Shown here: positions 1 through 64,000 of the stretch, in pieces
Position numbering within the stretch: the stretch's first letter is position 1
How the letters are laid out: every line of letters begins with the position of its first letter
Assembly: GCA_021496505.1 (NCBI GenBank)
Contig: CP053031.1
Span: 1,178,001-1,242,000 of the forward strand
Length of the DNA: 64,000 bases
From: Thermoleophilia bacterium SCSIO 60948
Lineage (GTDB): Bacteria > Actinomycetota > Thermoleophilia > Solirubrobacterales > 70-9
Direction of reading: 5' to 3'
Made by a program: the position numbers and the translations under genes
The notes under the pieces: model-generated
What the model was told of the DNA's origin: nothing
Seen by the model: the letters and a program-made list of their open reading frames with translations, nothing else
Databases searched by the model: none

Positions 1-918
1 GTCCCAGTCGATCATCGGCCCGATCGGGACGAACCGCGTCGGATTGATCTGCGGGTGGGTCGTGTAGTAGTGGAGCTTGATCTGGTCGATGTCGAGCGTC
101 TGGCGGACGCCTGGGATCGACAGCAGATCCCGCGTGTAGTCCCAGAGCCGCGGATAGTCGACGATCCGCCACAGGTTGCACTTGAAGTGCACGTAGTAGA
201 CGGAGTCGAAGCGCACGAGCGTCGTGAACAGGCGCCAGTCCGCGAGGGTCGGCGAATCCCCGATGAGGAAGCGACGGTCGGCGAGCCGGCGCTCGAGCGA
301 GTCGAGCTCCTCGAAGAGCGGACCGGCGGCGGCCTCGTATGCCGACTGTGAGCCTGCGAAGCCCGCCCGGTAGACGCCGTTGTTGACGCGCTCGTAGACC
401 CGCCGGTTGGTCTCGTCGATCTCCTCGCGATGCTCGGCGGGGTAGAGGTCGAGCCCCGGGTTCTCGGCCCATTCGTCCCAGGCCGAGTTCAGCATCACGA
501 TCACGTCGGCCGATTCGTTGTTGACGATCCGGCCCGTCTCGCGGTCCCAGAGGACCGGCACGTTCCAGCGACCCTCGTAGTCGGACGCCGTGGCGTCGTA
601 GGCCTCTGACAGGTAGGAGAACCCGTTGACGGGGTCCTCCTGACCGCCGTTCTCCTCGCGGAAGGTCCAGCCGCGCTCGTCGCGGTAGGGATCGACGAAC
701 GACATGGAGACGACGTCTCCGAGTCCCTTGAGCTCGCGGACGATGACCGCCCGGTGAGCCCACGGACAGGCCGCGCACACATACAGGTGGTAGCGGCCCG
801 GCTCAGCCTTGAAGCCTGTCGAGCCGTCGGCCGAGACCCACTCGCGAAGCGAAGCGGTCTCCCGCACCCACTCGCCGGACTCGGAGGTCTTAAAGACGTC
901 TCGTTCGGCGGTGGTCAT
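1..918 (-). CDS. Glutathionyl-hydroquinone reductase (Xi-class glutathione S-transferase), C-terminus cut off by the window edge
   Basis: Starts at the ATG on 918-916 and runs in frame to base 1 without a stop, giving 306 codons of a family usually around 320-330 residues. The thioredoxin-like N-domain carries the hallmark CPWAHR with catalytic Cys at about residue 51, which is typical of Xi-class GSTs (YqjG/PcpF type). The all-alpha C-domain follows with the family-typical FLIGDSPTLADWRLF stretch. Known role of the family: glutathione- or thiol-dependent reduction of glutathionyl-(hydro)quinones in the cytosol. Actinobacteria generally use mycothiol, so the natural thiol may differ; that is inference. 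Upstream 919-1104 is non-coding with nothing recognised. Confidence 0.9.
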   Translation of the reverse strand, partial: MTTAERDVFKTSESGEWVRETASLREWVSADGSTGFKAEPGRYHLYVCAACPWAHRAVIVRELKGLGDVVSMSFVDPYRDERGWTFREENGGQEDPVNGFSYLSEAYDATASDYEGRWNVPVLWDRETGRIVNNESADVIVMLNSAWDEWAENPGLDLYPAEHREEIDETNRRVYERVNNGVYRAGFAGSQSAYEAAAGPLFEELDSLERRLADRRFLIGDSPTLADWRLFTTLVRFDSVYYVHFKCNLWRIVDYPRLWDYTRDLLSIPGVRQTLDIDQIKLHYYTTHPQINPTRFVPIGPMIDWD

Positions 919-1104
919 CGCCCGGCGACGCTAGCAGCGGCGCGTCGGGGGCTCGCCCGCGTCCGGCACGCGGCGCAAACCGACCGCTTCTACCTGGGCC
1001 CCGTGCGATCGCATCAAGAGGGGTGCGCGAATCGGCTCGAACCGGACCTGAAGACGACCCAAACTGCGCGCCACGCCCGCGCGGATTCCCTGCAAAGTCG
1101 GTGA

Positions 1105-1878
1105 ATGCACCAGCAAGAGACGCGGACGAGGGTCCAATCCCTGCTTGCTTCCGGGATGAACGATTGTGCCGTCTCGCGCGAGACCGGCATCCCGCGATCA
1201 ACGGTTCGTGAGATGCGTCTGGAGGCCGAGGGCCGGCCTCGGTACGAGAAGCGCGTCGAGCGGGAGCGGTGTCCCCGCTGCTGGGCCTCGTCCAAGCCCA
1301 TCCGTTTCGGGCCCGCGGACTACGCACAGCTTCTCGGCCTCTACCTCGGCGATGGGTGCATCTCACGGCAGGGCCGCACGTTCAGGCTCCGTATCGCCCT
1401 CGACGCGGCCTACCCCGAGATCGTCTCCGCGACGGCCGAGCTTCTCCGGCGCGGCTTTCCGGCGAACCCGGTCGCGGAGGTCCGAGGCTCAAAGGGGAAT
1501 TACATCTCGGTATCCGTCCACTGCGCTCACCTGCCTTGCCTGCTCCCCCAGCACGGGCCGGGTAGGAAGCACGAGCGCGACCTATCGCTCGAGGCTTGGC
1601 AGTCCGCACTGCTCGAGGAGCATCCATGGTCCTTCCTGTGCGGCTGTATCTGGAGCGACGGTTGCTCCTTCGTCAATCGCACAGGGCGATACGAGTACCT
1701 CGCGTACGGATTCGCGAACCGCTCGGAGCAGATCGCGTCTCTCTTCGAACAGTCGTGCGACCGCGTGGGTGTTCGTTGCCGCAAGACGTACTCCGCGACA
1801 ACGGGCCTCTGGCAGATCCGCGTCAATCGTCGGGGCGACGTCGCGCGCTTCCTCCGCCACGTGGGGAGAAAGGCGTGA
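1105..1878 (+). CDS. LAGLIDADG-type homing-endonuclease-like protein with N-terminal helix-turn-helix
   Basis: A 257-residue protein. Residues about 10-42 look like a Hin/resolvase-type helix-turn-helix (MNDCAVSRETGIPRSTV). A CPRC pair at 56-59 may bind zinc. Two LAGLIDADG-like motifs follow, LLGLYLGDG at about 77-85 and FLCGCIWSDG at about 177-186, each ending in the acidic residue expected for metal binding, so the single chain would form a pseudo-dimeric nuclease core. It is free-standing, not inside an intein or intron that I can see, and ends 23 bp before tRNA-Leu. Such HTH-LAGLIDADG proteins are known in actinobacteria, where their activity is mostly untested. No clear Shine-Dalgarno precedes the ATG. 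Confidence 0.72.
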   Translation: MHQQETRTRVQSLLASGMNDCAVSRETGIPRSTVREMRLEAEGRPRYEKRVERERCPRCWASSKPIRFGPADYAQLLGLYLGDGCISRQGRTFRLRIALDAAYPEIVSATAELLRRGFPANPVAEVRGSKGNYISVSVHCAHLPCLLPQHGPGRKHERDLSLEAWQSALLEEHPWSFLCGCIWSDGCSFVNRTGRYEYLAYGFANRSEQIASLFEQSCDRVGVRCRKTYSATTGLWQIRVNRRGDVARFLRHVGRKA

Positions 1879-1901
1879 TCATCGATAAATTGACCCAGTC
1901 T

Positions 1902-1986
1902 GCGGCTGTGGCGGAATTCGGCAGACGCGCCAGCTTCAGGTGCTGGTGGGGGAAACCCCGTGGAGGTTCGAGTCCTCTCAGCCGCA
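1902..1986 (+). tRNA. tRNA-Leu (anticodon CAG)
   Basis: An 85-nt class II tRNA. The acceptor arms GCGGCTG (1902-1908) and CAGCCGC (1979-1985) pair fully, with discriminator A at 1986. The anticodon stem CCAGC/GCTGG encloses the loop TTCAGGT, so the anticodon is CAG (1937-1939). The long variable arm is typical of tRNA-Leu, and the T-arm contains GTTCGAGTC. No CCA is encoded. It decodes CUG, a preferred Leu codon at this GC content. Confidence 0.96.
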
Positions 1987-2037
1987 TCGAAATTCGGGAC
2001 TCCATCCCGTATCGCGTTGCTATCCTGATCGGTCCCT

Positions 2038-2110
2038 GCCGCTATCGTCTAGGGGACTAGGACGCCGGATTCTCAGTCCGGAAACCGGGGTTCGAATCCC
2101 CGTAGCGGTG
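2038..2110 (+). tRNA. tRNA-Glu (anticodon CTC)
   Basis: A 73-nt tRNA with acceptor arms GCCGCTA (2038-2044) and TAGCGGT (2103-2109), closed by a G1-U72 wobble pair, and discriminator G. The anticodon stem CCGGA/TCCGG has the loop TTCTCAG, so the anticodon is CTC (2072-2074). The T-arm contains GGTTCGAATCC. Its 3' end is the integration site of the island to the right; the tRNA itself is intact. Confidence 0.95.
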
Positions 2111-2115
2111 CCTCT
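2091..2115 (+). other. Left attachment core (attL) at the 3' end of tRNA-Glu
   Basis: These 25 bases, covering the T-loop to just past the 3' end of tRNA-Glu, recur exactly at 5370-5394. They begin TTCGAATCCCCG and end GCGGTGCCTCT. A duplicated tRNA 3' end is the standard footprint of integration by a tyrosine recombinase. The match ends sharply: a G precedes the left copy and an A the right, and the base after the copies differs (C against G). Confidence 0.88.
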
Positions 2116-2160
2116 CGATCCGGCTTTCTGACGCCGGATTCTGCTTCTTAGAGGCGCTAA

Positions 2161-2182
2161 TGCGCCAGTCCATGCGCCAGTC
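2161..2182 (+). repeat. Paired TGCGCCAGTC repeats, left end of island (possible integrase arm sites)
   Basis: TGCGCCAGTC occurs at 2161-2170 and again at 2173-2182, a 12-bp period. The same motif, in the same orientation and as a pair, recurs at 5234-5254 near the right end. Paired direct repeats flanking both sides of an integrated element resemble arm-type binding sites of tyrosine recombinases. That role is inferred. Confidence 0.55.
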
Positions 2183-2404
2183 GGGGGCCGGATGTAGGGG
2201 AATCAAGCGCAAAGGCGCGTCGAGGACTCCGGCGGTGGAGAGTCATGCGACCCCGCCCCCCTTCCGGTAGGCAATCGAGCCGCCCGATGCCCCCTCACAA
2301 CGGACGCGCACGCTCGCTACACCCTGAAATACGGCACGGAAGTCCGAACGGGCGTTGAGACTTTGATCCCGGCAGGCGGCAATCTGAGAGCGCGACTTCA
2401 GCGA

Positions 2405-3757
2405 CTAAGAGTCGAGATCGAGGCGTTCCAACGCGGGCAAGTAGCCCTCGGAGAATGTCGGAAATTGAGCCACGGTGTCTTTCAGGACCGCGATCGGAAT
2501 TTGAGCCTTCACGGCAAGGACAGCTTGATGAATCCACTCGCCCGCTAGTGGACCGACCGCCCACGCCCCGACCAACACGCGCCGCTCGCGATCGGCGATC
2601 ACCCCAACCTCGCCGCCTACTCCCTCGCCGAACGTCTCCGTCCTGGCAACGCTCATAAGGTCTGCCCGACCCTCGCTCGTCTTGACGCCATGCTCGCGCG
2701 CCTGAGCCGCTGTCATTCCCACGGCTGCGATCTCGGGGTCGGAGAAGACGACGCGAGGGATCGCCGTGTAGTCGGCCTGGACTGCCTCCCCCGCGATGTC
2801 GTCGCACGCAACACGCGCCTGATACTTCCCGGTATGCGTGAACAGCGAGACGCCAGTCACGTCGCCGATCGCCCAGACACCTTCCGTAACTCGGCAGCGA
2901 TCGTCAACCGGAATCCCCCCGCGCTCGCCTAGCTCCACGCCCAGCACGTCGAGTCCCAGATCGCGGGCGCGAGGCCGTCTGCCGGTCGCGACGATGATCC
3001 GCTCCGCCGAGACACTCGTGCCCGATTCGAGCCGAAGCGTCTGACGACCGGCATCCCCCGTCGCCGCAACCGCCTTCTCTCCGACACGAACCTCGATTCC
3101 GTCTTCCTTCAAGGCGTCCTCGATCAACTCGCTGACGCGTGGCTCCTCTCGATCGATCAGCCGCTCAGCGCCCTGAACGATCGTCACGTCGGCTCCGTAT
3201 CGCCGAAGCATTTGTCCGAGTTCAATCCCGACCGGACCGCCTCCGAGGACAACCACGTCGCGCGGCATTTCCGAGAGAGTGGTCGCCTCTCGGTTGGTCC
3301 AGAAGTCGATCTGATCGAGGCCCTCGATCTGCGGAGCCATCGGATCGCTGCCGGTCGCGACGATGATGCGCTCGCTTGTCAGTCGCTCACCGCCTACCTC
3401 AACGGTGCCGGGGGAGACAAACCGAGCCTCTCCCTTGTAGACGGAGACGCCGCTGTCTTCATAGCCCTTGACCGCGCCCGAGTCATCCAGGTTTCGCACC
3501 ATGTAATCCCGGTACTTGACGATCTCAGCCCACCTTGCCTCCGGCTCCGTTAAGCCCGGCGCGCGTATTGCCTCCGCCCGTACCTCCGGCGGTCGCAGGA
3601 GCGTCTTTGACGGGATGCACGCCCAGTACGCGCACTCGCCGCCGACCATCTCGCGCTCGACCAGCGCCGTGTTCAAGCCGCGTTTTGACAGCCGCGAGGT
3701 CGCAACCTCGCCTGCTGGGCCAGCGCCGATCACGATCGCGTCGTAGTGACGACTCAT
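2405..3757 (-). CDS. FAD-dependent pyridine-nucleotide disulfide oxidoreductase, mercuric-reductase-like (class I)
   Basis: A 450-residue flavoprotein. An N-terminal FAD site VIGAGPAG is followed by the redox-active disulfide motif GGECAYWACIPSK (Cys about 42 and 47), an NAD(P) site with VVLGGGPVGIELG, and an ATGRRPR segment with an AIGDVTG FAD motif. The overall layout is that of dihydrolipoamide dehydrogenase and MerA. It lacks the N-terminal HMA domain and C-terminal vicinal Cys pair of classic MerA, and the usual HTHPTxSE end reads AQFPTFSE, so the catalytic His is replaced. Its start overlaps the upstream stop by 4 nt (ATGA). Context suggests metal or organomercurial reduction; the substrate is unproven. 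Confidence 0.85.
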   Translation of the reverse strand: MSRHYDAIVIGAGPAGEVATSRLSKRGLNTALVEREMVGGECAYWACIPSKTLLRPPEVRAEAIRAPGLTEPEARWAEIVKYRDYMVRNLDDSGAVKGYEDSGVSVYKGEARFVSPGTVEVGGERLTSERIIVATGSDPMAPQIEGLDQIDFWTNREATTLSEMPRDVVVLGGGPVGIELGQMLRRYGADVTIVQGAERLIDREEPRVSELIEDALKEDGIEVRVGEKAVAATGDAGRQTLRLESGTSVSAERIIVATGRRPRARDLGLDVLGVELGERGGIPVDDRCRVTEGVWAIGDVTGVSLFTHTGKYQARVACDDIAGEAVQADYTAIPRVVFSDPEIAAVGMTAAQAREHGVKTSEGRADLMSVARTETFGEGVGGEVGVIADRERRVLVGAWAVGPLAGEWIHQAVLAVKAQIPIAVLKDTVAQFPTFSEGYLPALERLDLDS

Positions 3758-4080
3758 TGCGGCGACTCGGAGCGTTGTCGGCGCAGCGCGTCCACGAGCC
3801 ACGCTTGCGGTGGGATGCCGGACGTTCCCTGCGCGGAGCGATACAGGCGGCACTTCAACCCGAAGTCGCTGCGATCACCCGCACCGGGGTCGATGTCCTC
3901 GCCGTTGATCCGAACACTCGGGGAGCCGAGGAACCCTTCGGCCTCCGCTGCTTCGAGAGTCTCGACGCGGCGAAGCTCGACCTCATCCTCAAAGCCCTCG
4001 CGCTTCAGCGCCGCGCGAAGCTCCGGTAGCAGCGCCTTGTAGCTCGGGCAGCCATCGAAGTAAAGAAGCTCGACCCTCAT
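3754..4080 (-). CDS. Thioredoxin-like Cys protein of the mer-like operon
   Basis: A 108-residue cytosolic protein with a short beta-strand start (MRVELLYFDGCPSY), a single Cys in the place of a thioredoxin active site, and a FLGSPSVRINGEDIDP segment resembling the cis-Pro face of thioredoxin folds. A further Cys lies in GLKCRLY. Small proteins of this kind are, to my recollection, found beside mer and organomercurial genes in actinobacteria. A role in passing a metal or thiol to the next enzyme is inferred. It is coupled by ATGA overlaps on both sides, so it is translated together with its neighbours. Confidence 0.75.
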   Translation of the reverse strand: MRVELLYFDGCPSYKALLPELRAALKREGFEDEVELRRVETLEAAEAEGFLGSPSVRINGEDIDPGAGDRSDFGLKCRLYRSAQGTSGIPPQAWLVDALRRQRSESPQ

Positions 4081-4400
4081 CCGGCCAACCTCGCGAGTAG
4101 ATCGTCCGGGCGCTTTCGGAACTCCTCGGTGCAACAGGGACAGCGACAGAAATGGACCTCCATGTCTCCATGAGTGATCGAGACGGTGAGATGTTTCGGC
4201 TTCTCAGCAAGGCAGGTCGGGCAGACGATCCAGTCTCGAACCTCCGCTAGATACTCGTCCGGCTTTTCGCGAAATGCCTCAACGCAACCGGCGCAGCAGA
4301 ACAACAACTCCTCACCCCGGTATTCGAGACGATCAGCCTCCTCGCGCTTGATCCCGAGCCGCACGAGCGAGCAGCCGCAGGTGGGACAGATAGGACTCAT
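4077..4400 (-). CDS. Cys-rich tandem YHS/TRASH-like metal-binding protein
   Basis: A 107-residue protein made of two similar Cys modules. Module 1 has CPTCGC near the start and FCCAGCVEAFREKPDEYL around residues 34-51. Module 2 has CPTC and FCRCPCCTEEFRKRPDDLL near the end. The aromatic-Cys-(x)2-3-Cys then FxxxPxxY/L pattern is that of YHS/TRASH-type metal-binding domains. No signal peptide or membrane segment is visible, so a cytosolic metal chaperone or sensor role is plausible. It sits between the membrane protein and the thioredoxin-like gene with 4-nt overlaps on both sides. The start has GGAGG just upstream. Confidence 0.72.
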   Translation of the reverse strand: MSPICPTCGCSLVRLGIKREEADRLEYRGEELLFCCAGCVEAFREKPDEYLAEVRDWIVCPTCLAEKPKHLTVSITHGDMEVHFCRCPCCTEEFRKRPDDLLARLAG

Positions 4401-4603
4401 TGGCCTCCGCCGTCCGGTGTCTCCTCACGGCGGCGATAAAGCGCGATCGAGATGAGCAGAAGACCGAGGGCGATAACGGCTCCGGTCCATCCGGCGACCA
4501 CGGCGAGGGAAACGCCGCCGATTACCCCGACCACGAGTGGGAGCACGGCGCAGCAGGCAACAACGGCAGCGGCTGTCCCGGCGACAGCGATCGCGTCCCG
4601 CAT
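4397..4603 (-). CDS. Small MerF/MerT-like membrane protein with Cys-Cys pair
   Basis: A 68-residue protein with two predicted membrane helices. The first contains a vicinal Cys pair in AVVACCAVLPLVVGV, the signature placement of MerT/MerF mercury importers. The second is followed by a basic RRRE tail. The ATG at 4603 is preferred over the GTG at 4609 because GGAGG lies 9 nt before the ATG and the ATG overlaps the regulator's stop (TGATG). No MerP-type second pair is present. Function as a Hg(II) or other soft-metal importer is inferred from the motif and the operon. Confidence 0.75.
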   Translation of the reverse strand: MRDAIAVAGTAAAVVACCAVLPLVVGVIGGVSLAVVAGWTGAVIALGLLLISIALYRRREETPDGGGQ

Positions 4604-4968
4604 CAGCACGGACCTCCGTCCACGGTGGAGCAGGCCGCGACGTGTTCCGCATTGTCGGCGAGCAACTGCCGTCCGAGGTCCACAACCTCAGACACCCGCG
4701 CATCTGCCACCCGGTAGTACACGGTCCGATGCTCACGGCGTGTAATGACGAAGCCGCACCATCGAAGACAAGCGAGATGCTTCGACACCTTCGGCTGCGG
4801 AAGACCGAGTCGCTGCACTAACTCGCCCACCGACGCCTCCCCGTCTTGCAGCGCGGCGATCAGTCGCAGACGTGTCGGGTCGCCCAACGCCCGGAAGTAC
4901 TTTGCCGTCAGGTCCAGCGGGGCGGGTTCTGGCTCGATCCGAAACGGGGCTTCCGTAGCAACGGTCAT
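4603..4968 (-). CDS. ArsR-family metalloregulator of the mer-like operon
   Basis: A 121-residue winged-helix repressor. The recognition region reads LGDPTRLRLIAALQDGEASVGELV followed by LGLPQPKVSKHLACLRWCGFV. Candidate metal ligands are two Cys in HLACLRWCGF and two more at the C-terminus (CSTVDGGPC). ArsR-type proteins replace MerR as the mer regulator in streptomycetes, which fits this operon. The start MTVATEAPF at 4968 is chosen because conserved homology begins there; upstream in-frame sequence looks non-coding. An inverted repeat (4972-5007) directly upstream is a candidate operator. Confidence 0.88.
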   Translation of the reverse strand: MTVATEAPFRIEPEPAPLDLTAKYFRALGDPTRLRLIAALQDGEASVGELVQRLGLPQPKVSKHLACLRWCGFVITRREHRTVYYRVADARVSEVVDLGRQLLADNAEHVAACSTVDGGPC

Positions 4969-4971
4969 ATT

Positions 4972-5007
4972 CGGATTAAAGCATGTGAGGCGCGGGGGCC
5001 TAATCCG
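4972..5007. promoter_or_regulatory. Inverted repeat upstream of the arsR-like gene, candidate operator
   Basis: CGGATTA at 4972-4978 is exactly complementary to TAATCCG at 5001-5007, with arm centres 29 bp apart. The left arm lies 3 bp from the regulator start codon, overlapping where transcription would begin. Autoregulation by the ArsR-like protein is the obvious reading, but ArsR sites usually have a shorter spacer, so this could also be two half-sites. Confidence 0.4.
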
Positions 5008-5082
5008 GTCGGACGGCGGAGGGTGCATGTGCGCCGCCGCCTTGCCGCTGTCCGCCCCGAAAGGTGGGGGTTCCCGCCGTAG

Positions 5083-5211
5083 GAGTTCATGGGTCACTCC
5101 ACGATCACCGAGACATTCGACACCTACGGCCATCTCATGCCGGGGAGTCGCGACGAAGTACGGGTCAGGATGGACGCCTACCTCGATCGCAGCGCCGCCG
5201 CTGACGCGTGA
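5083..5211 (+). pseudogene. Truncated tyrosine recombinase (integrase), C-terminal remnant
   Basis: An open stretch of 42 codons starts just after an in-frame TAG (5080-5082) and ends at TGA 5209-5211. It contains FMGHSTITETFDTYGHLMP, the C-terminal box of phage-type integrases: the GH of the LGHxS motif and the nucleophile Tyr of TYGHL are kept. The catalytic Arg, Lys and RHxLR regions are absent upstream in any frame, so the enzyme must be inactive. Its place just inside the right attachment repeat matches an integrase gene next to attP. Confidence 0.8.
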
Positions 5212-5233
5212 TCGTTCGACGCGCGAGAGGCCG

Positions 5234-5254
5234 TGCGCCAGTCGTGCGCCAGCT
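5234..5254 (+). repeat. Paired TGCGCCAGTC/TGCGCCAGCT repeats, right end of island
   Basis: TGCGCCAGTC at 5234-5243 and TGCGCCAGCT at 5245-5254, an 11-bp period, lie just after the integrase remnant and about 115 bp before the right attachment core. They match the pair at 2161-2182 in sequence and orientation. They are possible integrase arm-type sites. Confidence 0.52.
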
Positions 5255-5369
5255 ACTTGCCCTACCGTGCGGCTTCCTGCGCCTGTCGCGCGACGGGCCG
5301 ACCGGACGAATGGCTCGCTTGTGCCGCAGTCAGCCGCAGCGGTCCGCTGCGGCCTGCCGTCCCCCGCAA

Positions 5370-5394
5370 TTCGAATCCCCGTAGCGGTGCCTCT
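5370..5394 (+). other. Right attachment core (attR), duplicated tRNA-Glu 3' end
   Basis: Exact 25-bp copy of 2091-2115, without the rest of a tRNA upstream, so it is not a second tRNA gene. It marks the right border of the island. The stretch from here to 5512 is non-coding and probably carries the promoter of the secreted protein gene at 5513; TATGTAT at 5494-5500 is a weak -10 candidate. Confidence 0.86.
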
Positions 5395-5512
5395 GGATTA
5401 CTCCTACGACGCCCGGGGCGTACGTGCCCGGTCGGGCGCCCCGCGCCGAGCGCGACTCGCTCGCGGGCAAAGCGGCTGTACTCGGTGCCCACTTATGTAT
5501 TGTGCCCCACCA

Positions 5513-7042
5513 ATGGGGGGTCGAGGACTATCGGTGGGACTGGCTGCGGCTGCTCTCTTTCTGTCTCTGGCGGGGCCGGCGCAGGGTGCGACCTTCTGCG
5601 TCGAAGATGCCGAGTGCGTTGCCGCCGGCGGGACCGCCCAGCCGACCCTCCAGGCCGCCTTCAACGCGGCCAACGCCAACGGCAACGATTCGGATCGGGT
5701 GAAGATCGGGGCGACGACCCTGAACGCCGGGGGTATCGCGAACTCGCTGGTCGAAGTCATCGGTGCGGGTGAGGGTCAGACGACCATCACCGGCACCGGC
5801 AAGATCATCGACCTCAACGTTCGACCGTCGACGATCAAGGACCTGTCGATCGTCATGGACGGGAACGACTCGACGGGGCTGGAGACCGTCGGGCCGGCGG
5901 AGAACGTCACCGTCACCGGCACGAGCTCGATCGTCGCCTGGGGAATCGTGGTCGGGCCCGGGATGAGCAGCGATCTCACGGTCGATCTGGCGATGGACGA
6001 CCTGACCATCGGCTTGGGCATCGTTCCCCCGAACGTCGGCGCGCCGGCCGACGCGGTCGTCGAGGATTCCACGATCAGCGCCCCGATGGCCGGCATGGTC
6101 ACGCTGCCCGGAGCGCAGGCGACCCTTCGCCGCAGCGCGTTCGACGGGATCGCCGGCCTCCAAGCGGGCTCCGGAACGATTCTGGTCGAGGATTCGACGA
6201 TCCGCACCGCGCAGTCGGCGCAGTTTTCTGCGCCGGCGCTCGCAGCCGAGTCATCCTTCATCGGCGCATCGAACCTGACCGCACGAAACCTCACGATCGT
6301 CGGCGACGGGACCGGGACGGGACTCTCCGCGAAGTCGTACTGCAGCAACCAGAACGGCTTTTATCCCGCGACGATCACCGCGAGGAGCACGATCGTTCGA
6401 GGTTTCGCGACAGATCTCCAGCTCACAGGGACGAGTTGCGACACCCTGACGTCAGGGCTTCAGAACGTGCCGGCCACGATCGACATCGCGGATTCGATCT
6501 ACGACCCCGCAAAGGTCACCGAGACAGGGCCAGCATCCGTGAACGCCGGCGCCGGAAACCTCAACGTCGATCCGCTCTTCACCGACCTCGCCGGTGGCGA
6601 CCTGACGCTCTCGCCCGGCTCGCAGGCGATCGAAGCGGGTGATCCGGCAGGACTGGCACCGGGCGAGTCCCCGACCGACCTCGCCGGCGAGCCGCGCGTC
6701 ATCGACAGCGATGGGGACGGCACCGCGATTCGCGACATAGGCGCCTTCGAAGTTGTCCCTGACGTGGAGCGCTCGCTGACGCTCACGTATTCCGCGAAGA
6801 GAAGGCTGTTTCAGGGGAAGCTCGGCGCGCCGGTCGCAGCGTGCCGACTGGACGAGGTGGACGTCTTTCGCGTCAAGGTTGGCCCCGACCAGCTGATCCG
6901 GTCTGTCGAGACGAACGCGAGAGGCAAGTTCTTCATCCCCAAGCGTGCCTCGAAGGGCAAGTACCAGGCGCGGGTCGTGAGCCGCGAGTCCGAAGCCGGA
7001 ACCTGCCTGGCGGCCAAATCCCCGAAGGTCAGGGTCGGTTAG
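5513..7042 (+). CDS. Secreted right-handed beta-helix, choice-of-anchor-Q-type protein
   Basis: A 509-residue exported protein. The N-terminal signal peptide has a leucine/alanine core and a likely cut after AGPAQG. The body is rich in short Thr/Val/Ile-containing rungs (SLVEVIGAGEGQTTITG, TARSTIVRG and similar) typical of right-handed parallel beta-helices. A DLAGEPRVIDSDGDG...DIGAFE segment near residue 400 is the choice-of-anchor-Q signature. A C-terminal beta-sandwich-like domain with a few Cys follows (SAKRRLFQGKLGA onward). ATG 5513 is chosen because the signal peptide starts there; ATG 5495 is in frame too. It lies just outside the island. Probably cell-surface or adhesin-like; ligand unknown. 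Confidence 0.82.
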   Translation: MGGRGLSVGLAAAALFLSLAGPAQGATFCVEDAECVAAGGTAQPTLQAAFNAANANGNDSDRVKIGATTLNAGGIANSLVEVIGAGEGQTTITGTGKIIDLNVRPSTIKDLSIVMDGNDSTGLETVGPAENVTVTGTSSIVAWGIVVGPGMSSDLTVDLAMDDLTIGLGIVPPNVGAPADAVVEDSTISAPMAGMVTLPGAQATLRRSAFDGIAGLQAGSGTILVEDSTIRTAQSAQFSAPALAAESSFIGASNLTARNLTIVGDGTGTGLSAKSYCSNQNGFYPATITARSTIVRGFATDLQLTGTSCDTLTSGLQNVPATIDIADSIYDPAKVTETGPASVNAGAGNLNVDPLFTDLAGGDLTLSPGSQAIEAGDPAGLAPGESPTDLAGEPRVIDSDGDGTAIRDIGAFEVVPDVERSLTLTYSAKRRLFQGKLGAPVAACRLDEVDVFRVKVGPDQLIRSVETNARGKFFIPKRASKGKYQARVVSRESEAGTCLAAKSPKVRVG

Positions 7043-7103
7043 CGCCTGAGATCGGCCTCCCCGCCCGCCTGACCCAGCCCCAGCACGAACCCAGGACACA
7101 ACT

Positions 7104-9532
7104 ATGAGTCTTACGCCCGTCGCGGACCAGCACGCGACCTCGCGCCCCGCTGCGACGACCTCGAACGGCAGGGGGCTCGCCGCCCGAGCTCTGGGGCTTC
7201 TCAGGCCGGGGCGGCCGGCTATGCGCGCCGCCGTCGCCATGCCGCTCACGGCAGCCTTCCTCGTCGCGGCTCAACCGGCCCAGGCCGAGACGATCTCGGT
7301 CCCCTGCGAATCGGGGGCGAGCGCCCTGCGGTCGGCGATCACGAGCGCGAACCAGAACACCTCCGCCACCGAGATCGATCTCGCGCCCGGCTGCACCTAC
7401 ACGTACACCAACGCAGCAGCCGGTCCCGCGCGCTACGCCTTCTGGTACGGCCCGGCAGCGTTGCCGGCGATCGCCAGTCCGGTGACCGTCGTCGGGAACG
7501 GCGCGACGATCGAGCGCGCGGCTGACGCGACGGATCCGTTCCGCCTCTTCTTCGTCGGCGCCGATCCCGTCGATCCCGACACGTTGAACTACGCGACACC
7601 GGGGCCGGGCGCGCTCACCCTGCAGAACCTGACCCTGCGAAACGGCCTCGCCGAGGGCGGCAGCTCCAGCCGGGGCGGTGGCGGTGGCGGCTTCGGAGGA
7701 GCGATCTACAACCAGGGAAGCCTGACCCTCGCCGGAGTCACCGCGACCGGCAACCGCGCGGCCGGCGGAGACAGCGGCCACTACAACGACGACGGCAGCG
7801 CGCACAGCGGTGGCGGGGGTATCGGCACCGACTCGGTGGGGACGACCGGTGGTGGGTTCGGAAGCGAATCTCCCTACTCCGGCACCAGCACCGGCGACCT
7901 CACCAACGAGGACGTGGTGAGCGGCGGCGGCGGGGGTTCCGCACGTCGGAGAACGGCACAGGCAAGGCGGGGGGAGGCCCGGGAACGGGCCTCGCCGGGC
8001 GCGGAGGAAAGCGCATCGACCAGTCCTTCGGCGACGGCGGCAACGGCGGCGGCGGCGGGCGCCATCCCTACTTCGGCGATCTGCCGGGCGGCGATTTCGG
8101 ATTCGGCGGGGTCGGCGGTCTCAACGACCGCACCCAGGCATGGGGCGGTGGCGGCGGTGGTGTCGGCGGCGGCGGAGGAGCCGCGCGCCCTCGCAGCTAC
8201 GTCCCGTCCAACACCAACGACACCAAGGTCGCCGGAGGGGGAGGCGGCTTCGGCGGAGGAGGCGGGGGTGCCTCCGGCGGCTTCGCGGGCGGTCAGGGAG
8301 GCTTCGGCGGCGGCGGCGGTGCGCCGCAGGGCCCGGGCGGCTTCGGCGGCGGCAACGGCGCCTACGTCGACTACTACGAAGGTGGCGGTGGCGCGGGCAT
8401 GGGCGGTGCCGTCTTCAACCACCAGGGGACGGTCAGGATCAGCAACTCGACGCTGGCCGCGAACAGCGCGGAGGGGGGCTCGACCTGGCGCGGCGGCACC
8501 GCCGGACAGGGCCTCGGCGGCGCCATCTTCAACCTCAACGGCGAGGTCGACGTCAGCTTCGCCACGGTCGCGGGCAACAGCGCGCCCGACGGCGGAGCCG
8601 GCATCTACAACCTCGGCTACATGGGCGTCGACACCGGCGCGGGTGGCCACGCCTACATCGCGACCGCCGACATCGACAGCTCGATCGTCCACGACGCTGC
8701 GAGCCAGGACGTGGCCTCGAACGCGCCCACCACCGTGGCGAACGGCGCCGGCAACACCGCCCCGTCTCGCGTCGACTTCGGCGGCTCCGACATCGTTCAA
8801 TCCGTGGCCGCCGTGGGAACCGGCACGACCACGGGCGCTCCGATGGCAGCGGACCCCCAGCTCAGCCCGTTGGCGGCCAACGGCGGCGACACGTTCACGA
8901 TGGCCATCGGCGGCGCCAGTCCCGCTTTCAACGCCGCCGGCGCCACCTGCGCGCCGGCGACCGACCAGCGAGCCACCCCGCGGCCCCAATTCGGGGCCTG
9001 CGACGTCGGCGCCTTCGAGCTGGGCACGTCGTCCACGATCTCCGTCCTCAGGTCCGGCAGCGGCGCCGGCAGCGTCACCTCTGACCCGGTCGGGATCGAT
9101 TGCGGCGCGACGTGTAGCGCCGATTACCCGTCAGGTCAGTCGGTGGCGCTCACCGCCACTCCCGAACCGGGCTCTGTGTTCGACCATTGGGACGGCGCCT
9201 GCACCGGGGTCGAAGCGACCTGCACGGTCATGGCGGACGATCTCAACGTCACCGCGGTGTTCGCCGATGTGACCCCGCCTGACACCAAGGTCACCAAGAC
9301 GGTGGTCAACGACAAGAGGCGCACGGCGACCTTCAGGTTCGCGTCGACGGAGCCGGGCTCGACCTTCACCTGCAAGCTCGACGGGCACCCCGCTCGTCCC
9401 TGCACCTCCCCGCGGACCTATGCGAACTTGAAGGTCGGTAGGCATCGTCTCAAGGTCACGGCCGCCGATGGGGCCGGCAACGCCGATCCCACCCCCGCGT
9501 CGAAGCGGTGGAGGATCAGGCCACGTCGCTGA
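7104..9532 (+). pseudogene. Secreted glycine-rich beta-helix protein with InlB-type repeat, frameshifted in a G run
   Basis: The coding signal starts at ATG 7104 (AGGA 7 nt upstream). An N-terminal extension leads into a signal peptide ending PAQAE, then beta-helix sequence (LTLQNLTLRNG, GGAIYNQGSLTLAGV). At the G5 run 7932-7936 the signal moves to another frame and continues to 9532 with GGAVFNHQGTVRISNSTLAANS, an InlB-type repeat (GSGAGSVTSDPVGIDCG) and an Ig-like tail. One extra G would restore an 809-residue protein. The shift sits in a very Gly-rich part, so it may be a real mutation, slippage-prone phase variation, or a sequencing error. Paralogue-like neighbour of the gene at 5513. Confidence 0.8.
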
Positions 9533-9567
9533 CAGGCGCGAGCTGATCGGAGCAGTCCAGGGCTAGG

Positions 9568-10065
9568 GTGGCAGCCGTGGGAGAGCGGGCCCGAGGCGAT
9601 TACACGGGCGAGCGGGCCGTCCACACGATCTACGGCTCGGTCGTCGTCCTCGCCGTCATCGTCGCCGCTCGCGGCAGCGAAGTCACCGCCGGCGAAGCGA
9701 TCGCATCGGTCGTCGGTGCGGCGGTCGTCACCGCGCTCGCCGAGATCTACGCCGACTACATCGGTGCGACGATCGCCGCGAGGCGGCACCCGACACCACG
9801 CGAGCGTGAGACGACGATCCGGAACTTCGCGTTCGGGTTCCTTGCGGCGATTTCGCCGGTGGTCTTCTTCGTTCTCGCCGCCGCCGGCGTGATCCGCCTC
9901 GACGTCGCGTTCGACATCGCGGTCTGGACCGGGGTCGCCGTCCTCGGCGGCTACGCGACCGTCGCGCATCGTCTCGCCGGCAACTCGATCGGGCCCAGCC
10001 TCGCGGTCGGGCTCTTCTTCTCGGCGATCGGGGCCTTCCTCGTCGCCCTCAAGGGACTCGTCTAG
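9568..10065 (+). CDS. Small integral membrane protein of unknown function
   Basis: A 165-residue protein with a GTG start at 9568 (another GTG at 9577). Roughly four to five hydrophobic segments: VHTIYGSVVVLAVIVAA, IASVVGAAVVTALAEI, FAFGFLAAISPVVFFVLAAAG, VWTGVAVLGGYATVA and the C-terminal GLFFSAIGAFLVALKG. A cytosolic loop TIAARRHPTPRERETT lies between helices 2 and 3. I do not recognise the family with certainty; it resembles small VIT-like or DUF membrane proteins. It stands alone between a secreted protein and the GFA gene. Confidence 0.7.
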   Translation: MAAVGERARGDYTGERAVHTIYGSVVVLAVIVAARGSEVTAGEAIASVVGAAVVTALAEIYADYIGATIAARRHPTPRERETTIRNFAFGFLAAISPVVFFVLAAAGVIRLDVAFDIAVWTGVAVLGGYATVAHRLAGNSIGPSLAVGLFFSAIGAFLVALKGLV

Positions 10066-10103
10066 ACCACCACGTCCCGGCGCGGCGTAACCTGCGTCCG
10101 GCG

Positions 10104-10523
10104 ATGTCCAAGCCAGTCCTCACCGGATCATGCGGCTGCGGCGCGGTGGCCTTCGAGGTCTCCGAGCCGCTCGTAGCGGCGCTCTACTGCCACTGCACGC
10201 GCTGTCAGAAGCGGACCGGCACTGCGGTCCAGGCCTCGGCCCGCGTCATCCCTGGCTCCGTGAGCGTGACGGCAGGGACGGAGGTGCTTCGTCACTGGTC
10301 GCCGCCCGAAGGCCTCGCGAAGACCTTCTGCGGCGAGTGCGGATCGCATGTCTTCGCGGGCGACCCCGAGAGCGGCGCGATCCTGGCCGTCCGCCTCGCC
10401 GCGATCGATGGCGACCCCGGCGTTCGTCCGCAGGCGCGCCAGTTCGTCGCCTACGCGGCCGCCTGGGAGCCGATCCCCGACGACGGCCTGCCGCGCTTCG
10501 ACGAGCGCGTCCCCGCGAACTAG
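10104..10523 (+). CDS. GFA/CENP-V family zinc protein
   Basis: A 139-residue single-domain protein. Zinc ligands of the GFA fold are visible: CGC in GSCGCGAVAF, then YCHCTRCQKRTG and the later FCGECGSHVF. The family contains glutathione-dependent formaldehyde-activating enzyme, but most members in organisms without glutathione have no known substrate, so only the fold is assigned. Its stop overlaps the stop of the convergent LuxR-type gene by a few bases. Confidence 0.88.
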   Translation: MSKPVLTGSCGCGAVAFEVSEPLVAALYCHCTRCQKRTGTAVQASARVIPGSVSVTAGTEVLRHWSPPEGLAKTFCGECGSHVFAGDPESGAILAVRLAAIDGDPGVRPQARQFVAYAAAWEPIPDDGLPRFDERVPAN

Positions 10524-13351
10524 GCGGCGTCAGGGCGCTGCGAGCCCGCGGCGTGCTCCGGTTCGAGCGCGCCGGCGAGTTCGTCACGCGATTCGATCTC
10601 GAGCTTTCGGAAGGCGTTCGAGAGGTGTCCCTCGACGGTCCGTAGCGTCACGAAGAGCGACTGGGCGATCTCGCGGTTCATCATCCCGCCGGCCGCCATG
10701 CGGGCGACCCGGCGCTCGCTGGCCGTAAGCGAATCGGGACCGCGTCGCGCGAGGCGCCGCGGCCGCGCGCCGGCGAGAACCAGCTCCTCGCGCGCCTCGG
10801 TGGCGACGGCGCTCGCGCCGATCCGATGTGCCCGGTCCATTCCCGCCTCGAGGACAGTCCGCGCCTCGGAGCGACTGCCGTCGCGCCGCAGGAAGGCGCC
10901 CAGCTCCACCTCGGCATGCGCGAGCTCGAGCTCCGCGCCGGAGCCCCCGAGCACGTCGACGGCGCGCGAGAGCGCGTTGCCCGCGCGCGCCGGGTCCGGC
11001 TCGAGCCGTCCGAGCCGCAGCGCCTCGCCGATTCCCCGCGGCGCACCGAAGGCCTCGGCGGCCTCGAGTTGCTCGGCTGCGAGCTCGAGCGCGTCCTCGA
11101 CCCGCCCGAGCGCGTGCAGGCTCGCCGCCGCCGGCACACGCCACGCATTCACGACCCTGATTCCGCGCGCGGGCCCCCACTCTGCCTCGAAGGCACGGCA
11201 GGGCTCCAGCCGTTCGATCGCCTGCTCGTGAAGGCCCGTCGCCGCGAGCATCCTCGCGGAGGCGATGTGGAGCAGTTGCGAGAAGCCGATGTCGGCATCG
11301 TCTCGCCGCCCCTCGAGCGTCTCTGCGACCCGCTCGGCCCCGTCGAGGTCCCCGCGCTCGATCGCGACGGACGCGAGCACGAACGTCGGGAGCGAGAAGA
11401 ACATTTCCCACGCACTCTCGGCCGCCAGATCGAGACTGCCGAGCGCGTCGGCCTCGGCGCCGTCGAGGCGACCGGCGAGCCAGCGACTCCAGGCCCGGAG
11501 ACCCGAGTGCATCGCGAAGTCCCGCGCTCGCCCGCGCGCCTGAGCGTTCCCGATCAGATCGCGGAAGACCGCCTCGGCACCATCGAAGTCGCCGGCGAGG
11601 AAGAGGGCGTTGACGCCCCCCGACACGAACAGCGCATCGCGCAGCAACCGCTCGTCTCCGAGCGCCCGCCGGGCCAGCCCCAGCGCGCGTTCGGAGTCCG
11701 CCGCCTCACCGACCGCGGCGTCGAAGGCGACGCCCGCGAGGGTGGCGCTCGAGGCCGAATCGGGGTCTTGCTCGGTCGCCACCGCCACGGCCGCGAGCTG
11801 CGACCCGGCCAGTCGTCGCCCGGACGCGGTCGAGCAGGCGAGCGGCATAAGGCGCGCCTCGAGGAGCCCCACGAGCTCGGGTTCGTCGGCGGGGGCCGAG
11901 CCACGGGCCGCCGTGAGCACCTCGAGGGCATCCGCGGTCCGACCCTCGTGAATCAGGGTGTCGATGAGCGCGATCGAGATCCGTACCCGGTCGACATCGG
12001 AATCGGTGGCGGCGAGCGCTGTGCGCAGGTGATCGCTCGCCGAGGGGTCGCCCAACATCGCCAGCTGCGTACCGAGGTCGAGGTTGACGAGCGAGACGAA
12101 GCGCGCCGGCGGTGGCTCCTCCAGCGCACGACGCAGCATCTCGACGGCCGGCTCCGGTCCGCCGCGCGCGACGGATTCCGCCGCGACCTCGACGAGGCGG
12201 GCGACCGCGCTCGCGTCACCGGCGGGATCCGTTTCGAGCAGGTGGGTGGCGATCGCCCGCGCGTCGTCGCCCCCATCGGCGGCGAGGGCCGCGGCGTGGC
12301 GGTGGAGCGCGCTTCGCAGTCCGCGGGGGGTCGCGTCGTGGATCGCAACGCGGATGATCGGATGGGCGAACGCGAGCGGACGGCCGACCGTGAGGATCGA
12401 CGCCACCGCCAATTCGTCCGCGACGCGGCCCGCTCGGTCGACGTCGAGCTCGGCCAGCGCGGCGACCCGGTCGACCGAGGCTCCGTCACCCAGGACCGCG
12501 ACCGCGCGGGCCACGCGCTCACCGTCGGCGATCGCAGCGACGCGTTCGAGCGCGAAGTCGCGGACGCTCTCGGGGGCGATGCGCTCGACGTCCTCCTCCG
12601 ACAGATCAGCGACGCCGCCGCGCCCGATCTCGCCGAGCAGCTCGACCAGGAGGAACGGGTTGCCCGAGCTCGCCCGTGCGCAAGCGGCGGCGAGCGGCCT
12701 CGCCTCCGAACCGACGGCGCGCTCGATCATCTCCTCGACGGCATCGGCGCCGAGGGGTCGCGGGACCAGGAGGAACGAGTCACCGCCGCGTCGCCCTGAC
12801 GGCCGTGCCTCCTCGTCGCGTTCTGCAGTCGCGACGCCGACCGGCATTCCGTTGAGACGGTTGCGCAGGAAGTCGACAAACCTCCGCGAGGGCTCGTCGA
12901 CCCATTGCAGATCGTCGACGATCAGCAGTACGGGGCTCTCATGGGCGAGGTTCGAGACCAGCCAGTAGAGGCCGTGGAGCACCGGATAGGAGCCGTCCTC
13001 GTCGACACTCGCGCTGCGATGGTGAGCGAACACCGGCTCAGCGAGCGCCGCTGCTCCGGCGAGCAGGCCATCGCGCTCGGACTCGTCGCGAAGCCTCGCG
13101 TCGAGCATCTGATGCACCGCGCCGAAGGCGAAGCTCCGCTCGAGCTCGCTGCCACGCGCGTGCAGGACCTGAACCCCGGCTCGCCGAGCACGTCCGTCGA
13201 GTGCCGCCAGCAGCGAGGTCTTGCCGATACCTGGCGGCCCCTTGATGGCGATCGAGTCGCCCTCACCCTGACCCAGCGAGTCGACGAGCGCATCGAAGCG
13301 CTCGAGCTCGGGCTCGCGATCGAGTAGGGCTGGAGCGTCGATTGCCGTCAT
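10520..13351 (-). CDS. Large ATP-binding LuxR-family transcriptional regulator (LAL type)
   Basis: A 943-residue regulator. The N-terminal AAA/NACHT-like ATPase has Walker A GPPGIGKTS (about 38-46) and Walker B-like VLLIVDDLQWVD. The long middle is rich in Leu/Ala helical hairpins of TPR-like type. The C-terminal LuxR HTH reads LTASERRVARMAAGGMMNRE, then TLRTVEGHLSNAFRKL. LAL/MalT-type proteins are ATP-dependent activators triggered by a small ligand on the TPR-like region; the ligand and targets here are unknown. Monocistronic, convergent with the GFA gene. Confidence 0.93.
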   Translation of the reverse strand: MTAIDAPALLDREPELERFDALVDSLGQGEGDSIAIKGPPGIGKTSLLAALDGRARRAGVQVLHARGSELERSFAFGAVHQMLDARLRDESERDGLLAGAAALAEPVFAHHRSASVDEDGSYPVLHGLYWLVSNLAHESPVLLIVDDLQWVDEPSRRFVDFLRNRLNGMPVGVATAERDEEARPSGRRGGDSFLLVPRPLGADAVEEMIERAVGSEARPLAAACARASSGNPFLLVELLGEIGRGGVADLSEEDVERIAPESVRDFALERVAAIADGERVARAVAVLGDGASVDRVAALAELDVDRAGRVADELAVASILTVGRPLAFAHPIIRVAIHDATPRGLRSALHRHAAALAADGGDDARAIATHLLETDPAGDASAVARLVEVAAESVARGGPEPAVEMLRRALEEPPPARFVSLVNLDLGTQLAMLGDPSASDHLRTALAATDSDVDRVRISIALIDTLIHEGRTADALEVLTAARGSAPADEPELVGLLEARLMPLACSTASGRRLAGSQLAAVAVATEQDPDSASSATLAGVAFDAAVGEAADSERALGLARRALGDERLLRDALFVSGGVNALFLAGDFDGAEAVFRDLIGNAQARGRARDFAMHSGLRAWSRWLAGRLDGAEADALGSLDLAAESAWEMFFSLPTFVLASVAIERGDLDGAERVAETLEGRRDDADIGFSQLLHIASARMLAATGLHEQAIERLEPCRAFEAEWGPARGIRVVNAWRVPAAASLHALGRVEDALELAAEQLEAAEAFGAPRGIGEALRLGRLEPDPARAGNALSRAVDVLGGSGAELELAHAEVELGAFLRRDGSRSEARTVLEAGMDRAHRIGASAVATEAREELVLAGARPRRLARRGPDSLTASERRVARMAAGGMMNREIAQSLFVTLRTVEGHLSNAFRKLEIESRDELAGALEPEHAAGSQRPDAA

Positions 13352-13465
13352 TCCCGATCGCGAACCTCAGCGGTCAAGTTCATCAAGGTATTCGGTCCGG
13401 ACAGCGAAAGTATTCGGTTCCCACCCCGTTGCGGAGCCCGATCGCCCAGTTCACGCTCACGAGCG

Positions 13466-13993
13466 ATGTCGGCCGCGCCACGAACGGCGCCGGCCAGTGC
13501 CGTTCCGATCCGGGGGCCCGCCTTGACTCGATCCCACACTTCGCGCCGCGTGGCGGGACTGCTCGCGCTCGCCGCGGGCACCGTCGCGGTGCTGCTCTTG
13601 ACCATGCTGAGCGCCGCCGATCCACCCGCCCGCGCCGGCGCGGGCGAGGCGAGCTGCCACGGCGTCCGCGCGACGATCGTCGGGACCGCGGGTCGCGACC
13701 GGATCGTCGGCACGAATCGCCGCGATGTCATCAACGGTCTGCAGGGTTCGGACGCGATCAACGGCCGTGGCGGCAACGACCTGATCTGTGGTCACAAGGG
13801 CAACGACCGGATCAAGGGCCAGTCGGGAGGCGACGAGCTCTACGGAAAGCTCGGAGACGACCGGGTCATGGGCGGCCCGAGCAACGACGCGTTGTTCGGC
13901 AACCCCGGTGACGACCAGCTGCTGGGTGGCCCGGGGACTGACGGTTGCCAGACCGGCCAGGGCTTTGACAACACTGACGGTTGCGAGGAGTGA
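13466..13993 (+). CDS. Secreted RTX-type calcium-binding repeat protein (small)
   Basis: A 175-residue protein with a hydrophobic N-terminal signal/anchor (VAGLLALAAGTVAVLLLTML), then tandem nonapeptide-like turns such as GTAGRDRIVGTNRRDVINGL, GGNDLICG and GDDQLLGG. These match the calcium beta-roll pattern GGxGxD with some degenerate copies. A CQTGQGFDNTDGCEE tail may form a disulfide. ATG 13466 is chosen as the first start in frame; the signal could begin at a later start. The next gene follows 5 bp after the stop and its SD lies in this gene's end, so the two are probably co-transcribed. Confidence 0.78.
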   Translation: MSAAPRTAPASAVPIRGPALTRSHTSRRVAGLLALAAGTVAVLLLTMLSAADPPARAGAGEASCHGVRATIVGTAGRDRIVGTNRRDVINGLQGSDAINGRGGNDLICGHKGNDRIKGQSGGDELYGKLGDDRVMGGPSNDALFGNPGDDQLLGGPGTDGCQTGQGFDNTDGCEE

Positions 13994-13998
13994 TCGAG

Positions 13999-14736
13999 AT
14001 GAGAGGCCTCTTTTCCAGTGCCTTGGTGAGGACCGTGGCCTGCGTCGTCGCCGTGGTCGCGGGGTGCGCCGCGATCGCGAGCGCCGCGATCCCGAGCTCG
14101 GGTGACGGCGTTATCCACGCCTGCTTCCAGAAGCGCGGCGCCGTCGAGAAGGGCGGGGCCGAGCTGCGTGTGTTCGACGACGAGAAGAACCCCGGCGCCT
14201 GCCAGAAGTCCGACCGTGAGCTGACGTTCAACCAGCAGGGACCGCAGGGTGAGCAGGGACCTCAGGGCGACCAGGGACCCCAGGGGCCGCAGGGCCCCCA
14301 GGGACCACAAGGTCCGCAGGGACCCCAGGGCCCGCAGGGTCAGCAGGGACCGGCCGGCACCTCGACCGTCTACGCGGCGAGTGGCGGTCAGGTGCTCGTC
14401 AACAACCGCCTGACCATCGTCGACAAGCAGGTCCCGGCCGGCAACTACGCGATCAACGCGTCGGTGTTCCTGTTCAACAACGACGATGACGACGACGCTC
14501 TCGGCTGGTGCGACCTCTACGCCGGCAACACGCTGCTCCAGCGCCACCAGGGCATGCGGATCGCCGAGAACGACGCCGACACGACCGGTCAGGGCGAGAG
14601 CGTCGGGCTCACCGGCACCGTGTCCGGCTTCGCCGGCGGCAGCATCCGTGTCGAGTGCGAGGAGTACGGCGATTCGGACGCGCTGGCCGCGTCGAACGGG
14701 CGTCTGACCGCGATCAAGGTGGACAGCGTTCAGTGA
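13999..14736 (+). CDS. Secreted protein with a short collagen-like Gly-Pro-Gln repeat
   Basis: A 245-residue protein preceded by GAGGAG 9 nt before the ATG. A signal peptide (ALVRTVACVVAVVAGCAAIASA) is followed by a small Cys-containing N-domain, then 13 Gly-X-Y triplets (residues 81-119, mostly GPQ). A C-terminal beta-rich domain of about 120 residues follows (STVYAASGGQVLVNNRLT onward), with an Asp-rich patch NNDDDDDAL and two Cys. The layout, a collagen-like stalk carrying a beta-sandwich head, resembles surface fibres. Prolines sit in the X position and Gln in Y, as in bacterial collagens that lack hydroxyproline. Ligand unknown. Confidence 0.8.
   Translation: MRGLFSSALVRTVACVVAVVAGCAAIASAAIPSSGDGVIHACFQKRGAVEKGGAELRVFDDEKNPGACQKSDRELTFNQQGPQGEQGPQGDQGPQGPQGPQGPQGPQGPQGPQGQQGPAGTSTVYAASGGQVLVNNRLTIVDKQVPAGNYAINASVFLFNNDDDDDALGWCDLYAGNTLLQRHQGMRIAENDADTTGQGESVGLTGTVSGFAGGSIRVECEEYGDSDALAASNGRLTAIKVDSVQ
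14239..14355 (+). repeat. Gly-X-Y (GPQ) triplet-encoding tandem repeat
   Basis: Thirteen 9-bp units, mostly variants of GGACCGCAG/GGTCCGCAG/GGCCCCCAG, encode the collagen-like stalk. The period is exactly 9 bp with synonymous changes between units, so the repeat is selected at protein level but could still expand or contract. Confidence 0.85.
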
Positions 14737-14751
14737 CGGCGGTCGGTCGGG

Positions 14752-14777
14752 CCGCCGGCGCTGGAAGGCGCCGGCGG
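14752..14777 (+). terminator. Strong GC hairpin after the collagen-like gene
   Basis: CCGCCGGCGC (14752-14761) pairs perfectly with GCGCCGGCGG (14768-14777) around the loop TGGAAG, 15 bp after the stop at 14736. There is no T run, so it would act as a U-less intrinsic terminator or an mRNA 3'-end barrier, as is common in high-GC actinobacteria. Confidence 0.5.
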
Positions 14778-14796
14778 TTGCGGCTAGCTTGCTCCC

Positions 14797-15627
14797 ATGA
14801 AGTCGCGCCTCGTTCTCCTCGCCGGTCTCGTCCTGCTCCTGCTCCTGCTTCCTGCGAGCGCCGCATCTGCGCGCCCGGTGTCGAGCAAGACGCAATCGAT
14901 CCCCGGGGTCCAGGGCGCGCAGGTCGAGATCGCGGTCAAGTGCCCGCGCGGCCGGAACTTCGTCTCGGGTGGGTTCGCGGCGTCCTCGCGGGCCGCTCTC
15001 GACGGCCTGAGCATCGTCGAGGGGTCCTGGGACGGCCGTCGCACGTGGACCGTGACGGCGCTGCGCTCGACCAACAGCACCGTCGCTCGCACGGCGACGG
15101 CGCTCGCCCGGTGTGGGAAGACGACCCCGAAGCTGACGATCAGGCGGGCACGCAAGGCCCCGTCGGGCGCCGAGCCCGACGGAACGATGCGGGTCCAGGC
15201 GAGCTGTGGCAAGGGCAGGAGCGCCATCTCGGGCGGGTTCGTCCAGCCGACCCTCGACACGAGCTTCGCCGGCGGTGGAGCCGTGGTCGAGAATCGCCGG
15301 ATCGGCAGCGCCGACTGGGCGGTGTCGACGTCGCCCTTCATCTCGGCCGGATCGCTGCGCGCCGAGGCCTACTGCGGCAAGGACCGTGGCACGTTCTCGG
15401 ACAGCCACACGGAGTCGCTGGGTGGCTACGGCACGACCACGACCGCCACCACCGACGCCTGTCGAAACGAGGCCCACGCCGGCGGCTGGCGGATCGAGAG
15501 CGAGCCGGACGGTTTCCTGCCGCTGATCCACGCGAGCGAGCCGTCCGGCAAGACCTGGTCGGTCTCGATCTCCGACCTGCAGGGCGGATTCACCGGCGCG
15601 CTGACGGGCTACGCCTACTGCCCCTGA
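14797..15627 (+). CDS. Secreted protein of unknown function with repeated Cys-containing units
   Basis: A 276-residue exported protein with a textbook signal peptide (MKSRLVLLAGLVLLLLLLPA, cut near SASA). The mature part has two or three similar units of the form C..GR..ISGGF (VKCPRGRNFVSGGFAAS, SCGKGRSAISGGFVQP) and a less clear third. Six or more Cys suggest disulfides. I do not recognise the family. Its 3' end overlaps the convergent GluQ-RS gene by 13 bp. Confidence 0.75.
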   Translation: MKSRLVLLAGLVLLLLLLPASAASARPVSSKTQSIPGVQGAQVEIAVKCPRGRNFVSGGFAASSRAALDGLSIVEGSWDGRRTWTVTALRSTNSTVARTATALARCGKTTPKLTIRRARKAPSGAEPDGTMRVQASCGKGRSAISGGFVQPTLDTSFAGGGAVVENRRIGSADWAVSTSPFISAGSLRAEAYCGKDRGTFSDSHTESLGGYGTTTTATTDACRNEAHAGGWRIESEPDGFLPLIHASEPSGKTWSVSISDLQGGFTGALTGYAYCP

Positions 15628-16544
15628 GCCGCCGGGTCGCCGCCCTGCGCGAGCGGCGCGGCCTCGACGCGCAGCAACGCGGGCGTGAAGCGCGCGAGAA
15701 GTCCCGCGCTCGGGTCGTCGCCGGGGTCGGCCTCGAGTCCGGCGACCAGCCCGCGCGTGACCTCGGCCGGCCCCACCCCCTGTTGAGCGAGGTCGGCGAG
15801 CGCCACCGCGCCGTGGCGCTTGGCTAGCCGCTCGCCGTCACCGCCGAGGACGAGCGGTACGTGGGCCCAGCGCTCCGGCATGGCGATCCCAAGCGCCCGG
15901 GCGAGCCAGATCTGACGCGACACCGAACCCAGCAGGTCGGCGCCGCGGACCACCTCGGTGACGCCGAGCTCGGCGTCGTCGACCGTCGTCGCGAGGTTGT
16001 AGGCAGGGACGCCGTCGTTTCTCCTGACCACGAAGTCGTCGACGATCCCGGCGCTCGTTCCGGCCACCTCGTCGCGAAACGAGATCCGCTCGGCGCCGGC
16101 ACGGACACGGAGGGCGGCCGGGCGCCCACTCGCGCGGCGCTCGGCGCGCTCGCGCTCGGTCAGCTCGCGACACGTCCCCGGGTAGGCCCCATCGGGAAGC
16201 TCGCCGTGCGGAGCCGACGCGGCCTCGCGGATCTCGGCCCGCGTGCAGAAGCACTCGTAGGTCGCACCGCGCTCGGCGAGGACGTCGATCGCCGCGGCGT
16301 AGCGGTCGAAACGGTCGCTCTGGTGCACCGGATCACCGTCCCAATCGATCCCGATCGCGCGCAGGTCGGCGAGCTGCTCCGTGACCCAGTGGGGTCGCGA
16401 GCGCTGCGGGTCGAGGTCGTCCACCCGCAGCAGGAAGCGCCCGCCCGCGTGTCTCGCCGAAGCCCATGCGAGCAGCGCCGTTCGCAGGTTGCCGAGGTGC
16501 AGCGAACCGGTCGGGCTCGGCGCGTAGCGGCCGGTCGGTGGCAT
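15615..16544 (-). CDS. gluQ: Glutamyl-Q tRNA(Asp) synthetase
   Basis: A 309-residue class I synthetase lacking the anticodon-binding domain of GltX. The first signature is YAPSPTGSLHLGNLRTALLA (HLGN as the HIGH box), and the second is RLAKRHGA in place of KMSKR. A zinc site is suggested by ECFCTRAE and YPGTC. The length matches GluQ-RS (about 290-310). Known role: glutamylation of queuosine in tRNA-Asp. The start is placed at MPPTGRYAP, where homology begins. It is divergent from the deacetylase-family gene 37 bp away. Confidence 0.9.
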   Translation of the reverse strand: MPPTGRYAPSPTGSLHLGNLRTALLAWASARHAGGRFLLRVDDLDPQRSRPHWVTEQLADLRAIGIDWDGDPVHQSDRFDRYAAAIDVLAERGATYECFCTRAEIREAASAPHGELPDGAYPGTCRELTERERAERRASGRPAALRVRAGAERISFRDEVAGTSAGIVDDFVVRRNDGVPAYNLATTVDDAELGVTEVVRGADLLGSVSRQIWLARALGIAMPERWAHVPLVLGGDGERLAKRHGAVALADLAQQGVGPAEVTRGLVAGLEADPGDDPSAGLLARFTPALLRVEAAPLAQGGDPAAQGQ

Positions 16545-16581
16545 CCCGGCGAACACTAGGCGCCGCGCGTATCTTGGAGAC

Positions 16582-17703
16582 ATGCCCGAGGCCGGCACGA
16601 TCGACGTCCACTGGCACCCGGCCTGCCTGCGCCACGAGACCGGCGAGGGCGTCTTCGAGGCGCCCGCGAGCGATCTGATCGCGATCCCCGAGAAGCACCC
16701 GGAGAACGATGAGCGGATCGCGAACGTGAAGTCGATCCTCGAGCGCGGGCCGCTCGGCGATCGGGTGCGCTGGCGCGGCGGGCGCGAAGCGACGCTCGAC
16801 GAGCTGCTGCGCGTCCACACCGCCGAGCACGTCGAGCGCGTCTCGGCGCTTCGCGGGACCCGGACAATGATCGACTTCGGCGACGGGCAGACGCGCGGCG
16901 GGCCGCACTCGTGGCGGGCGGCCCTCGCCGCCGCGGGCACGGCGATCTCCGCGGCCGATGCGGTCCTCGCGGGGGACGAGCGACTCGCCTATTCACTGAC
17001 CCGCCCGCCGGGCCACCACGCGGCGCCGGGGCGGATCGACGGCTACTGCCTGTTCAACAACTCCGCGCTCGCGGCCCAGCGCGCGATCGACGCGGGCAGG
17101 CGTCGGGTCGCGATCGTCGACTGGGACGTCCACCACGGCAACGGCACCCAGGCCTGCTTCTACGAGCGCGCCGACGTACTGACCATCTCGATCCACCAGG
17201 ACCATCGCTCCTGGGGCCCCAGTCACCCCGAGGACGGGCTCGCCTCCGAGTTGGGGGCGGGGGAGGGGGAGGGCTACAACGTCAACGTCGCGCTGCCGTT
17301 CGGAGCCGGCGAGCGCGCCTATGGCGAGAGCTTCGAGCGCGTGGTCGCGCCGGCGCTCGACCGCTTCGACCCCGACTTCCTGATCGGCGCCTGCGGGCAG
17401 GACGCGAGCCAGTTCGACCCGAACGGCCGTCAGTGCCTGACGATGAACGGGTTCCGCGCGATCGGCGCCTCGATGGCCGCATTCGCCGCTCGTCACACGG
17501 ACGGGCGGTTGCTGCTCTGCCAGGAGGGCGGCTACGCGCGCACCTACGCCGCCTTCTGTCAGCTCGCGACGCTCGCGGGCGCGCTCGGCGTCGATCCGGG
17601 CCTCGCCGACCCCCTCGGCCCCCCGTACGGCGAGGCCGGGGCGCACGGCGAGGCGATCGAGGCCGCCGAGCGCGTCGTCGCGCGAATCGGCGCGTCGGTC
17701 TGA
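16582..17703 (+). CDS. Histone-deacetylase-family amidohydrolase
   Basis: A 373-residue zinc amidohydrolase of the arginase/deacetylase fold. RPPGHHA (141-147) carries the catalytic His pair and DWDVHHGNG (180-188) the zinc-binding Asp and His. GGYARTYAAF near residue 314 corresponds to the family's conserved glycine-rich loop with catalytic Tyr. Bacterial members deacetylate polyamines, acetoin-related compounds or protein lysines; the neighbouring amine-catabolism cluster makes a small acetylated amine attractive, but this is inference. It begins 37 bp from the divergent gluQ. Confidence 0.88.
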   Translation: MPEAGTIDVHWHPACLRHETGEGVFEAPASDLIAIPEKHPENDERIANVKSILERGPLGDRVRWRGGREATLDELLRVHTAEHVERVSALRGTRTMIDFGDGQTRGGPHSWRAALAAAGTAISAADAVLAGDERLAYSLTRPPGHHAAPGRIDGYCLFNNSALAAQRAIDAGRRRVAIVDWDVHHGNGTQACFYERADVLTISIHQDHRSWGPSHPEDGLASELGAGEGEGYNVNVALPFGAGERAYGESFERVVAPALDRFDPDFLIGACGQDASQFDPNGRQCLTMNGFRAIGASMAAFAARHTDGRLLLCQEGGYARTYAAFCQLATLAGALGVDPGLADPLGPPYGEAGAHGEAIEAAERVVARIGASV

Positions 17704-17720
17704 GCTCTGCTGGACGTCTC

Positions 17721-17733
17721 GGATACATTATCC
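17721..17733 (+). promoter_or_regulatory. Operator/promoter site A, GGATACATTATCC
   Basis: A 13-bp dyad (GGATA/TATCC arms) lies 3 bp before the ATG at 17737. The TACATT inside fits TANNNT, a -10 element, with the start codon 7 bp downstream, so the transcript is probably leaderless. The core TACATTAT is shared with sites near 20755, 23380 and 31150. Probable target of the GntR regulator at 20025-20687. Confidence 0.7.
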
Positions 17734-17736
17734 GCG

Positions 17737-18534
17737 ATGGCTGAGCTCAAGGGATTCTCCTCACCGCGCTCGCCGCTCGGCAGGGCGAACCTCGTCGGGC
17801 CGCCGCCGTGGCACTACGTCGGCGACCTGCTCGTCGTCGAGTACTGGGCCGATCCCGTCGCCGCGGCGGCGGTTCTGCCGGACGGGCTCGAACCGCACCC
17901 CGACGGGGGCCGGATGGCGGCGATGTTCATCGACTGGCAGTCGTGCGGCGCGACCGGGGAGGAGCTTCTCGACCCGTCGCGCTCGCAGTACAAGGAGTTC
18001 TTCGTCACGGTCAACTGCCTGCATGGCGAGACCGAGTACGCCTACTGCCCCTACATCTGGGTCGACCGCGACTTCGCACTCGCCCGCGGCTGGTTCCAGG
18101 GCTTCCCGAAGAAGCTCGGCTCGGTCTGGATCACACGCAGCTTCGGCCTCGACACCGCCGCCGATCCGGGTGTTCGCGAGGGCAGCGTCTTCGCCGGGAC
18201 CCTGGCGGCCTACGAGCGCCGCATGGCGACCGCGACCGTGACGCTCGAGGGCCGCAGCGAGTCGGGGCCGGCTCACACCGACCCGCCGATCGTCAACGCC
18301 CGTCACTTCCCCGACCTCCAGTCCGGCCACCACGACAGCCCGCTCGTCTCCGACCTGGTCAAGTCGGTCTCGTTCGACCGCGCCGTCTCGGAGGTCTGGG
18401 AGGGCTCGGCGACGCTCGAGCTCGGCGAGGCGCCCGGCGAGGAGCTCGCCGCGCTCGCGCCCGTCCGCGTCGGGCGCGGCTACCGGTTCACGCTCGGATA
18501 CTCGGTCAACGACCTCGAGCCGCTCACGACGTGA
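17737..18534 (+). CDS. Acetoacetate decarboxylase (ADC) family protein
   Basis: A 265-residue protein. GWFQGFPKKLGSVW places the Schiff-base lysine pair at about 125-126, matching the KK of acetoacetate decarboxylases, and EFFVTVNC with Glu near residue 87 fits the acidic partner. The ADC superfamily includes decarboxylases and Schiff-base aldolase-dehydratases, so the exact reaction cannot be read from sequence. It is the first gene of a two-gene operon: the GTG of the next gene overlaps its stop (GTGA). The operator 3 bp upstream links it to the GntR regulon. Confidence 0.83.
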   Translation: MAELKGFSSPRSPLGRANLVGPPPWHYVGDLLVVEYWADPVAAAAVLPDGLEPHPDGGRMAAMFIDWQSCGATGEELLDPSRSQYKEFFVTVNCLHGETEYAYCPYIWVDRDFALARGWFQGFPKKLGSVWITRSFGLDTAADPGVREGSVFAGTLAAYERRMATATVTLEGRSESGPAHTDPPIVNARHFPDLQSGHHDSPLVSDLVKSVSFDRAVSEVWEGSATLELGEAPGEELAALAPVRVGRGYRFTLGYSVNDLEPLTT

Positions 18535-19985
18535 GCGCGGTCGCGAACGTCGCCGGCGTCGATGTCTCGACCGACCATTGGATCGGCGGCCGGCGCGTCA
18601 CCTCGGCCGAGCGTTTCGAGGATCGCAGCCCGATCGACGAGTCGCTGCTCGCCGAGGTCGCGCGGGGTGGGGCCCAGGAGGCGCACGCCGCGCTCGAGGC
18701 CGCGAATGATGCCTTCCCGGCCTGGGCCGAGCTCGGCGCCGAGGGCAGACGTGAGCACCTCGACGCGCTCGCTGACCTGATCGACGCAAACGTCGACCGG
18801 CTCGCCGCCGTCGAGTGCGCGGACATGGCGATGCTGCTCGACTCGCTTCGCAAGCGGGTCATCTCGCGTGGCGCGCGGAACTTCCGTGCCTACGGCGAGC
18901 TCGCGGCCAGGCACGAGGAGCGCGTCTGGGAGTCGAACGGAACGCTCAACCGGGTCGTCCGCATGCCGGCGGGTCCCGCGGTCGTCATCACGCCGTGGAA
19001 CGCGCCGTTCATGCTCGCCACCTGGAAGGTCGCGCCGGCGCTCGCCGCCGGCTGCACCGTCGTCCTCAAGCCGGCCGAGTGGTCGCCGCTGTCGGCGTCG
19101 CTGCTCGCCGACCTGACCGCCGAGGCCGGGTTCCCGCCGGGGGTCTTCAACGTCGTCCAGGGGATCGGCGAGGAGGCGGGCGCCGCGCTCAGCTTCGATC
19201 CGCTCGCCCGGCGGATCTCGATCACCGGATCGCCCGCCGCGGCGCGCCACGTGGCGGGCGCGGCGGCCGCCAACCTCGTGCCTTTCACCGGCGAGCTCGG
19301 CGGCAAGGGACCGTTGATCGTCTTCGCCGACGCCGATCTCGACGAGGCTGCCGAGCGCGCCGCGAAGATGTATGACGACTCGGGTCAGGTCTGCCTGGCG
19401 GGCACGCGGCTGCTGGTCGAGAGCTCGGTCGCAGCCGATTTTCGTGGCCGCTTCGAGGCCGTCGTCTCGCGCCACGTCCTCGGCGACCCGCGCGATCCGG
19501 CCACGACGATCTCGCCGCTGATCCATCCGGATCACCTCGCCCGCGTCGAGGGGTTCGTCGAACGCGCCCGCGAGGCCGGCGATCGGGTCGTCTTCGGCGG
19601 CCGCCGCGCCGAGTCCGGCCTCTTCTACGAGCCGACCCTGATCGAACCCGCGTCGAACGGCTCCGAGATCGTCCAGTCCGAGGTCTTCGGGCCGGTTCTC
19701 ACCTGGCAGGAGTTCGCCGACGAGGGCGAGGCGATCGAGCTCGCCAACTCGACCGCCTACGGCCTGTCGGCGATCGTGATGACCTCGTCGGCCGAGCGCG
19801 CCGAGCGCGTCGGGCGGGCGGTCCGCGCCGGCACGGTCTGGGTCAACGCATTCCTCGTCCGCGACCTGACGGCGCCGTTCGGCGGCTTCGGGATCAGCGG
19901 CATCGGTCGCGAGGGCGGCGACTTCGCGCTCGACTTCTACTCGGACCTCAAGACGCTCCAGATCCGGGTCGACTCGACCCGCTGA
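18531..19985 (+). CDS. NAD(P)-dependent aldehyde dehydrogenase (HpaE/PuuC-like)
   Basis: A 484-residue enzyme starting at a GTG that overlaps the upstream stop. Landmarks in order: VITPWNAPF, LKPAEWSPL, FTGELGGKGP with the catalytic base Glu near 255, DSGQVCLAGTR with the nucleophile Cys near 288, and EVFGPVL. Both 5-carboxymethyl-2-hydroxymuconate semialdehyde dehydrogenases and gamma-glutamyl-aminoaldehyde dehydrogenases belong to this broad family; the regulon contains partners for either reading. Position, not sequence, suggests its job in the amine/aromatic pathway. Confidence 0.88.
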   Translation: MSAVANVAGVDVSTDHWIGGRRVTSAERFEDRSPIDESLLAEVARGGAQEAHAALEAANDAFPAWAELGAEGRREHLDALADLIDANVDRLAAVECADMAMLLDSLRKRVISRGARNFRAYGELAARHEERVWESNGTLNRVVRMPAGPAVVITPWNAPFMLATWKVAPALAAGCTVVLKPAEWSPLSASLLADLTAEAGFPPGVFNVVQGIGEEAGAALSFDPLARRISITGSPAAARHVAGAAAANLVPFTGELGGKGPLIVFADADLDEAAERAAKMYDDSGQVCLAGTRLLVESSVAADFRGRFEAVVSRHVLGDPRDPATTISPLIHPDHLARVEGFVERAREAGDRVVFGGRRAESGLFYEPTLIEPASNGSEIVQSEVFGPVLTWQEFADEGEAIELANSTAYGLSAIVMTSSAERAERVGRAVRAGTVWVNAFLVRDLTAPFGGFGISGIGREGGDFALDFYSDLKTLQIRVDSTR

Positions 19986-20024
19986 CCGAGCCGCAGCCCC
20001 GAGCCGCAACCCGACGGCGGCGGA

Positions 20025-20687
20025 TCAGTCGCCGGCAGCCTCGAACAGCAGCGCCATCGAGCGCTCGAGGTGGCCGCGTGTCAGCTCCTCGGCGAGCTCA
20101 CCGTCGCCGGCCTCGATCGCTTCGGCGATCGACAGGTGGGCGCCGTGGTCGGCTTGGAGGCCGTCGGGGTCGACCTGCTCCTCATACAGCGTCGCCCCGA
20201 TGCGCCCGATCCAGACCTGCTCCATGAAGCCGACGACCTGCGCGTTCTCGGTCGCTTGGACGAGCGCGAGGTGGAAGTCGCGGTTGGCCTTGAAGTGGCG
20301 CTCGGGCGAGGTGCCTGCGCGCTCTTCGTCGCGGATCGCCTGGCGCATCCGCTTGAGCGGTTCGGAGGGGCGGCGACGGGCGGCGAGTCGTGCGGCTCCC
20401 GGCTCGACGACGAGCCGCGCCTCGTAGGAGCCGCGGATCTGATCGCGGTTCGCGGTGGCGACCCGGGCACCGCGGTTCGCGAACAGATCCACGAGGCCCT
20501 CGGCGGCGAGCTTTCGCAGCGCCTCGCGCACCGGCGTGCGAGAGATTCCGAACTCGGCGGCGAGGTCCTCCTGGTGCAGACGCGAGCCGCGCTCGATCTC
20601 GCCATCGGCGATCCGCTCGCGAAGGACGGAGTAGACCTGGTCGGCGACGCTCTGCACCTCGAGCGTCTGCGGCGGCTGGGCGGGCAT
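20025..20687 (-). CDS. GntR-family transcriptional regulator (FCD/FadR type)
   Basis: A 220-residue regulator. The N-terminal winged helix reads GSRLHQEDLAAEFGISRTPV and REALRKLAAEGLV. The C-terminal FCD all-helical domain has RHFKANRDFHLALVQA and a late HGAHLSIAEAIEAGD, the positions of the usual metal-binding His and Asp residues. It is divergent from the PuuD-like operon and its own promoter lies beside two sites of the shared operator. Such proteins are usually repressors released by a pathway acid. Confidence 0.9.
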   Translation of the reverse strand: MPAQPPQTLEVQSVADQVYSVLRERIADGEIERGSRLHQEDLAAEFGISRTPVREALRKLAAEGLVDLFANRGARVATANRDQIRGSYEARLVVEPGAARLAARRRPSEPLKRMRQAIRDEERAGTSPERHFKANRDFHLALVQATENAQVVGFMEQVWIGRIGATLYEEQVDPDGLQADHGAHLSIAEAIEAGDGELAEELTRGHLERSMALLFEAAGD

Positions 20688-20711
20688 CGCCAGGCGAGGC
20701 TACCGGACCAT

Positions 20712-20763
20712 GTACTTCGTATCCATTCGACACACCGACGACGACGGATCGGATACATTATTC
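20712..20763. promoter_or_regulatory. Divergent promoter region with two operator sites
   Basis: GGATACATTATTC (20751-20763) overlaps the -10 of the rightward operon: TACATT is followed after 8 bp by the GTG start at 20768, again a leaderless arrangement. GTACTTCGTATCC (20712-20724) is, on the other strand, GGATACGAAGTAC and shares the GGATAC half. Together they would allow the GntR protein to control both the operon at 20768 and itself. Confidence 0.62.
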
Positions 20764-20767
20764 AACA

Positions 20768-21532
20768 GTGGAGGAGCGCGACGAGGCTGGCGCGGACCGG
20801 GCGCGGACTCCGCGCATCGCGATGTTGGCCGACCGCCGCGAGGCGAGCTTCGGCGCTTGGCGCGACGTCTCCCTCGGCTTCGTCTGGACCCACTACGTCG
20901 AGGCCGTGGCAAGGGCCGGCGGCGCGCCGGTCGTCGTCCCGGCGACGGATCTCTACGCCTCCCGGCCCGAGCTCGCGCTCGAGGCGGTGGACGGCCTACT
21001 GCTGACCGGTGGTCGCGACATCGACCCCGAGCTGTTCGGCGGCGAGCATCATCCCGAGGCCGAAGCCGGTGACCTCGGTCGCGACCGGATCGAGGCGGCG
21101 ATCGCCCGATCTGCGCTCGACCGCGGCCTCCCGGTGCTCGGCGTCTGCCGGGGGATGCAGCTGCTGAACGTGATCCGGGGCGGAGGCCTGGAGCCACACC
21201 TGAGCGATCCGGATGGGATCCACCGCGGCGAGGTCGGCAGCTTCGTCGCCCACGACGTCGACGTCGAGCCTGATTCCCTCGCGGCCGACGCGCTCGGGTC
21301 CGGCCGCGTCGTCGTCCGCTCGCACCACCACCAGGGCGTGGGAGAGCTGGGCTCCGGGCTCGTCGCCAGCGCGCGGGCGCCCGACGGCGTCGTCGAGGCG
21401 CTCGAGGACCCCGAGGCTCCGTGGTGCCTGGCCGTACTCTGGCACCCGGAGGAGGATCTGGAGACCGGTGGGCTCAGCCTCTATCGGTCGTTCGTCGAGG
21501 CCGCGAGATCGCGGACGGAGGTGGAGGGGTGA
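20768..21532 (+). CDS. Class I glutamine amidotransferase-type gamma-glutamyl hydrolase (PuuD-like, peptidase C26)
   Basis: A 254-residue enzyme of the Cys-His-Glu triad class. LPVLGVCRGMQLLNVI holds the nucleophile at Cys 127 and LWHPEED the His and Glu. LLLTGGRDIDPELFG is typical of gamma-glutamyl-GABA hydrolases. Known family reaction: release of glutamate from gamma-glutamyl-amino acids formed during polyamine catabolism. GTG 20768 is the start because it falls exactly where transcription should begin downstream of the operator. Three genes here overlap by GTGA, so they form one operon. Confidence 0.87.
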   Translation: MEERDEAGADRARTPRIAMLADRREASFGAWRDVSLGFVWTHYVEAVARAGGAPVVVPATDLYASRPELALEAVDGLLLTGGRDIDPELFGGEHHPEAEAGDLGRDRIEAAIARSALDRGLPVLGVCRGMQLLNVIRGGGLEPHLSDPDGIHRGEVGSFVAHDVDVEPDSLAADALGSGRVVVRSHHHQGVGELGSGLVASARAPDGVVEALEDPEAPWCLAVLWHPEEDLETGGLSLYRSFVEAARSRTEVEG

Positions 21533-22398
21533 AGCGAGCGCGGGTCATGCACGAGGGCGAGGTCGTCGACTGCGTCCTCGAGGGAGACGAGCTGGTGGGC
21601 GCGTCCGGCGAGCGGATCGATCCGGCCGGCGCCGACTGGCGGGCGCCGGTCGAGCCATCGAAGATCGCGGCGACCCACCTGAGCTACCGCTCGCGTTGCG
21701 AGGAGTACGCGATGGCCCGGCCGCCCGCCGAGCCGTCCTACTTCCTCAAGCCGCCGAGCTCGATCTCGTGGCACGGCGCCGAGGTCACGCGCCCGGCCGG
21801 CTGCCACTACCTCAACTACGAGGGCGAGATCGCGATCGTCATCGGCCGCCGCTGCCGCGGCGTCTCGGTCGCCGACGCACTCGACTACGTGGGCGGCTAC
21901 ACGGTCGCCAACGACTGGGGCGTCCACGACTTCCGACACGCCGATCGCGGCTCGATGCTGCGGGTCAAGGGGCAGGACGGCTTCTGCCCTCTCGGGCCCT
22001 ACGTGGTCGACGCGGCCGACGTCGACCCCGACGCGATGACGGTGCGGACGTTCGTCAACGGCGAGCTCGCCCAACAGGGCGACACGGGCTCCGACCTCCT
22101 GTTCTCGTTCGCCTACCAGGTCGCGGACCTGGCTCGGCTGATGACGCTCGAGCCCGGCGACGTGATCCTCAGCGGGACCCCCGCGCACTCGAGGCCCGTC
22201 GAGCCGGGCGACGTCGTCGAGGTCGAGGTTGACGCGATCGGCCGGCTGTCGAACACGGTCGTGGGCTCCGACGAGGTCCTCGAGGTCGTCGGTGACCAAC
22301 CGGAGGTCAGCGCCGCGACGCTCCACGTCGCGCTGACGATGCCCGAGGACGAGGCCGAGCGACGCGCCGCCGCGGGCGAGCGACCGGTGGCGCGGTGA
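21529..22398 (+). CDS. Fumarylacetoacetate-hydrolase family protein (HpaG-like)
   Basis: A 289-residue enzyme. The FAH metal site is seen in HYLNYEGEIAIVIG (paired Glu), TVANDWGVHDF with Asp, and GSMLRVKGQDGFCPLGP; the C-terminal GDVILSGTP is the family signature. HpaG-type enzymes decarboxylate or isomerise the ring-cleavage product of homoprotocatechuate after the semialdehyde dehydrogenase step, and a ring-cleaving dioxygenase follows in the same operon. Starts at GTG overlapping the upstream stop. Confidence 0.87.
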   Translation: MKRARVMHEGEVVDCVLEGDELVGASGERIDPAGADWRAPVEPSKIAATHLSYRSRCEEYAMARPPAEPSYFLKPPSSISWHGAEVTRPAGCHYLNYEGEIAIVIGRRCRGVSVADALDYVGGYTVANDWGVHDFRHADRGSMLRVKGQDGFCPLGPYVVDAADVDPDAMTVRTFVNGELAQQGDTGSDLLFSFAYQVADLARLMTLEPGDVILSGTPAHSRPVEPGDVVEVEVDAIGRLSNTVVGSDEVLEVVGDQPEVSAATLHVALTMPEDEAERRAAAGERPVAR

Positions 22399-23330
22399 TC
22401 CAGAGGCTCCACCACGCGCGTCTCCGGGTCGCCGACGTCGCCGAGGCGAAGGCGCGCTGGTCGTTGCTATACGGGCTGAGCGACGCGGGAGAGGGCCTGC
22501 TGCGCTGCGGCTACGAGGACTTCTGTCTCGAGCTCGTGCCGGCGGCGGGTGAGCCCCCTGGGGTCGAGTACGTCGCCTACGAGTTGCGCTCGGGCGTCTC
22601 GCTCGTCGATGCCGCCGAGCAGGTGGCCGAGGCGAGCGGCGAGCGGCCTCGCGACGTCGAGGTTCCGGTCCGGGGTCGCGCACTGGCGACCACCGACCCC
22701 GACGGCAACGGGATCGTCCTGCTCGAGCGCGTCCTGCCCGAGGACCGCACCCCGCCGGTCTCGCGTTTCACCGACACGCTTCCGGGCTTCAGACCGCGCC
22801 GCCTCCAGCACGTCAACTACCTGACCGCGGACGTCCCGCGGATGGCCGACTTCTACGAGCGCGCCCTCGGACTCGGGATCTCCGACTGGGTCGGCGACGG
22901 AGCGGTCTGGATGCACTGCGATCGCGACCACCACGTCGCGGCGTTCCTCGACAAGGGCTACGCCCACATCCACCACATCGCCTTCGAGCTCGTCGACTGG
23001 GGCGAGATGCGGGTCTTCTGCGACCATCTCGGCCAGCACCGTCGGCCGATCACGTGGGGGCCTGGCCGCCACACGATGGCCCAGAACCTGTTCGCCTACT
23101 GCCGGATGGTCGAGGAGGACCTGTTCGTCGAGCTGTTCTGCGATATGGAGCAGCTCGAGCCCGACCACGAGCCGCGGGTCTTCGCCGACGACCCGCACGG
23201 CGCGAACGCGTGGGGCTCGCTGCCTCCGCGCACGTACTTCCGCTTCGACGCGGCCGCGATCGAGGCCGAGCGCGAGCAGCGCGAGATGCTGCAGGGGCTG
23301 CCCGAGCTCGGCCCCGACCCCGGGCTCTAG
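22395..23330 (+). CDS. Type I extradiol (VOC) dioxygenase
   Basis: A 311-residue two-module vicinal-oxygen-chelate protein. The C-terminal module carries the metal triad: His 139 (LQHVNYLTADVPR), a His in HIHHIAFEL (193 or 194) and Glu 246 (LFVELFCD), in the order of Fe(II)/Mn(II) catechol 2,3-dioxygenases. The N-terminal module is degenerate, as usual. Predicted to cleave a catechol meta to its hydroxyls; the aldehyde dehydrogenase and FAA hydrolase would process the product. GTG start overlaps the previous stop. Confidence 0.85.
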   Translation: MIQRLHHARLRVADVAEAKARWSLLYGLSDAGEGLLRCGYEDFCLELVPAAGEPPGVEYVAYELRSGVSLVDAAEQVAEASGERPRDVEVPVRGRALATTDPDGNGIVLLERVLPEDRTPPVSRFTDTLPGFRPRRLQHVNYLTADVPRMADFYERALGLGISDWVGDGAVWMHCDRDHHVAAFLDKGYAHIHHIAFELVDWGEMRVFCDHLGQHRRPITWGPGRHTMAQNLFAYCRMVEEDLFVELFCDMEQLEPDHEPRVFADDPHGANAWGSLPPRTYFRFDAAAIEAEREQREMLQGLPELGPDPGL

Positions 23331-23374
23331 CGCCCGGCCGCGCGAGCAGCGGCGGATGGCTTGCCTTCCGTCGC

Positions 23375-23389
23375 GTACATAATGTATAC
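23375..23389. promoter_or_regulatory. Operator site upstream of the APC permease gene, GTACATAATGTATAC
   Basis: A near-perfect dyad centred at 23381 (GTACAT / ATGTAT). Its reverse strand reads GTATACATTATGTAC and contains the shared TACATTAT core of the cluster. It lies 56 bp before the permease ATG; TAATGT within it could serve as -10. GTATAC is a common core of FCD-type GntR operators. Confidence 0.6.
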
Positions 23390-23444
23390 ATCCGGCAGAA
23401 GCCGCCCTAGGAGGGGGGTGGCTCCGAGTCAGGGAGAGAGCGGG

Positions 23445-24959
23445 ATGGAAGCAGCGACGGGTACGCGCTCGCAGGACGCGCCGACGCGCGGGAAGCTGCA
23501 GCGGCGGGCGCTCGGGGTACCGGACCTCGTCTTCTTCATCGTCGCCGCGTCGGCGCCGCTGACGGTGGTCGCGGGCGGGGTCTCGGCGACGTATCTCGTC
23601 ACGGGCAACACCGGCGTACCGCTGCTCTTCCTGGTCCTCGCGGCGATCCTGGCGTTGTTCGTGTCGGGCTACGCGGCGATGAGCCACCACGTGACGAACG
23701 CCGGCGCGTTCTACGCCTACGTCGCGAAGGGGATCTCGAAGACGGTCGGAGTCGGTACGGCCTTCGTCGCGTTGATCGCCTACAACGCGATGCAGATCGG
23801 GATCGCGGGTCTGTTCGGAGCCGTCTTCGGTGGCTTCGTCTCCGCGCAGACCGGGTTCACCATGGACTGGTGGGCCTGGTGCTTCGTCGCGATCGCGGTC
23901 ATCGGCGTGCTCGGCTGGCTGCGGGTCGACCTCAACGCGAAGGTCCTCGCCCTGTTCCTGACCGCAGAGGTGATCGTCGTCGCCTTCTTCGACGTCGTGG
24001 TCGCGGGGAACCCCTCGCCGGAGGGCATCTCCTTCGCCACCGCCTACGACCCGAGCATCGCCTTCGGCGCCGCGGTCGGTGCCGCTCTGACGTTCACGAT
24101 GGCCGCGTTCGTCGGGTTCGAGTCCGGCGCCATCTACTCCGAGGAGTGCAAGGAGCCGCGGCGGACCGTCGCCCGCGCGACCTACATCTCGCTCGGCGCG
24201 ATCGCGATCTTCTACTCGATCTCGGCGTGGATGCTGCAGAGCGCGGCCGGCCCGTCGGTGGTCGTCGATCCCGTCGCCCTCGTCGACGGCGGCTACGCGA
24301 CCGCCGGCGCCCCCGATCCCGTCTCGATCCTGTTCGTGACGCTCGCGGTAAACGTCTCAGCCCCGGTCGCGGACATCGCGACACTGCTCTTCTGCACCAG
24401 CCTGTTCGCCGCGATGCTGTCGTTCCACAACGCCGTCGCGCGCTACTGCTTCGCGCTCGGCCGGGCGGGTGTCCTGCCGCGTGTCTTCTCGCGGGTCCGC
24501 GAGTCGAGCGGTGCTCCCTTCGTCGGCTCGAGTGCCCAGACGGTGCTCGCGGTCGTCGTGATCGGGCTGTTCGCGCTGTCGGGCTCGGACCCGGTTCTGA
24601 ACCTGTTCACCTGGCTGACGAACCTCGGCGCGCTCGGGATCTTCCTCCTGCTGGCGCTCGCCTCGTTCTCGGTCGTCGGCTACTTCTCGCGCAACCACCA
24701 CGGCGAGAGTGCCTGGTCGACGCGGATCGCGCCGGCGATCTCGGGGGTCCTGCTGACCGCGATCTTCATCCTCGCGCTGGCCAACTTCAACGTCCTGATC
24801 ACGAGCATGCAGGGGGCACCGCTCGACGACCGGGCGATCATCCTGCCCGCGATCCTGATCGGCGGCGGCCTGATCGGACTGGCGCTGGGCGCGTATCTCA
24901 AGCGCTCGAAGCCCGAGATCTACGCGCGGATCGGCGAGGGCGGCGAGGAGGTTCCCTGA
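23445..24959 (+). CDS. APC-superfamily amino acid/amine permease
   Basis: A 504-residue membrane protein with about 12 hydrophobic segments. The first helix region has FFIVAASAPLTVVAGG, the APC unwound-helix motif area, and FVGFESGAIYSEECKEPRRT is the conserved loop after helix 6. A basic N-tail and a C-terminal KRSKPEIYARIGEGGEE are cytosolic. ATG 23445 is chosen (GGAGAG 6 nt upstream); an in-frame GTG at 23418 directly follows AGGAGG. It fills the place of PuuP in a Puu-type pathway. The operator upstream ties it to the GntR regulon. Confidence 0.9.
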   Translation: MEAATGTRSQDAPTRGKLQRRALGVPDLVFFIVAASAPLTVVAGGVSATYLVTGNTGVPLLFLVLAAILALFVSGYAAMSHHVTNAGAFYAYVAKGISKTVGVGTAFVALIAYNAMQIGIAGLFGAVFGGFVSAQTGFTMDWWAWCFVAIAVIGVLGWLRVDLNAKVLALFLTAEVIVVAFFDVVVAGNPSPEGISFATAYDPSIAFGAAVGAALTFTMAAFVGFESGAIYSEECKEPRRTVARATYISLGAIAIFYSISAWMLQSAAGPSVVVDPVALVDGGYATAGAPDPVSILFVTLAVNVSAPVADIATLLFCTSLFAAMLSFHNAVARYCFALGRAGVLPRVFSRVRESSGAPFVGSSAQTVLAVVVIGLFALSGSDPVLNLFTWLTNLGALGIFLLLALASFSVVGYFSRNHHGESAWSTRIAPAISGVLLTAIFILALANFNVLITSMQGAPLDDRAIILPAILIGGGLIGLALGAYLKRSKPEIYARIGEGGEEVP

Positions 24960-24991
24960 GCCGCGAGGCCGCGAGCGACTTCGCGGCCCGG

Positions 24992-26155
24992 GTGACGGTC
25001 GCCGACCTCGACCGCGATCCCTATCCGATCTACGCTCGGCTGCGCCGCGACGCGCCGGTCGCGTGGGTGCCGGCGGTCGGGCTCTGGCTGGCGACGAGCT
25101 GGCGCGCGGCGGAGCGCGTGGCGAGCGATCCGGAGCTGTTCGCCGCCGATCTGCCGGACTCGCCGATCGACAGATCGTTCGGCAGCCCGACGATCCTGAC
25201 CTGCGACGGGTCCGTGCATCGCGACCTGCGGCGTGGGGTGGACCCGCCGCTGCGTCCGGCGGCGGTCGCCGGTTTCGTCGACGGACTCGTCGGGCCGATC
25301 GTCGACGAGTTGCTCGACCGGCTCGAGGGACGCCAGACCGTGGAGCTGATGTCCGAGCTCTTCGAGCCCGCCTCGGTGCTCTCGCTCGGGGCCGTCCTCG
25401 GCCTCGGCGATCTCGACGCGCCGACGCTGCGGCGCTGGTTCGCGGGCCTGGCCGACGGCGCCACCAACTTCGAGCGCGACCCGGCCAAGCAACGGCGAAG
25501 CGACGCGGTGGCGGCCGAGATTGACGCGCTCGTGGGGCCGCGACTCGAACGGCTGCGCGCCGAGCCCGACGACGGCCTCGTCTCGCACATGCTCCACGGT
25601 GGTCGCGAGTCAGGCCGGCCGCGTGCGGCCGCGGAGATCATGCCCTCGCTCAAGGTCATCCTGCTCGGCGGGATGCAGGAGCCCGGCCACGGCGCCGGCT
25701 CGGTGATGCTCGCGCTGCTCCGCCACCCGGATCAGCTCGAGGCGGTGCGTGACGATGTCGAGGGCCTGCTTCCTCCAGCGATCGAGGAGGGAATGCGCTG
25801 GATCGCCCCGATCGGGACACAGGGGCGACGCGCTACGCGCGAGGTCGAGGTCGAGGGCCAGGTTCTTCCGATCGACGCTCCGGTCGCGGCCGTCGTCGCG
25901 GCCGCGAACCGCGACCCGGATCGCTACGCGGACCCCGATCGCTTCGACATCCGCCGCGAGCGCCGGCGGCCGGCGACGTTCGGCTTCGGCCGGCACTTCT
26001 GCTCGGGCCACGCGCTCGCTCGGGCTCAGGAGCGGATCATGCTCGCGCGGCTGCTCGAGCGACACCCGCGGATCGAGCTCGATCCGGCCCGCGAGCCCGA
26101 GGTGAGCGGCTGGGAGTTCAGGGCCCCGCGCAACCTCGACGTGGTTCTCGGCTAG
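24992..26155 (+). CDS. Cytochrome P450 with an atypical I-helix
   Basis: About 387 residues from GTG 24992; the reading frame stays open upstream to a CTG at 24956 that would overlap the permease stop, so the start is uncertain. P450 marks: EEGMRW (ExxR of the K-helix) and FGFGRHFCSGHALAR (heme Cys ligand). The I-helix oxygen-activation site reads GGMQEPGHGAG: where most P450s have (A/G)Gx(D/E)T, the Thr is Pro. Such enzymes often need substrate-assisted proton delivery or do unusual chemistry. Downstream of the permease in the same operon. No redox partner is encoded nearby. Confidence 0.87.
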   Translation: MTVADLDRDPYPIYARLRRDAPVAWVPAVGLWLATSWRAAERVASDPELFAADLPDSPIDRSFGSPTILTCDGSVHRDLRRGVDPPLRPAAVAGFVDGLVGPIVDELLDRLEGRQTVELMSELFEPASVLSLGAVLGLGDLDAPTLRRWFAGLADGATNFERDPAKQRRSDAVAAEIDALVGPRLERLRAEPDDGLVSHMLHGGRESGRPRAAAEIMPSLKVILLGGMQEPGHGAGSVMLALLRHPDQLEAVRDDVEGLLPPAIEEGMRWIAPIGTQGRRATREVEVEGQVLPIDAPVAAVVAAANRDPDRYADPDRFDIRRERRRPATFGFGRHFCSGHALARAQERIMLARLLERHPRIELDPAREPEVSGWEFRAPRNLDVVLG

Positions 26156-26167
26156 CGTTCGCGCGGC

Positions 26168-27580
26168 GTGCAGGGTGCGGGAGATCGAGCTCCTGACCGG
26201 CCGGCCCTCGCCGACCGCGGCGAGATCCTGCGCGAGCTCGGCGGCCTGATCGCCGGCGCCTGGGAGTCCTTCGAGCACCCGCGCCCCGAGGAGCCGGGTC
26301 TCGCGCCCGCACTGCGCTCGACGCTCGGCGAGCCGCTGCCCGAGGAGCCCACGGCGGCGCCCGAGGTCCTCGCCGACGCCGCCGAGGTCCTCGACGAGAG
26401 CGTCTCACCGGCGCGCCCGCTCTACCTGGCATACGTCGGTTCGACCGGGCTCGAGGTCGGCGTGCTCGCCGCCGCGATGGCGGCCACCTACGACGTCAAC
26501 CTCGCGACGACGGCGCGGACCGCCGACCTCGTCGAGCGCCAGGCGCTCGAGTGGATCGCCGAGTTCGTCGGTTATCCGCACTCCGAGGGCGCGTTCACGA
26601 GCGGCGGGATGATCTCGAATCTCACGGCGCTCCTGGCGGCGCGCGAGGCCGCGCTCCCGGGCTGCCGCGAGCGCGGGTTCGATGGCCGGCGCGGAGCGAT
26701 CTACTGCTCCTCGGAGACGCATCACTCGGTCGTCCGGGCGGCTGAGGCGGCCGGCTTCGGCCGCATGTCGGTCCGCCGGCTCGAGCTCGACGAACGCCGG
26801 CGGATGCGACCGCGCGAGCTCGCGGCCGCGATAGCGGCCGACCGGGCCGAGGGGATCGAGCCCGTCTGCGTCGTCGCCAACGGCGGCACGACCCTCACCG
26901 GCGCGGTCGACCCGATCCGTGGCGTCGGCGAGGTCTGCCGCGCCGAGCGCGTCTGGCTCCACATCGACGGTGCCTACGGGCTGCCGGCCGCCGCCACCGA
27001 CTCGGCGGCGCCGCTCTTCGACGGCCTCGAGCTCGCCGACTCGCTGACGATCGACGCGCACAAGTGGATCGGGATCCAGAAGAGCTGCTCGCTGGTCCTC
27101 GTCGGGCGCCGCGGCGCGCTCGAGGCGACCTACGGACACGAGGAGTCCTACATGCGCCGCGAGGAGGTGCCGAACGCCGTCGAACGGACGCTCGAATACT
27201 CGCGTCCGTTCCGGTCCCTGAAGCCGTGGCTCGCCTTCCGGATCCACGGCGCGGCGGCGATCCGCGGCTGGATCGAGCACACGCTATCGCTCGCGCGCGA
27301 GTTCACGGCGTTGATCCGCGCCGAGCCGGGGTTCGAGCTTCTGCACGAGCCGACCCTCTCGACCGTCTGCTTCCGCCATCTGCCTGCCGACGGCGCGGAC
27401 CCGGACGAGCACAACCTCGAGCTCGCACAGCGGATCCGCGAGGACGGCCGGATCTTCCTCGCCGAGGCGGTCGTCGACGGGCGCACCTGCCTACGGGTCT
27501 GCTTCGTCAACTTCCGCACGCGTCGCGAGGACCTCGACACGGTCCTCGCGACGCTGCGTGAGCTGAGCTCGACGGCCTAG
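26168..27580 (+). CDS. PLP-dependent group II decarboxylase (aromatic-amino-acid-decarboxylase-like)
   Basis: A 470-residue fold-type I enzyme. GAFTSGGMISNLTALLAAR binds the cofactor phosphate, HHSVVRAAEAAGF holds the ring-stacking His, VWLHIDGAYG the Asp that pairs with the pyridine N, and IDAHKWIGIQK the Schiff-base Lys near 300. This order is that of AADC/tyrosine decarboxylases. In the cluster it could make or remove an aromatic amine. GTG start 12 bp after the P450 stop, so part of the permease operon. Confidence 0.87.
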   Translation: MQGAGDRAPDRPALADRGEILRELGGLIAGAWESFEHPRPEEPGLAPALRSTLGEPLPEEPTAAPEVLADAAEVLDESVSPARPLYLAYVGSTGLEVGVLAAAMAATYDVNLATTARTADLVERQALEWIAEFVGYPHSEGAFTSGGMISNLTALLAAREAALPGCRERGFDGRRGAIYCSSETHHSVVRAAEAAGFGRMSVRRLELDERRRMRPRELAAAIAADRAEGIEPVCVVANGGTTLTGAVDPIRGVGEVCRAERVWLHIDGAYGLPAAATDSAAPLFDGLELADSLTIDAHKWIGIQKSCSLVLVGRRGALEATYGHEESYMRREEVPNAVERTLEYSRPFRSLKPWLAFRIHGAAAIRGWIEHTLSLAREFTALIRAEPGFELLHEPTLSTVCFRHLPADGADPDEHNLELAQRIREDGRIFLAEAVVDGRTCLRVCFVNFRTRREDLDTVLATLRELSSTA

Positions 27581-27594
27581 CGGGCGGGGCCGGG

Positions 27595-28005
27595 TCAGCC
27601 GGTCGGCTGGGTGATCCGGATGTGATTGCCGAAGGGGTCACGGACCGCCATGTCGATCCCGTAGAAGCGCTCCGTCGGCTCCTCGATGATCTCCACGCCC
27701 TTCGCGACGAGGTCCTCGTAGTCGCCGCGGCAGTCGTCGGTTCGCAGGTTGAGCGCGAGGCCCGTGCGGCCCTTCGAGAGCAGGCTCCGGATCGCGGCCT
27801 GCGAGTCGGGGTCGATGTACTCGTTGTCGGGCGACTCGAGCAGGACCTCGCGGTCGGGCTCGCCCGGGACGTTGATCGTGAGCCAGCGCATGTTGCCGAG
27901 GTCGACGTCGGCGTTCTTCTCGAGACCGAGCTTGCCGACGTAGAACTCGAGCGCCTCGTCCTGATCGAGAACCCAGATGTTGGAGTGCGTGATCGCTGTG
28001 AACAT
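27595..28005 (-). CDS. VOC-family (glyoxalase/bleomycin-resistance-like) protein
   Basis: A 136-residue single VOC chain with paired beta-alpha-beta-beta-beta units (ITHSNIWVLDQDEALEFYV; later GIDMAVRDPFGNHIRITQP). It probably dimerises. The metal ligands of glyoxalase I are only partly present, so enzymatic function is open; many such proteins are isomerases or antibiotic binders. The AraC gene lies 10 bp upstream in the same direction, a common AraC-VOC pair, and it is likely unrelated to the flanking GntR regulon. Confidence 0.85.
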   Translation of the reverse strand: MFTAITHSNIWVLDQDEALEFYVGKLGLEKNADVDLGNMRWLTINVPGEPDREVLLESPDNEYIDPDSQAAIRSLLSKGRTGLALNLRTDDCRGDYEDLVAKGVEIIEEPTERFYGIDMAVRDPFGNHIRITQPTG

Positions 28006-28015
28006 GGGCGTGAAG

Positions 28016-28507
28016 CTACGCCGGGCGGGCAGCGCGGTCTTCTCCGAAAGTGCGCGACCCGCGAGCCGGGGCGGCCGAGGCAGGACCTGGTCTGACCGGT
28101 CGCTCGTAGCTCGTCACAGCGCAGGTCGGCACGCGGAGCCGGGCGTCGTCGGCGGCCGGGGTCGCGCGGCGGCGGTACTCGCTCGGCGAGGCGCCGACGA
28201 TGGCCGCGAACGTGCGGCTGAAACTGCCGAGGCTCGCGAAGCCGACCTCGAGTGAGACCTCGGTGACGCTCAGCTCCGCGCGCTCGCGCAGCATCCACAT
28301 CGCGCGCTCGATCCTGCGCCGCTGTAGGTAGCGGTGCGGCGTCTCTCCGAACGCGGCGCCGAACGCGCGGATGAAGTGGGCACGCGAGCAGTTCGCGATC
28401 CGCGCAAGGGCCTCGATGTCGATCGGCTCGGCCCAGCGGCGATCGATCGCGTCGCGGGCTCGGAGCAGGTCGCGGTTCTGCGCCTCGCGGGGCGTGAGCT
28501 CTGCCAC
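28016..28507 (-). CDS. AraC-family transcriptional regulator
   Basis: A 163-residue protein in which the DNA-binding domain comes first. Two HTH motifs are visible: IDIEALARIANCSRAHFIRA and LSVTEVSLEVGFASLGSFSR, followed by VGASPSEYRRR. There is no long sensor domain; the roughly 50-residue tail is Pro/Arg rich. It likely controls the VOC gene directly downstream. Confidence 0.9.
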   Translation of the reverse strand: MAELTPREAQNRDLLRARDAIDRRWAEPIDIEALARIANCSRAHFIRAFGAAFGETPHRYLQRRRIERAMWMLRERAELSVTEVSLEVGFASLGSFSRTFAAIVGASPSEYRRRATPAADDARLRVPTCAVTSYERPVRPGPASAAPARGSRTFGEDRAARPA

Positions 28508-28529
28508 GCGAGCGAAGTTAGCGCGCGGC

Positions 28530-29762
28530 TCAGGCCGCCGTGAGGCGCAGCGGCATCCGTTTGACGCCGTTGAAGAAGTTCGACTGCAGTCGCTCCGCCG
28601 GGCCCGTGGGCTCGAACGAGGCGACCCGCCGGATCAGCTCCTCGAAGACGATCCGGACCTCGAGCCGGGCGAGGTGGGCGCCGGTGCAGAAGTGCGGCCC
28701 ACCCGGACCGAAGGTCATCTGCGGGTTCGGGTCGCGGCCGACGTCGAAGCGCATCGGGTCGTCGAACCTGCGCTCGTCGAAGTTGCCGGAGATGAACCAC
28801 GTGGCGATCTTGTCGTTCTCTCGCACCGGCGTTCCGGCGATCTCGGTGTCGAGCGTCGCGGTACGACGGAAGTGATGGACGGGTGTGGCCCAGCGCAGGA
28901 TCTCGTCGGCGGCGGTCCCGATCAGCTCGGGGTCGCCGCGCAGCCGCTCGAGCTCGCCGGGGTTCTCGATCAGCGCCAGGACTCCGTGGGAGATCGAGTG
29001 GCGCGTCGTCTCGTTGCCGGCGACGGCGAGCAACAGGAAGTAGACGTCGATCTCCTTCTGGGAGAGCGGGCAGCCGTCGATCTCGGCCTCGACGAGCTTC
29101 GTGACGATGTCGTCGCGCGGACAGCTGCGGCGATCGGCGGCGATCCGCTGCGAGTACTCGAACATCTCGAGTGCCGCCGGGTTGGAGAACGGGAGGTGGC
29201 GATTCGCCCTCGCGACCTCGGGGTCGATGGCGTGCTCGGGGTCGTCCTGGCCGAGCATCCGGTCGCCGAGCTCGACGAGCAGCCGGTGGTCCGTCTCGGG
29301 CACGCCGAGCATCTCCGCGAACACCCGCATCGGCAGCTCGGCGGCGACGTCCTCGACGAACTCGACCTCCCCGCGCTCGAGCGCGTCATCGAGGATCCGG
29401 TCGATCAGCCCGCGGATCCGCTCCTCGAAGACGCGGACCGCTCGCGGGGTGAAGTCGCGGTTGACGATCGCGCGCAGCTTGTTGTGCGGCGGCGGGTCCA
29501 TGTCGATCATCGACTTGCGGGCCTCGATCTCATCGGGCTCGAGGTCCTGGAGCGAGGTGCCGCCGCGCTCGGAGGAGAAGCTCCGCCAGTCCTTGTGGAC
29601 GGCGACGATGTCGTCGAAGCGCGTCACGGCCCAGTATCCGCGGCCCTCGGGCTCGTCCTGCCAGTGGACCGGGTCCTCGTCGCGAAGCACACGGAACATC
29701 TCGTGCGGGACGCTGTCGGCGAACAGCGTGTGGTCGTTCAGGTCGACTTCGGAGAGCTTCAT
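28530..29762 (-). CDS. Cytochrome P450 (CYP125/CYP142/linalool-hydroxylase-like)
   Basis: A 410-residue P450. The I-helix LLLAVAGNETTRHSISHG has the normal acid-alcohol pair, the K-helix EILRW has ExxR, and the heme loop is TFGPGGPHFCTGAHLARLE. SMIDMDPPPHNKLRAIVNRDF is typical of the soluble actinobacterial sterol/terpene P450 group. The upstream gene is the glutamine-synthetase-like ligase 12 bp away in the same direction, so they are co-transcribed. It may oxidise the gamma-glutamylated substrate in place of the PuuB oxidase (inference). Confidence 0.88.
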   Translation of the reverse strand: MKLSEVDLNDHTLFADSVPHEMFRVLRDEDPVHWQDEPEGRGYWAVTRFDDIVAVHKDWRSFSSERGGTSLQDLEPDEIEARKSMIDMDPPPHNKLRAIVNRDFTPRAVRVFEERIRGLIDRILDDALERGEVEFVEDVAAELPMRVFAEMLGVPETDHRLLVELGDRMLGQDDPEHAIDPEVARANRHLPFSNPAALEMFEYSQRIAADRRSCPRDDIVTKLVEAEIDGCPLSQKEIDVYFLLLAVAGNETTRHSISHGVLALIENPGELERLRGDPELIGTAADEILRWATPVHHFRRTATLDTEIAGTPVRENDKIATWFISGNFDERRFDDPMRFDVGRDPNPQMTFGPGGPHFCTGAHLARLEVRIVFEELIRRVASFEPTGPAERLQSNFFNGVKRMPLRLTAA

Positions 29763-29774
29763 GGTCCGTGCGTC

Positions 29775-31103
29775 CTAGAGGTGGTGCATGTACTCGGCGT
29801 GGTCCCAGTCCGAGACCCACTGGCGGTGGCGCTCGCACTCGAAGCGTTTCATCGTCACGAAGGTGTCGACCAGCTCGGGCCCGATCTGGCGGACCAGCGT
29901 CTCGTCGGCCTCGAGCGCGTCGAGCGCGGCCTCGAGCGACTCGGGCAGCGGCGCGCCGCGCTCGTCCTCGGGCAGCGTGTAGGCGTCGCCGACGAGCGCT
30001 GCCGGCGGCTCGAGCTCGCGGCGCAGCCCGTCGATCCCGGCGAACAGCAGCGCGGCGATCACGAGGTGCGGGTTCGCGGCGCCGTCTCCGACCCGGACCT
30101 CGACGCGGCAGGCCGAGCCGCGATCGGGCGGGATACGGACGAAGGTCGTGCGGTTGTCGAGCCCCCAGTTGACGTTGATCGGCGCGAGGCTGTCGGGAAG
30201 GATCCGGCGGTAGGCGTTGATCGTCGGGTTGAGAAACGCCATCAGCGCGGGCGCGTGGGCGAGCACGCCGGCGGTGAAGTGGCGCAGGTCGTCTGAGAGC
30301 CCGTCGGCGCCCTCGGTGTCCGCGAAGCAGTTCGAGCCCTCGCGCTCGAGCGATATGTGCATGTGGGTGCCCGAGCCGCCCTGGTCGTTGAACGGCTTGC
30401 CCATGAACGTCGCGTGGAGTCCGCGCGAGGTGCAGACCTCCTTGACGGTGGTCTTGAGACGGAAGGCGACGTCGGCCGCCTCGAGCGGTGTGCGCTCGTG
30501 GAGGTTGATCTCGTACTGCGAGTTCATGTACTCGTGGTTCGCGGCGATCGCGCCGAGATCGAGCGCGACGGCGGCGTCGAGCAGCGCGCGCAGGATGCCG
30601 CGTGGGTCGGCCTGGGCGCCGACGGTGTAGACCATGCTCATCGCGTCGACGTGGCGGCGCATGCCGCCCTCGCCATCGGGTTCGCAGACGAAGAACTCGA
30701 GCTCCGGGCCGATCTTCGACGTCACGCCGAGCTCGGCCAGCGCCGCCTCGGCGCGGCGGACGAGATGGCGGACGTCGGTCGGCTCGGGCTCGCCGTCCTC
30801 GCGCGTCAGGTCGGCGAGACAACAAGCGACGCCGTCCTCCCACGGCAGCGTCTTGAGCGTGTCGAGGTCCGGTCGGGCGATCATGTCCGGATAACCGATC
30901 TCGCCACCGACGACGGGTGTGTGGCGCAGGTCGGTCCCCATCACGGCCCAACAGAAGGCGAGGCCGCTCCGAACCGCCCGGCCGAGCTCGGCCGCCGGAA
31001 CGTCCTTGCCGCGCTGGACCCCGTGGAGATCCGGGTACACGACGCGGATCACCTCGGCATCCCCGCTCGCGGTACCCGCGCTCTGATCAGCCACCGATGC
31101 CAC
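29775..31103 (-). CDS. Glutamine-synthetase-family gamma-glutamyl-amine ligase (PuuA-like)
   Basis: A 442-residue enzyme with the GS fold: IGPELEFFVCEPDG (metal-binding Glu), SQYEINLHERTPLEAAD, LHATFMGKPFNDQGGSGTHM (metal/ATP site) and the late RVGDGAANPHL. There is no adenylylation Tyr loop of GlnA, and the C-terminal FECERHRQWVSDWDHAEYM resembles gamma-glutamylpolyamine synthetases. GTG 31103 is chosen as the start because GGGAGAGG precedes it and because the reading frame farther up runs through the operator. Predicted reaction: glutamate + amine + ATP to gamma-glutamylamide. Confidence 0.87.
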   Translation of the reverse strand: MASVADQSAGTASGDAEVIRVVYPDLHGVQRGKDVPAAELGRAVRSGLAFCWAVMGTDLRHTPVVGGEIGYPDMIARPDLDTLKTLPWEDGVACCLADLTREDGEPEPTDVRHLVRRAEAALAELGVTSKIGPELEFFVCEPDGEGGMRRHVDAMSMVYTVGAQADPRGILRALLDAAVALDLGAIAANHEYMNSQYEINLHERTPLEAADVAFRLKTTVKEVCTSRGLHATFMGKPFNDQGGSGTHMHISLEREGSNCFADTEGADGLSDDLRHFTAGVLAHAPALMAFLNPTINAYRRILPDSLAPINVNWGLDNRTTFVRIPPDRGSACRVEVRVGDGAANPHLVIAALLFAGIDGLRRELEPPAALVGDAYTLPEDERGAPLPESLEAALDALEADETLVRQIGPELVDTFVTMKRFECERHRQWVSDWDHAEYMHHL

Positions 31104-31144
31104 CGCCTCTCCCTGCGGTCTCCCGGACCGCGTGCCTCCAGCGT

Positions 31145-31157
31145 GGATAATGTACCC
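31145..31157 (-). promoter_or_regulatory. Operator site upstream of the PuuA-like ligase, GGGTACATTATCC on the minus strand
   Basis: On the minus strand the site reads GGGTACATTATCC, differing by one base from site A at 17721-17733. TACATT fits -10. Here the start codon (31103) is about 40 bp downstream with its own SD, so this transcript has a leader, unlike sites A and B. Confidence 0.66.
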
Positions 31158-31246
31158 ATTCTGAATCGCTGCTCCAAGCCGCGGCCCCATCGTCTAGTCT
31201 CGGCGCCGAGTCCGGGCGAGGTAGATCTCAGAGGAGGAGCGGAGCG

Positions 31247-31630
31247 GTGGACGTAAGCGAGTTGAAGCAGATACCCCTGTTCGCGGAGGTCTCCGACGAG
31301 CAGCTCCACAAGATCGCTCCGTTCACGAGCCTCGTCTCGGTCTCCGAGGGCAAGCAGGTGATCCGCGAGGGCGGCTACTCGAACGACTTCTACGCCATCC
31401 AGGAGGGCGAGGTCAGGGTCGAGCGCGACGGCGAGGAGGTCGCGACGCTCGGCAAGGGCGACGTGTTCGGCGAGCAGGGTCTGCTCGAGAAGCAGGAGCG
31501 CTCGGCGACGGTCACCGCGACCCAGGCCTCGCGCCTGATCAAGATCGAGCACTGGGAGCTCTCGCGGATGAAGAAGGCCATGCCCGAGGTCATCGAAGAG
31601 CTCCAGAAGAAGGTCGACGAACGCTCGTAG
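31247..31630 (+). CDS. Cyclic-nucleotide-binding-domain protein (single domain)
   Basis: A 127-residue protein consisting of one cNMP-binding beta-barrel: LKQIPLFAEVSDEQLHKIA (N-helix), VIREGGYSNDFYAIQEGEV, and the phosphate-binding cassette FGEQGLLEKQERSATVTA, which keeps Gly-Glu and the Arg-Ser-Ala ligands. No DNA-binding domain follows, so it is not CRP; small proteins like this may act as partner subunits or as sensors. Starts at GTG with GAGGAGGAG upstream. Confidence 0.87.
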   Translation: MDVSELKQIPLFAEVSDEQLHKIAPFTSLVSVSEGKQVIREGGYSNDFYAIQEGEVRVERDGEEVATLGKGDVFGEQGLLEKQERSATVTATQASRLIKIEHWELSRMKKAMPEVIEELQKKVDERS

Positions 31631-31724
31631 GGCGGCCGCACGGCGGCTCGCATATCGCGGTCATCGGTCGGTCGTGTGCGGAGCACACTTCCCTTCCTGC
31701 TTCCCACGATCTGCTTCGCCGCGA

Positions 31725-31774
31725 GCGGCCGTTCGGTTGACGGAAGGCTTTGCCCGGGGCGGCCGTTCGGTTGA
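31725..31774 (+). repeat. 16-bp direct repeat upstream of the cobalamin leader
   Basis: GCGGCCGTTCGGTTGA occurs exactly at 31725-31740 and at 31759-31774, 34 bp apart. The stretch 31631-31834 has no gene. The repeats lie where a promoter for the riboswitch transcript should be and may be activator sites or a duplicated -35 region (TTGACG, TTGATG at their ends). Confidence 0.45.
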
Positions 31775-31834
31775 TGGTCTCGGGTGCGGTCGGCGCCGGG
31801 CGCCCGGCGCGGGTGTAGGCTGGCTCGCGACATA

Positions 31835-32045
31835 AGGGACGGTGGTCAAGGGAAGTCCGGTGAGAAGCCGGCGCGGTCCCGCCACTGTGTCCGGGTAGGA
31901 GCCGAGAGCACCCGGCGAGTCGCCTGAAGAGGCGGTCCGCTGAAGCCACTGGAAGCGCTGCGCGCGACCGGGAAGGCGCTCTTCCTTCGACGCTTCGTCG
32001 AAGCTGGCTCAGGTCCCGGCAAGCCAGGAGACCTGTCCGCCGCCC
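31835..32045 (+). ncRNA. Cobalamin riboswitch
   Basis: Conserved blocks in order: GGGAAGTCCGGTGAGAAGCC, CGCGGTCCCGCCACTGT, GAAGCCACTGG and the B12 box AAGCCAGGAGACCTGTCCG (32021-32039). A side hairpin TTCGACG/CGTCGAA lies at about 31986-32002. The downstream gene's SD (GAGGAAGG, 32062-32069) can pair with the preceding TCCCT, which suggests translational control: B12 bound means SD hidden. It controls the ECF/DUF4430 operon that follows, so the operon's substrate is very probably a corrinoid. Promoter not clear; TAGGCT at 31816-31821 is a -10 candidate. Confidence 0.92.
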
Positions 32046-32079
32046 GAAGCTTCGATCCCTCGAGGAAGGGTGGCTCCAG

Positions 32080-33087
32080 TTGATCTCTCACCGTTTCGGG
32101 ACGCCTGCAAGGCGTCGCCTTCTGGCCGTATTCGCACTCCTGACCGCGTCGCTCGCGGTCCTCGTCCCGTCCGCGCACGCCGCGGACCCGACCGCCGAGC
32201 TCCGGGTGGTCGGCGACGAGGGGACGATCGAGACCGGCACCTGGTACGTCCTGCCGAAGGGCAGGATCTCCGCGCCCCTCGCCGCCAACGCCGGCAACTG
32301 CACGCCGCGCCCCAAGCCGAAGCGCGAGTCCTACCCGCAGCGCTCGGCCCTTGGAGTGGCGCTGAACGGCGCCGCTCTCGACCCCGACCTGGGCGCAACG
32401 CGAATCCAGTCCTATGACTTCGGACCGCTGATCTGTCGCTACGCCGGGATCATCGGCGAGGAGTTCAACCCGGACACGGGTGAGTACTCGGGCTGGAACT
32501 TCTACGTCGACTTCGTGGGCGGGAGCTCGAGCGCGGACCTCGCCAAGGTCCGTGGCGGGGACCGTGTCCTCTGGGCGCTCGGCGACGAGACGCTGCCCAA
32601 TCCGCTCCGCCTTCGCGGCATCGAGCCGTCGAGCGACGGGACCGTCACCGCGACCGTCGAGGAGATCGGCTTCGACGGCTCCCCGAGTCCGGTGACCGGC
32701 GCGACGATCGAGGGGGCGAGCTCCCAGACCGACAACGGGGACGGCACCTACGACCTCGAGCTGCCGGACGGCCGCACCGACCTCACGGCGACGAACGGCT
32801 CCGACATCGAGTCGAACGTCGTCGAGGCCTGTTCGGAGGCCGGCGGCGCCGACTGCCCGGACGCCTTCGGGCGCACGATCGTCGGCACCTCTGGCGCGGA
32901 CGACATCCGCGCCACCGCCGGCGACGACGTGGTCCGCTCGGGCGGCGGTAACGACACGGTCAACGCCGCGGCGGGCGGTGCGGACCGCGTCAACTGCGGG
33001 GCCGGGCGCAAGGACGTCGTGATCGCCGAGCGCGGTGACGCGGCTCGGACATCGAACTGCGAGAAGGTCCGTCGCGCCCGGCGCTGA
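32080..33087 (+). CDS. Secreted DUF4430-like (transcobalamin beta-domain-like) protein with calcium-repeat tail
   Basis: A 335-residue protein with TTG start and signal peptide (RRRLLAVFALLTASLAVLVP, cut after SAHA, residue 34). The domain at about 75-165 ends GEYSGWNFYVDFVGGSSSAD, then GGDRVLWAL, the GWxxxVxG...GDxVxW pattern of DUF4430, the fold of the C-terminal beta-domain of transcobalamin and intrinsic factor. A central beta-sandwich follows. The tail has RTX-like turns (GTSGADDIRATAGDD, GGGNDTVNAA). First gene after the cobalamin riboswitch. A corrinoid-binding or capture role outside the cell is inferred. Confidence 0.8.
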   Translation: MISHRFGTPARRRLLAVFALLTASLAVLVPSAHAADPTAELRVVGDEGTIETGTWYVLPKGRISAPLAANAGNCTPRPKPKRESYPQRSALGVALNGAALDPDLGATRIQSYDFGPLICRYAGIIGEEFNPDTGEYSGWNFYVDFVGGSSSADLAKVRGGDRVLWALGDETLPNPLRLRGIEPSSDGTVTATVEEIGFDGSPSPVTGATIEGASSQTDNGDGTYDLELPDGRTDLTATNGSDIESNVVEACSEAGGADCPDAFGRTIVGTSGADDIRATAGDDVVRSGGGNDTVNAAAGGADRVNCGAGRKDVVIAERGDAARTSNCEKVRRARR

Positions 33088-34030
33088 CACGAGGCTCGCC
33101 GGTCGAATCGTGGCCGCGACCGCGACGCTCCTCGGATGCGTCGCGGTCGCCGGCTGCGGCCTCGGCCCCGGCGAGTCATCCGAGGGCGAGGCTGACCTCG
33201 TCGTGACGCGCGACTACGGCGCCGAGCGGATAGCGGAGACGACCGTGACCGATCCGACCGAGTCGGACACCGTCATGCGCGTGCTCGACTCGGCGGCCGA
33301 GATCACGACCCGCTATGGCGGTGGATTCGTGCAGTCGATCGGCGGCATCGAGGGCAGCGCCGAGGTCGAGGGCCGCACCCTCGACTGGTTCTTCTACGTC
33401 GACGGAATCGAATCGCCGGTCGGGGCGACCGACGTCCCGGTCGAGCCGGGCGACCGGGTCTGGTGGGACTACCGCGACTGGACGGACGCCCAACGCGTCC
33501 CGGCCGTCGTCGGCTCCTACCCGCGGCCGCTCGCGGGCGAGGGGGTGGAGGACCCGGTGGCGCTCGAGTGCTCGGACTCGGCGATCGCGGCCTGCCGCGA
33601 GACGGCGGGCCGGCTCGAGGACGCCGGGGCCGAGCTCGATCCGGTCGGGGTCGGCGAGGCCGACCCCGGCGCTGTCAGGGTCCTGGTCGGTCCCTGGGAT
33701 GAGATCGGGCGCGATCCGGTCGCCGCGTCGCTGGAGGGCGGGCCGGGGGAGAGCGGGGTCTTCGCGACCCCGTCCGATCGCGGCGGCGACGCCTCGATCG
33801 AGTTGCTCGACCAACGCGCCGAGGTTGCGGAGACGCCGGCGCAGGCCGGCCTGCTCGCGGCGACACGACGCGGCGAAGGTCCCTACACGTTGATCGTCAC
33901 GGGGACGGACGCCACCGCGACCGAGGACGCCGCGACGTTGCTCGACGAGACGACGCTGCGGGATCGCTACGCCGTCGCCGCGGTCGGCGGCGACGCCGTC
34001 CCGCTGCCGGTGGCGGGGGAGGGCGGATGA
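33035..34030 (+). CDS. DUF4430-domain lipoprotein (transcobalamin C-terminal-like)
   Basis: A 331-residue protein. The signal peptide carries a lipobox, VAVAGC with Cys 41, so it is anchored to the outer face of the membrane. The DUF4430 domain (about 65-150) has SDTVMRVLDSAAEI, GGIEGSAE, LDWFFYVDGIESPVG and PGDRVWWDYRDW, a close match to the family pattern. The remainder is an alpha/beta region of unknown type. Start GTG 33035 overlaps the previous gene by 53 bp; the alternative GTG 33110 would leave a signal peptide without positive charge. Stop overlaps the EcfT start (ATGA). Confidence 0.82.
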   Translation: MTRLGHRTARRSVAPGADTRLAGRIVAATATLLGCVAVAGCGLGPGESSEGEADLVVTRDYGAERIAETTVTDPTESDTVMRVLDSAAEITTRYGGGFVQSIGGIEGSAEVEGRTLDWFFYVDGIESPVGATDVPVEPGDRVWWDYRDWTDAQRVPAVVGSYPRPLAGEGVEDPVALECSDSAIAACRETAGRLEDAGAELDPVGVGEADPGAVRVLVGPWDEIGRDPVAASLEGGPGESGVFATPSDRGGDASIELLDQRAEVAETPAQAGLLAATRRGEGPYTLIVTGTDATATEDAATLLDETTLRDRYAVAAVGGDAVPLPVAGEGG

Positions 34031-34968
34031 TCCCGGCACTCGCCTACGCCCCGCGGCCGACTCCGCTCGGGCGCTCGAGCGCACTCGCGGCGAGCGTCCA
34101 TCTCGGGGCCTTCGCGGTGCTGGCCTTCGCGTTCTCCTCGCCGATCGTGCTCTGCGCCCTGCTCCTCGCCGTCGTGGTCGCCGGGGTCGCGGCGGGGGCG
34201 CGGCGCCAGGTCGCCGTCGCGCTGCGCGCGTCGCTCGTCCTCGGGCTGCTGCTTGTCGCCGTCAACGTCCTCGTCGCCGGTCGCGGCGAGACGATCCTCG
34301 TCCGCGGCTGGGAGCTTCCGCTCCTCGGCCAGACCGACGTCACCCTCGAGGCGCTCGTCGCCGGCCTCGTGACCGCCATGCGGCTTGCCGTCGTGATCGT
34401 CGCCTTCGCCGTCCACTCCGCAGTCGTCGACCCGGACCGACTGCTGCGCGGACTGCGACCGCTCGCCCGGCGCTCGGCGATGACGGCGACGCTGATAGCG
34501 CGCATGGTTCCGCTCGCCGCGGCCGACCACGCGCGCCTGCGCGAGGCCGCGGCGCTCCGCGGCCCCGCGGCCGCACCCGCCGGGCGGACCCGGATCCTGC
34601 GCCGACTCGTCGCGGGGGCGCTCGACCGCGCCGTCGACACCGCCGCGACGCTCGAGCTACGCGGGTACTCGCGCGGCGCCCCCCGCGCCGCCGGGCCGCG
34701 CCGCCGCGGTCCCGACGACCGCCTCTTCGCCGCCTCCGGGGTCGCGGCGCTCGCGCTCGGGGTGGCCGCGCTCGTCTCTGGAGCGGGTGGGTTTGACGCC
34801 TACCCGGCGCTCGAGATCGCCACGTCCCCCGGGACGCTCGCCGTCGCGACCGTGCTTCCCGCGCTCGCCGTCGCCCCCGTCGCCGGCTCGAAGCTGCGGA
34901 GCCGGCGAGTCGCGTCGCCGAGGGCGTCCGCCGCTCCTTCCACCCTCGCCGGAGGCGCGGATGCCTGA
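34027..34968 (+). CDS. ecfT: ECF transporter transmembrane (T) component
   Basis: A 313-residue membrane protein of the CbiQ/EcfT family: several hydrophobic helices at the N-terminus, then the coupling helices with two Ala/x-Arg-Gly signatures, REAAALRGPA and TLELRGYSRGA, which contact the ATPase grooves, and further C-terminal helices. It is coupled to the lipoprotein gene by ATGA and to the ATPase gene by an 8-bp overlap. Together with EcfA and the S-component it would make the energy-coupling module of a B12 importer. Confidence 0.88.
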   Translation: MIPALAYAPRPTPLGRSSALAASVHLGAFAVLAFAFSSPIVLCALLLAVVVAGVAAGARRQVAVALRASLVLGLLLVAVNVLVAGRGETILVRGWELPLLGQTDVTLEALVAGLVTAMRLAVVIVAFAVHSAVVDPDRLLRGLRPLARRSAMTATLIARMVPLAAADHARLREAAALRGPAAAPAGRTRILRRLVAGALDRAVDTAATLELRGYSRGAPRAAGPRRRGPDDRLFAASGVAALALGVAALVSGAGGFDAYPALEIATSPGTLAVATVLPALAVAPVAGSKLRSRRVASPRASAAPSTLAGGADA

Positions 34969-36664
34969 GCCGCTCGTCGACCTGCGCGGCTTCTCCTACC
35001 GCTATCCGGGCGCGCGAGCCGAGGCGCTGGATCGGATCGACCTCGAGGTTTCCGAGGGCGAGTTCTGCGTCCTCGCGGGTCGCTCCGCCGGCGGCAAGTC
35101 GACGCTGCTCCGCGCGCTCAGCGGCCTCGTTCCGCACTTCCACGGGGGCGACGTCGCCGGCGAGGCGCGGATCTGCGGCCTCGACCTCCGTGAGGCGGGT
35201 CCGGCCGAGCTCGGCGCCCGGGTCGGCTTCGTCGCTCAGGAGCCGGAGGCTCAGGTCATCTCGGCGACGCCGCGGGCGGAGATCGAGCTCCCGCTGGAGA
35301 CCTCCGGTCAGGGTCCCGCCGCCCGCGCGCGTGCCGTTGAGGAGGTCGCGCTCGCGCTCGGGATCGAGGGTCTGCTCGCGCGCCCGACCGCGTCGCTGAG
35401 CGGCGGCGAGCTCCAGCGCGTCGCGCTTGCGGCGGCGCTTGCCGCGCGCCCGGCACTCGTGCTTCTCGACGAGCCGACCTCGCAGCTCGATCCGGTCGCC
35501 GGCGATGAGCTGATCGGGGTTCTGCGGCGTCTGAACGAGGAGTGGGGCACCACCGTCGTCCTCGCCGAGCACAGGCTCGAGCGCTGCCTGGCGAGCGCCG
35601 ACCGGGTGATCGCGATCGACTCGGGGCGGATCGGCTTCGACGGCTCTCCGGGCGGCTTCGGCGACTGGTCCGTGGACGCGGACCCCGCGCTGGCCACGCC
35701 CGTCGCCAGGACGTTCGCACTGGCCGGGGTCCGCCCGGTGCCGATCGCCGTCAAGCAGGCGCGCAGAGAGCTCCGCTCGCGATCGCTGAGCTTCGAGGCG
35801 GCAACGGAGCGGGGCGCACAGCCGGACCGGCGGCGCTGGCGGCTGCCCGGCCGGGGGCCACGCGCGGCTACGGCGGCGCTCGACGTTCGCGACCTCTGGG
35901 TCTCGCTCGACGACGGCGGCGGGCCCATCGACGTCCTGCGAGGCGTCTCGCTGCGGCTCGAGCCCGGGGAGCGCGTCGCGCTGATGGGCCGAAACGGTGC
36001 CGGGAAGTCGACCTTCCTGCGCACGCTCGCCGGCGTGCAGCCTGCGCTGCGAGGCCGGACGTCCACGCCGGCGGGTTGCGCGTTCGTTCCCCAGCGCCCC
36101 GGTGACCTGCTGCTCGCTGAGCGGGTCGGCGACGATCTTCCCGGCGCCGCCGGCCTGGAGGCGCTGCGCAGGGTCGGTCTCGAGGACGCCGCCGACTCGG
36201 ATCCGCGCGATCTCTCCGGGGGTCAGCGACAGCGGCTGGCCCTCGCCATCGCGATGGCGGGCCGCGGCGAGCCCGGCACCGCGCCGGGGCTCATCTGTCT
36301 CGACGAGCCGACGCGCGGCATGGACCGCGCGCGGAAGTCCGAGCTCGGGGCCTGGCTCGACCGGCTGACCGCGGCCGGGTCCGCCATCCTCGTCGCGACG
36401 CACGACGTCGAGTTCGCGGCCGAGGCGGTAGACCGCGTCGTGATCCTCGGCGGCGGCGAGCTGCTGGCCGACGGGCCCGCGGACGAGGTCCTCGCGGGCG
36501 GCTGGTACTTCTCGACCGAGGTTGCTCGCGCCCTCGGCGCCCCCGGGGCGACGACTGTCGCGGCCGGAGCCGCCGCCCTCGCGGCGCTGCTCGGACCCGT
36601 CGCCGGGAACGTGACCGACGCACGTCGCGCCGAGCTGGCGCGACGTGGGGAGGAGCCGGCTTGA
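34961..36664 (+). CDS. ecfA: ECF transporter ATPase, two ABC domains fused in one chain
   Basis: A 567-residue protein with two ABC cassettes, the counterpart of EcfA1 and EcfA2 as a fusion. Domain 1: Walker A GRSAGGKSTLL, signature LSGGELQRV, Walker B LVLLDEPTSQLD. Domain 2: GRNGAGKSTFL, LSGGQRQRL, LICLDEPTRGMD. Each has a switch His (AEHRLERCL; ATHDVEFAA). A basic linker lies at about 255-300. Start ATG 34961 has GGAGGCG just upstream. It energises the transporter in the cytosol. Confidence 0.9.
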   Translation: MPEPLVDLRGFSYRYPGARAEALDRIDLEVSEGEFCVLAGRSAGGKSTLLRALSGLVPHFHGGDVAGEARICGLDLREAGPAELGARVGFVAQEPEAQVISATPRAEIELPLETSGQGPAARARAVEEVALALGIEGLLARPTASLSGGELQRVALAAALAARPALVLLDEPTSQLDPVAGDELIGVLRRLNEEWGTTVVLAEHRLERCLASADRVIAIDSGRIGFDGSPGGFGDWSVDADPALATPVARTFALAGVRPVPIAVKQARRELRSRSLSFEAATERGAQPDRRRWRLPGRGPRAATAALDVRDLWVSLDDGGGPIDVLRGVSLRLEPGERVALMGRNGAGKSTFLRTLAGVQPALRGRTSTPAGCAFVPQRPGDLLLAERVGDDLPGAAGLEALRRVGLEDAADSDPRDLSGGQRQRLALAIAMAGRGEPGTAPGLICLDEPTRGMDRARKSELGAWLDRLTAAGSAILVATHDVEFAAEAVDRVVILGGGELLADGPADEVLAGGWYFSTEVARALGAPGATTVAAGAAALAALLGPVAGNVTDARRAELARRGEEPA

Positions 36665-38640
36665 ATCCGTGGCAGGCCGCGATCCTCGCGATCCTCGCGG
36701 CGGTCCTCGCCGCCGGCTTCGTCTGGTACGAGCGCCGACGGCCCGGCGCGCGCCTGATCGCGCTCGTCGCCGCGCTCGCGGCGCTCGCCGTCGCGGGACG
36801 TCTCGTGCTGACGCCGGTCCCGAACGTCGTCGCGACGACCGACATCGCGCTGATCACGGGCTTCGCGCTCGGCGCCGGCCCCGGCTTCGCCGTCGGCGCA
36901 CTCGCTGCTCCGATCTCGAACATGTGGCTCGGGCAGGGTCCCTGGACGCCGTGGCAGATGGCCGGCTGGGGTCTCGCCGGGCTGCTCGGCGCGTTGCTCG
37001 CCTACGTCACCCGACGCCGCGTGAGCCGCTTCGGCATCGCGCTTGCCTGCGGCGCGATGGGCTTCGTCTACGGGGCGCTCCTCGACCTCTCGGTCATGGT
37101 CACCGCAGGTGGCGAGCAATCGCTCGAGCGCTACCTCGCGATCTCCGCCCGAGGGATTCCGTTCAACGTCGCCCACGCCGTCGGCAACTTCGCGATCGCG
37201 CTCGCCGCCGGTCCGGCTCTCGTCCGGATGATCTCGCGCTACCGCGACCGACTCGAGTTCACCTGGCACCCGGGCGTCGCGCTGCCGCGGGTCGCGCCCG
37301 TCGCGCTCCTGGCGCTGCTCGCCGCGGGTTCGATCGCCGCGCTCGTGCCGGCACGTGCCGAAGCGGGCGTCGACGACGCGCGCCGCTACCTCGAGCGCGT
37401 GCAGAACTCCGACGGCGGCTTCGCCGCGACGCCCGGCCAGTCGTCGAGCCCGACGATGACCTCGTGGGCCGCGCTCGGGCTCGCCGCCTCGGGCCGCAAC
37501 CCGCGCGATGCCAAGACGAATGGGAACTCGCCGATCGACTACCTCAAGGCGAACGCGAAGCGGTTGCGCAGTGCCGGCGACTTCCAGCGCACGATCCTCG
37601 TCGTCGAGGCGGCGGGGCTCGACTCCGAGCGCTTCGGCGGCGTGGCGCTCGTCGACAAGCTCGTTCGCAAGCAGAGCTCGAACGGCTCCTGGGACGGGCA
37701 GGTCAACGTGACCGCCTACGGGATCCTCGCCCTACGAGCGGCAGGGGGCAACTCCGGGGCGATCTCGAAGGCCGGCGGCTGGCTGCGCTCGGCACAGAAC
37801 TCGGACTCGGGCTGGGGCATCGGCGCTGCGTCGAGCAGCGACCCCGATTCGACGGGGGCGGCGATGCAGGGGCTCGCGGTCGCCGGGGGCGGAGCGTCGG
37901 GCGGCGTCTCCTACCTGCGCTCCGCTCAGCGGCGCGAAGGCGGCTGGGGCCTCAACGAGACCGGGATCACGAACTCGCAGTCGACCGCGTGGGCGGTCCA
38001 GGGTCTCGTCGCCGCTCGGGTCGAGCCGAACTCCGTGACGACGCGCGGGCGCTCGGGCATGGACTATCTCGGTGCCCGCCAGGCGAGCGACGGCCACTAC
38101 CGCTACTCGAAGAGCTCCGACCAGACACCGATCTGGGTCACGGGCCAGACGCTCGTCGCGACTTCTCGTCAGGCGCTCCCGGTCGGGACGGTGCCGCGCG
38201 GGTCGAACCCGACCCCGGACCCCGACATCGGCAGCACGGCCGAGGACGAGCGCCGTCAGGCCGAGGCCGAGCGCGAGGCGTCGAGCCCGGGCGAGCCCGT
38301 GCCGGGCGCCGGCACGGGCGAAGCCGGTCCGTCGGGTTCAGGTCCCGCGGGTGCAGCGGTCTCCGAGGGTCTCGGCGACGGGCGCGGGAAGGCGAGCGGT
38401 GGCGGGGGTCGATCCGAGACGGAGCGTGGTGCCCGCGACGAGTCCGGCGAGGACGTCGCGCCGGGCGAGGAGAACGAGCTCGCGGTGTCTGAGATCGCGC
38501 TCGGTCAGAGCTCCGAGGACGGCGCGGCGGCAGGTGGCGATCCGCCGACCGGCCTGATGCTCGGTGGTCTCGGCGCGCTCACGGTCGTGCTCTGCGTGGG
38601 CCTGTGGTGGGTCAGGCGCCGGCTCGGGCCCGAGCCGTAG
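36661..38640 (+). CDS. ECF S-component fused to an extracytoplasmic alpha/alpha-toroid domain
   Basis: A 659-residue protein starting at TTG (TTGA overlap). Residues 1-230 are an S-component-like membrane domain; ALGAGPGFAVGALAAPISNM and GPWTPWQMAGWGLAGLLG resemble QueT/CbrT-type vitamin S-components. Residues about 237-510 hold repeated units such as ARRYLERVQNSDGGFAAT, VRKQSSNGSWDGQVN, LRSAQNSDSGWGIG and LRSAQRREGGWGLNE, the QxxDGGW pattern of prenyltransferase/squalene-cyclase alpha/alpha toroids. A Gly/Glu-rich linker and a C-terminal membrane helix with RRR follow. Transcobalamin and intrinsic factor bind B12 with the same toroid type. Ends the riboswitch operon. Confidence 0.85.
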   Translation: MNPWQAAILAILAAVLAAGFVWYERRRPGARLIALVAALAALAVAGRLVLTPVPNVVATTDIALITGFALGAGPGFAVGALAAPISNMWLGQGPWTPWQMAGWGLAGLLGALLAYVTRRRVSRFGIALACGAMGFVYGALLDLSVMVTAGGEQSLERYLAISARGIPFNVAHAVGNFAIALAAGPALVRMISRYRDRLEFTWHPGVALPRVAPVALLALLAAGSIAALVPARAEAGVDDARRYLERVQNSDGGFAATPGQSSSPTMTSWAALGLAASGRNPRDAKTNGNSPIDYLKANAKRLRSAGDFQRTILVVEAAGLDSERFGGVALVDKLVRKQSSNGSWDGQVNVTAYGILALRAAGGNSGAISKAGGWLRSAQNSDSGWGIGAASSSDPDSTGAAMQGLAVAGGGASGGVSYLRSAQRREGGWGLNETGITNSQSTAWAVQGLVAARVEPNSVTTRGRSGMDYLGARQASDGHYRYSKSSDQTPIWVTGQTLVATSRQALPVGTVPRGSNPTPDPDIGSTAEDERRQAEAEREASSPGEPVPGAGTGEAGPSGSGPAGAAVSEGLGDGRGKASGGGGRSETERGARDESGEDVAPGEENELAVSEIALGQSSEDGAAAGGDPPTGLMLGGLGALTVVLCVGLWWVRRRLGPEP

Positions 38641-38680
38641 GCCTCGACGCCGGCGCGGCGCTCGATAGCCTGCCCGGCCG

Positions 38681-40075
38681 ATGCCTGGCGCCCCCAAGAC
38701 ACAGCTGCACCTCGCCGACCTCCACCGGCTCGCCGCCGAATACGAGGTCCCGAAGTTCCGGATGATGAGTCGATCGCAGCTCGTCGCCGCAATCGAGGAG
38801 GCTGGGGGCGACGCGGCCGTCGCCCCTGAGGTCGCGCCGGTCGAGGGGTCGGACGCGGGCGGCGAGGAACAGGGGAAGGGCAAGGCGCGACGAGCGGCGG
38901 GGACCCGCAGGCGCCGCCGCCAGCGCGAGACGACGCCGGAGGAGGAGGGCGTCGAGGTCGAGGCCACGCTCGAGGGCGAGTCCGGGTCCGGCGCCGCCGA
39001 GACCGACGCGGCGGGGGCCCGCGAGGACGAGGCGACCGAGGAGATCTCGGGAACGCTCGAGGTCCTGCCGCAGCGCTACGGCTTCATCCGCGTCGGTGAC
39101 GATGGCGGGACCGACGACGCGGACGTCTACATCTCAGCCGCCCAGATCCGTCGCTGCGAGCTTCGCTCCGGCGACGAGGTCGCGGGGCCGGCGCGCCCTC
39201 CGCGCCGCGGTGAGCGCCATCGCGCGCTCGTCCACGTCGACCGCGTCAACGGCGAGGAGCCCGGCGCCTCAGAGCGCCCGAGCTTCGACTCGCTGCCCGC
39301 CGAGCTGCCGAACCGGCGCCTGCCGCTCGACGGCGAGCGCTCAGCCGTCCTGACCCGGACGATGGATGTCTTCGCCCCGCTGTGGCTCGGACAGCGCGTC
39401 CTGATCTCCGCGGCCGCGCGCTCGGGCCGCACGACGCTGCTGCGCGGTATCGCCCGCGCCGTCGCCGCCGCTGAGAACACCGAGCTCGTGGTCCTGCTGA
39501 TCGACGAGGCGCCCGAGGAGGCCTCGGCCTGGCGTGGCGCGATCGAGAGCGCCGAGTTCGCCGTCTCGCCCGCCGACGCATCACCGGCCGAGCACGTCCG
39601 CACTGCGAGCGTCGCGCTCGAGCGCGCGCGTCGCGCCGCCGAGTCGGGCACCGACGTCGTCCTGATCTGCGATTCGCTCTCGCGGCTCGCCGCCGCCGCG
39701 GGGGAATGGGCGCCGGTCAAGCGCCTGTTCGGATCCGGGCGCAACCTGGCCGGCGGCGGCTCGCTGACCGTGATCGCCACCGTCCTCGACGAGCTCGACG
39801 AGGAGAGCTCGGCCGAGCGCGCGGTCACCTCGACCGAGAGCTCGCTGGTCGTCCTCGACCCCGAGCTCGCCGCAGCCGGCGTCTACCCGGCGCTGCGGAT
39901 CGCCGAGTGCCGGATCTCCAACGAGGAGGAGCTCCGCTCACCCGAGGAGCTCGAGGCCGTCCGCAGGCTGCGCGCCGAGCTCACCTCGCAGGACCCCGCC
40001 GAGGCCGCGCGCATCATCCGCGAGCGGATCGAGGCAAGCGCGAACAACGCGGAGCTGCTCGCGAGCGTCGGCTGA
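38681..40075 (+). CDS. Degenerate Rho-factor paralogue
   Basis: A 464-residue protein with all Rho domains: Rho_N (LHLADLHRLAAEYEVPKF), an acidic/basic insert, the RNA-binding cold-shock fold (SGTLEVLPQRYGFIRV, DVYISAAQIRRCELRSGDEV) and the RecA-type ATPase. Key residues are lost: Walker A is ARSGRTTLL with Arg for the catalytic Lys, the Q-loop segment between CDSLSRLA and KRLFGSGRN is deleted, the R-loop FKGTGN is absent, and the arginine-finger position in the SGTRxEE motif reads RISNEEE. It should not be a working helicase. It may keep RNA binding or modulate true Rho. Starts 40 bp after the transporter operon. Confidence 0.82.
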   Translation: MPGAPKTQLHLADLHRLAAEYEVPKFRMMSRSQLVAAIEEAGGDAAVAPEVAPVEGSDAGGEEQGKGKARRAAGTRRRRRQRETTPEEEGVEVEATLEGESGSGAAETDAAGAREDEATEEISGTLEVLPQRYGFIRVGDDGGTDDADVYISAAQIRRCELRSGDEVAGPARPPRRGERHRALVHVDRVNGEEPGASERPSFDSLPAELPNRRLPLDGERSAVLTRTMDVFAPLWLGQRVLISAAARSGRTTLLRGIARAVAAAENTELVVLLIDEAPEEASAWRGAIESAEFAVSPADASPAEHVRTASVALERARRAAESGTDVVLICDSLSRLAAAAGEWAPVKRLFGSGRNLAGGGSLTVIATVLDELDEESSAERAVTSTESSLVVLDPELAAAGVYPALRIAECRISNEEELRSPEELEAVRRLRAELTSQDPAEAARIIRERIEASANNAELLASVG

Positions 40076-40099
40076 GGCCGTGCCCGCCGGTGCCTCGCG

Positions 40100-40981
40100 A
40101 TGAGCCCCGGTAGGTCGATCAGGCTCACCCCCAGCGGTGAGTTCTCCTTCGAGGAGGCCGCGGGTTTCAGCTTCGGGCCGCGCACTCCGGACGCCGACGG
40201 CGATCGGCTGCGCCTCGTCTTCGTATGCGACGATCTCACCTCGACGCTCGCCGCGGTCGTACGCCCTGAGCCTGATGGCAGCCTGCGCTGCGAGCTCGCC
40301 GGATCCGGTTCCGACGAGCAGGCGCGGACCCAGATCGGCCGAATCCTCGCCCTCGACCACGACGCGACCGAGTGGCGGCGGGTGGCCGACTCAGACCCGA
40401 AGCTCGCCGAGCTACGGGCGAAGCGTCCCGGCGCTCGGCCGGTCCTCTTCCACTCACCCTACGAGGCGGCCGCCTGGTCGATCATCTCGCTGCGCCGCGG
40501 TCGCACGCAGGGCCAGAACCTGCGCGCCCGCATCGCGGACGCGCTCGGCGAGAAGATCGAGATCGAGGGCGAGACGCTGACCGCCTTTCCGACGCCCGAG
40601 CGGCTGCTCGAGGCCGATTCGTCCATCCAGGGCCTCGACCCCAACCGGGCGGAGCGGGTTCGCGGCGTCGCCCGCGCCGCGCTCGAGGGCGAGCTCGAGC
40701 CCGAACTCCTGCGCTCGATGGAGCCGGAGCAGGCGATCGAGCACCTGACCCGGATCGACGGGCTCGGGCCGTACTACGCGGGGCTCGTCCTCGTGCGCTC
40801 GAGCGGGACCGCCGACGCGCTGCCGGTCAAGGAGAAGAAGCTCCTCGCCGCGACGGCACGGCTCTACGGCAAGCGCTCGCTGACCGACTCCGGGCTCGCG
40901 AAGCTGGCCGAGCGCTGGCGCCCGTTTCGCACCTGGGCGGGTGTGCTGATCCGCACCTCGTCGGACCGCGACCTGTTCTAG
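40100..40981 (+). CDS. AlkA-type HhH-GPD DNA glycosylase-like protein
   Basis: A 293-residue protein. N-terminal beta-rich domain, then helical halves with the hairpin LTRIDGLGPYYAGLVLVRSS (HhH). The following loop, where the catalytic Asp is expected (P-x-x-D in DVLPxGD-type sequences), reads ADALPVKEKKLL, with Glu in the probable Asp place. If that alignment holds, activity on alkylated bases may be altered. Close to the preceding gene (24 bp), possibly co-transcribed. Confidence 0.8.
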   Translation: MSPGRSIRLTPSGEFSFEEAAGFSFGPRTPDADGDRLRLVFVCDDLTSTLAAVVRPEPDGSLRCELAGSGSDEQARTQIGRILALDHDATEWRRVADSDPKLAELRAKRPGARPVLFHSPYEAAAWSIISLRRGRTQGQNLRARIADALGEKIEIEGETLTAFPTPERLLEADSSIQGLDPNRAERVRGVARAALEGELEPELLRSMEPEQAIEHLTRIDGLGPYYAGLVLVRSSGTADALPVKEKKLLAATARLYGKRSLTDSGLAKLAERWRPFRTWAGVLIRTSSDRDLF

Positions 40982-40997
40982 GCCCGAGCGCCCCGGG

Positions 40998-41462
40998 TTA
41001 CGGGCGGTAGGCGAGACGCGCCCACGAGGGCTCGCGCGAGAGCTCGATCGGCTCACCGTCGCGGTCCGGCTGGACGTAGCCGAACGAAGAGGTGCGCTGG
41101 TCGAAGACGACGTCGAGCTCGCCCTCCTTGACGCGCTGGTCGAGCCAGGCGCCACGGAAGACGAGGCGGCGGATCCAATGGACGAGCGAGCGGTTGGCCG
41201 GGCCGACGAGCTCGATCCAGTTCTCGTTGATGTGCTCGCCGAGCTGCGAGTGCGGCTCAGGGATCTCGCCGTTGACCGCGAGCTCGAGCAGATCGTGGAT
41301 CTCCTCGTTTCCGAGGCCCTGATCGACGAAGTCGAGCTTGACCGCGGCCTGCTCGATCCGCTGCGCGAAGTCACGTTCGTTGAAGGCGAAACGAAGCTCG
41401 CCGTACTCGAGCACGTAGTCCGAGCCGGACTCGTAGTTGCCCCTGCGGGTCGCGCGCTCCAT
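40998..41462 (-). CDS. Conserved-looking hypothetical protein
   Basis: A 154-residue, charged cytosolic protein without a signal peptide or membrane segment. It contains EYGELRFAFNERDFAQRIEQ and NRSLVHWIRRLVFRG and ends in a beta-rich stretch. Family not recognised. ATG at 41462; the stop is 17 bp from the convergent glycosylase stop. Codon use is like the neighbours, which supports it being a real gene. Confidence 0.65.
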   Translation of the reverse strand: MERATRRGNYESGSDYVLEYGELRFAFNERDFAQRIEQAAVKLDFVDQGLGNEEIHDLLELAVNGEIPEPHSQLGEHINENWIELVGPANRSLVHWIRRLVFRGAWLDQRVKEGELDVVFDQRTSSFGYVQPDRDGEPIELSREPSWARLAYRP

Positions 41463-41625
41463 CTAGATCTGTGAACCGGCCGTCGAGGTGCGGCGGCGAA
41501 TTCCTTCAACGGCTTCGGCCATGGCGCGGCATCTTGCCGAGAACGCCCGACCGGCGCTTAGCGGGGCTTCAGATTGAACGTCGATTTGCATCCTTCGAGG
41601 CACGATCGGGCAGGTTAGGGCGGAC

Positions 41626-42990
41626 GTGGGTCCGAACACGCGCGCAGGCGACCGCCGGATCGTCGCCACGGCCGGAATCCTCGGCGCGCTCGTCGCGTCG
41701 CTGCTGGTCCTCGCGCCGACGGCCGGAGCCCAGGGATGGGGCGACCCCGTGCGGCTCAGCGACGAGCGCCAGGTCCGCGCGGTCGAATACGCCGCGGGCC
41801 CCGACGGCTACGCGGTCGCCGTCTGGTCGGCCGGGCGTGTCGTGATCGATCCCGGCGGCGGCGCGCCGCCCGGCGGGCGTGTGTCTCTGGCGCGCCGCGA
41901 TCCGGGAGGTGGGGGTTTCAGCGAGCCGGTCGATCTGGGTCGAGGCGACGGCATCGCGGTCGCCGTCGCGGCGGACGGCTCGACTGTCGTCTCCTGGCGG
42001 CGACCGGACGGGGCAGCCGTCACCACATCGACCGCTCCGGGGGAGCCGCTCCGTGCACCGACCGTGCTCACCGAGCGCCCGTCAGGGCTGTCGATCGAGG
42101 TCGCCGACGACGGTCGCGCGCTGGCGGTCTGGCGCGATCGTTCGCGACCGAACGCGATCCTCGCCGCGTTCGCCGAGCGTCCCGACGAGGGATTCGGAGA
42201 CCCGCAGTTGATCCGTTCGCGGCGGCCGATCGGCGTCTTCCCGCCGGTCGCGAGTCTCGCCGGCCGTGAGGCGGTCGTCGCGTGGCCGGGGCGCTGTCCG
42301 CAGAACGGACGGCGGGCGACACCCGCGGGCGCCGCATTCGCTTCGGGTGACGGTACGTTCGGCGAGCCGCAGATCATCCCCGGCTCGCGCTGCCCGACCT
42401 CGCCGCTCGAGACCGAGATCGCGGCGAGCGGTCGCGCCTACCTGCTCCTGAATGGTCGCGGCCGCCGCGCCGCAGGCGTCCGGGGCTCGTTGCGTCGGCC
42501 CGGCGCCGAGTTCGGTGCCGCGCGCCGCCTCGGTCGTCCTTCCGGGCGGGCTTCCCTGTTCGGCCGGCTCACGCAGGGCGCACGCGACGGCGCGCTGGCG
42601 GTCTGGGAGACGGTCGCCCGCCGACCGGTGCGAAACGGGCTCGCGTTCGCCCGCGGCGGCGCGGGTGGCTTCGGGTCGCAGCGGGAGATCGCTCGCCGAG
42701 CCGGGGCCGGCGCGGTGGACCTCGACTCGAACGCCTGCGGCGACGCCCTCGTCGCCTGGCAATCGCTTCGAACCCGGCGCTTCGCGGCGGCGACGATCGC
42801 CCCCGGCACGGGACTGCGGCGCCTCGGGGCCGTCGGTCGGAGGCTCACATCCGGTAACGACCTCTCGGTCGCCGTCGGCGAGGACGGGCGCGTGGGCATC
42901 GCCTGGACCCGAGACAGGGCTCGAGGGTTCACGGGTCGCGGCGTGTTCGTGGTCGAGAACGGCTCGATCGACGACTGCGGGCCGCGCTGA
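41626..42990 (+). CDS. Secreted beta-propeller-like protein of unknown function
   Basis: A 454-residue exported protein: signal peptide (VATAGILGALVASLLVLAPT, cut near AGAQ), then repeated four-strand units such as GYAVAVWSAGRVV, STVVSWRRPDG, GRALAVWRDRS, GALAVWETVARR and ALVAWQSLRTR. The recurring [VA]xVW motif at about 60-residue intervals is typical of beta-propeller blades. No catalytic motif is evident. GTG start. 41463-41625 upstream is non-coding with nothing further recognised. Confidence 0.75.
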   Translation: MGPNTRAGDRRIVATAGILGALVASLLVLAPTAGAQGWGDPVRLSDERQVRAVEYAAGPDGYAVAVWSAGRVVIDPGGGAPPGGRVSLARRDPGGGGFSEPVDLGRGDGIAVAVAADGSTVVSWRRPDGAAVTTSTAPGEPLRAPTVLTERPSGLSIEVADDGRALAVWRDRSRPNAILAAFAERPDEGFGDPQLIRSRRPIGVFPPVASLAGREAVVAWPGRCPQNGRRATPAGAAFASGDGTFGEPQIIPGSRCPTSPLETEIAASGRAYLLLNGRGRRAAGVRGSLRRPGAEFGAARRLGRPSGRASLFGRLTQGARDGALAVWETVARRPVRNGLAFARGGAGGFGSQREIARRAGAGAVDLDSNACGDALVAWQSLRTRRFAAATIAPGTGLRRLGAVGRRLTSGNDLSVAVGEDGRVGIAWTRDRARGFTGRGVFVVENGSIDDCGPR

Positions 42991-43094
42991 CCGGCCTCAC
43001 CTCGACTCTCGGCGGGGGGCGGATGGAGGCGTCGCGGGGTTTCCGTGCTCTGAGAGCGGCCCGGTCCGGGGCGCATCCAGACAAGGAGAGAACC

Positions 43095-43808
43095 GTGCTG
43101 CCCGAGCCCGACCTGCTGGCAACCGTCGTCGTCTGCGAAGACGACTCCGAGACACGCGCGCTGCTCTGCGACAACCTCACCGCCGACCGCTACGACGTCC
43201 TCGAGGCGCCGAGTGCCGCCGACGCGCTGCGCTTCTGCCACTACCGCCAGCCCGACGCGATGCTCCTCGACCTCGGGCTGCCCGACGCCTCCGGTCTCGA
43301 CGTGCTGCGCGAGATCCGCCGCTCCGACGGCGCGACGTCGCGCTACGACCCTCGCCTGCCGGTCATCGTCCTGACGGGTCGCGGCGAGGATCAGGCGCGG
43401 GTCCGCGGGATCCGTGCCGGGGCCGACGACTACCTGGTGAAGCCCGTCTTCTACGACGAGCTGACCGCCAGGCTCGCCGGCATCCTCGGCCGCCGCGAGT
43501 CGGCGCGCTCAGGTCCGGTGCGTATCGGTGAGCTGGTCGTCGATCCCTCGCGCCGCGAGGCGCGCGTCGCCGGTGAGGCCGTGCCGCTCGCGACGAAGGA
43601 GTTCGACCTGCTGCGCGCGCTGGCCGCGGACCCGCAGCGTGTGTTCTCCAAGGAAGAGCTGCTTCGAGACGTCTGGGGTTTCCAGACGATGGGGCGGACC
43701 CGCACTCTCGACTCACATGCTTCGCGCCTTCGCCGCAAACTCGACCCCGAGAACGGGCGCTTCGTGCGCAACTGCTGGGGCGTCGGCTACCGACTCGTCG
43801 AGGGCTGA
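43095..43808 (+). CDS. OmpR/PhoB-type two-component response regulator
   Basis: A 237-residue protein. The receiver has VCEDDSETR (acidic pocket), the phospho-acceptor Asp 59 in LLDLGLPD, and the Lys in DDYLVKPVF. The C-terminal winged helix reads PLATKEFDLLRALAADPQ and RTRTLDSHASRLRRKLDPENG. GTG 43095 is the start, with AAGGAGAGAACC just before it. No histidine kinase is adjacent; the kinase-like gene at 44757 is about 1 kb away and could be its partner. Confidence 0.9.
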   Translation: MLPEPDLLATVVVCEDDSETRALLCDNLTADRYDVLEAPSAADALRFCHYRQPDAMLLDLGLPDASGLDVLREIRRSDGATSRYDPRLPVIVLTGRGEDQARVRGIRAGADDYLVKPVFYDELTARLAGILGRRESARSGPVRIGELVVDPSRREARVAGEAVPLATKEFDLLRALAADPQRVFSKEELLRDVWGFQTMGRTRTLDSHASRLRRKLDPENGRFVRNCWGVGYRLVEG

Positions 43809-43820
43809 CGCGCGGGCTGC

Positions 43821-44411
43821 TCAGCCCTCGCGGTCGAAGTGGAGCATCACGACCTCGGACTTCTGGGTCTCGAAGCCGGCTCCGTTCGACGCGCTCGCGC
43901 GGTTGATCGCCTCGGCCTGGATCTCGAGCACGCGCTCGAGCGTGCCGGCGAGGAGGTCGCTGACGTCCGCGTAACCCTCGGCATCAAGCTCAAGGGGTGT
44001 GAAGGAGACGTGGACCCGGTCGTTGTCGAAGCCGGTGCCCTTCGCCGCCTCGACGGTGTCGTCCCAGATCCTCTGGAGGCTCTCGTCGAGCAGTGAACGT
44101 CGAACCGAAATCGGGATCTCGGCCCAGTGCTCGTCATCGATGTAGGGGCGCGCGGTGGCGCGGTAGAAGTGCTCGATCGCGCCGCGGACCTGGGCCGTAC
44201 GAGCGAGTTCGATCGCATCGCAGGACTCGAGCACCTTGACGTGATAACTGACGTTGCCGAGCGGCTCGCCGAGTCGCGTGGCGATCTCGTTGGGGCTCGA
44301 TTCGCTCTCGTTCAGAGCGATGAGGATCCGCTGTCGCAGTGGGTGGCTCAGCGCCTTCATCAGCCGGTGGCTGCGCTGCGGCGGCTCTTTGGTCTTGTTC
44401 TTGGTCGGCAT
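43821..44411 (-). CDS. ArsR-like winged-helix transcriptional regulator
   Basis: A 196-residue protein. HRLMKALSHPLRQRILIALN, ESSPNEIATRLGEPLGNVSY and HVKVLESCDAIEL form a winged-helix domain of the ArsR/HTH_20 type. The C-terminal half (about 110 residues) is helical with few Cys or His, so it is not an obvious metal sensor and may bind a ligand or dimerise. Two dyad sequences in its upstream region suggest autoregulation. Confidence 0.85.
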   Translation of the reverse strand: MPTKNKTKEPPQRSHRLMKALSHPLRQRILIALNESESSPNEIATRLGEPLGNVSYHVKVLESCDAIELARTAQVRGAIEHFYRATARPYIDDEHWAEIPISVRRSLLDESLQRIWDDTVEAAKGTGFDNDRVHVSFTPLELDAEGYADVSDLLAGTLERVLEIQAEAINRASASNGAGFETQKSEVVMLHFDREG

Positions 44412-44445
44412 ACCTGCGCCTCGACGGTTGAAGTTGGTGCAACAG

Positions 44446-44499
44446 CGGTTGTTTATAGAGCAATAACCGTTAGCCAGTCTAAACGAGCAAATCGTTTAG
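44446..44499. promoter_or_regulatory. AT-rich promoter with two dyads upstream of the ArsR-like gene
   Basis: CTAAACG (44479-44485) and CGTTTAG (44493-44499) form a perfect inverted repeat. CGGTTGTT (44446-44453) and AATAACCG (44462-44469) form a 7-of-8 one. On the minus strand TATAAA (44457-44452) is a good -10 and TTAGAC about 19 bp upstream a possible -35. The stretch stands out by its low GC content. Probable autoregulatory operator of the gene at 43821-44411. Confidence 0.5.
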
Positions 44500-44588
44500 T
44501 CACGCCGATCCCCGCGGAAGCGCGCTGAGTTGGTGGACACGAATCTATTTCGGCCACCGGCGCCTCGCAAGCCACGCGCCCCCTGAGC

Positions 44589-44743
44589 GATCGAGCCTGG
44601 GTCGCCCAGCCTCCCGCGGCATGGGGGCAGGAACCGATCCGGCGGGGTTGTGATCGCCGTGCCCGCCCCGGTCACAGGCGAGAGGAGATACGTCCCCCGG
44701 CGCGTGGCTGACCGCGCCGGGGGCACTCGCCTCGGACTCGATT
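44589..44743 (+). ncRNA. Structured leader resembling a c-di-AMP (ydaO/yuaA) riboswitch
   Basis: The 345-bp gap before the kinase gene contains, in order, GTCGCCCAGCC, AGGAACC (44629-44635), GGGGTTGTGATC (44644-44655), AGGAGATAC (44683-44691) and GGCTGACC (44706-44713). These follow the conserved blocks of ydaO elements as I remember them (AGGAACC, GGGGTTAATC, AGGGATACC, CAGCTAACT). The flanks ATCGAG (44590-44595) and CTCGAT (44737-44742) can close a stem, and CCCCGGCGCG/CGCGCCGGGG forms an internal hairpin. The terminal stem does not fit perfectly, so the class is uncertain. Confidence 0.38.
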
Positions 44744-44756
44744 CCGCGCGGCTGAG

Positions 44757-45452
44757 ATGACCGTCCCGGTCGGAGTCGCCGAGCTGGCCACGGCCGCCGG
44801 CCCGGCGGCGCTCTCGATGGCGGCCGTGGTCCTCGGGGCACGGGTGCGCGGCGATCGCCGCCGTCGCGACCTCAATCGCTCGCTCCACGAGTTGCGCCGC
44901 CCGCTACAGGCGCTCGTGCTCGGAGGGTCCCGAGATCACCTCGAGCGCGCGATCGACGCTCTGGCCGAGCTCGACCGGCGCGTCAACGGCGAGGACGAGC
45001 ACTTCGAGCCGCGACCCGTCGGCGGGCGCGACATCGTCGAGCGGGCCGCCGAGCGCTGGCGCGACGCGGCTCGCAGGCGCGGAGGGGACGTGCGCGTCGA
45101 GTGGGCGGCCGGGGAGGTGATCCTCGCCGCGGAGCCGCGAAGGCTCGCCGCGGCACTCGACAACCTGCTCGCCAACGCGATCGAGCACGGCCGTGGGCGA
45201 ATCGACGTGCTCGCAAGCGTCAGCCCGATCGGCCTCAGGGTCGCCGTGGTCAACGATCCCCGGATGATCCGCCGTCCACGCCCGCCGAGGCTCGACCCGC
45301 GTCGAGGCCACGGACTCTGGATCGCGCGATCGATCGCGCAGGCTCATCGCGGCGACTTGCGCTGCGGCCTCTCCGAGGGCCGCCATCTCGCGGCGCTCGA
45401 GCTGCCGGTCATCGCCGAGCGCGCGCCGGGCCGGCTCGTCGCGGCCGCGTGA
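44757..45452 (+). CDS. Small histidine-kinase-like protein
   Basis: A 231-residue protein with one N-terminal hydrophobic segment (AAGPAALSMAAVVLGA), then a dimerisation/phospho-acceptor motif RSLHELRRPLQALV with His 44, and a HATPase domain: N-box LDNLLANAIEHG and G-box RRGHGLWIARSIAQAHRG. There is no extracellular sensor domain. Possible partner of the response regulator at 43095. Its stop overlaps the start of the SAF gene (GTGA), which links it to pilus genes. It follows the structured leader. Confidence 0.8.
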   Translation: MTVPVGVAELATAAGPAALSMAAVVLGARVRGDRRRRDLNRSLHELRRPLQALVLGGSRDHLERAIDALAELDRRVNGEDEHFEPRPVGGRDIVERAAERWRDAARRRGGDVRVEWAAGEVILAAEPRRLAAALDNLLANAIEHGRGRIDVLASVSPIGLRVAVVNDPRMIRRPRPPRLDPRRGHGLWIARSIAQAHRGDLRCGLSEGRHLAALELPVIAERAPGRLVAAA

Positions 45453-46108
45453 CCCGGCGACGGCGATCGCTCGTCTTCGGGCTCTTCGCCTCCCTCTGCG
45501 CCGCGCTGGCGGCGACGCTCGCGAGCGGCTACAGCTCGCGCGTCGCCGATGAGCTCGGACCTCTGAGGCCGGTGCTGGTCGCCGAGCAGCCGCTCGCCCG
45601 CGGCGAACCCGTCGCGATTCGCGACCTGGCGAGGGTGGCCGAGACGCGCCAGGTGCCCGAGCGATTCGTGCCGCCCGATCCGGTCGAGTCGCCGGCCGCG
45701 TTGGCGGGCCTGGCACCCGCGACGTCGATCCCGGCGGGCTCGTATCTGGTCGGGAGTCAGTTCGAGGCTCCGCGCCTTGGCCGAGCGGGCGCGGCGCCCG
45801 AGACCGCCGGCGAGGCGATCGAGATCGTCGTCTCGGCCGCGTCACCCCTCGCCTCCGGCCGCTTGCCGCGCCCGGTCGACGTCGTCGTCACGACCGAGCC
45901 GGGGCCCGGAGGCGGCCCGGGGAGGACCTACGTCGCGGCGGAGCGGGTGAGGCTGCTCGCCCTGAGCTCACTCAGCGAGCGGGCGGGATCGGCGACCTTC
46001 GATCCGGGCGGACAGTTCACCGCGACCCTCGACGTGGCGAGGGGTCAGGCGCTCAGGCTGATCCAGGCCGAGAGCTTCGCGCGTTCGGTCCGGTTGATCG
46101 CGCGCTAG
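45449..46108 (+). CDS. SAF-domain protein, CpaB/RcpC-like Flp pilus assembly component
   Basis: A 219-residue protein with an N-terminal membrane anchor (SLVFGLFASLCAALAATLASG) and an SAF domain: VLVAEQPLARGEPVAIRDLA, then SIPAGSYLVGSQFE. This is the layout of CpaB, a periplasmic or outer-face part of Tad pilus machines. Its remaining partners TadA, TadB and TadC lie 2.3 kb downstream on the same strand, beyond two unrelated genes. GTG start. Confidence 0.8.
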   Translation: MTRRRRSLVFGLFASLCAALAATLASGYSSRVADELGPLRPVLVAEQPLARGEPVAIRDLARVAETRQVPERFVPPDPVESPAALAGLAPATSIPAGSYLVGSQFEAPRLGRAGAAPETAGEAIEIVVSAASPLASGRLPRPVDVVVTTEPGPGGGPGRTYVAAERVRLLALSSLSERAGSATFDPGGQFTATLDVARGQALRLIQAESFARSVRLIAR

Positions 46109-46608
46109 CCGCGCGGACCCGACGCGGACTCGAAGACCTCTCGGGCCCGTTCGCCGCGAACGCAGAAGACGACCCGCTCGAGCTTGCCGCCGGCGTCGCG
46201 AAAGCGCTCGACCTCCTCGACCTCGATCCGTGCCGCCTCCTCGATCGGAAACCCGCCCACCCCGGTCCCGAAGGCGACGAGCGCGAGGCTCCTGGCACCT
46301 ATCCGATCGGCCTCGGCGAGCGTCGCGGCCGTCGCGCGGCGGATGATCTCGGCTGAGGTCGGCCCGCCGAGCTCCATCGTCGCGGCGTGGATCACATGGT
46401 CGGCCGGCAGAGCGCCGCCGGACGTCGCGACCGCCGACCCGAGTTCGATCGGCGCCAGCTGCTCTGACTCCGACCGGATCGCCGGTCCGCCCGCACGCGA
46501 GATCGCGCCCGCGACGCCACCACCGTGGGCGAGGTCGGTGTTCGCCGCGTTGGCGATCGCGTCGATCTGGAGCTTCGTGATGTCGGCGTCGATCACCTCG
46601 ATCTCCAT
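46105..46608 (-). CDS. Macro-domain protein (ADP-ribose-binding)
   Basis: A 167-residue single macro domain: VIDADITKLQIDAIANAANT, LAHGGGVAGAISRAGG and the phosphate loop VAFGTGVGGFP. It resembles the bacterial macro domains that hydrolyse O-acetyl-ADP-ribose or remove ADP-ribose. The stop overlaps that of the convergent SAF gene by 4 bp. Confidence 0.9.
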   Translation of the reverse strand: MEIEVIDADITKLQIDAIANAANTDLAHGGGVAGAISRAGGPAIRSESEQLAPIELGSAVATSGGALPADHVIHAATMELGGPTSAEIIRRATAATLAEADRIGARSLALVAFGTGVGGFPIEEAARIEVEEVERFRDAGGKLERVVFCVRGERAREVFESASGPRG

Positions 46609-46670
46609 CGCGACCGAGGCTACCCGCGACCTTCGCTTGCGGCAGCGCCGGCGGGGTAGGGTCGGCCGCG

Positions 46671-48323
46671 ATGCCGATCACCGCCGCGAAGCTGCTTGTC
46701 GAATGTCTCGAGAACGAGGGCGTCGAGTACGTCTTCGGGATCCCGGGCGAGGAGACCCTCGACCTCAACGAGGCGCTCGCCGACTCGCGGATCCGGTTCG
46801 TCCCCGTCCGCCACGAGCAGGGTGGCGCCTACATCGCCGACGTCATGGGCAGGCTGACCGGACGTGCGGGCGTCTGTCTCGGCACACTGGGGCCGGGCGC
46901 GACCAATCTGACGACACCGATCGCCGACGCCTTCCTCGATCGCGCGCCGCTCGTCGCACTGACCGGCCAGGCCGATCTCGAGCGCCAGCACAAGGAATCG
47001 CACCAGTACATCAACACCTTGCGGATCATGGATCCGATCACGAAGTGGAACGCGCGACTGTCCGACCCCGCGATCACCGCCGAGGTCGTACGCAAGGCGT
47101 TCAAGGTCGCCGAGTCGGAGAAACCGGGCGCGACCCACCTCGAGCTGCCCGAGGACATCATGGCCATGACCGTCCCCGACGATGCGCCGCAGAGCCCGCT
47201 CCCGCACGCTCGCAACCCGAGCTTCGAGCCGCCGGCCCGGCTGGTGCTCGAGGCCGCCGAGATGATCGGAGAGGCCGAGAGCCCCGTGGTCCTCGCGGGC
47301 AACGGCGTGGCGCGCGCGGGGGCGGCCCCGGCGCTTCGCGAGTTCGCGCGCGCGACCGGGATCCCGGTCGCCGAGACGTTCATGGGCAAGGGCAACGTCG
47401 ACTCGGACTCCGAGCTCGCGCTCGGCGCCGTCGGGCTTCAGTCCGGCGACTTCTCGATGGCGGGCTTCGACGACGCCGATCTCGTGATCGCCGTCGGCTA
47501 CGACCTGGTCGAGCACGCCCCGTCGCTGTGGAATCCGGGCGGTCACAAGAAGATCGTCTGCATCGACTCGGTCCCCGCGGAGACCGACGAGTGCTTCATC
47601 CCCGAGGTCGAGCTCGTCGGCGACCCCTACTCGACGCTGCTTCGCCTCGCCGAGGAGTGCCGCGCACGCCACACCGCCGGCGGCTCATCCCGGCTGCGCG
47701 AGGCGGTCATCACCCGCCTCGAGAACGCCGGGCAGGACGACTCCTTCCCGATCCGGCCGGCCCGCGCGCTGCTCGAGATCAGGCGGCTGTTCGGACGCGA
47801 GGACATCCTCGTCTCCGACGTCGGCCTTCACAAGCTGTGGATCGGCCGGCTGTTTCCGGCCCACGAGCCGAACACCGTCCTGATCGCCAACGGACTCGCC
47901 GGGATGGGGTTCGCGATCCCGGCGGCGATCGCGGCCAAGCTCGTGCACCCGCACCGCAAGGTCGTCGCGGTGCAGGGCGACGGTGGATTCCTGATGAACA
48001 TGCAGGAGCTCGAGACCGCGCGCCGGCTCGGGACCGGGTTCGTCAACGTCGTGCTCGAGAACCGGCAGTTCGGCTCGATCGTCTGGAAGCAGCGAAACAA
48101 GTTCGATCGCAACTTCGGCACCGACTTCGAGAACCCGGACTTCGTCGGCCTCGCCAAGTCGTTCGGGCTGCCGGCCTGGCGTGCCGAATCGGTCGAGGAC
48201 TACCGCACGCGGCTCGGCGAGGCGCTCGCCCTCGACGAGCCGTCGCTGATCGTCGTCCCGGTCGACTACTCGCCGGACGTCGCGATCGCCGAGGAGCTCG
48301 GCGCGGAGACGGTGCGGCTCTAG
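46671..48323 (+). CDS. Thiamine-diphosphate enzyme, catabolic acetolactate-synthase-like
   Basis: A 550-residue ThDP enzyme of the acetohydroxyacid synthase family. EYVFGIPGEETLD holds the Glu that activates ThDP, ALTGQADLERQHKESHQYIN the substrate-side loop, and VQGDGGFLMNMQELETARRL the GDG...N metal-ThDP motif. There is no adjacent small subunit (ilvH), which fits a catabolic AlsS-like enzyme making acetolactate from pyruvate, or a different alpha-keto acid reaction. Divergent from the macro-domain gene, 62 bp away. Confidence 0.85.
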   Translation: MPITAAKLLVECLENEGVEYVFGIPGEETLDLNEALADSRIRFVPVRHEQGGAYIADVMGRLTGRAGVCLGTLGPGATNLTTPIADAFLDRAPLVALTGQADLERQHKESHQYINTLRIMDPITKWNARLSDPAITAEVVRKAFKVAESEKPGATHLELPEDIMAMTVPDDAPQSPLPHARNPSFEPPARLVLEAAEMIGEAESPVVLAGNGVARAGAAPALREFARATGIPVAETFMGKGNVDSDSELALGAVGLQSGDFSMAGFDDADLVIAVGYDLVEHAPSLWNPGGHKKIVCIDSVPAETDECFIPEVELVGDPYSTLLRLAEECRARHTAGGSSRLREAVITRLENAGQDDSFPIRPARALLEIRRLFGREDILVSDVGLHKLWIGRLFPAHEPNTVLIANGLAGMGFAIPAAIAAKLVHPHRKVVAVQGDGGFLMNMQELETARRLGTGFVNVVLENRQFGSIVWKQRNKFDRNFGTDFENPDFVGLAKSFGLPAWRAESVEDYRTRLGEALALDEPSLIVVPVDYSPDVAIAEELGAETVRL

Positions 48324-48378
48324 ACGCCGCCGGACCCTCCCCGGGGGCGAATCGACCGGGCGCCGTCACTCCTCGGGA

Positions 48379-49539
48379 GTGATGCGTGATCTCGAGCGAG
48401 ATGAGGCCGAGCTCGCGGCGGAGCTGCGTGAGACGTTCGTCGCGAGGCGGCGAGCCGAGGCGGCGGCGGGCCGGCGTGCGGAAGGATCGCTCGAGGGTGC
48501 GATAGGCGAGGTCGTCGACGCGGGGGCCGCGGCGCTGTCGGACGGCCGGAGGGCGCGGCTCTGCGAGCTCGTCCTTCGCGACACGGTCGGTCTCGGTCCG
48601 CTCGAGGTACTGCTCGCCGATCCGCTCGTCGAGGAGGTGATGGTCAACGGGCACGAGACCGTCTACGTCGAGCGCGCGGGGAGGATCGAGCCGACCGAGG
48701 TCCGCTTCGCGACCGACCAGGCGCTCCGCGACGTGATCGAGCGGATCCTGGCGCCGGTCGGCCGCCGCGTCGACGAGCTCAGCCCGATGGCCGACGCGCG
48801 GCTCGCCGACGGCTCGCGGGTGAACGTCGTGCTGCCGCCGCTCGCGGTCGACGGCCCGTCGCTGTCGGTGCGGCGATTCACCGCGGCGAAGCCGGACCCC
48901 GGCACACTGGTCGAGCTTGGCACCTTGACGCCCGAGCTCTCGCGCCTGCTCGAGGATGCGGTGCGCGAGCGCCGCTCGATCCTCGTCTGCGGTGGCACCG
49001 GATCGGGCAAGACGACGCTGCTGAACGCGCTCTCGAGCTGGATCGATCCCGCCGAGCGGATCGTGACCATCGAGGATGCAGCGGAGTTGCGGCTGCGCCA
49101 GCCGCACGTCGTGCGGCTCGAGAGTCGCCCGGCCTCGGTCGAGGGCAGGGGAGAGGTGCGGATCCGCGAGCTGCTCCGAAACGCGCTGCGGATGCGGCCC
49201 GACCGGATCGTGATCGGCGAGGTTCGAGGCCCCGAGGCGCTCGACCTGCTGACCGCACTCAACACGGGGCACGAGGGCTCGCTCTCGACCGTCCACGCGA
49301 ACTCACCCGCCGACGCACTCCGACGACTCGAGACGCTGGCGCTGATGGCCGGCGTCGGACTGCCCCACGCCGCGATCGCCGAACAGGTCAGGCGCGGGAT
49401 CGACGTCGTCGTCGAGATAGCCCGCGCGCCGGGTGGTGCGCGGGTGGTCACCGAGCTGGGCCAGGTCTGCGACGCGGCGGGCCGGACGGGACTGCGCTCG
49501 GTGTGGAGTCGCGAATCGGCGGGGACCGGCCAGGCGTGA
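48379..49539 (+). CDS. tadA: Tad/Flp pilus assembly ATPase (TadA/CpaF)
   Basis: A 386-residue secretion ATPase: N-terminal helical region, then DPLVEEVMVNGHETVYVER (CpaF N-domain), Walker A CGGTGSGKTTLLNAL (about 207-214), Asp box IVTIEDAAELRL, Walker B MRPDRIVIGEVRGPEAL and His box GHEGSLSTVHANS. It powers pilus assembly or secretion with TadB/TadC, coupled by GTGA overlaps. Start GTG 48379 or ATG 48382. Confidence 0.92.
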   Translation: MMRDLERDEAELAAELRETFVARRRAEAAAGRRAEGSLEGAIGEVVDAGAAALSDGRRARLCELVLRDTVGLGPLEVLLADPLVEEVMVNGHETVYVERAGRIEPTEVRFATDQALRDVIERILAPVGRRVDELSPMADARLADGSRVNVVLPPLAVDGPSLSVRRFTAAKPDPGTLVELGTLTPELSRLLEDAVRERRSILVCGGTGSGKTTLLNALSSWIDPAERIVTIEDAAELRLRQPHVVRLESRPASVEGRGEVRIRELLRNALRMRPDRIVIGEVRGPEALDLLTALNTGHEGSLSTVHANSPADALRRLETLALMAGVGLPHAAIAEQVRRGIDVVVEIARAPGGARVVTELGQVCDAAGRTGLRSVWSRESAGTGQA

Positions 49540-50387
49540 GCGGCGGTCTGATCGTCCTCGCGGCCGCCGGGTCCGGATGGCTCGGGGCGCTCGCGGTGCG
49601 CGAGGCGGTCGTCGCGACCCCGGCGCTTCGTCGCGCCGCCGCAGGAGCACTCGAACCTCTGTGGCGCGCCGGGCGCGAGGGTTATCTGCCGACGGTCGCC
49701 GAGCAGCGACGACTGGCGGTGATCGGCGCCGCGGTCCTGCTGCTCGGCGGCCTGTGGTTCTTCGGGCCGCTCCCGGCGCCAGTCCTCGCGGTCGGCGGGC
49801 CGGGCCTCGCCGCCGCCGCGGTGGCGCGACGGCGCGAGCGATATCGGCGCGCGGTCGAGCGTTCGATGCCGCAGGTCGCGACCGAGCTCGCCGACGCGAT
49901 CGGCGCCGGTCGCTCGGTTCGCGCCGCGCTCGCGGCGCTCGGCGGTTCGGTCGAGGGACCCGCGGGGGCGGAGATGGCGCGGCTTCGAGCCGAGCTCGAA
50001 CTCGGTCTCTCGGTCGCCGACGCGCTCGCCTCGCTTCGCGGGCGGCTCGGTTCGGCGCGCGTCGACGCGCTGACGAGCGCTCTGGTCTCGCAGGGGCTCG
50101 GCGGCGGCGACATCGCCGGTCTCCTGCGCCGGTTCGCCGCCGCCGCGGCGGCGGGCGACCGCGCGATCGCCGACGCGCGCTCGGCGACCGCGCAGGCACG
50201 CTTCACCGGTCTGCTCGTCGTCGCGATGCCGACCGGTGCGGCGCTGTTCGCCGAGCTGATCTCACCCGGTTTCATCGCCGGCCTCCTCGCCGAGCCGCTC
50301 GCCGCCGGGATCCTCGTCGGTGCGGCGGTGCTCCAAGCGCTCGGTTTCGTCGCCATCCGGCGTCTCAGCAGAATCGAGGCGACGTGA
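49536..50387 (+). CDS. tadB: Tad pilus inner-membrane protein TadB
   Basis: A 283-residue type II secretion F-domain protein. Hydrophobic segments near residue 5-20 and 70-100, a cytosolic F-domain with RYRRAVERSMPQVATELADAI and RSVRAALAAL, then two C-terminal helices. It forms the membrane platform with TadC. GTG start overlaps the tadA stop; its stop overlaps the tadC start. Confidence 0.87.
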   Translation: MSGGLIVLAAAGSGWLGALAVREAVVATPALRRAAAGALEPLWRAGREGYLPTVAEQRRLAVIGAAVLLLGGLWFFGPLPAPVLAVGGPGLAAAAVARRRERYRRAVERSMPQVATELADAIGAGRSVRAALAALGGSVEGPAGAEMARLRAELELGLSVADALASLRGRLGSARVDALTSALVSQGLGGGDIAGLLRRFAAAAAAGDRAIADARSATAQARFTGLLVVAMPTGAALFAELISPGFIAGLLAEPLAAGILVGAAVLQALGFVAIRRLSRIEAT

Positions 50388-51223
50388 TCGCTCTGCTCGC
50401 GGCGCTCGCCGTCGGGCTCGCGGCGGCCGCGCTCTGGGAGCTCGCGGGTGCGCGGACGGCTCGTCGCGCGACCCCGACGAGCCGTCTGGTCTCGGCGCTC
50501 AGCGGCGGACGAGCCCGCTCACTCGCCGAGGCCGCGCTGCGACTCGACGTGCCGGCCCGACTCGAGCGGGCCGGGCTCGGTGAAAGGCTCACGCCGGCCG
50601 CCTTCGTCGGCGCGAAGTTCGGCTTCGCGGCGGTCGGGCTCGGTCTCGGCCTGTCGGTGGGCGCGGCCCTGCCCGACCGTCTCGCTCCGGTCGTCGTCGG
50701 GCTGGTCGCGATCGGTGGCTTCCTCGCCCCCGACGCGCTGCTCGAACGCCAAGTCCGGCGCCGGCGCTCCCGACTCGTCATCGCTTTGCCCGACGCCCTC
50801 GACCTGATCGCGACCGGAGCAGCGTCTGGTCGCGGCGCGCGGGCGCTCTTCGAGCAGATCGCGCTGGCCCCCGGTGGTGGACCGCTGGCCGTCGAGCTCG
50901 CGGTGACCGTCGCCGAGGTCGAGGCGGGCGTTCCGGTCGCCGCGGCCGTCGAGCGGCTGCGGAAGCGGGTGCCGGGCGCCGAGATCGGGGCACTCGCCGC
51001 GGCCCTCGAGCGCTCGCGCCGCTACGGCTCGCCACTCGCCGATCAGCTCGCGACGCAGGCCGCCGGGTTGCGGGTCGACGCCAAGCGGCGGCTCGACGAG
51101 CGGGCCGCGCGGGCGGCGCCGAAGATCCAGCTCGTCGTCGCGCTCGTGCTGGTGCCGTCGGTGCTGTTGATGATCCTCGCCGCGGTCGTCGCCCACTCGG
51201 ACGAGCTCCTCGGCCTGATCTGA
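50384..51223 (+). CDS. tadC: Tad pilus inner-membrane protein TadC
   Basis: A 279-residue F-domain membrane protein: RSRLVIALPDALDLIATGAA followed by GRGARALFEQIA, and a C-terminal hydrophobic pair ending VLVPSVLLMILAAVVA. TadB/TadC are the two-part inner-membrane platform of Tad/Flp pili. No flp pilin or prepilin peptidase gene is visible in the window. Confidence 0.86.
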   Translation: MIALLAALAVGLAAAALWELAGARTARRATPTSRLVSALSGGRARSLAEAALRLDVPARLERAGLGERLTPAAFVGAKFGFAAVGLGLGLSVGAALPDRLAPVVVGLVAIGGFLAPDALLERQVRRRRSRLVIALPDALDLIATGAASGRGARALFEQIALAPGGGPLAVELAVTVAEVEAGVPVAAAVERLRKRVPGAEIGALAAALERSRRYGSPLADQLATQAAGLRVDAKRRLDERAARAAPKIQLVVALVLVPSVLLMILAAVVAHSDELLGLI

Positions 51224-51226
51224 GCG

Positions 51227-51246
51227 CGGGCGTCGCGGGACGCCCG
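51227..51246. terminator. Bidirectional GC hairpin between tadC and the convergent gene
   Basis: CGGGCGTC (51227-51234), loop GCGG, then GACGCCCG (51239-51246) is a perfect 8-bp stem between the two converging stop codons (51223 and 51258). There is no T run; it can serve both strands. Confidence 0.5.
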
Positions 51247-51257
51247 GCGCCCGCGAC

Positions 51258-52130
51258 CTACTCGGTCGCCTCCTCGCGCAGGCGCGCGGCGACGGCGACG
51301 CTGGCCTCGGTCAGCTCGTCGAGCTCGACCGCGTTCCCCTTGTGGCCACGGACCGCGGTGCAGAGCGTCCCCGCGATGCACTCGAAGGCGAAGTCGTCGG
51401 GCGTGTGCTCGGAGAGCCAGACGACGAAGCTCGGCTCGAGCACCTGAAGCGCCCGGTTCATGTCGTCGTCCTCGTCGATGAAGATCTCGAAGCGCTTGTC
51501 GAGGGCTTCGGACTCGTGCTCGACGCGCTGGCGCGAGCGGAAGGCGTCCTCCGCGCCGTCGAGGAAGCGGAAGCCGGCCCGCCGCTGGGCCGACAGCTCC
51601 TTGAGGAACGGCGCCACCTCGGGCACCTCGGTCAGCGTGACCGTGAAGTCGTAGTCCGTCTCCTGGCGGCGGCCCTTCGAATCCCGGGTCACCTCCGTAT
51701 ACGTGTAGTGGGCGAGCTGGCCCTCGAACCCGTTCGGCCAGCGGCCGTGCAGCTCGAGGTCGGTGCGGCGCTTGTCGCCCTTGCGAAGCAACGGGGTGAC
51801 GGGCGGGACGTCGCCGTGCTCGTCGTCCCAGCGCAGCCCGCGCGCTTCGGAGTAGGTGCGGAAGAAGTCGTCCTCGGCGCGCGAGTCGGCGACGGCGAAG
51901 CAGATCACCACCGTCATGAGCGCCGCGACGAGCGCCGCGAGCACCCCGTAGAGCGGGCTCACCGCGAGCCCAACCGCCACGAATGCGACGAAAATCGCCG
52001 TCGAGCCGCCGAGGACCGCCGCGCGACTCCGGAGGAGCTGCTTGAAGTGGCGCCCGCGGGTGTCGTTCGCGTCGCCGGGAACCGGCGCGGTCCGCAGCGG
52101 ACCGGTCGCGTTCGGCGGCGCCTGGCTCAT
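51258..52130 (-). CDS. Two-helix membrane protein with large cytosolic domain (DUF3137-like)
   Basis: A 290-residue protein with two hydrophobic helices (STAIFVAFVAVGLAVSPLYG; LAALVAALMTVVICFAVA), then a soluble alpha/beta domain of about 190 residues ending WLSEHTPDDFAFECIAG and LTEASVAVAARLREE. The helical-hairpin plus DUF3137-like layout is all I can say. Start at 52130 (MSQAPP) is preferred over the upstream ATG at 52157. No enzyme motif seen. Confidence 0.72.
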   Translation of the reverse strand: MSQAPPNATGPLRTAPVPGDANDTRGRHFKQLLRSRAAVLGGSTAIFVAFVAVGLAVSPLYGVLAALVAALMTVVICFAVADSRAEDDFFRTYSEARGLRWDDEHGDVPPVTPLLRKGDKRRTDLELHGRWPNGFEGQLAHYTYTEVTRDSKGRRQETDYDFTVTLTEVPEVAPFLKELSAQRRAGFRFLDGAEDAFRSRQRVEHESEALDKRFEIFIDEDDDMNRALQVLEPSFVVWLSEHTPDDFAFECIAGTLCTAVRGHKGNAVELDELTEASVAVAARLREEATE

Positions 52131-52308
52131 CGGCGCGAGCGTAATGCAAGCGGGCATGCACGAGCAGGGTCGCGTCCGGGCGGAGGGGGGAGGACCGGCA
52201 AATCCGGCCCGTGGCGCGGAGAATGCGCGGTTTTGCGGGGGCTTTCGGTTAACTACTGACGCCGAGACAGATCGATCGGACGGAATCGATGTCGATTTGG
52301 GTCGAGTT

Positions 52309-52334
52309 GTGTTGTGTTGTGGGGCGAAGTGGGT
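52309..52334 (+). promoter_or_regulatory. MraZ box repeats upstream of the division cluster
   Basis: GTGTTG (52309-52314), GTGGGG (52319-52324) and GTGGGT (52329-52334) are spaced exactly 10 bp apart, the pattern of MraZ binding (GTGGNG repeats with 4-nt spacers). TAGGTT at 52335-52340 directly downstream could be the -10. The rest of the 342-bp gap 52131-52472 is non-coding and shows nothing else. Confidence 0.65.
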
Positions 52335-52472
52335 TAGGTTCCCAAATGCAAGTTGATCCCGGGCCGGAGTGGTGAGGCTCCTCCCACCTCGTCACTCCGG
52401 TCCAGTGGTCTCCTTTCGCCGCCGACGCGAACGGGCCTTGAGGGATCTCACCAGAGGAGAGGAACTCCGGGG

Positions 52473-52916
52473 TTGGCCTTTCGTGGCGAGAACGAGCACA
52501 ACCTGGACTCGAAGGACCGGCTCACGATTCCGTCCCGCCATCGAGACCAGCTCGCCGAGGGTGTCGTGCTGATGAAGGCCCTCGACCCCTGCGTCTCCGT
52601 GTTTCCCGCCGCCGCCTTCGACGCGTTCACGAAGCGCTCGCTCGGCGAAATCAATCCGCTCGGGCGGACCGGCCGGATGATGACCAGGCGCCTCAACGCA
52701 GGGTCCTTCGACGACTCACTCGACTCCGCCGGCCGCGTCCGGATCCCACAGGGCCTGATCGAGCACGCGGGTCTTTCCGGAGCGTGCACGGTGATCGGCG
52801 TGGACGACCACCTCGAGATCTGGGACCCGGAGCGCTGGGCCGCGGAGCAGGCGGAGATCGATGCGGCTGCCGACGGACTCGCCGAGGAGCTGGCGGCCGC
52901 CGACGCAGGCGGCTGA
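52473..52916 (+). CDS. mraZ: Transcriptional regulator MraZ
   Basis: A 147-residue protein with two SpoVT/AbrB-like halves, each with the DxxxR signature: NLDSKDRLTIPSRHR and SLDSAGRVRIPQGL. The TTG at 52473 is chosen since the family-typical LAFRGENEHNLD begins there, with GAGAGGAA upstream. MraZ represses the division and cell-wall operon from the boxes just upstream. Confidence 0.93.
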   Translation: MAFRGENEHNLDSKDRLTIPSRHRDQLAEGVVLMKALDPCVSVFPAAAFDAFTKRSLGEINPLGRTGRMMTRRLNAGSFDDSLDSAGRVRIPQGLIEHAGLSGACTVIGVDDHLEIWDPERWAAEQAEIDAAADGLAEELAAADAGG

Positions 52917-52938
52917 GGCCGGCGAGACCGCAACCCGT

Positions 52939-53895
52939 ATGACGACACTGACTTTCATGCCGACCGGCCACGAACCCGTCCTCGCCGATGAGCTCATCGA
53001 GCTCGTCGATCCGCAGCCCGGAGAGCGCGCCGTCGACTGCACCTTCGGATTCGGAGGCCACGCCGAGGCGCTCGCCGACCGGATCGGCCCCACTGGTGAG
53101 CTGATCGCGATCGATCGCGATCCGTCGGCCGAGCTGCGCTTCAACGAGATCGAGCCCGAATTGGCCGCCCCCGCCACGTTCGTCCGGGCCGAGTTCTCCG
53201 AGGCTCTCGCCGAACTCGCGTCCGCCGGCACGAGGCCCGACGTGATCGTCCTCGACCTCGGCGTCTCCTCGATGCAGCTCGACCAGGCTGAGCGCGGCTT
53301 CTCCTACTCCTTCGACGCCCCACTCGACATGCGGATGGACCCGACGGCGGGGACATCGGCCGCGGAGGCCGTGAACGAGTGGACCGAGACCCGGCTGGCC
53401 GAGGTCCTGCGGGACTTCGGCGAGGAGCGGCACGCGCGTTCGATCGCTCGCGAGATCGTCGCGCGCCGGCCGTTCGAGACGACGGGGGAGCTCGTCGAAG
53501 CGATCCGTGACGCGGTGCCGCCCGCCTACCGCTTCGGTCGCGGGCACCCGGCGAAGCGCAGCTTCCAGGCGCTGCGGATCGCGGTCAACGACGAGCTCGG
53601 ATCGCTCGCGCGAGCGCTCCCGACCGCCTGGGAGATGCTCGCGATCGGCGGGCGCCTCGCGGTGATCTCGTTCCACTCGCTCGAAGACCGTCCGGTCAAG
53701 CGGTTCCTGGCCGAGCGCTCACGCGGCTGCGTCTGCCCGCCCGAGCTTCCCGAGTGCCGCTGCGGTGGCGAACCCGAGGCCACTCTGCTCTCGCGCCGCG
53801 CCGTCGTCGCCGCCGATGCCGAGCTCGAGCGCAACCCCCGGGCGAGCTCCGCGCGCCTGCGTGTGGCTCGAAAGCTGACCGGACCGCGGATCTGA
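52939..53895 (+). CDS. rsmH: 16S rRNA (cytosine-1402-N4) methyltransferase
   Basis: A 318-residue SAM enzyme: HEPVLADELIEL, VDCTFGFGGHAEAL (SAM site), VLDLGVSSMQLDQAERGFSY, ALRIAVNDELGSL and VISFHSLEDRPVKRF are the family blocks in order. Cys in RGCVCPPELPECRC. ATG 52939 is used; ATG 52957 also precedes the conserved core. It lies 22 bp after mraZ and its stop shares a base with the ftsL-like start (TGATG). Confidence 0.95.
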   Translation: MTTLTFMPTGHEPVLADELIELVDPQPGERAVDCTFGFGGHAEALADRIGPTGELIAIDRDPSAELRFNEIEPELAAPATFVRAEFSEALAELASAGTRPDVIVLDLGVSSMQLDQAERGFSYSFDAPLDMRMDPTAGTSAAEAVNEWTETRLAEVLRDFGEERHARSIAREIVARRPFETTGELVEAIRDAVPPAYRFGRGHPAKRSFQALRIAVNDELGSLARALPTAWEMLAIGGRLAVISFHSLEDRPVKRFLAERSRGCVCPPELPECRCGGEPEATLLSRRAVVAADAELERNPRASSARLRVARKLTGPRI

Positions 53896-54596
53896 TGGGC
53901 GCGCCAGCCGTCAAGCCGGTTCGCGCGCCGCGGCGGAAGCCGCGGCCTACGCAGAAGACCTCGCCGCGAAGCCCGCGCGCGGGCGCCGTTCCCGCGCGTC
54001 GTCCCGTCGCGCCGGTGCGCCTCGTGCCGTCGGCCGCCGGCCGCGCCGCCGTGGCCGTCGGCGGGATCGCCGAGAGCGGCCTCATCGTCCGGCTGACACG
54101 CGGTCCGGCGTGGATCGGTCTGATCGCGATCCTGCTCGTCGGGATCGTCGCGCTCAATGTCGGCACGCTCTCGCTCAATTCGGCGGCATCGCGGACCGGA
54201 TCGCAGGCCGATGAGCTGCGGCTCTCGAACTCCTCGCTGCGCGGCGACCTCGCCGCCGCCTCGAGCTCGACGCTCGTCACCGAGGAGTCGGCGAAGCTCG
54301 GGTATTCACTGCCAGCTGCCGGCGACGTCCGCTATGTCCAGGCGGGCCCCGACGATGCCGCGAAGGCTGCCGAGCGCCTGAAGGGCGGCGAGCTCGCCGG
54401 TGGCGTCGCGGTCGTCCCCGACGGCGAGAGCACGCCCGAGGAGCTTGCGCCGCCCGAGACGATCGACCCGGTGACAGGCGTCGCGATCGACCCGGCCACC
54501 GGGGCGCCGATCGATCCGGCGACCGGAGCGCCGGTCGTGTCCGAGGTCGGTATCGACCCGGCGACCGGTCTGCCGCTCGAGGCGACGACTCCGTGA
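53895..54596 (+). CDS. FtsL-like bitopic division protein with acidic DPATG repeat tail
   Basis: A 233-residue protein in the ftsL position. Basic Pro/Arg-rich cytosolic N-terminus (about 75 residues), a single membrane helix (WIGLIAILLVGIVALNVGTL), a short coiled coil (SQADELRLSNSSLRGDL), then an extracytoplasmic tail with repeated DPATGAPIDPATGAPV and later DPATGLPL units. The tail is unusual compared with the short FtsL of model bacteria. Function is assigned by position and topology. Confidence 0.8.
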   Translation: MGAPAVKPVRAPRRKPRPTQKTSPRSPRAGAVPARRPVAPVRLVPSAAGRAAVAVGGIAESGLIVRLTRGPAWIGLIAILLVGIVALNVGTLSLNSAASRTGSQADELRLSNSSLRGDLAAASSSTLVTEESAKLGYSLPAAGDVRYVQAGPDDAAKAAERLKGGELAGGVAVVPDGESTPEELAPPETIDPVTGVAIDPATGAPIDPATGAPVVSEVGIDPATGLPLEATTP

Positions 54597-56260
54597 AGCT
54601 GATCGAACGCAGGGTCGGGCTCCTGTTTGCGAGCTTCTGCCTGCTGTTCGCGCTGATCCTCCTTCGTGCCGCTTGGATCCAGGGAGTCCAGGGGGACTCG
54701 CTGTCGGCGAGCGCGCAGTCCCAGCAGACCCAGGAGATCGTGGTGCCCGGGACCCGGGGTGCGATCCTCGACCGCGACGGCACCGAGCTCGCGGTCTCCC
54801 AGGACGCGGTCTCCGTCTACGCGACGCCCTACCAGGTCAAGGATCCCGCACGGGTGGCGACGAAGCTCTCGCCGATCCTCGACGTGCCGCGCGACGAGTT
54901 GCTCGAGGCGATGTCCGACCGCCAGTCCGGTTTCGCCTACCTCGCCCGCAAGGTCGACCTCGACGCGGCCGCCGAGCTCGATGAGCTCGGCCTGGCGGGG
55001 ATCGGCACGCTGCCCGACTCGAAGCGGATCTACCCGCAGGGCGATCTCGCCGCGCAGCTGATCGGCGGAGTCGGGATCGACAACGACGGCCTCGTCGGGC
55101 TCGAGGCGACCGAGGAGGACCTGCTCAAGGGCGACGACGGCGAGCGCGCGATCACGACGGACGCGCTCGGCGACGAGCTCGAGCGCGACACGATCGACCC
55201 CGAGTCGGTCGGCGAGGACCTCAAGCTGACCATCGACGCCCCGATCCAGGCGAAGACCGAGGAGGTCCTGGCGGGAATCCAGGAGAAGTACAGCCCGAAG
55301 GGCGCGACCGCGATCGTGATGAACCCGCAGACGGGCGAGATCCTCGCGATGGCCTCGACCCCGACCTTCGATCCCGCGGAGATCGATCGGGCGACCCCCG
55401 AGGAGCTCCGCAACATGGCGACGGGCTTCGTCTACGAGCCGGGCTCCACCTTCAAGGCGTTCACCGTCGCCGGCGCGCTCGAGGACGATGTGGTGACGCC
55501 GAACACCGAGTTCACGCTGCCGCCGTTCATCCAGGTCGCCGACCGCAAGATCGGCGAGAGCCACCCCCGCGGCACGATCGTCGCGACGACGGCCGACATC
55601 CTCGCCCAGTCGTCGAACGTAGGCGCGGTGATGATCGGTCTCGCCCTCAACAAGGCGGGTGGCGACGAACGCTTCGACTATTGGATCCACCGCTTCGGAT
55701 TCGGCAAGCCGACCGGGCTGGGGTTCACGGGCGAGGAGATGGGGCTGATGACCGATCCCGAGGACTACTCGGGATCCACGATGGGCAACCTTCCGATCGG
55801 CCAGGGTCTGTCGGTGACGCCGATCCAGATGGCACAGGCCTATGCGGCGATCGCGAACGGCGGCATCCTGCGCACCCCGCGTCTGCTCCTGTCGAGGGGC
55901 GGCGAGCACGTCGACCCGGCCGAGGGCACCCGCGTGATCTCGGAGGACAACGCGCTCGAGCTGCGCAAGATGCTCGAGGGCGTTCTCGGGGCCGGCGGTA
56001 CGGCCTCCGAGGTCAACGTCCCCGGCTACGAGCTGGCGGGCAAGACGGGTACCGCGGAGAAGGTCATCGACGGCGAGTACTCGACGACGAAGTACGTGGC
56101 CTCGTTCGTCGGCTTCGCGCCCGCCATCAACCCGAAGCTGCTCGGGGTCGTGGTCGTCGACGAGCCCGAGGGGGATTACTACGGCGGCAGCGTCGCGGCG
56201 CCCGGGTTCGAGGAGATCGCGCAGTTCGCATTGCCGACGATGGGCATCGCACCCGAGTGA
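54593..56260 (+). CDS. ftsI: Class B penicillin-binding protein, septal transpeptidase FtsI
   Basis: A 555-residue protein: N-terminal membrane anchor (VGLLFASFCLLFALILLRAA), pedestal domain with PGTRGAILDRDGTELAVS, and a transpeptidase domain with STFK (about 285), SSN (about 340) and KTGT (about 483). There is no PASTA domain at the C-terminus. GTG start overlaps the ftsL-like stop (GTGA). Cross-links septal peptidoglycan outside the membrane together with FtsW. Confidence 0.92.
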   Translation: MKLIERRVGLLFASFCLLFALILLRAAWIQGVQGDSLSASAQSQQTQEIVVPGTRGAILDRDGTELAVSQDAVSVYATPYQVKDPARVATKLSPILDVPRDELLEAMSDRQSGFAYLARKVDLDAAAELDELGLAGIGTLPDSKRIYPQGDLAAQLIGGVGIDNDGLVGLEATEEDLLKGDDGERAITTDALGDELERDTIDPESVGEDLKLTIDAPIQAKTEEVLAGIQEKYSPKGATAIVMNPQTGEILAMASTPTFDPAEIDRATPEELRNMATGFVYEPGSTFKAFTVAGALEDDVVTPNTEFTLPPFIQVADRKIGESHPRGTIVATTADILAQSSNVGAVMIGLALNKAGGDERFDYWIHRFGFGKPTGLGFTGEEMGLMTDPEDYSGSTMGNLPIGQGLSVTPIQMAQAYAAIANGGILRTPRLLLSRGGEHVDPAEGTRVISEDNALELRKMLEGVLGAGGTASEVNVPGYELAGKTGTAEKVIDGEYSTTKYVASFVGFAPAINPKLLGVVVVDEPEGDYYGGSVAAPGFEEIAQFALPTMGIAPE

Positions 56261-56348
56261 GCGGGTAGCTCGCGACGCCACGTGAGGGCGCGCAAGCGGA
56301 AGCCTCGGCTCCGGGCACGCCGGGTGCCCCGATAAGGTCGCGGGCGCT

Positions 56349-57836
56349 TTGAGACTGCGTGACCTGCTCGCAGGCGCGGAGGTCAGCCGCGTCGACGGCG
56401 ATCCCGACCTCGAGATCGGATCGCTCGTCTACGACAGCCGCCGGGCCGAGCCCGGGAGCCTGTTCTTCTGCGTGCCGGGGCACGTGACCGACGGCCACGA
56501 CTTCGCCCGCTACGCCGTCGACGCCGGCGCGTCGGCGCTCGTCCTCGAGCGCGACGTCGAGGTCGCGCCCGGGGTCACGAAGGTCTACGTCGCCGACGCG
56601 CGCTCGGCGATGGCCCAGGCGGCCTCGCGCTTCTACGACGAGCCGACCGAGAGCCTGCGGGTCGCCGGGATCACGGGCACGAACGGCAAGACGACTACCG
56701 CCTTCCTCGTCCGCCACGTGCTCGAATCGCTCGGCCTGCGGACCGGCCTGCTCGGCACGGTGAAGCAGGTCGTCGGCGGGGTGGAGGAGCCGGTCGAGCG
56801 CACGACGCCCGAGGCGATCGACCTCCAGCGCACCTTCCGCCGGATGGTCGACGCAGGTGACCGCTTCTGCGCGATCGAGGTCTCCTCGCATGCGCTCGCG
56901 CTGCGCCGCACGCTCGGTATCCGATTCGCCGTCGCGACGTTCACGAACCTGACCCAGGACCACCTCGACTTCCACGTCGACATGGAGGACTACTTCCAGG
57001 CCAAGCGCCGGCTGTTCGTCGCCGAGCGATCGGAACGCCACGCGATCAACGCCGACGACGAGTACGGGAGGCGGTTGCTCGCCGAGTCCGACGACGCGAT
57101 CTCGTTCTCGGCCTCCGGCGCGCCCGGCGCGACGCTGCGCGCGCTCGACGTCTCCTTCGACGCGCTCGGCAGCCGCTTCGTCTGCACCGACGGCGATCAA
57201 CAGGTCGAGGTGACGAGCGGGTTGCCGGGGCTGTTCAACGTCGAGAACCTGCTTGCCGCACTGGCGACGCTGCGCTGCCTCGGCTTCGGTCTCGTCGAGG
57301 TCGCCGAGGCGCTCTCCACCGCCCCGAGGGTCCCCGGCCGCTTCGAACCGATCGACGAGGGGCAGGGCTTCGGCGTCCTCGTCGACTATGCCCACACCCC
57401 CGACTCGCTCGACAACGTGCTGCGCTCGGCGCGGCCGCTGACGACGGGCCGGCTGATCTCCGTGTTCGGCTGCGGCGGCGATCGCGACCGCGCCAAGCGG
57501 CCACTGATGGGCGAGATCGGTGCCCGGCTCTCGGACCTCGCGATCGTCACATCGGACAACCCCCGCTCCGAGGACCCCGAGCGGATCGTCGACGAGGTGC
57601 TCGAGGGGGCCCGCGCAGCCCAGGGGGGCGGCGAGCTCCGCGCCGTGGTCGACCGCGAACAGGCGATCGCCGACGCGCTGGCCGTCGCCGAGCCCGGCGA
57701 CACGGTCGTCATCGCCGGCAAGGGCCACGAACAGGGTCAGGAGTTCGCGGGCGGGCGGAAGATCCCGTTCGACGACCGCGACGTCGCGCGCGAGGCCCTG
57801 CGCCGCCTCGCCGACGGGCAGGTGGCGCGGCGATGA
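56349..57836 (+). CDS. murE: UDP-MurNAc-tripeptide synthetase MurE (meso-DAP-adding type)
   Basis: A 495-residue Mur ligase: VAGITGTNGKTTTAF (ATP loop near 108-116), EVSSHALALRRT, LTQDHLDFHVDMEDYFQAK (metal/carbamate Lys region), and SDNPRSEDP, whose DNPR selects meso-diaminopimelate. Starts at TTG 56349 after an 88-bp gap from ftsI. Coupled to murF by ATGA. Confidence 0.94.
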   Translation: MRLRDLLAGAEVSRVDGDPDLEIGSLVYDSRRAEPGSLFFCVPGHVTDGHDFARYAVDAGASALVLERDVEVAPGVTKVYVADARSAMAQAASRFYDEPTESLRVAGITGTNGKTTTAFLVRHVLESLGLRTGLLGTVKQVVGGVEEPVERTTPEAIDLQRTFRRMVDAGDRFCAIEVSSHALALRRTLGIRFAVATFTNLTQDHLDFHVDMEDYFQAKRRLFVAERSERHAINADDEYGRRLLAESDDAISFSASGAPGATLRALDVSFDALGSRFVCTDGDQQVEVTSGLPGLFNVENLLAALATLRCLGFGLVEVAEALSTAPRVPGRFEPIDEGQGFGVLVDYAHTPDSLDNVLRSARPLTTGRLISVFGCGGDRDRAKRPLMGEIGARLSDLAIVTSDNPRSEDPERIVDEVLEGARAAQGGGELRAVVDREQAIADALAVAEPGDTVVIAGKGHEQGQEFAGGRKIPFDDRDVAREALRRLADGQVARR

Positions 57837-59194
57837 TCGAGCTCGATCCGGACCGGGTCGCCTCGGCGATGGCCGCCGGGCTCGCACGGCGTGGCGGACC
57901 GGGGCGTCCCGAGCGCGGCGAGATCGACTCGCGCCAGATCGAGCCGGGGTGCCTGTTCTTCGGTCTCACGGGCGGCGCCCGCGACGGTGGCGAGTTCGCG
58001 GCCGCGGCGATCGAGGCGGGAGCTTGGGGCGTCGTCGTCGAGCGCGCGCGCGCGGCCGAGCTGGCCGGAGCATCGCCCGAGGGACGCGATCCGTGGGTCT
58101 TCGCGGTCGAGGACCCGCTCGCTGCCCTCCAGGCGCTCGCAACGGAGTGGCGGCGCGAGCTGGCGGTGCCGGTCGTCGGGATCACCGGCTCGGTCGGCAA
58201 GACGTCGGTCAAGGACATGACGCGCGCGCTGCTTCCCGTCCGCGCACACGCGAGCCCCGAGAACTTCAACACTGAGATCGGGCTGCCGCTGACGATCCTC
58301 TCCGCGCCACCGGAGACCCAGGTCCTGGTGCTCGAGATGGCGATGCGCGGCGCCGGGCAGATCGCCGAGCTCTGCGAGATAGCCGAGCCCGACGTGGCCG
58401 CGATCACGAACGTGGGGCCGGTGCACCTCGAGTTGCTCGGCACGATCGAGGCGATCGCCGAGGCCAAGGCGGAGATCCTGACCGGGCTCAAACCCGGTGG
58501 CCGCGCGGTGGTGCCGGTCGACGCGGAGGCGCTGGCGCCGCACCTGGACGACACCCTCGACGCGTTGACGTTCGGTCCCGGTGGCGATGTCTTCGCCCGT
58601 GAGGTGATCCGCGGCGAGGGTCACACCGAGGCGCTGATCGCGACCCCGGACGGTGAGGCGCGCTTCGATCTGCCCTTCGAGGAGTCCTACAACCTGATCA
58701 ACGCGGTCGCCGCGGTCGCGATCGGCGTCGCCCTCGGGCACGGGCCCGAGGCGATGGCGACGCGCACGGCGGGGATAGCCTTCTCGCGCCTTCGTGGCGA
58801 GCTGATCGAGCTCCCCGCCGACGGAATCAGGTTGATCAACGACTGCTACAACGCCAATCCGGTCTCGATGACGGCCGCGATCGACAACCTCGCGGCGACT
58901 CACGCCGAGGGTCGGCGGATCGGCGTCCTCGGCGGGATGGCCGAACTCGGCCCCGATGCCCCCGCGCTACACCGCGAGGTCGCCGCGCATGCACGCGGTG
59001 CCGGGATCGATCTGCTGATCGGCGTCGGCGAGCTCGCCCGCGACCTCTCGCCCGATGAGTGGGTCGCCGAGCCCGAGCAGGCGGTCGACGTCGCCCGGCG
59101 CCACAGCGGCCGCGGCGACGTGATCCTGGTCAAGGGCTCGCGCTCGGTCGGGCTCGAGCGCTTCACGGACGGCTTCGTGGCGCGCGGAAGCTGA
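57833..59194 (+). CDS. murF: UDP-MurNAc-pentapeptide synthetase MurF
   Basis: A 453-residue Mur ligase. The substrate domain has SRQIEPGCLFFGL, the ATP loop is GITGSVGKTSVKD, then HASPENFNTEIGLPLTIL, MAMRGAGQIAELCEIA and LINDCYNANPVSM. Adds D-Ala-D-Ala to the tripeptide in the cytosol. mraY follows after 3 bp. Confidence 0.94.
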   Translation: MIELDPDRVASAMAAGLARRGGPGRPERGEIDSRQIEPGCLFFGLTGGARDGGEFAAAAIEAGAWGVVVERARAAELAGASPEGRDPWVFAVEDPLAALQALATEWRRELAVPVVGITGSVGKTSVKDMTRALLPVRAHASPENFNTEIGLPLTILSAPPETQVLVLEMAMRGAGQIAELCEIAEPDVAAITNVGPVHLELLGTIEAIAEAKAEILTGLKPGGRAVVPVDAEALAPHLDDTLDALTFGPGGDVFAREVIRGEGHTEALIATPDGEARFDLPFEESYNLINAVAAVAIGVALGHGPEAMATRTAGIAFSRLRGELIELPADGIRLINDCYNANPVSMTAAIDNLAATHAEGRRIGVLGGMAELGPDAPALHREVAAHARGAGIDLLIGVGELARDLSPDEWVAEPEQAVDVARRHSGRGDVILVKGSRSVGLERFTDGFVARGS

Positions 59195-59197
59195 GGC

Positions 59198-60262
59198 TTG
59201 CAGGTGCTGTCCCCGCAGATCCTCGCGCAGGTGAACCTCGGCGAGAGCGGCGAGATGATCGCCGAGCTGACCACGACCGGGTCGATCGACCGTGGCGAGG
59301 TCCTGATATCGGGCATGGCGGCGATGCTGATCACGCTGTTCCTCGGGCCGCGGTTCATCGAGTACCTGCGGGTCAAGGAGTTCGGCCAGCAGATCCGCGA
59401 GGAGGGCCCGGAGGGCCATCACTCGAAGGCGGGCACGCCGACCATGGGCGGCCTCGTCATCTTCCTCGCCGTCCTCGTCCCCTACCTGGTGCTGTCGAAC
59501 CGCGACTGGGCGAGCCTCGCCGTCTTCGGCGCCGCGCTCGTCGCCGCCGGCGTCGGATTCGCCGACGACTGGATCAAGGTCTCCAAGCGGCGCTCGCTGG
59601 GCCTCTCGGGGCGCTGGAAGATCCTCGCCCAGCTCGCGATCGCGCTCGGCATCTGGGCGGTCGCGCTCGGCCCGGCGGACCTCGAGCCGCAACTCACCTC
59701 GCGGATCCTGTTCGGCGGCGAGCTCTACCTCGGCCCGGTCGGCTACTTCGTGCTGATCTTCCTCGTCATCGCCGGCGCTTCCAACGGCGTCAACCTGAGC
59801 GACGGCCTCGACGGTCTGGCGGCTGGTTCGTGCGCGATCGTGCTGCTCGCCTACATGGCGATCTCGATCACGATCGGGCTCGAGGGGCTGGCGCTGATCT
59901 CCGCGTGTCTGATCGGCGCGTCGGTCGGCTTCCTGTGGTTCAACGCCTTTCCCGCGTCGATCTTCATGGGCGACACCGGGTCGCTCGGCCTCGGGGCCGC
60001 GATCGGCGCGTTGGCGGTGATGACGCAGACCGAGTTGCTGCTCGTGATCCTCGGCGGGATCTTCGTGATCGAGGCGCTGTCGGTCGCGATCCAGGTGATC
60101 TGGTTCAAGTCGACGCGAAAGCGCGTCTTCCTGATGGCCCCGATCCACCATCACTTCGAGATGCTCGCCTGGTCGGAGACCAAGATCATGCTCCGCTTCT
60201 GGATCGTCGCCGCGGTCTGCGGCGGGACGGGATACGTGCTCTTCCAGAACTCCCTCGGCTAG
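59198..60262 (+). CDS. mraY: Phospho-MurNAc-pentapeptide translocase MraY
   Basis: A 354-residue membrane enzyme with about ten helices: EEGPEGHHSKAGTPTMGGL, VGFADDWIKVSKRRSLGLS (catalytic Asp pair), SNGVNLSDGLDGLAAG (Mg2+ Asp loop) and FLMAPIHHHFEMLAWSE (HHH motif). Makes lipid I. Starts at TTG 59198 (other in-frame starts nearby are possible). Confidence 0.94.
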   Translation: MQVLSPQILAQVNLGESGEMIAELTTTGSIDRGEVLISGMAAMLITLFLGPRFIEYLRVKEFGQQIREEGPEGHHSKAGTPTMGGLVIFLAVLVPYLVLSNRDWASLAVFGAALVAAGVGFADDWIKVSKRRSLGLSGRWKILAQLAIALGIWAVALGPADLEPQLTSRILFGGELYLGPVGYFVLIFLVIAGASNGVNLSDGLDGLAAGSCAIVLLAYMAISITIGLEGLALISACLIGASVGFLWFNAFPASIFMGDTGSLGLGAAIGALAVMTQTELLLVILGGIFVIEALSVAIQVIWFKSTRKRVFLMAPIHHHFEMLAWSETKIMLRFWIVAAVCGGTGYVLFQNSLG

Positions 60263-60301
60263 CCCGGGGGGAGCGTCCGTGGCGGGGGCGAACCTGTCCC
60301 C

Positions 60302-61693
60302 ATGGTTCTCGACCGTCCGCTCAAGCCGCGACCGCCGCTCCCCGGTGGGCCGTACCTGGTCGTCGGGCTGGCTCGGTCCGGGCAGGCGATAGCACGGACT
60401 CTGCGAGCGCTCGGGGAGGAGGTGCGGGCGGCCGATTCGGGACATCCCGAGGGCGCGGAAGGACTCGAGGCCCTCGGCGTCGAACTGCATCTTGATGCAG
60501 ACGGACTCGAGCTCATCGACGGTGCGCGCTGTGTCGTCAAGAGCCCCGGGGTCCCGAGCCACGCGCCCGCGATCGAAGCGGCGCGGACTCGAGGCAAGCC
60601 CGTTCTCGGCGAGCTCGAGCTCGCCTGGCGCCTGCTCCCGAATCGCTTCGTCGCGATCACGGGCACGAACGGCAAGACCACGGTGACCGAGCTGCTCGGC
60701 CACGTCTGGCGGACCGCCGGGGAGCCCGTCGCGGTCGCCGGCAACGTCGGCACGCCGCTCTCATCGCTCGCCGGCACGCTCGACCCCGACGCGACGGTCG
60801 TCTGCGAGTGCTCGAGCTTCCAGCTCGAGGACACGAGCGAGTTCGCGCCCGAATGCGCGCTGATCCTCAACCTGACGCCGGATCACCTCGATCGCCACGG
60901 CGACTTCGCCGCCTACCGCGACGCCAAGCTTCGGATCTTCGCCAACCAGGGCAACGACGACCTCGCGATCTATCCCGCCGATGACCCGGAGCTCGCGAGC
61001 CTCGATCTCGGGGGCTGCGGCAGCCGCGTCGCCTTCTGCTCCGCCGATGCGGCGAACCCCGACTGCGACGTCATCGTCGAACCAGCCGCGATCGTCGCCG
61101 GCGGTGAGGCGCTCGTCGACCGCTCCGAGCTTCGGATCCTCGGCCCCCACAATGCGCTGAACGCCGCCGCGGCGGCAGCGGCGGCGCTCGGTATGGGCCT
61201 CGAACGCGACACGGTCGCCGAGGCGCTGCGGAGCTTTCCCGGCGTGGCCCACCGACTCGAGCTCGTAGCCCGCCGCGACGGGGTCGCCTACGTGAACGAC
61301 TCGAAGGCGACGAACGTCGCCGCCGCGCTTGCGGCGATCACGTCGTTCCCGAGCGGGGTCCGCGTGATCCTCGGCGGATCGCTCAAGGGCGGCGACTTCG
61401 TGGGCCTCGGCGCCGCGGTGGCAGAGCACTGCGCCTCCGCTCATCTCACGGGGCCCGCCGCGGAGCCGATTGCGCGCGAGCTCGAGGGCGCGGGGTCCGC
61501 CGGTGTGGACGTCTCGGTCGCGGCCGACCTGCCGGCGGCCGTCATGGCCGCCCACCGCGCCGCGAAGCCGGGCGACACGGTGCTGCTCGCGCCGGCCTGC
61601 GCGAGCTTCGACGCCTACGAGAACTACGAGCGCCGGGGTGAGCACTTCCGTGCCCTGGTCGGCGAGATCCTGCGCGGCGAGGAGGAGCGGTGA
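60302..61693 (+). CDS. murD: UDP-MurNAc-L-alanine:D-glutamate ligase MurD
   Basis: A 463-residue Mur ligase: the Rossmann-like start YLVVGLARSGQAIARTLR, ATP loop AITGTNGKTTVTELL, AGNVGTPLSSLAG, SSFQLEDT, LNLTPDHLDRH and NDSKATNVAAALAAI. Stop overlaps the ftsW start (GTGA). Confidence 0.94.
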   Translation: MVLDRPLKPRPPLPGGPYLVVGLARSGQAIARTLRALGEEVRAADSGHPEGAEGLEALGVELHLDADGLELIDGARCVVKSPGVPSHAPAIEAARTRGKPVLGELELAWRLLPNRFVAITGTNGKTTVTELLGHVWRTAGEPVAVAGNVGTPLSSLAGTLDPDATVVCECSSFQLEDTSEFAPECALILNLTPDHLDRHGDFAAYRDAKLRIFANQGNDDLAIYPADDPELASLDLGGCGSRVAFCSADAANPDCDVIVEPAAIVAGGEALVDRSELRILGPHNALNAAAAAAAALGMGLERDTVAEALRSFPGVAHRLELVARRDGVAYVNDSKATNVAAALAAITSFPSGVRVILGGSLKGGDFVGLGAAVAEHCASAHLTGPAAEPIARELEGAGSAGVDVSVAADLPAAVMAAHRAAKPGDTVLLAPACASFDAYENYERRGEHFRALVGEILRGEEER

Positions 61694-63033
61694 AGCTCGG
61701 CTCGATGCTCCGCGGGGGTTCGCGAAAGCGCGGTCAGAACCCGGTCGAGTACTCGCTGCTGCTGACCGCGACCCTCTGCCTGCTCGCCTTCGGCGTGGTG
61801 ATGGTCTTCTCGGCTTCCTCGACGACGTCGCTGTTCGGCGAGTCGGGCGACAGTGCCTATTACCTCAAGCGGACCGCCCTGTTCGGTGTCGTCTGCCTCG
61901 GGCTCCTCTACTTCCTGTCGACTCGCGGCGTCCCGCTCGCGCGGCGGTTCACGCCGGTCCTGCTCGCCGGATCGATCTTCCTACTCGTGCTGCTGCTCGT
62001 CCCGGGGGTCGCCACGCCGATCAACGGCGCCAAGCGCTGGATCGGCAGCGGCTTCGCCCAGGTCCAGCCCTCGGAGTTCGCGAAGCTCGCGCTGATCCTC
62101 TACTCGGTCCATCTGCTCGCCGCGCGCCCGCAGATGACGCGCGACCTGCGCTCGATGGGCCCGGTCCTGCTGATGGTCGGCCTGATCTGCGCCCTCGTCG
62201 TCTTCCAGCCCGACCTCGGCACGGCGATGATCTCGTGCTTCACGATCGGCGCCCTGCTGATCGCGGCCGGGGCACGGATCCGCGACATCGGCAAGCTCGC
62301 GGGGGTGGCCGCCGCGGTCATCCTCGTGATGATCCTGATCGAGCCCTACCGGATGGAGCGGCTCACCGGCTTCATCAACCCCGGCCACGACCCGGCCGGC
62401 TCGAGCTTCCAGCTGATCCAGGCCGAGATCGCGATGGGATCCGGTGGGCTGTTCGGAGTCGGGCTCGGCGAGAGCCTCCAGAAGGCCTTCTTCCTGCCCG
62501 AGGCGCACACGGACATGATCGGCGCGGTGATCGGCGAGGAGCTCGGATTCGTCGGCATCGCGATGCTCGTCGGGCTCTACGGCCTGTTCGGCTACGCGGG
62601 GCTCCGTACGGCCCAGAAGGCGAAGGACCGCTACGGAAAGCTCCTCGCCGCGGGCCTGACGTCGCTGATCGTGCTCCAGGCGATCCTCAACCTGTTCGCG
62701 CTGCTCGGCCTCGCGCCGCTGACCGGCGTGCCGCTGCCGTTCGTCTCCTACGGCAACTCGAGCATGCTGACGATGATGGTCGCCACCGGCCTGCTCCTAC
62801 ACATCGCGCGCGGCGGGACCGCGTCGGCGAGCGCCGCGCGCCCGCGAGCCTCCGGCGGCGCTGAGAGACTGAGGGTGATCGACGGTGAGGCCGGCGCGGG
62901 ACGATCCGCCCGGCGCGCCGCCAAGCAGCCGAGCAGGAGCCAGCCGAGTCGTGCCAAGGGTCGTCATAGCCGCCGGGGGAACGGCGGGTCACGTCGTGCC
63001 GGCGCTCGCGGTGGCCGACGCGCTGCGCGCTGA
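61690..63033 (+). CDS. ftsW: SEDS-family lipid II polymerase FtsW with a basic C-terminal tail
   Basis: A 447-residue SEDS membrane protein: VVMVFSASST near helix 1, NGAKRWIG and QVQPSEFAKLALILY (catalytic loop region), HTDMIGAVIGEELGFVG (family signature) and LPFVSYGNSSML. After the last helix lies a 75-residue Arg/Gly/Ser-rich tail ending RRAGARGGRRAAR. The last 83 bp overlap murG in another frame. Works with FtsI at the septum. Confidence 0.92.
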   Translation: MKLGSMLRGGSRKRGQNPVEYSLLLTATLCLLAFGVVMVFSASSTTSLFGESGDSAYYLKRTALFGVVCLGLLYFLSTRGVPLARRFTPVLLAGSIFLLVLLLVPGVATPINGAKRWIGSGFAQVQPSEFAKLALILYSVHLLAARPQMTRDLRSMGPVLLMVGLICALVVFQPDLGTAMISCFTIGALLIAAGARIRDIGKLAGVAAAVILVMILIEPYRMERLTGFINPGHDPAGSSFQLIQAEIAMGSGGLFGVGLGESLQKAFFLPEAHTDMIGAVIGEELGFVGIAMLVGLYGLFGYAGLRTAQKAKDRYGKLLAAGLTSLIVLQAILNLFALLGLAPLTGVPLPFVSYGNSSMLTMMVATGLLLHIARGGTASASAARPRASGGAERLRVIDGEAGAGRSARRAAKQPSRSQPSRAKGRHSRRGNGGSRRAGARGGRRAAR

Positions 63034-64000
63034 GGGCGCCGAGGTCAGCTTCCTCGGCACCCGCGAGCGATCGGAGTCCGAGCTCGTGCCGGCCGCGGGG
63101 TATGAGATCGACTTCCTGCGGGTCGAGGGGATCGACCGCAAGAACCCGCTCCGCGCCGCCCGCGGCCTCGGGCGCGCCGTCGCGGCGGTACCCGCCGCCC
63201 GCCGGGCGATCCGCCGCCGCGGCGCCGACGTCGTCGTCGGCGGGGGCGGCTACGTCGCGGCCCCCGCCGGCGCCGCCGCTGTATCGCTCGGGCTGCCGCT
63301 CGTCCTGACCGAGGCCGACCGCCATCTCGGGCTTGCCAACCGGCTGCTGGCTCGCCGCGCCGAGCGCGTCTGTCTCGCCTTCGAGATCCCGGGTCTCGAA
63401 GGCGACCGCTACCTCGTGACCGGACGCCCGGTGCCGGACGCGATCACGAGCGCCGACCGCGCCGCGGCGCGACAGCGCTTCGGGATCACCGCCGATGACC
63501 GCTGTCTCGTGGTCTTCGGGGGCAGTCAGGGGGCGCGGTCGATCAACCTCGCGGTCCTCGATGCCTTCGCCTCGGGTGCGCCCCGCGACTTCCACGTCCT
63601 GCTGATCTCGGGGGCGCGTGACCACGAGCTCGCGGCCGAGCGCCTGGCGGCGGCCGGCGCGGTCGATCGCTTCACCCTGCTGGCCTACGAGCCCGGCCTC
63701 GCCGACGCGCTCGCCGCCGCCGACCTCGTGCTGGCGCGGTCGGGGGCGTCGATCTTCGAGATCGCCGCCGCCGGGCGTCCGTCGATCCTCGTTCCCTATC
63801 CCTACGCAACCGGTCGCCATCAGCACCACAACGCGGACTGGATGAGCGCGGCCGGCGCCGCCGTGAGCGTCGAGGACTCCGAGCTCTCGGGCGAGAGCGT
63901 GGCGCGGATCGTCGGTGAGATCCTCGGCGACCCGGCGCGGCTCGACGCGATGGCGGCCTCGGCACGCGCGCTTGCCCGGCCCGACGCGGCCAAGCGCGTC
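62951..64000 (+). CDS. murG: Undecaprenyl-PP-MurNAc-pentapeptide GlcNAc transferase MurG (3' end beyond window)
   Basis: 350 codons from GTG 62951, open to the window edge (family about 360). AAGGTAGHVVPALAVADAL is the donor-side glycine loop, VVGGGGYVAAPA, VVFGGSQGARSIN and the sugar-nucleotide motif GRHQHHNADW follow. Peripheral membrane enzyme making lipid II. It begins 83 bp inside ftsW; no other start fits before the conserved loop. Confidence 0.92.
   Translation, partial: MPRVVIAAGGTAGHVVPALAVADALRAEGAEVSFLGTRERSESELVPAAGYEIDFLRVEGIDRKNPLRAARGLGRAVAAVPAARRAIRRRGADVVVGGGGYVAAPAGAAAVSLGLPLVLTEADRHLGLANRLLARRAERVCLAFEIPGLEGDRYLVTGRPVPDAITSADRAAARQRFGITADDRCLVVFGGSQGARSINLAVLDAFASGAPRDFHVLLISGARDHELAAERLAAAGAVDRFTLLAYEPGLADALAAADLVLARSGASIFEIAAAGRPSILVPYPYATGRHQHHNADWMSAAGAAVSVEDSELSGESVARIVGEILGDPARLDAMAASARALARPDAAKRV

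Follow-up and report, generated by a model that had tools for sequence, protein, structure and literature searches.

A probable CIME-like remnant at tRNA-Glu(CTC) with a mercury-associated operon in Thermoleophilia bacterium SCSIO 60948

The window, a 64,000-nucleotide stretch of the genome of Thermoleophilia bacterium SCSIO 60948, contains a 3.28-kb unit that is bounded by a tRNA-Glu(CTC) gene and a displaced copy of its 3' end. With a probability of roughly 75%, this unit is a CIME-like remnant of a tyrosine-integrase element that carries a mer-accessory operon. CIMEs are cis-mobilizable elements and have been described as decayed ICEs or IMEs (PMC5704250). Two 25-bp cores, paired arm-type doublets and the last codons of an integrase surround five overlapping genes, and two further genera of the order have elements with the same ends at this tRNA.

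Ends of the unit and its tRNA target

The features that delimit the unit are as follows.

2038..2112, plus strand: complete tRNA-Glu(CTC), the target gene (ARAGORN)
2091..2115, plus strand: attL core, from the T-loop of tRNA-Glu to 3 nt beyond its 3' end (exact 25-bp direct repeat)
2117..2140, plus strand: hairpin resembling a terminator, which follows the tRNA on the element side (pattern scan and fold)
2161..2180, plus strand: left arm-type doublet TGCGCCAG-N4-TGCGCCAG, at a spacing of 12 and a distance of 70 bp to the start of the core
5083..5211, plus strand: tyrosine integrase remnant, the last 42 codons and the stop (phrog_1 match, order-wide integrase C-termini)
5234..5252, plus strand: right arm-type doublet TGCGCCAG-N3-TGCGCCAG, at a spacing of 11 and lying 136 bp ahead of the attR core
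5370..5394, plus strand: attR core, the displaced 3' fragment of tRNA-Glu

The original prediction held that the end of tRNA-Glu recurs about 3.28 kb downstream, and its coordinates were right. Exact copies of the core, TTCGAATCCCCGTAGCGGTGCCTCT, occupy 2091-2115 and 5370-5394, 3279 bp apart from start to start, and they remain 97% identical when lengthened to 29 nt. A genome-wide search of the complete 3.42-Mb genome found these 2 copies and no others. The expectation for such a repeat by chance is 0.00 (within the window, allowing ≤3 mismatches). As in tRNA-targeting islands generally, a complete tRNA gene stands at one end and a 3' fragment on the same strand at the other. The unit is supported as a compact tRNA-Glu island derived from a tyrosine-integrase element.

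A further feature, absent from the original prediction, is a pair of arm-site-like doublets (2161-2180 and 5234-5252). None of 2000 shuffles had doublets on both sides, and their arrangement suggests that they may have been bound by the integrase. Both cores and both putative arm-type doublets are still in place. The hairpin folds with a z of -2.8, and the pattern scan finds about as many such hairpins in shuffled sequence; the G025 and G055 elements described below also have hairpins at this position.

The GC content is 0.650 in the island, 0.661 in the left flank and 0.718 in the rest of the window. The base-composition profile that had been proposed as a check is suggestive at most. An operon at the same tRNA-Glu without repeats was seen in none of the relatives examined. 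In the sole congener compared, whose assembly is 54% complete, a different integrase element occupies this tRNA-Glu. The unoccupied junction is predicted to read ...GCCTCT followed directly by GGATTACTCC.

Integrase remnant, sister elements and origin

An integrase C-terminus inside the right end had also been proposed, and it is real. The stub at 5083-5211 reads EFMGHSTITETFDTYGHLMPG..., matches the phrog_1 integrase family (E=7e-5) and resembles integrase C-termini in 41/151 genomes of the order. An in-frame TAG lies immediately 5' of it and leaves 42 codons only, in place of the intact integrase gene of a tRNA-targeting island. No other recognisable mobility gene is present in 2116-5369, and no matching or close integrase was found elsewhere in the genome. 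Because its integrase is cut to 42 codons, the unit is unable to move alone.

In each of two further genera, also members of the order, this tRNA-Glu holds a sister element with the same T-loop repeat boundary. G025 is 9.70 kb long and encodes an intact integrase, a primase-like ATPase and a phage terminase; no conjugation gene was recognised in this complete element. G055 is 3.33 kb long and has a truncated integrase. Both carry phage-type genes as cargo, and G025 has no metal genes. The left doublet with its spacing of 12 is found in G025 (70 bp from the core start) and G055 (68 bp), the right doublet has a spacing of 11 in all three elements, the distances of the doublets correspond, and the orientation of the integrase is identical. 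The 42-codon stub is about 64% identical to the G025 integrase over 33 residues. It is this att geometry, common to the unit and both sisters, that leads to the reading as an integrative element whose ends look complete and whose integrase is lost. Neither the G025 integrase nor the MerA-like protein of the unit gave a match in scans of IMG/VR.

Coincidence, in which an ordinary chromosomal operon happens to lie between two unrelated repeats, is highly improbable. The sole point in its favor is that no empty site was seen; among 40 relatives, none offers a real counterpart of the right flank (5395-7040). It is opposed by the chance expectation, the stub and the doublets, and it is contradicted by the sisters at the same tRNA.

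Other short islands also occur at this tRNA-Glu. Relatives G008, G011 and G023 hold islands of 1.45-2.0 kb there, two of which share a right end. These were considered as the same element type and rejected: they have different ends, and their repeats begin as early as the anticodon loop, so that they are kept apart.

The unit might instead be a non-autonomous mini-island that never decayed, with complete attL and attR, moved in trans by related integrases and spreading as such. The cores and doublets match the geometry of the sister with an intact integrase, and short islands do recur at tRNA-Glu. However, the 42-codon stub speaks for loss, no second copy of the unit was found, the genome holds no matching helper integrase, and the short islands of the relatives belong to another att type. 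This explanation is unlikely. Its extension, in which satellite-type integrases would spread a mercury or soft-metal detoxification operon free of MerA and MerB (a YHS metal carrier, a DF protein and a dedicated FAD disulfide reductase) on such a mini-island, is speculative and rather improbable.

In the preferred reading as a decayed remnant, recombination by the lost integrase would have joined the tRNA-Glu gene to a core beginning in the T-loop. The insertion would have kept the tRNA complete and placed the hairpin behind it. The att type matches that of the phage-satellite-like element G025, and it would take a matching integrase from outside the cell to mobilise the remnant.

Cargo operon and its association with mercury

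The cargo lies on the minus strand and is listed here from the first gene of the operon to the last.

4603..4968, minus strand: ArsR/SmtB-family regulator, 121 aa (NF033788 above cut-off)
4397..4603, minus strand: small membrane protein of two helices, the first of which contains CC (homologues share the CC and a P)
4077..4400, minus strand: YHS protein, 107 aa, Cys-rich (PF04945 above cut-off)
3754..4080, minus strand: DF family (seleno)protein, Cys form, 108 aa (NF049942)
2405..3757, minus strand: FAD disulfide oxidoreductase, MerA-like, 450 aa (Pfam, NCBIfam)

The description of a compact five-gene operon whose neighbours overlap by 1-4 nt holds. The arsR stop and the start ATG of the membrane protein (4603) share 1 nt (TGATG), and each of the three following gene pairs overlaps by 4 nt (ATGA). 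Judging from these overlaps, the genes are probably co-transcribed as one operon. The dN/dS of the cargo against orthologues is 0.11-0.28, values that reflect the history of the families and not the time since insertion; they lend no support to the proposal that selection retained the cargo.

The regulator belongs, at the family level (NF033788), to the MerR or ArsR types that are expected in a mer operon; it also resembles the CmtR model, a Cd/Pb sensor, with a score below the cut-off. As a possible Hg transport protein (MerT/P/C/F/E), the small CC membrane protein was compared with MerF; the match was not significant (hhalign probability 9%), and Pfam gave none. TRASH models match the YHS protein weakly. 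The DF protein scores 108.1 bits against NF049942, above the curated cut-off of 70, and is a member of that family. The flavoprotein ends in ...ERLDLDS and, compared with canonical MerA, is without the C-terminal Cys pair held essential for MerA. It falls below the TIGR02053 cut-off, and a lipoamide dehydrogenase model scores as well as MerA. A merA with CxxxxC and a C-terminal vicinal Cys pair, as in mer operons, is thus not part of the cargo.

The link to mercury comes from the genes that accompany this set elsewhere. Canonical merA lies near the flavoprotein family in 50/80 genome loci, and MerB and ArsR are also nearby in many loci and annotated plasmids. A 44% relative of the YHS protein adjoins merB2 on pMR68, and one locus (L130) has the identical five-gene order. 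These neighbours suggest a role for the cargo in handling mercury. In the genome of Thermoleophilia bacterium SCSIO 60948, no MerA above the cut-off and no MerB match were found. The predicted metal-resistance operon therefore stands as a gene set associated with mercury by context; as a resistance determinant it is weakened by the lack of MerA and MerB in the genome and of the Cys pair in the flavoprotein.

It is possible, though doubtful, that the cargo serves against other soft metals (Cd, Pb) or thiol/oxidant stress. The missing MerA and MerB, the CmtR-like regulator and the equal scores of the flavoprotein would fit such a role, but the merA/merB neighbourhood in many actinobacterial loci and the YHS relative beside merB2 argue against it. 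In the mercury reading, the ArsR-type repressor would respond to a soft metal, with Hg(II) as the likeliest candidate, the small CC membrane protein may pass the metal, and the YHS protein may bind it and hand it on. The DF protein and the FAD disulfide reductase probably act on metal-thiol or oxidised-thiol products. With MerA and MerB missing, protection by the operon would rest on binding and on thiol repair and not on the formation of Hg(0).

The original prediction called for a search for the same cargo with an intact integrase; this failed, with the cargo and this integrase paired in none of 80 cargo loci and 20 integrase loci. The closest cargo in the family (G002, 70%) adjoins tRNA-Met, with no repeated tRNA-Met tail within 19 kb. 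The operon could have entered a dead element by illegitimate recombination that removed most of the integrase, in which case the element never transferred it. The failed pairing, the start of the operon about 115 bp from the stub and the phage-type genes held instead by both sisters favor this late arrival. Against it, nothing in the island points to another mobile element surrounding the operon, and such elements usually carry cargo genes as passengers. A late arrival is rated as a lesser possibility.

Comparison with known systems

The unit resembles a CIME in that attL and attR are kept (25-bp cores and sister-like doublets), the genes for integration and transfer are lost, and cargo lies between the ends at a tRNA 3' end (PMC5704250). 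It differs in that its sisters carry a phage terminase and not conjugation genes, and in being only 3.3 kb long. Its ends look complete, so that supplying an integrase offers a direct test of excision.

The T-loop/junction (J) islands of Islander likewise have a complete tRNA, a displaced 3' fragment in the same orientation and a crossover on the T-loop/acceptor side (PMC4383910). Islander demands an integrase ORF (PMC4383910), and a filter of this type may miss the unit, which is small and gene-poor and contains only a 42-codon stub.

The phage-satellite-like element G025 shares the target, core boundary, doublet word and spacings, and its integrase is related to the stub. It differs in its length, intact integrase, primase-like ATPase and terminase, and in its cargo. 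The combination of an integrase with packaging or replication genes that marks phage satellites (PICI-like) is found in G025 and not in the 3.28-kb unit.

In Sulfolobus mer operons, too, an ArsR regulator occurs together with a TRASH/YHS-type protein, small and rich in Cys, that has been proposed to traffic Hg(II) (PMC3466566). In a 2012 survey, TRASH genes were reported absent from bacterial mer operons (PMC3466566). The island operon differs from those of Sulfolobus in that it is bacterial, its YHS match is above the cut-off, its TRASH match is weak and it has no MerA. Actinobacterial mer loci with MerA and MerB (for example pMYCCH.01 and L149) encode a second flavoprotein of the same family as that of the island, with 54-56% identity, and ArsR-type regulators. 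The island operon differs from them in lacking MerA and MerB and in adding the YHS, DF and small membrane proteins. An uncharacterised mercury-associated set (YHS, DF and the second flavoprotein) thus recurs beside merA/merB in other loci and stands alone here, so that its contribution could be measured without MerA.

Ends of the unit at tRNA-Glu

The original prediction had described flanking repeats, an operon with overlapping genes and an integrase C-terminus at a tRNA-Glu, and every one of these elements was found. The following features mark the target and the two ends of the unit.

2038-2112, tRNA-Glu(CTC), called by ARAGORN
2091-2115, attL core, at the tRNA end
2161-2180, left doublet of TGCGCCAG, just inside the left repeat
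5083-5211, plus strand, tyrosine-integrase C-terminal stub EFMGHSTITETFDTYGHLMPGSRDEVRVRMDAYLDRSAAADA (phrog_1 match, E=7e-5)
5234-5252, right doublet of TGCGCCAG, just inside the right repeat
5370-5394, attR core, displaced tRNA fragment

The two cores are exact copies of the 25-mer TTCGAATCCCCGTAGCGGTGCCTCT. Shuffles gave 0.00 matches to it, even with three mismatches allowed, and there is no third copy in the complete 3.42-Mb genome. The integrase stub is 42 codons long and is immediately preceded by an in-frame TAG; across the order, 41 of 151 genomes have related C-termini.

Within the 64 kb there are six occurrences of the word TGCGCCAG, four of which make up the two doublets. When the two end segments were dinucleotide-shuffled 2000 times and any 8-mer at a spacing of 11 or 12 was counted, doublets arose at the left end in 0.35% of shuffles, at the right end in 2.4%, and at both ends together in 0/2000. 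In genomes with the same integrase type, G080 and G126 among them, similar doublets lie directly after the integrase stop codon; in G003 they come after the integrase match, itself perhaps truncated. From their position and conservation, we read the doublets as putative integrase arm sites.

The gene at 1105-1878, just upstream of tRNA-Leu and tRNA-Glu, encodes a LAGLIDADG_3 protein whose N-terminus is helix-turn-helix-like. Beyond the unit, a glycine-rich secreted-type protein (7104-9532) passes from one frame to another near 7940, pointing to a frameshift that is either real or a sequencing error. No counterpart of the unit's right flank was found in 40 relatives.

Sister elements and other islands

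The stub was used as a query across the order, and the best loci were then checked for a tRNA. Two elements (in G025 and G055, whose genera belong to two further families of the order) occupy the same tRNA-Glu(CTC), and their repeats begin at the same T-loop position as that of the unit. The G025 element (reverse complement of L228, 789-10510) has core starts at 789 (attL) and 10490 (attR), 9.70 kb between them, and an intact 396-aa integrase that reads toward attR. Among its other genes are one for a primase-like AAA ATPase and one for a terminase large subunit (phrog_2, E=2.3e-34), besides a weak match to a head protease; capsid and tail genes were not recognised in its 9.70 kb. This element looks phage-satellite-like rather than conjugative. 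The G055 element (reverse complement of L229, cores at 7498 and 10827, 3.33 kb between) carries an AAA_25 ATPase and a 223-aa integrase frame without the N-terminal part.

The left doublet lies 70 bp from the core start in the window, 70 in G025 and 68 in G055, with a spacing of 12 in 3/3, and the right doublet has a spacing of 11 in all three. By subtraction, the right doublet starts ~136, ~140 and ~117 bp ahead of the attR core, respectively. The word is GCGCCAG in the window and G025, whereas it is GGCTAGCAA in G055, so the spacing was kept while the word changed. In all three, moreover, the tRNA is immediately followed by a hairpin on the side of the element. The common T-loop boundary, doublet geometry and hairpin place the unit in one att type with the G025 and G055 elements. 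With its exact repeats and integrase stub, this bears out the prediction of a compact tRNA-Glu island. Judged from these features, both ends of the unit look complete, but its integrase is incomplete; the truncation to 42 codons bears out the predicted decay.

A second integrase C-terminal stub lies ~2 kb past the attR of the G055 element (L229 reverse complement, ~12800-12935). It may belong to another decayed element in tandem, although an additional tRNA-Glu fragment was not found.

Other family members carry short islands at the same tRNA-Glu with a different att type, in which the repeat starts near the anticodon loop.

Other islands at this tRNA-Glu
G008, L081 3704-5229, 1.45 kb
G011, L080 8627-10725, 2.0 kb
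G023, L079 960-3030, 2.0 kb, bounded by tRNA-Glu and a 3' fragment of it; contains little besides an AbiEi/AbiEii pair
G080, 15.3 kb, own integrase, called by eye from sequence

The G008 and G011 islands have a 79-aa protein and ~100 bp of conserved right end in common, and appear to form a family whose members are non-autonomous or decayed. No integrase was recognised in those frames of the G008, G011 and G023 islands that were read, short of an exhaustive six-frame domain search. Small islands recur at this tRNA-Glu, which leaves room for the reading that some of them may be moved in trans. In the present genome no helper integrase is evident; among its six other integrases, the best likeness to the stub is a short 50% match. 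Orphan copies of the ~100-bp right end are present in G021 and G077, and also at other places in G008 (L084, L086/L243, L242).

Cargo genes and a proposed link to mercury

Between the repeats are five minus-strand genes that overlap by 1, 4, 4 and 4 nt.

Gene 1, minus, ArsR/SmtB regulator (NF033788 above cut-off)
Gene 2, minus, small membrane protein; first-helix CC and P conserved among homologues
Gene 3, minus, YHS protein (PF04945 above cut-off)
Gene 4, minus, DF family (seleno)protein (NF049942)
Gene 5, minus, FAD disulfide oxidoreductase; top scores with lipoamide dehydrogenase and MerA, neither reaching the cut-off

The regulator scores 72 bits against the CmtR model (cut-off 150) and contains CLRWC, which resembles the CxxxC metal site of CmtR and is a lead. 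The oxidoreductase has the redox pair CAYWAC, and its C-terminus lacks the CC of MerA.

The operon had been predicted to confer metal resistance. Such a function is plausible, and its link to mercury comes from gene neighbourhood. Canonical MerA with the C-terminal CC is encoded in the fetched flank of 50/80 flavoprotein genome loci, a descriptive figure for loci picked by similarity, with near relatives included and several contigs short; many also carry MerB and an ArsR. In three plasmid records, merA and merB are named next to the flavoprotein, together with ArsR or heavy-metal regulators. The complete five-gene order also occurs in L130, a Thermoleophilaceae MAG, and partial sets in L129, L134, L135, L136 and G002, the last with a MerB by Pfam. 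The YHS protein is rare (2/396 genomes sampled from the phylum). A 44% relative is encoded on Pseudomonas K-62 plasmid pMR68 (L259, 4751-5074), where no gene is listed, immediately downstream of an alkylmercury-lyase gene of the third mer cluster, a gene which from its position we take to be merB2 of PMC3737084. This pMR68 frame is a candidate unrecognised mercury gene. In the present genome no protein scores above the MerA cut-off, and MerB was not found, a weaker absence, as control genomes gave no signal either. In this genome the operon stands by itself as a mer-accessory set.

Selection had been proposed to have kept the cargo. Compared with their orthologues in L130, L129 and G002, the genes have an NG86 dN/dS of 0.11-0.28 at a dS of 1.0-2.3, near saturation; this shows constraint on the genes as families, not retention since insertion. 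The intact frames and overlaps fit recent arrival or retention alike.

Comparison with known elements

Islander demands an integrase ORF (PMC4383910). Because the unit has a 42-codon stub, it may well escape such filters. A CIME is defined by the loss of integration and transfer genes while attL and attR are kept (PMC5704250). The unit likewise keeps both att ends without integration genes, but differs in that its complete sister in G025 looks phage-satellite-like, not conjugative. With this reservation on sister type, the unit is CIME-like by the published definition.

Follow-up and report, generated by a model that had tools for sequence, protein, structure and literature searches.

How the mercuric reductase MerA passes Hg(II) from NmerA via the C-terminal Cys pair to the active site is textbook knowledge, and MerB has a known chemistry on organomercurials. 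Two described kinds of mer operon share parts with the locus analyzed here. The actinobacterial, Streptomyces lividans-type operons, as portrayed in PMC3466566, resemble it in having an ArsR-family regulator with Cys pairs and a flavin reductase, and hold relatives of both its reductase and its regulator, whereas the present locus is without MerA, MerB and MerP and has a TRASH and a DF protein instead. The crenarchaeal operons of Sulfolobus and Metallosphaera, which combine TRASH/MerH with MerA, are alike in the TRASH protein, the ArsR regulator and the flavin reductase, according to PMC3466566 and PMC4500099; however, in them a genuine MerA serves as the reductase and bears the C-terminal Cys pair, which PMC4500099 gives as conserved in all MerA and which the present reductase lacks, and the TRASH protein of the present locus is a tandem one, accompanied by DF and CC proteins. 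In the pMR68 merB2 region and in DF-MerB fusions, a TRASH or DF partner is joined to a lyase, whereas here the partners occur without the lyase. A literature search, mostly outside subscription journals, found no description of the reductase clade, denoted P5 (a label coined in the present analysis), or of the gene set. We propose, with a probability of roughly 0.45, that the locus is a mobile, ArsR-controlled mercurial-detoxification cassette without MerA and, jointly, that its P5 enzyme would reduce Hg(II).

The window, 64,000 nucleotides from Thermoleophilia bacterium SCSIO 60948 (contig CP053031.1), contains at 2405-4968, on the minus strand, a cassette of five genes whose frames are all intact according to the ORF calls, with a stop/start overlap at 4/4 junctions (TGATG once, ATGA three times). 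Open reading frames and profile matches agree with the parts list of an initial annotation, namely an ArsR regulator, a CC membrane protein, a tandem Cys-module protein, a thioredoxin-like protein and a flavin oxidoreductase. A promoter scan of the cassette gave no match to the consensus; a conserved block lies immediately 5' of the ArsR start. The set is found again in further actinobacteria. All five genes are present at locus L010 and also at L009, where the reductase is divergent; L011 has four, the membrane gene having been looked for there and not found, and at L087 the cassette recurs with MerB in place of the TRASH protein.

The cassette lies between a tRNA-Glu (CTC) gene (2038..2112, plus strand, ARAGORN), the presumed integration site, whose 3' end forms an att-like repeat (2091..2119), and a second copy of that end (5370..5398, 28/29 nucleotides identical), and a 40-aa remnant of a tyrosine-recombinase C-terminus adjoins it (5089..5211, plus strand; PHROG 1 integrase, E = 1.5e-4, profile positions 420-457). 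Thus, the cassette is a small genomic island. A same-genus contig has only a single copy of the repeat, and no further copy of the integrase remnant was found in the organism's own genome. The reduction of the integrase to a 40-aa stub would fit a degenerate island without any function, and so would the rarity of TRASH relatives (2/396 genomes of the phylum), a rarity that also counts against the mercury reading that we prefer; however, none of the five coupled frames is interrupted and each protein retains its invariant Cys residues, and we consider decay very improbable.

The first gene encodes P0001 (4603..4968, minus strand), an ArsR/SmtB-family repressor with a CLRWC pair and a C-terminal Cys (HTH_5, 55.4 bits; NCBIfam HTH_metalloreg, 91.5 bits at a cut-off of 55); of the 20 aligned ArsR sequences, all but L051 have CxxxC together with a Cys near the C-terminus (19/20). 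P0002 (4397..4609, minus strand), a CC-type membrane protein of 70 aa with MerF-like anatomy, has an ATG at 4603 that overlaps the ArsR stop, and its CC and the following Pro are invariant in 4/4 aligned rows. Profile searches with P0002 gave no family above cut-off, the MerF model NF033565 scoring 11.3 bits (cut-off 50), and the hhalign match to MerF of pMR68 is weak and suggestive only (probability 9.6 percent, P = 0.0034). P0003 (4077..4400, minus strand) is a tandem YHS/TRASH protein of metal-binding type, in which one module passes the YHS model (PF04945, 33.5 bits, cut-off 30.3) and a second is visible in the fold model, which predicts two like modules (pLDDT 89.3); a Foldseek search with that model returned, with weak E-values, a TRASH domain and the phenol hydroxylase YHS domain. 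The Cys pattern of P0003 is common to its relatives L009, L010 and L008, and a P-type ATPase with YHS domains that matched the TRASH query (L012) was set aside. A search of viral contigs gave no TRASH relatives. P0004 (3754..4080, minus strand) is a thioredoxin-like DF-family (seleno)protein (DF_fam_seleno NF049942, 108.1 bits, cut-off 70), for which a low-confidence model predicts a thioredoxin-type fold. Its Cys11 and Cys77 are found in 25/25 and 24/25 rows of the DF alignment, respectively, counts that include two mis-picked rows (L031 and L043), and in some DF relatives the codon of Cys11 is an in-frame TGA, presumably for Sec.

Several features of these proteins would also fit a cassette directed at a different thiophilic element, namely Cd/Pb, Cu or As, in which case the mercury links would reflect a shared toolbox. 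The second-best model of P0001 and its best named equivalog is the Cd/Pb sensor CmtR (72.3 bits, below the cut-off of 150), YHS domains were reportedly proposed in one study (PMC4626032) as copper sensors, and DF genes have arsenic genes for neighbors at L051 and P-type ATPases at L157 and L158; the occurrence of DF proteins beside arsenic and copper genes counts against our preferred reading as well. However, the cassette contains no metal pump, ArsB/ACR3 or ArsC, and a same-family cassette in which ArsR, DF and P5 are 68-70% identical to those of the present one contains MerB, and we regard a primary role in the handling of other metals as improbable.

P0005 (2405..3757, minus strand) is a FAD/NAD(P)H disulfide oxidoreductase with the Pfam domains Pyr_redox_2 (211 bits) and dimerisation domain. 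It scored below the cut-offs of both the MerA model TIGR02053 (324.0 vs. 454.45 bits; Rhodococcus MerA as the control, 599.3 bits) and the lipoamide dehydrogenase model (335.1 vs. 408.8 bits). In a tree of 71 rows (E. coli Gor and two FAD oxidoreductases on long branches left out, K-62 MerA added), P0005 falls inside the separate, 44-row P5 clade (support 100/100), which is sister to MerA (97/81), the 14 MerA rows forming a clade of their own (100/99), and which stands apart from the lipoamide dehydrogenase, mycothione reductase and RclA clades. The latter enzymes have a P5-like fold and CxxxxC but keep the catalytic His. The phylogeny, which had been suggested as a check on the initial mercury reading, groups P0005 with neither lipoamide nor mycothione reductases, and both identities are excluded by tree and residues (no C-terminal HP..E). 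A plain MerA is likewise excluded, by the TIGR02053 cut-off, residues and tree, and the initial description of the enzyme as a MerA-like variant gives way to that of a member of a distinct sister clade.

MerA and P5 are alike in the FAD/NAD(P)H fold, the CxxxxC and the absence of a His at the C-terminal site, and differ in most of the metal-binding equipment. The redox-active CxxxxC (C42/C47 in P0005) is kept in all rows compared and, of the MerA metal residues compared, is the only one retained in P5. As the initial annotation had stated, the N-terminal HMA domain and the C-terminal vicinal Cys pair are absent from P0005, the pair being found in 0/20 rows of its subclade vs. 13/13 MerA rows. 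The column of residue 103 of Rhodococcus MerA, which on our reading would be the named Hg-site Tyr, is replaced in P5 (Gln in 16, Ala in 3 and Val in 1 of 20 rows; Ala in P0005). Taken alone, the 605 position (Phe in 18 and Tyr in 2 of 20 P5 rows) fits archaeal MerA, Phe at the Tyr605/441 position being shared with crenarchaeal MerA (PMC3466566, PMC4500099). The HTHP His, noted initially as gone, is indeed replaced, by Phe432 at the lipoamide dehydrogenase His position, but this is no departure from MerA, which in actinobacteria has Tyr there in 13/13 sequences compared; since MerA too is without the His, its loss is uninformative for or against MerA-likeness and was dropped as a mark against it.

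Relatives of the cassette components occur beside merA or merB. Among plasmids, relatives of P0005 with 49-56% identity, which the records label merely as 'NAD(P)/FAD-dependent oxidoreductase', stand beside annotated merA in 9/9 regions and merB in 6/9 (nine regions counted; the near-twin of H47, H48, left out). Six chromosomal P5 relatives (L088, L090-L094) adjoin MerA, with a MerB match in 5/6 and an ArsR 46-51% like P0001 in 6/6. A TRASH relative (43%) lies directly 3' of merB2 on pMR68 (PMC3737084), a Streptomyces plasmid gene has a DF domain fused to MerB, and MerB and DF are neighbors in L050 and L115. In the same-family genome G165, the order is ArsR (70%), CC protein, MerB (PF03243, 114.7 bits; MerB HTH, 42.1), membrane protein, DF (68%) and reductase (70%), whereby MerB occupies the slot held here by the TRASH protein. 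An origin of MerB from a TRASH scaffold was proposed by Kaur and Subramanian (2014), as cited in PMC8261052; together with the shared slot, this proposal raises the question of whether the TRASH protein also accepts organomercurials.

Four of the five components are, then, independently mercury-linked in relatives, and the CC membrane protein is present in the MerB-bearing cassette L087, which bears out the initial reading of a mercury-type operon with a non-canonical reductase; judging from these neighborhoods, the link is much stronger than had been claimed. The own genome was negative for MerB (PF03243), as the cassette was said to be, with 2/3 other genomes of the same search positive, and no MerA above the model cut-off was found in the own genome, in G165 or in the genomes of L009 and L010 (control G041, 609.8 bits); these searches thus gave neither a mercury(II) reductase nor an organomercurial lyase of known type in the own genome. 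Against the mercury reading, 13/20 chromosomal stretches have no MerA/MerB match, several of these contigs ending nearby, and P5-type enzymes outside the P0005 subclade have no such match either.

We infer each biochemical step of the following scheme. ArsR would derepress the operon on sensing Hg(II), for which it would use the CxxxC pair together with the C-terminal Cys; the CC membrane protein would carry Hg(II) inward, as MerF or MerT would; the tandem YHS/TRASH protein and DF, through Cys11/Cys77, may bind and relay Hg(II) or an organomercurial; and P5, a CxxxxC/FAD core without the metal-grasping arms, would use NAD(P)H electrons to convert protein-delivered Hg(II) to Hg(0). The initial suggestion that the TRASH and thioredoxin-like proteins may take over metal hand-over from NmerA and the C-terminal Cys pair would be compatible with this anatomy. 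That the whole operon serves in mercury handling is, from genomic context, highly probable, whereas for reduction of Hg(II) by P5 itself the chances seem even. Its position as sister to MerA and its MerA-like lack of the His speak for this activity, and the loss of the Cys pair and of the Hg-site Tyr speaks against it. Moreover, because most mer-linked P5 enzymes adjoin a true MerA, Hg(II) reduction by P5 would be redundant there, and its role may be accessory.

It is quite possible, although we do not favor it, that in such a mercury operon P5 re-reduces DF (or a small thiol or quinone), keeping DF and TRASH able to bind, strip and hold mercury, the outcome being sequestration, not volatilisation, with MerA or MerB added in other strains. 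The co-occurrence of P5 with MerA in 15 mer loci and the retention of CxxxxC alone are consistent with this accessory role, as is the location of DF and P5-type enzymes within 5 kb of each other in 4 of 22 genomes encoding the two (G000, G165, G032 and G205). In Leifsonia and Iamia, DF adjoins another FAD reductase, whose 26-28% identity to P0005 rules it out as a P5 pair; the Iamia pairing would nevertheless suit a DF-reducing partner. However, disulfide-reducing enzymes use the C-terminal-site His that P5 lacks (His-less quinone reductases are known in the P5 fold), the chromosomal P5-MerA loci L088 and L090-L094 have no DF match, and in G165, which bears MerB and is without MerA, freed Hg(II) would lack a reducer. 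Returning to Hg(II) reduction by P5, its broadest form, a second, MerA-independent route in which an armless MerA-sister flavoenzyme would be fed by a separate TRASH protein and a separate DF protein with a single active-site Cys, is a speculative and rather unlikely extension.

A mer-linked sister clade of MerA that is devoid of the hand-over path, and is the sole candidate in some genomes, would mean either that this path can be outsourced or that mercury operons harbor an unrecognized redox function. Surveys that count merA would overlook cassettes of the present type.

The minus strand from 4968 to 2405 is filled by five open frames, and every stop overlaps the next start (TGATG at the ArsR/membrane protein junction, ATGA at the three remaining ones), so that the genes are read as a single translationally coupled operon. 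Profile matches assign the first gene to ArsR/SmtB regulators, the third to YHS/TRASH proteins (TRASH), the fourth to the DF-family (seleno)proteins (DF) and the fifth to class I flavin disulfide oxidoreductases; the second encodes a CC-type membrane protein of 70 aa, with no family above cut-off. Frames and profiles agree with the initial annotation, which had listed an ArsR regulator, a CC membrane protein, a Cys-module protein, a thioredoxin-like protein and a flavin reductase as parts of a variant mer operon. The window spans positions 1,178,001-1,242,000 of a one-contig genome of 3.42 Mb. A block, CAtATGCT..TAATCCG.ATATG, is conserved right at the ArsR start in the window (4968-4990) and in the related loci L009 (upstream of 4427) and L087 (upstream of ArsR), and is likely an operator overlapping a leaderless start; a different block is common to the relatives L010 and L011.

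Three related loci were found through the TRASH protein query. L010 has all five genes, order unchanged; in L009, ArsR is followed by the membrane protein, TRASH, DF and then a rhodanese-CBS gene, and the reductase gene lies upstream in divergent orientation; L011 keeps ArsR, TRASH (its frame is broken in the assembly), DF and reductase, the membrane protein gene not being found there. Relatives of TRASH are uncommon: within the phylum they occur in 2 of 396 genomes, including that of the window, and among 72,556 records there is one full-length plasmid match; a second plasmid match, in a gene annotated XdhC, spans 47% of the query. Rhodanese and CBS-domain genes lie near DF at L009 (5629-6297), L050 (6416-7084), L123, L124 and L110, with ArsR in four of these five.

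Ten plasmid records hold relatives of the reductase at 49-56% identity; in the nine examined, annotated merA was present in every stretch and merB in six, and two plasmid stretches with relatives at about 40% had neither. Among 20 chromosomal stretches around the best reductase relatives, MerA adjoins the gene of the reductase clade, P5, in six (L088, L090-L094), all with ArsR, five with MerB and five, L092 being the exception, with TlpA and CcdA; 13 stretches (L061, L089, L095-L105), some on contigs ending within a few kb, gave no match to the MerA or MerB references. Many P5-holding merA loci of actinobacteria have CcdA and TlpA or thioredoxin-like genes inside or close by, namely L088, L090, L091, L093 and L094 and, further, L045, L047, L048, L049 and L083. 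The remaining stretch, L087 (genome G165, of the window's own family), has MerB without MerA, in the order ArsR, CC protein, MerB, membrane protein, DF, reductase; identity to the window is 70% for ArsR, 68% for DF and 70% for the reductase, and its MerB reaches 114.7 bits with PF03243 and 42.1 with the HTH domain profile of MerB. L087 is the key locus for the mercury link. Small membrane-type proteins between MerB and DF in L087 (7745-8215) and near the cassette in L010 (3853-4182, minus strand) have a C-terminal stretch in common, GCE.TAISN..L.RDDQ.GC, and no family above cut-off.

The other components have mercury links as well. A Streptomyces gene of 324 aa annotated merB combines a DF domain (residues 3-95; 53.4 bits, below the 70-bit cut-off) with a MerB domain (195-319; 131.4 bits), a DF match stands at the start of two more plasmid genes of similar size and merB annotation, and DF follows a MerB-family gene in Pseudonocardia and in L115. 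On the Pseudomonas K-62 plasmid pMR68, for which Hg resistance has been proven, the gene directly behind merB2 encodes the sole full-length plasmid relative of TRASH; the operon cloned and tested in PMC3737084 is a different cluster of that plasmid than the merB2 region. Of 20 aligned ArsR rows, 19 keep the CxxxC pair and a Cys close to the C-terminal end, including rows beside MerA and MerB; the ArsR of L051, beside arsenic genes, lacks both. The CC membrane protein is linked to mercury through L087 only, and its CC..P aligns with that of the pMR68 MerF below significance. For TRASH, the best of five models, from three sequences, reached pLDDT 89.3 (the other four, 53-63) and predicts two similar modules, each a hairpin and two helices; Foldseek returned the phenol hydroxylase YHS domain and a TRASH domain, with no match at E < 0.001. 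The DF model has low confidence (63.9) and at best resembles thioredoxin. At DF Cys11, five relatives (L021, L025, L029, L030, L033) have an in-frame TGA, presumably selenocysteine, which would make them selenoproteins and marks Cys11 as the chemically active residue. The family is broad (61 of 296 phylum genomes), and DF lies beside arsenic genes in L051, beside P-type ATPases in L149, L157 and L158, and in L151 near genes without a plain metal tie, a distribution that counts against a pure mercury reading. Minimal loci on plasmids of Iamia (L159, 3533-5956) and Leifsonia (L156, 3543-5714) comprise a MerR-type regulator, DF and a different FAD reductase (26-28% identity to the window's), with no merA or merB annotation in these stretches. 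Overall, the mercury assignment of the operon is strong (probability about 0.85).

In a careful tree of 71 rows, the 44 P5-type reductases form one clade (support 100/100), separate from MerA (14 rows, 100/99), lipoamide dehydrogenases (8 rows, 100/99) and mycothione reductases (3 rows, 100/100); the grouping with lipoamide or mycothione reductases that would have spoken against the initial annotation is not seen. P5 and MerA come out as sisters at 97/81, support that is moderate and hinges on rooting with the mycothione reductases. The window's enzyme falls in a subclade of 27 rows (99/94) with L009-L011, L053 (the gene also present in L087) and all mer-linked P5 genes of the tree; for eight other members (L055, L061-L064, L066-L068) no mer link was seen. 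The window's genome encodes a second P5-family enzyme, 42% identical (G000:C1:3048043-3049413; L002, L106), outside the mer-linked subclade and with no mer reference match in the surrounding 13.5 kb. Assignment to MerA or lipoamide dehydrogenase fails at both family cut-offs (324.0 bits vs. 454.45 and 335.1 vs. 408.8). Residues were compared in 20 P5 rows (window, L009-L011, L053-L060 and eight plasmid rows; L055 is not mer-linked): CxxxxC is present in all and the C-terminal Cys pair in none, which bears out the features first noted in the window's enzyme. The site of the MerA Tyr and lipoamide dehydrogenase His is Phe in 18 and Tyr in 2, and a position that is Tyr in 13/13 MerA, presumed to match the Tyr that PMC4500099 and PMC3466566 name for the Hg site, is Gln in 16, Ala in 3 and Val in 1.

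The cassette probably serves mercurial detoxification, with sensing, uptake, holding and electron supply spread over five small parts; TRASH and DF would present Hg(II) to P5, which would reduce it. The odds that P5 itself reduces Hg(II) are about even, because elsewhere it neighbours true MerA and because MerA's Hg(II)-uptake residues are lost in it; a close rival is that P5 instead serves DF or a small thiol as an accessory reductase. No MerA above the model cut-off was found in the window's genome, and none in G165 or in the genomes that carry L009 and L010, in a search where genome G041 gave 609.8 bits; the L009 and L010 genomes are metagenome assemblies whose completeness is not stated. 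The claim that the operon lacks MerB extends to the window's whole genome, where none was found; G165 and G041 were positive.

The tRNA-Glu 3' end carries a 29-nt sequence (2091-2119) that recurs at 5370-5398 with 28/29 identical positions, and between the copies only the operon and a 40-aa tyrosine-recombinase C-terminus (5089-5211; PHROG 1, E = 1.5e-4), with no second copy in the genome, are recognised. In L168, a contig from the same genus, this tRNA-Leu/tRNA-Glu pair is also present, with one repeat copy, and nothing matches the cassette at the nucleotide level; its DNA downstream of the pair does not match the window's, so it is no clean empty site. The cassette probably inserted as a small island at tRNA-Glu. 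Directly before the tRNA pair lies a LAGLIDADG_3 homing-endonuclease-like gene (1105-1878; 32.1 bits vs. cut-off 22.5), where the L168 spacing is about 1.1 kb shorter, as if without that gene; large plus-strand frames resembling secreted repeat proteins (5400-9530) adjoin the island.

Neither the operon type nor the fold families are new. In the open-access literature searched, we found no published description of the gene combination without MerA or MerB, nor of the mer-linked sister clade of MerA.
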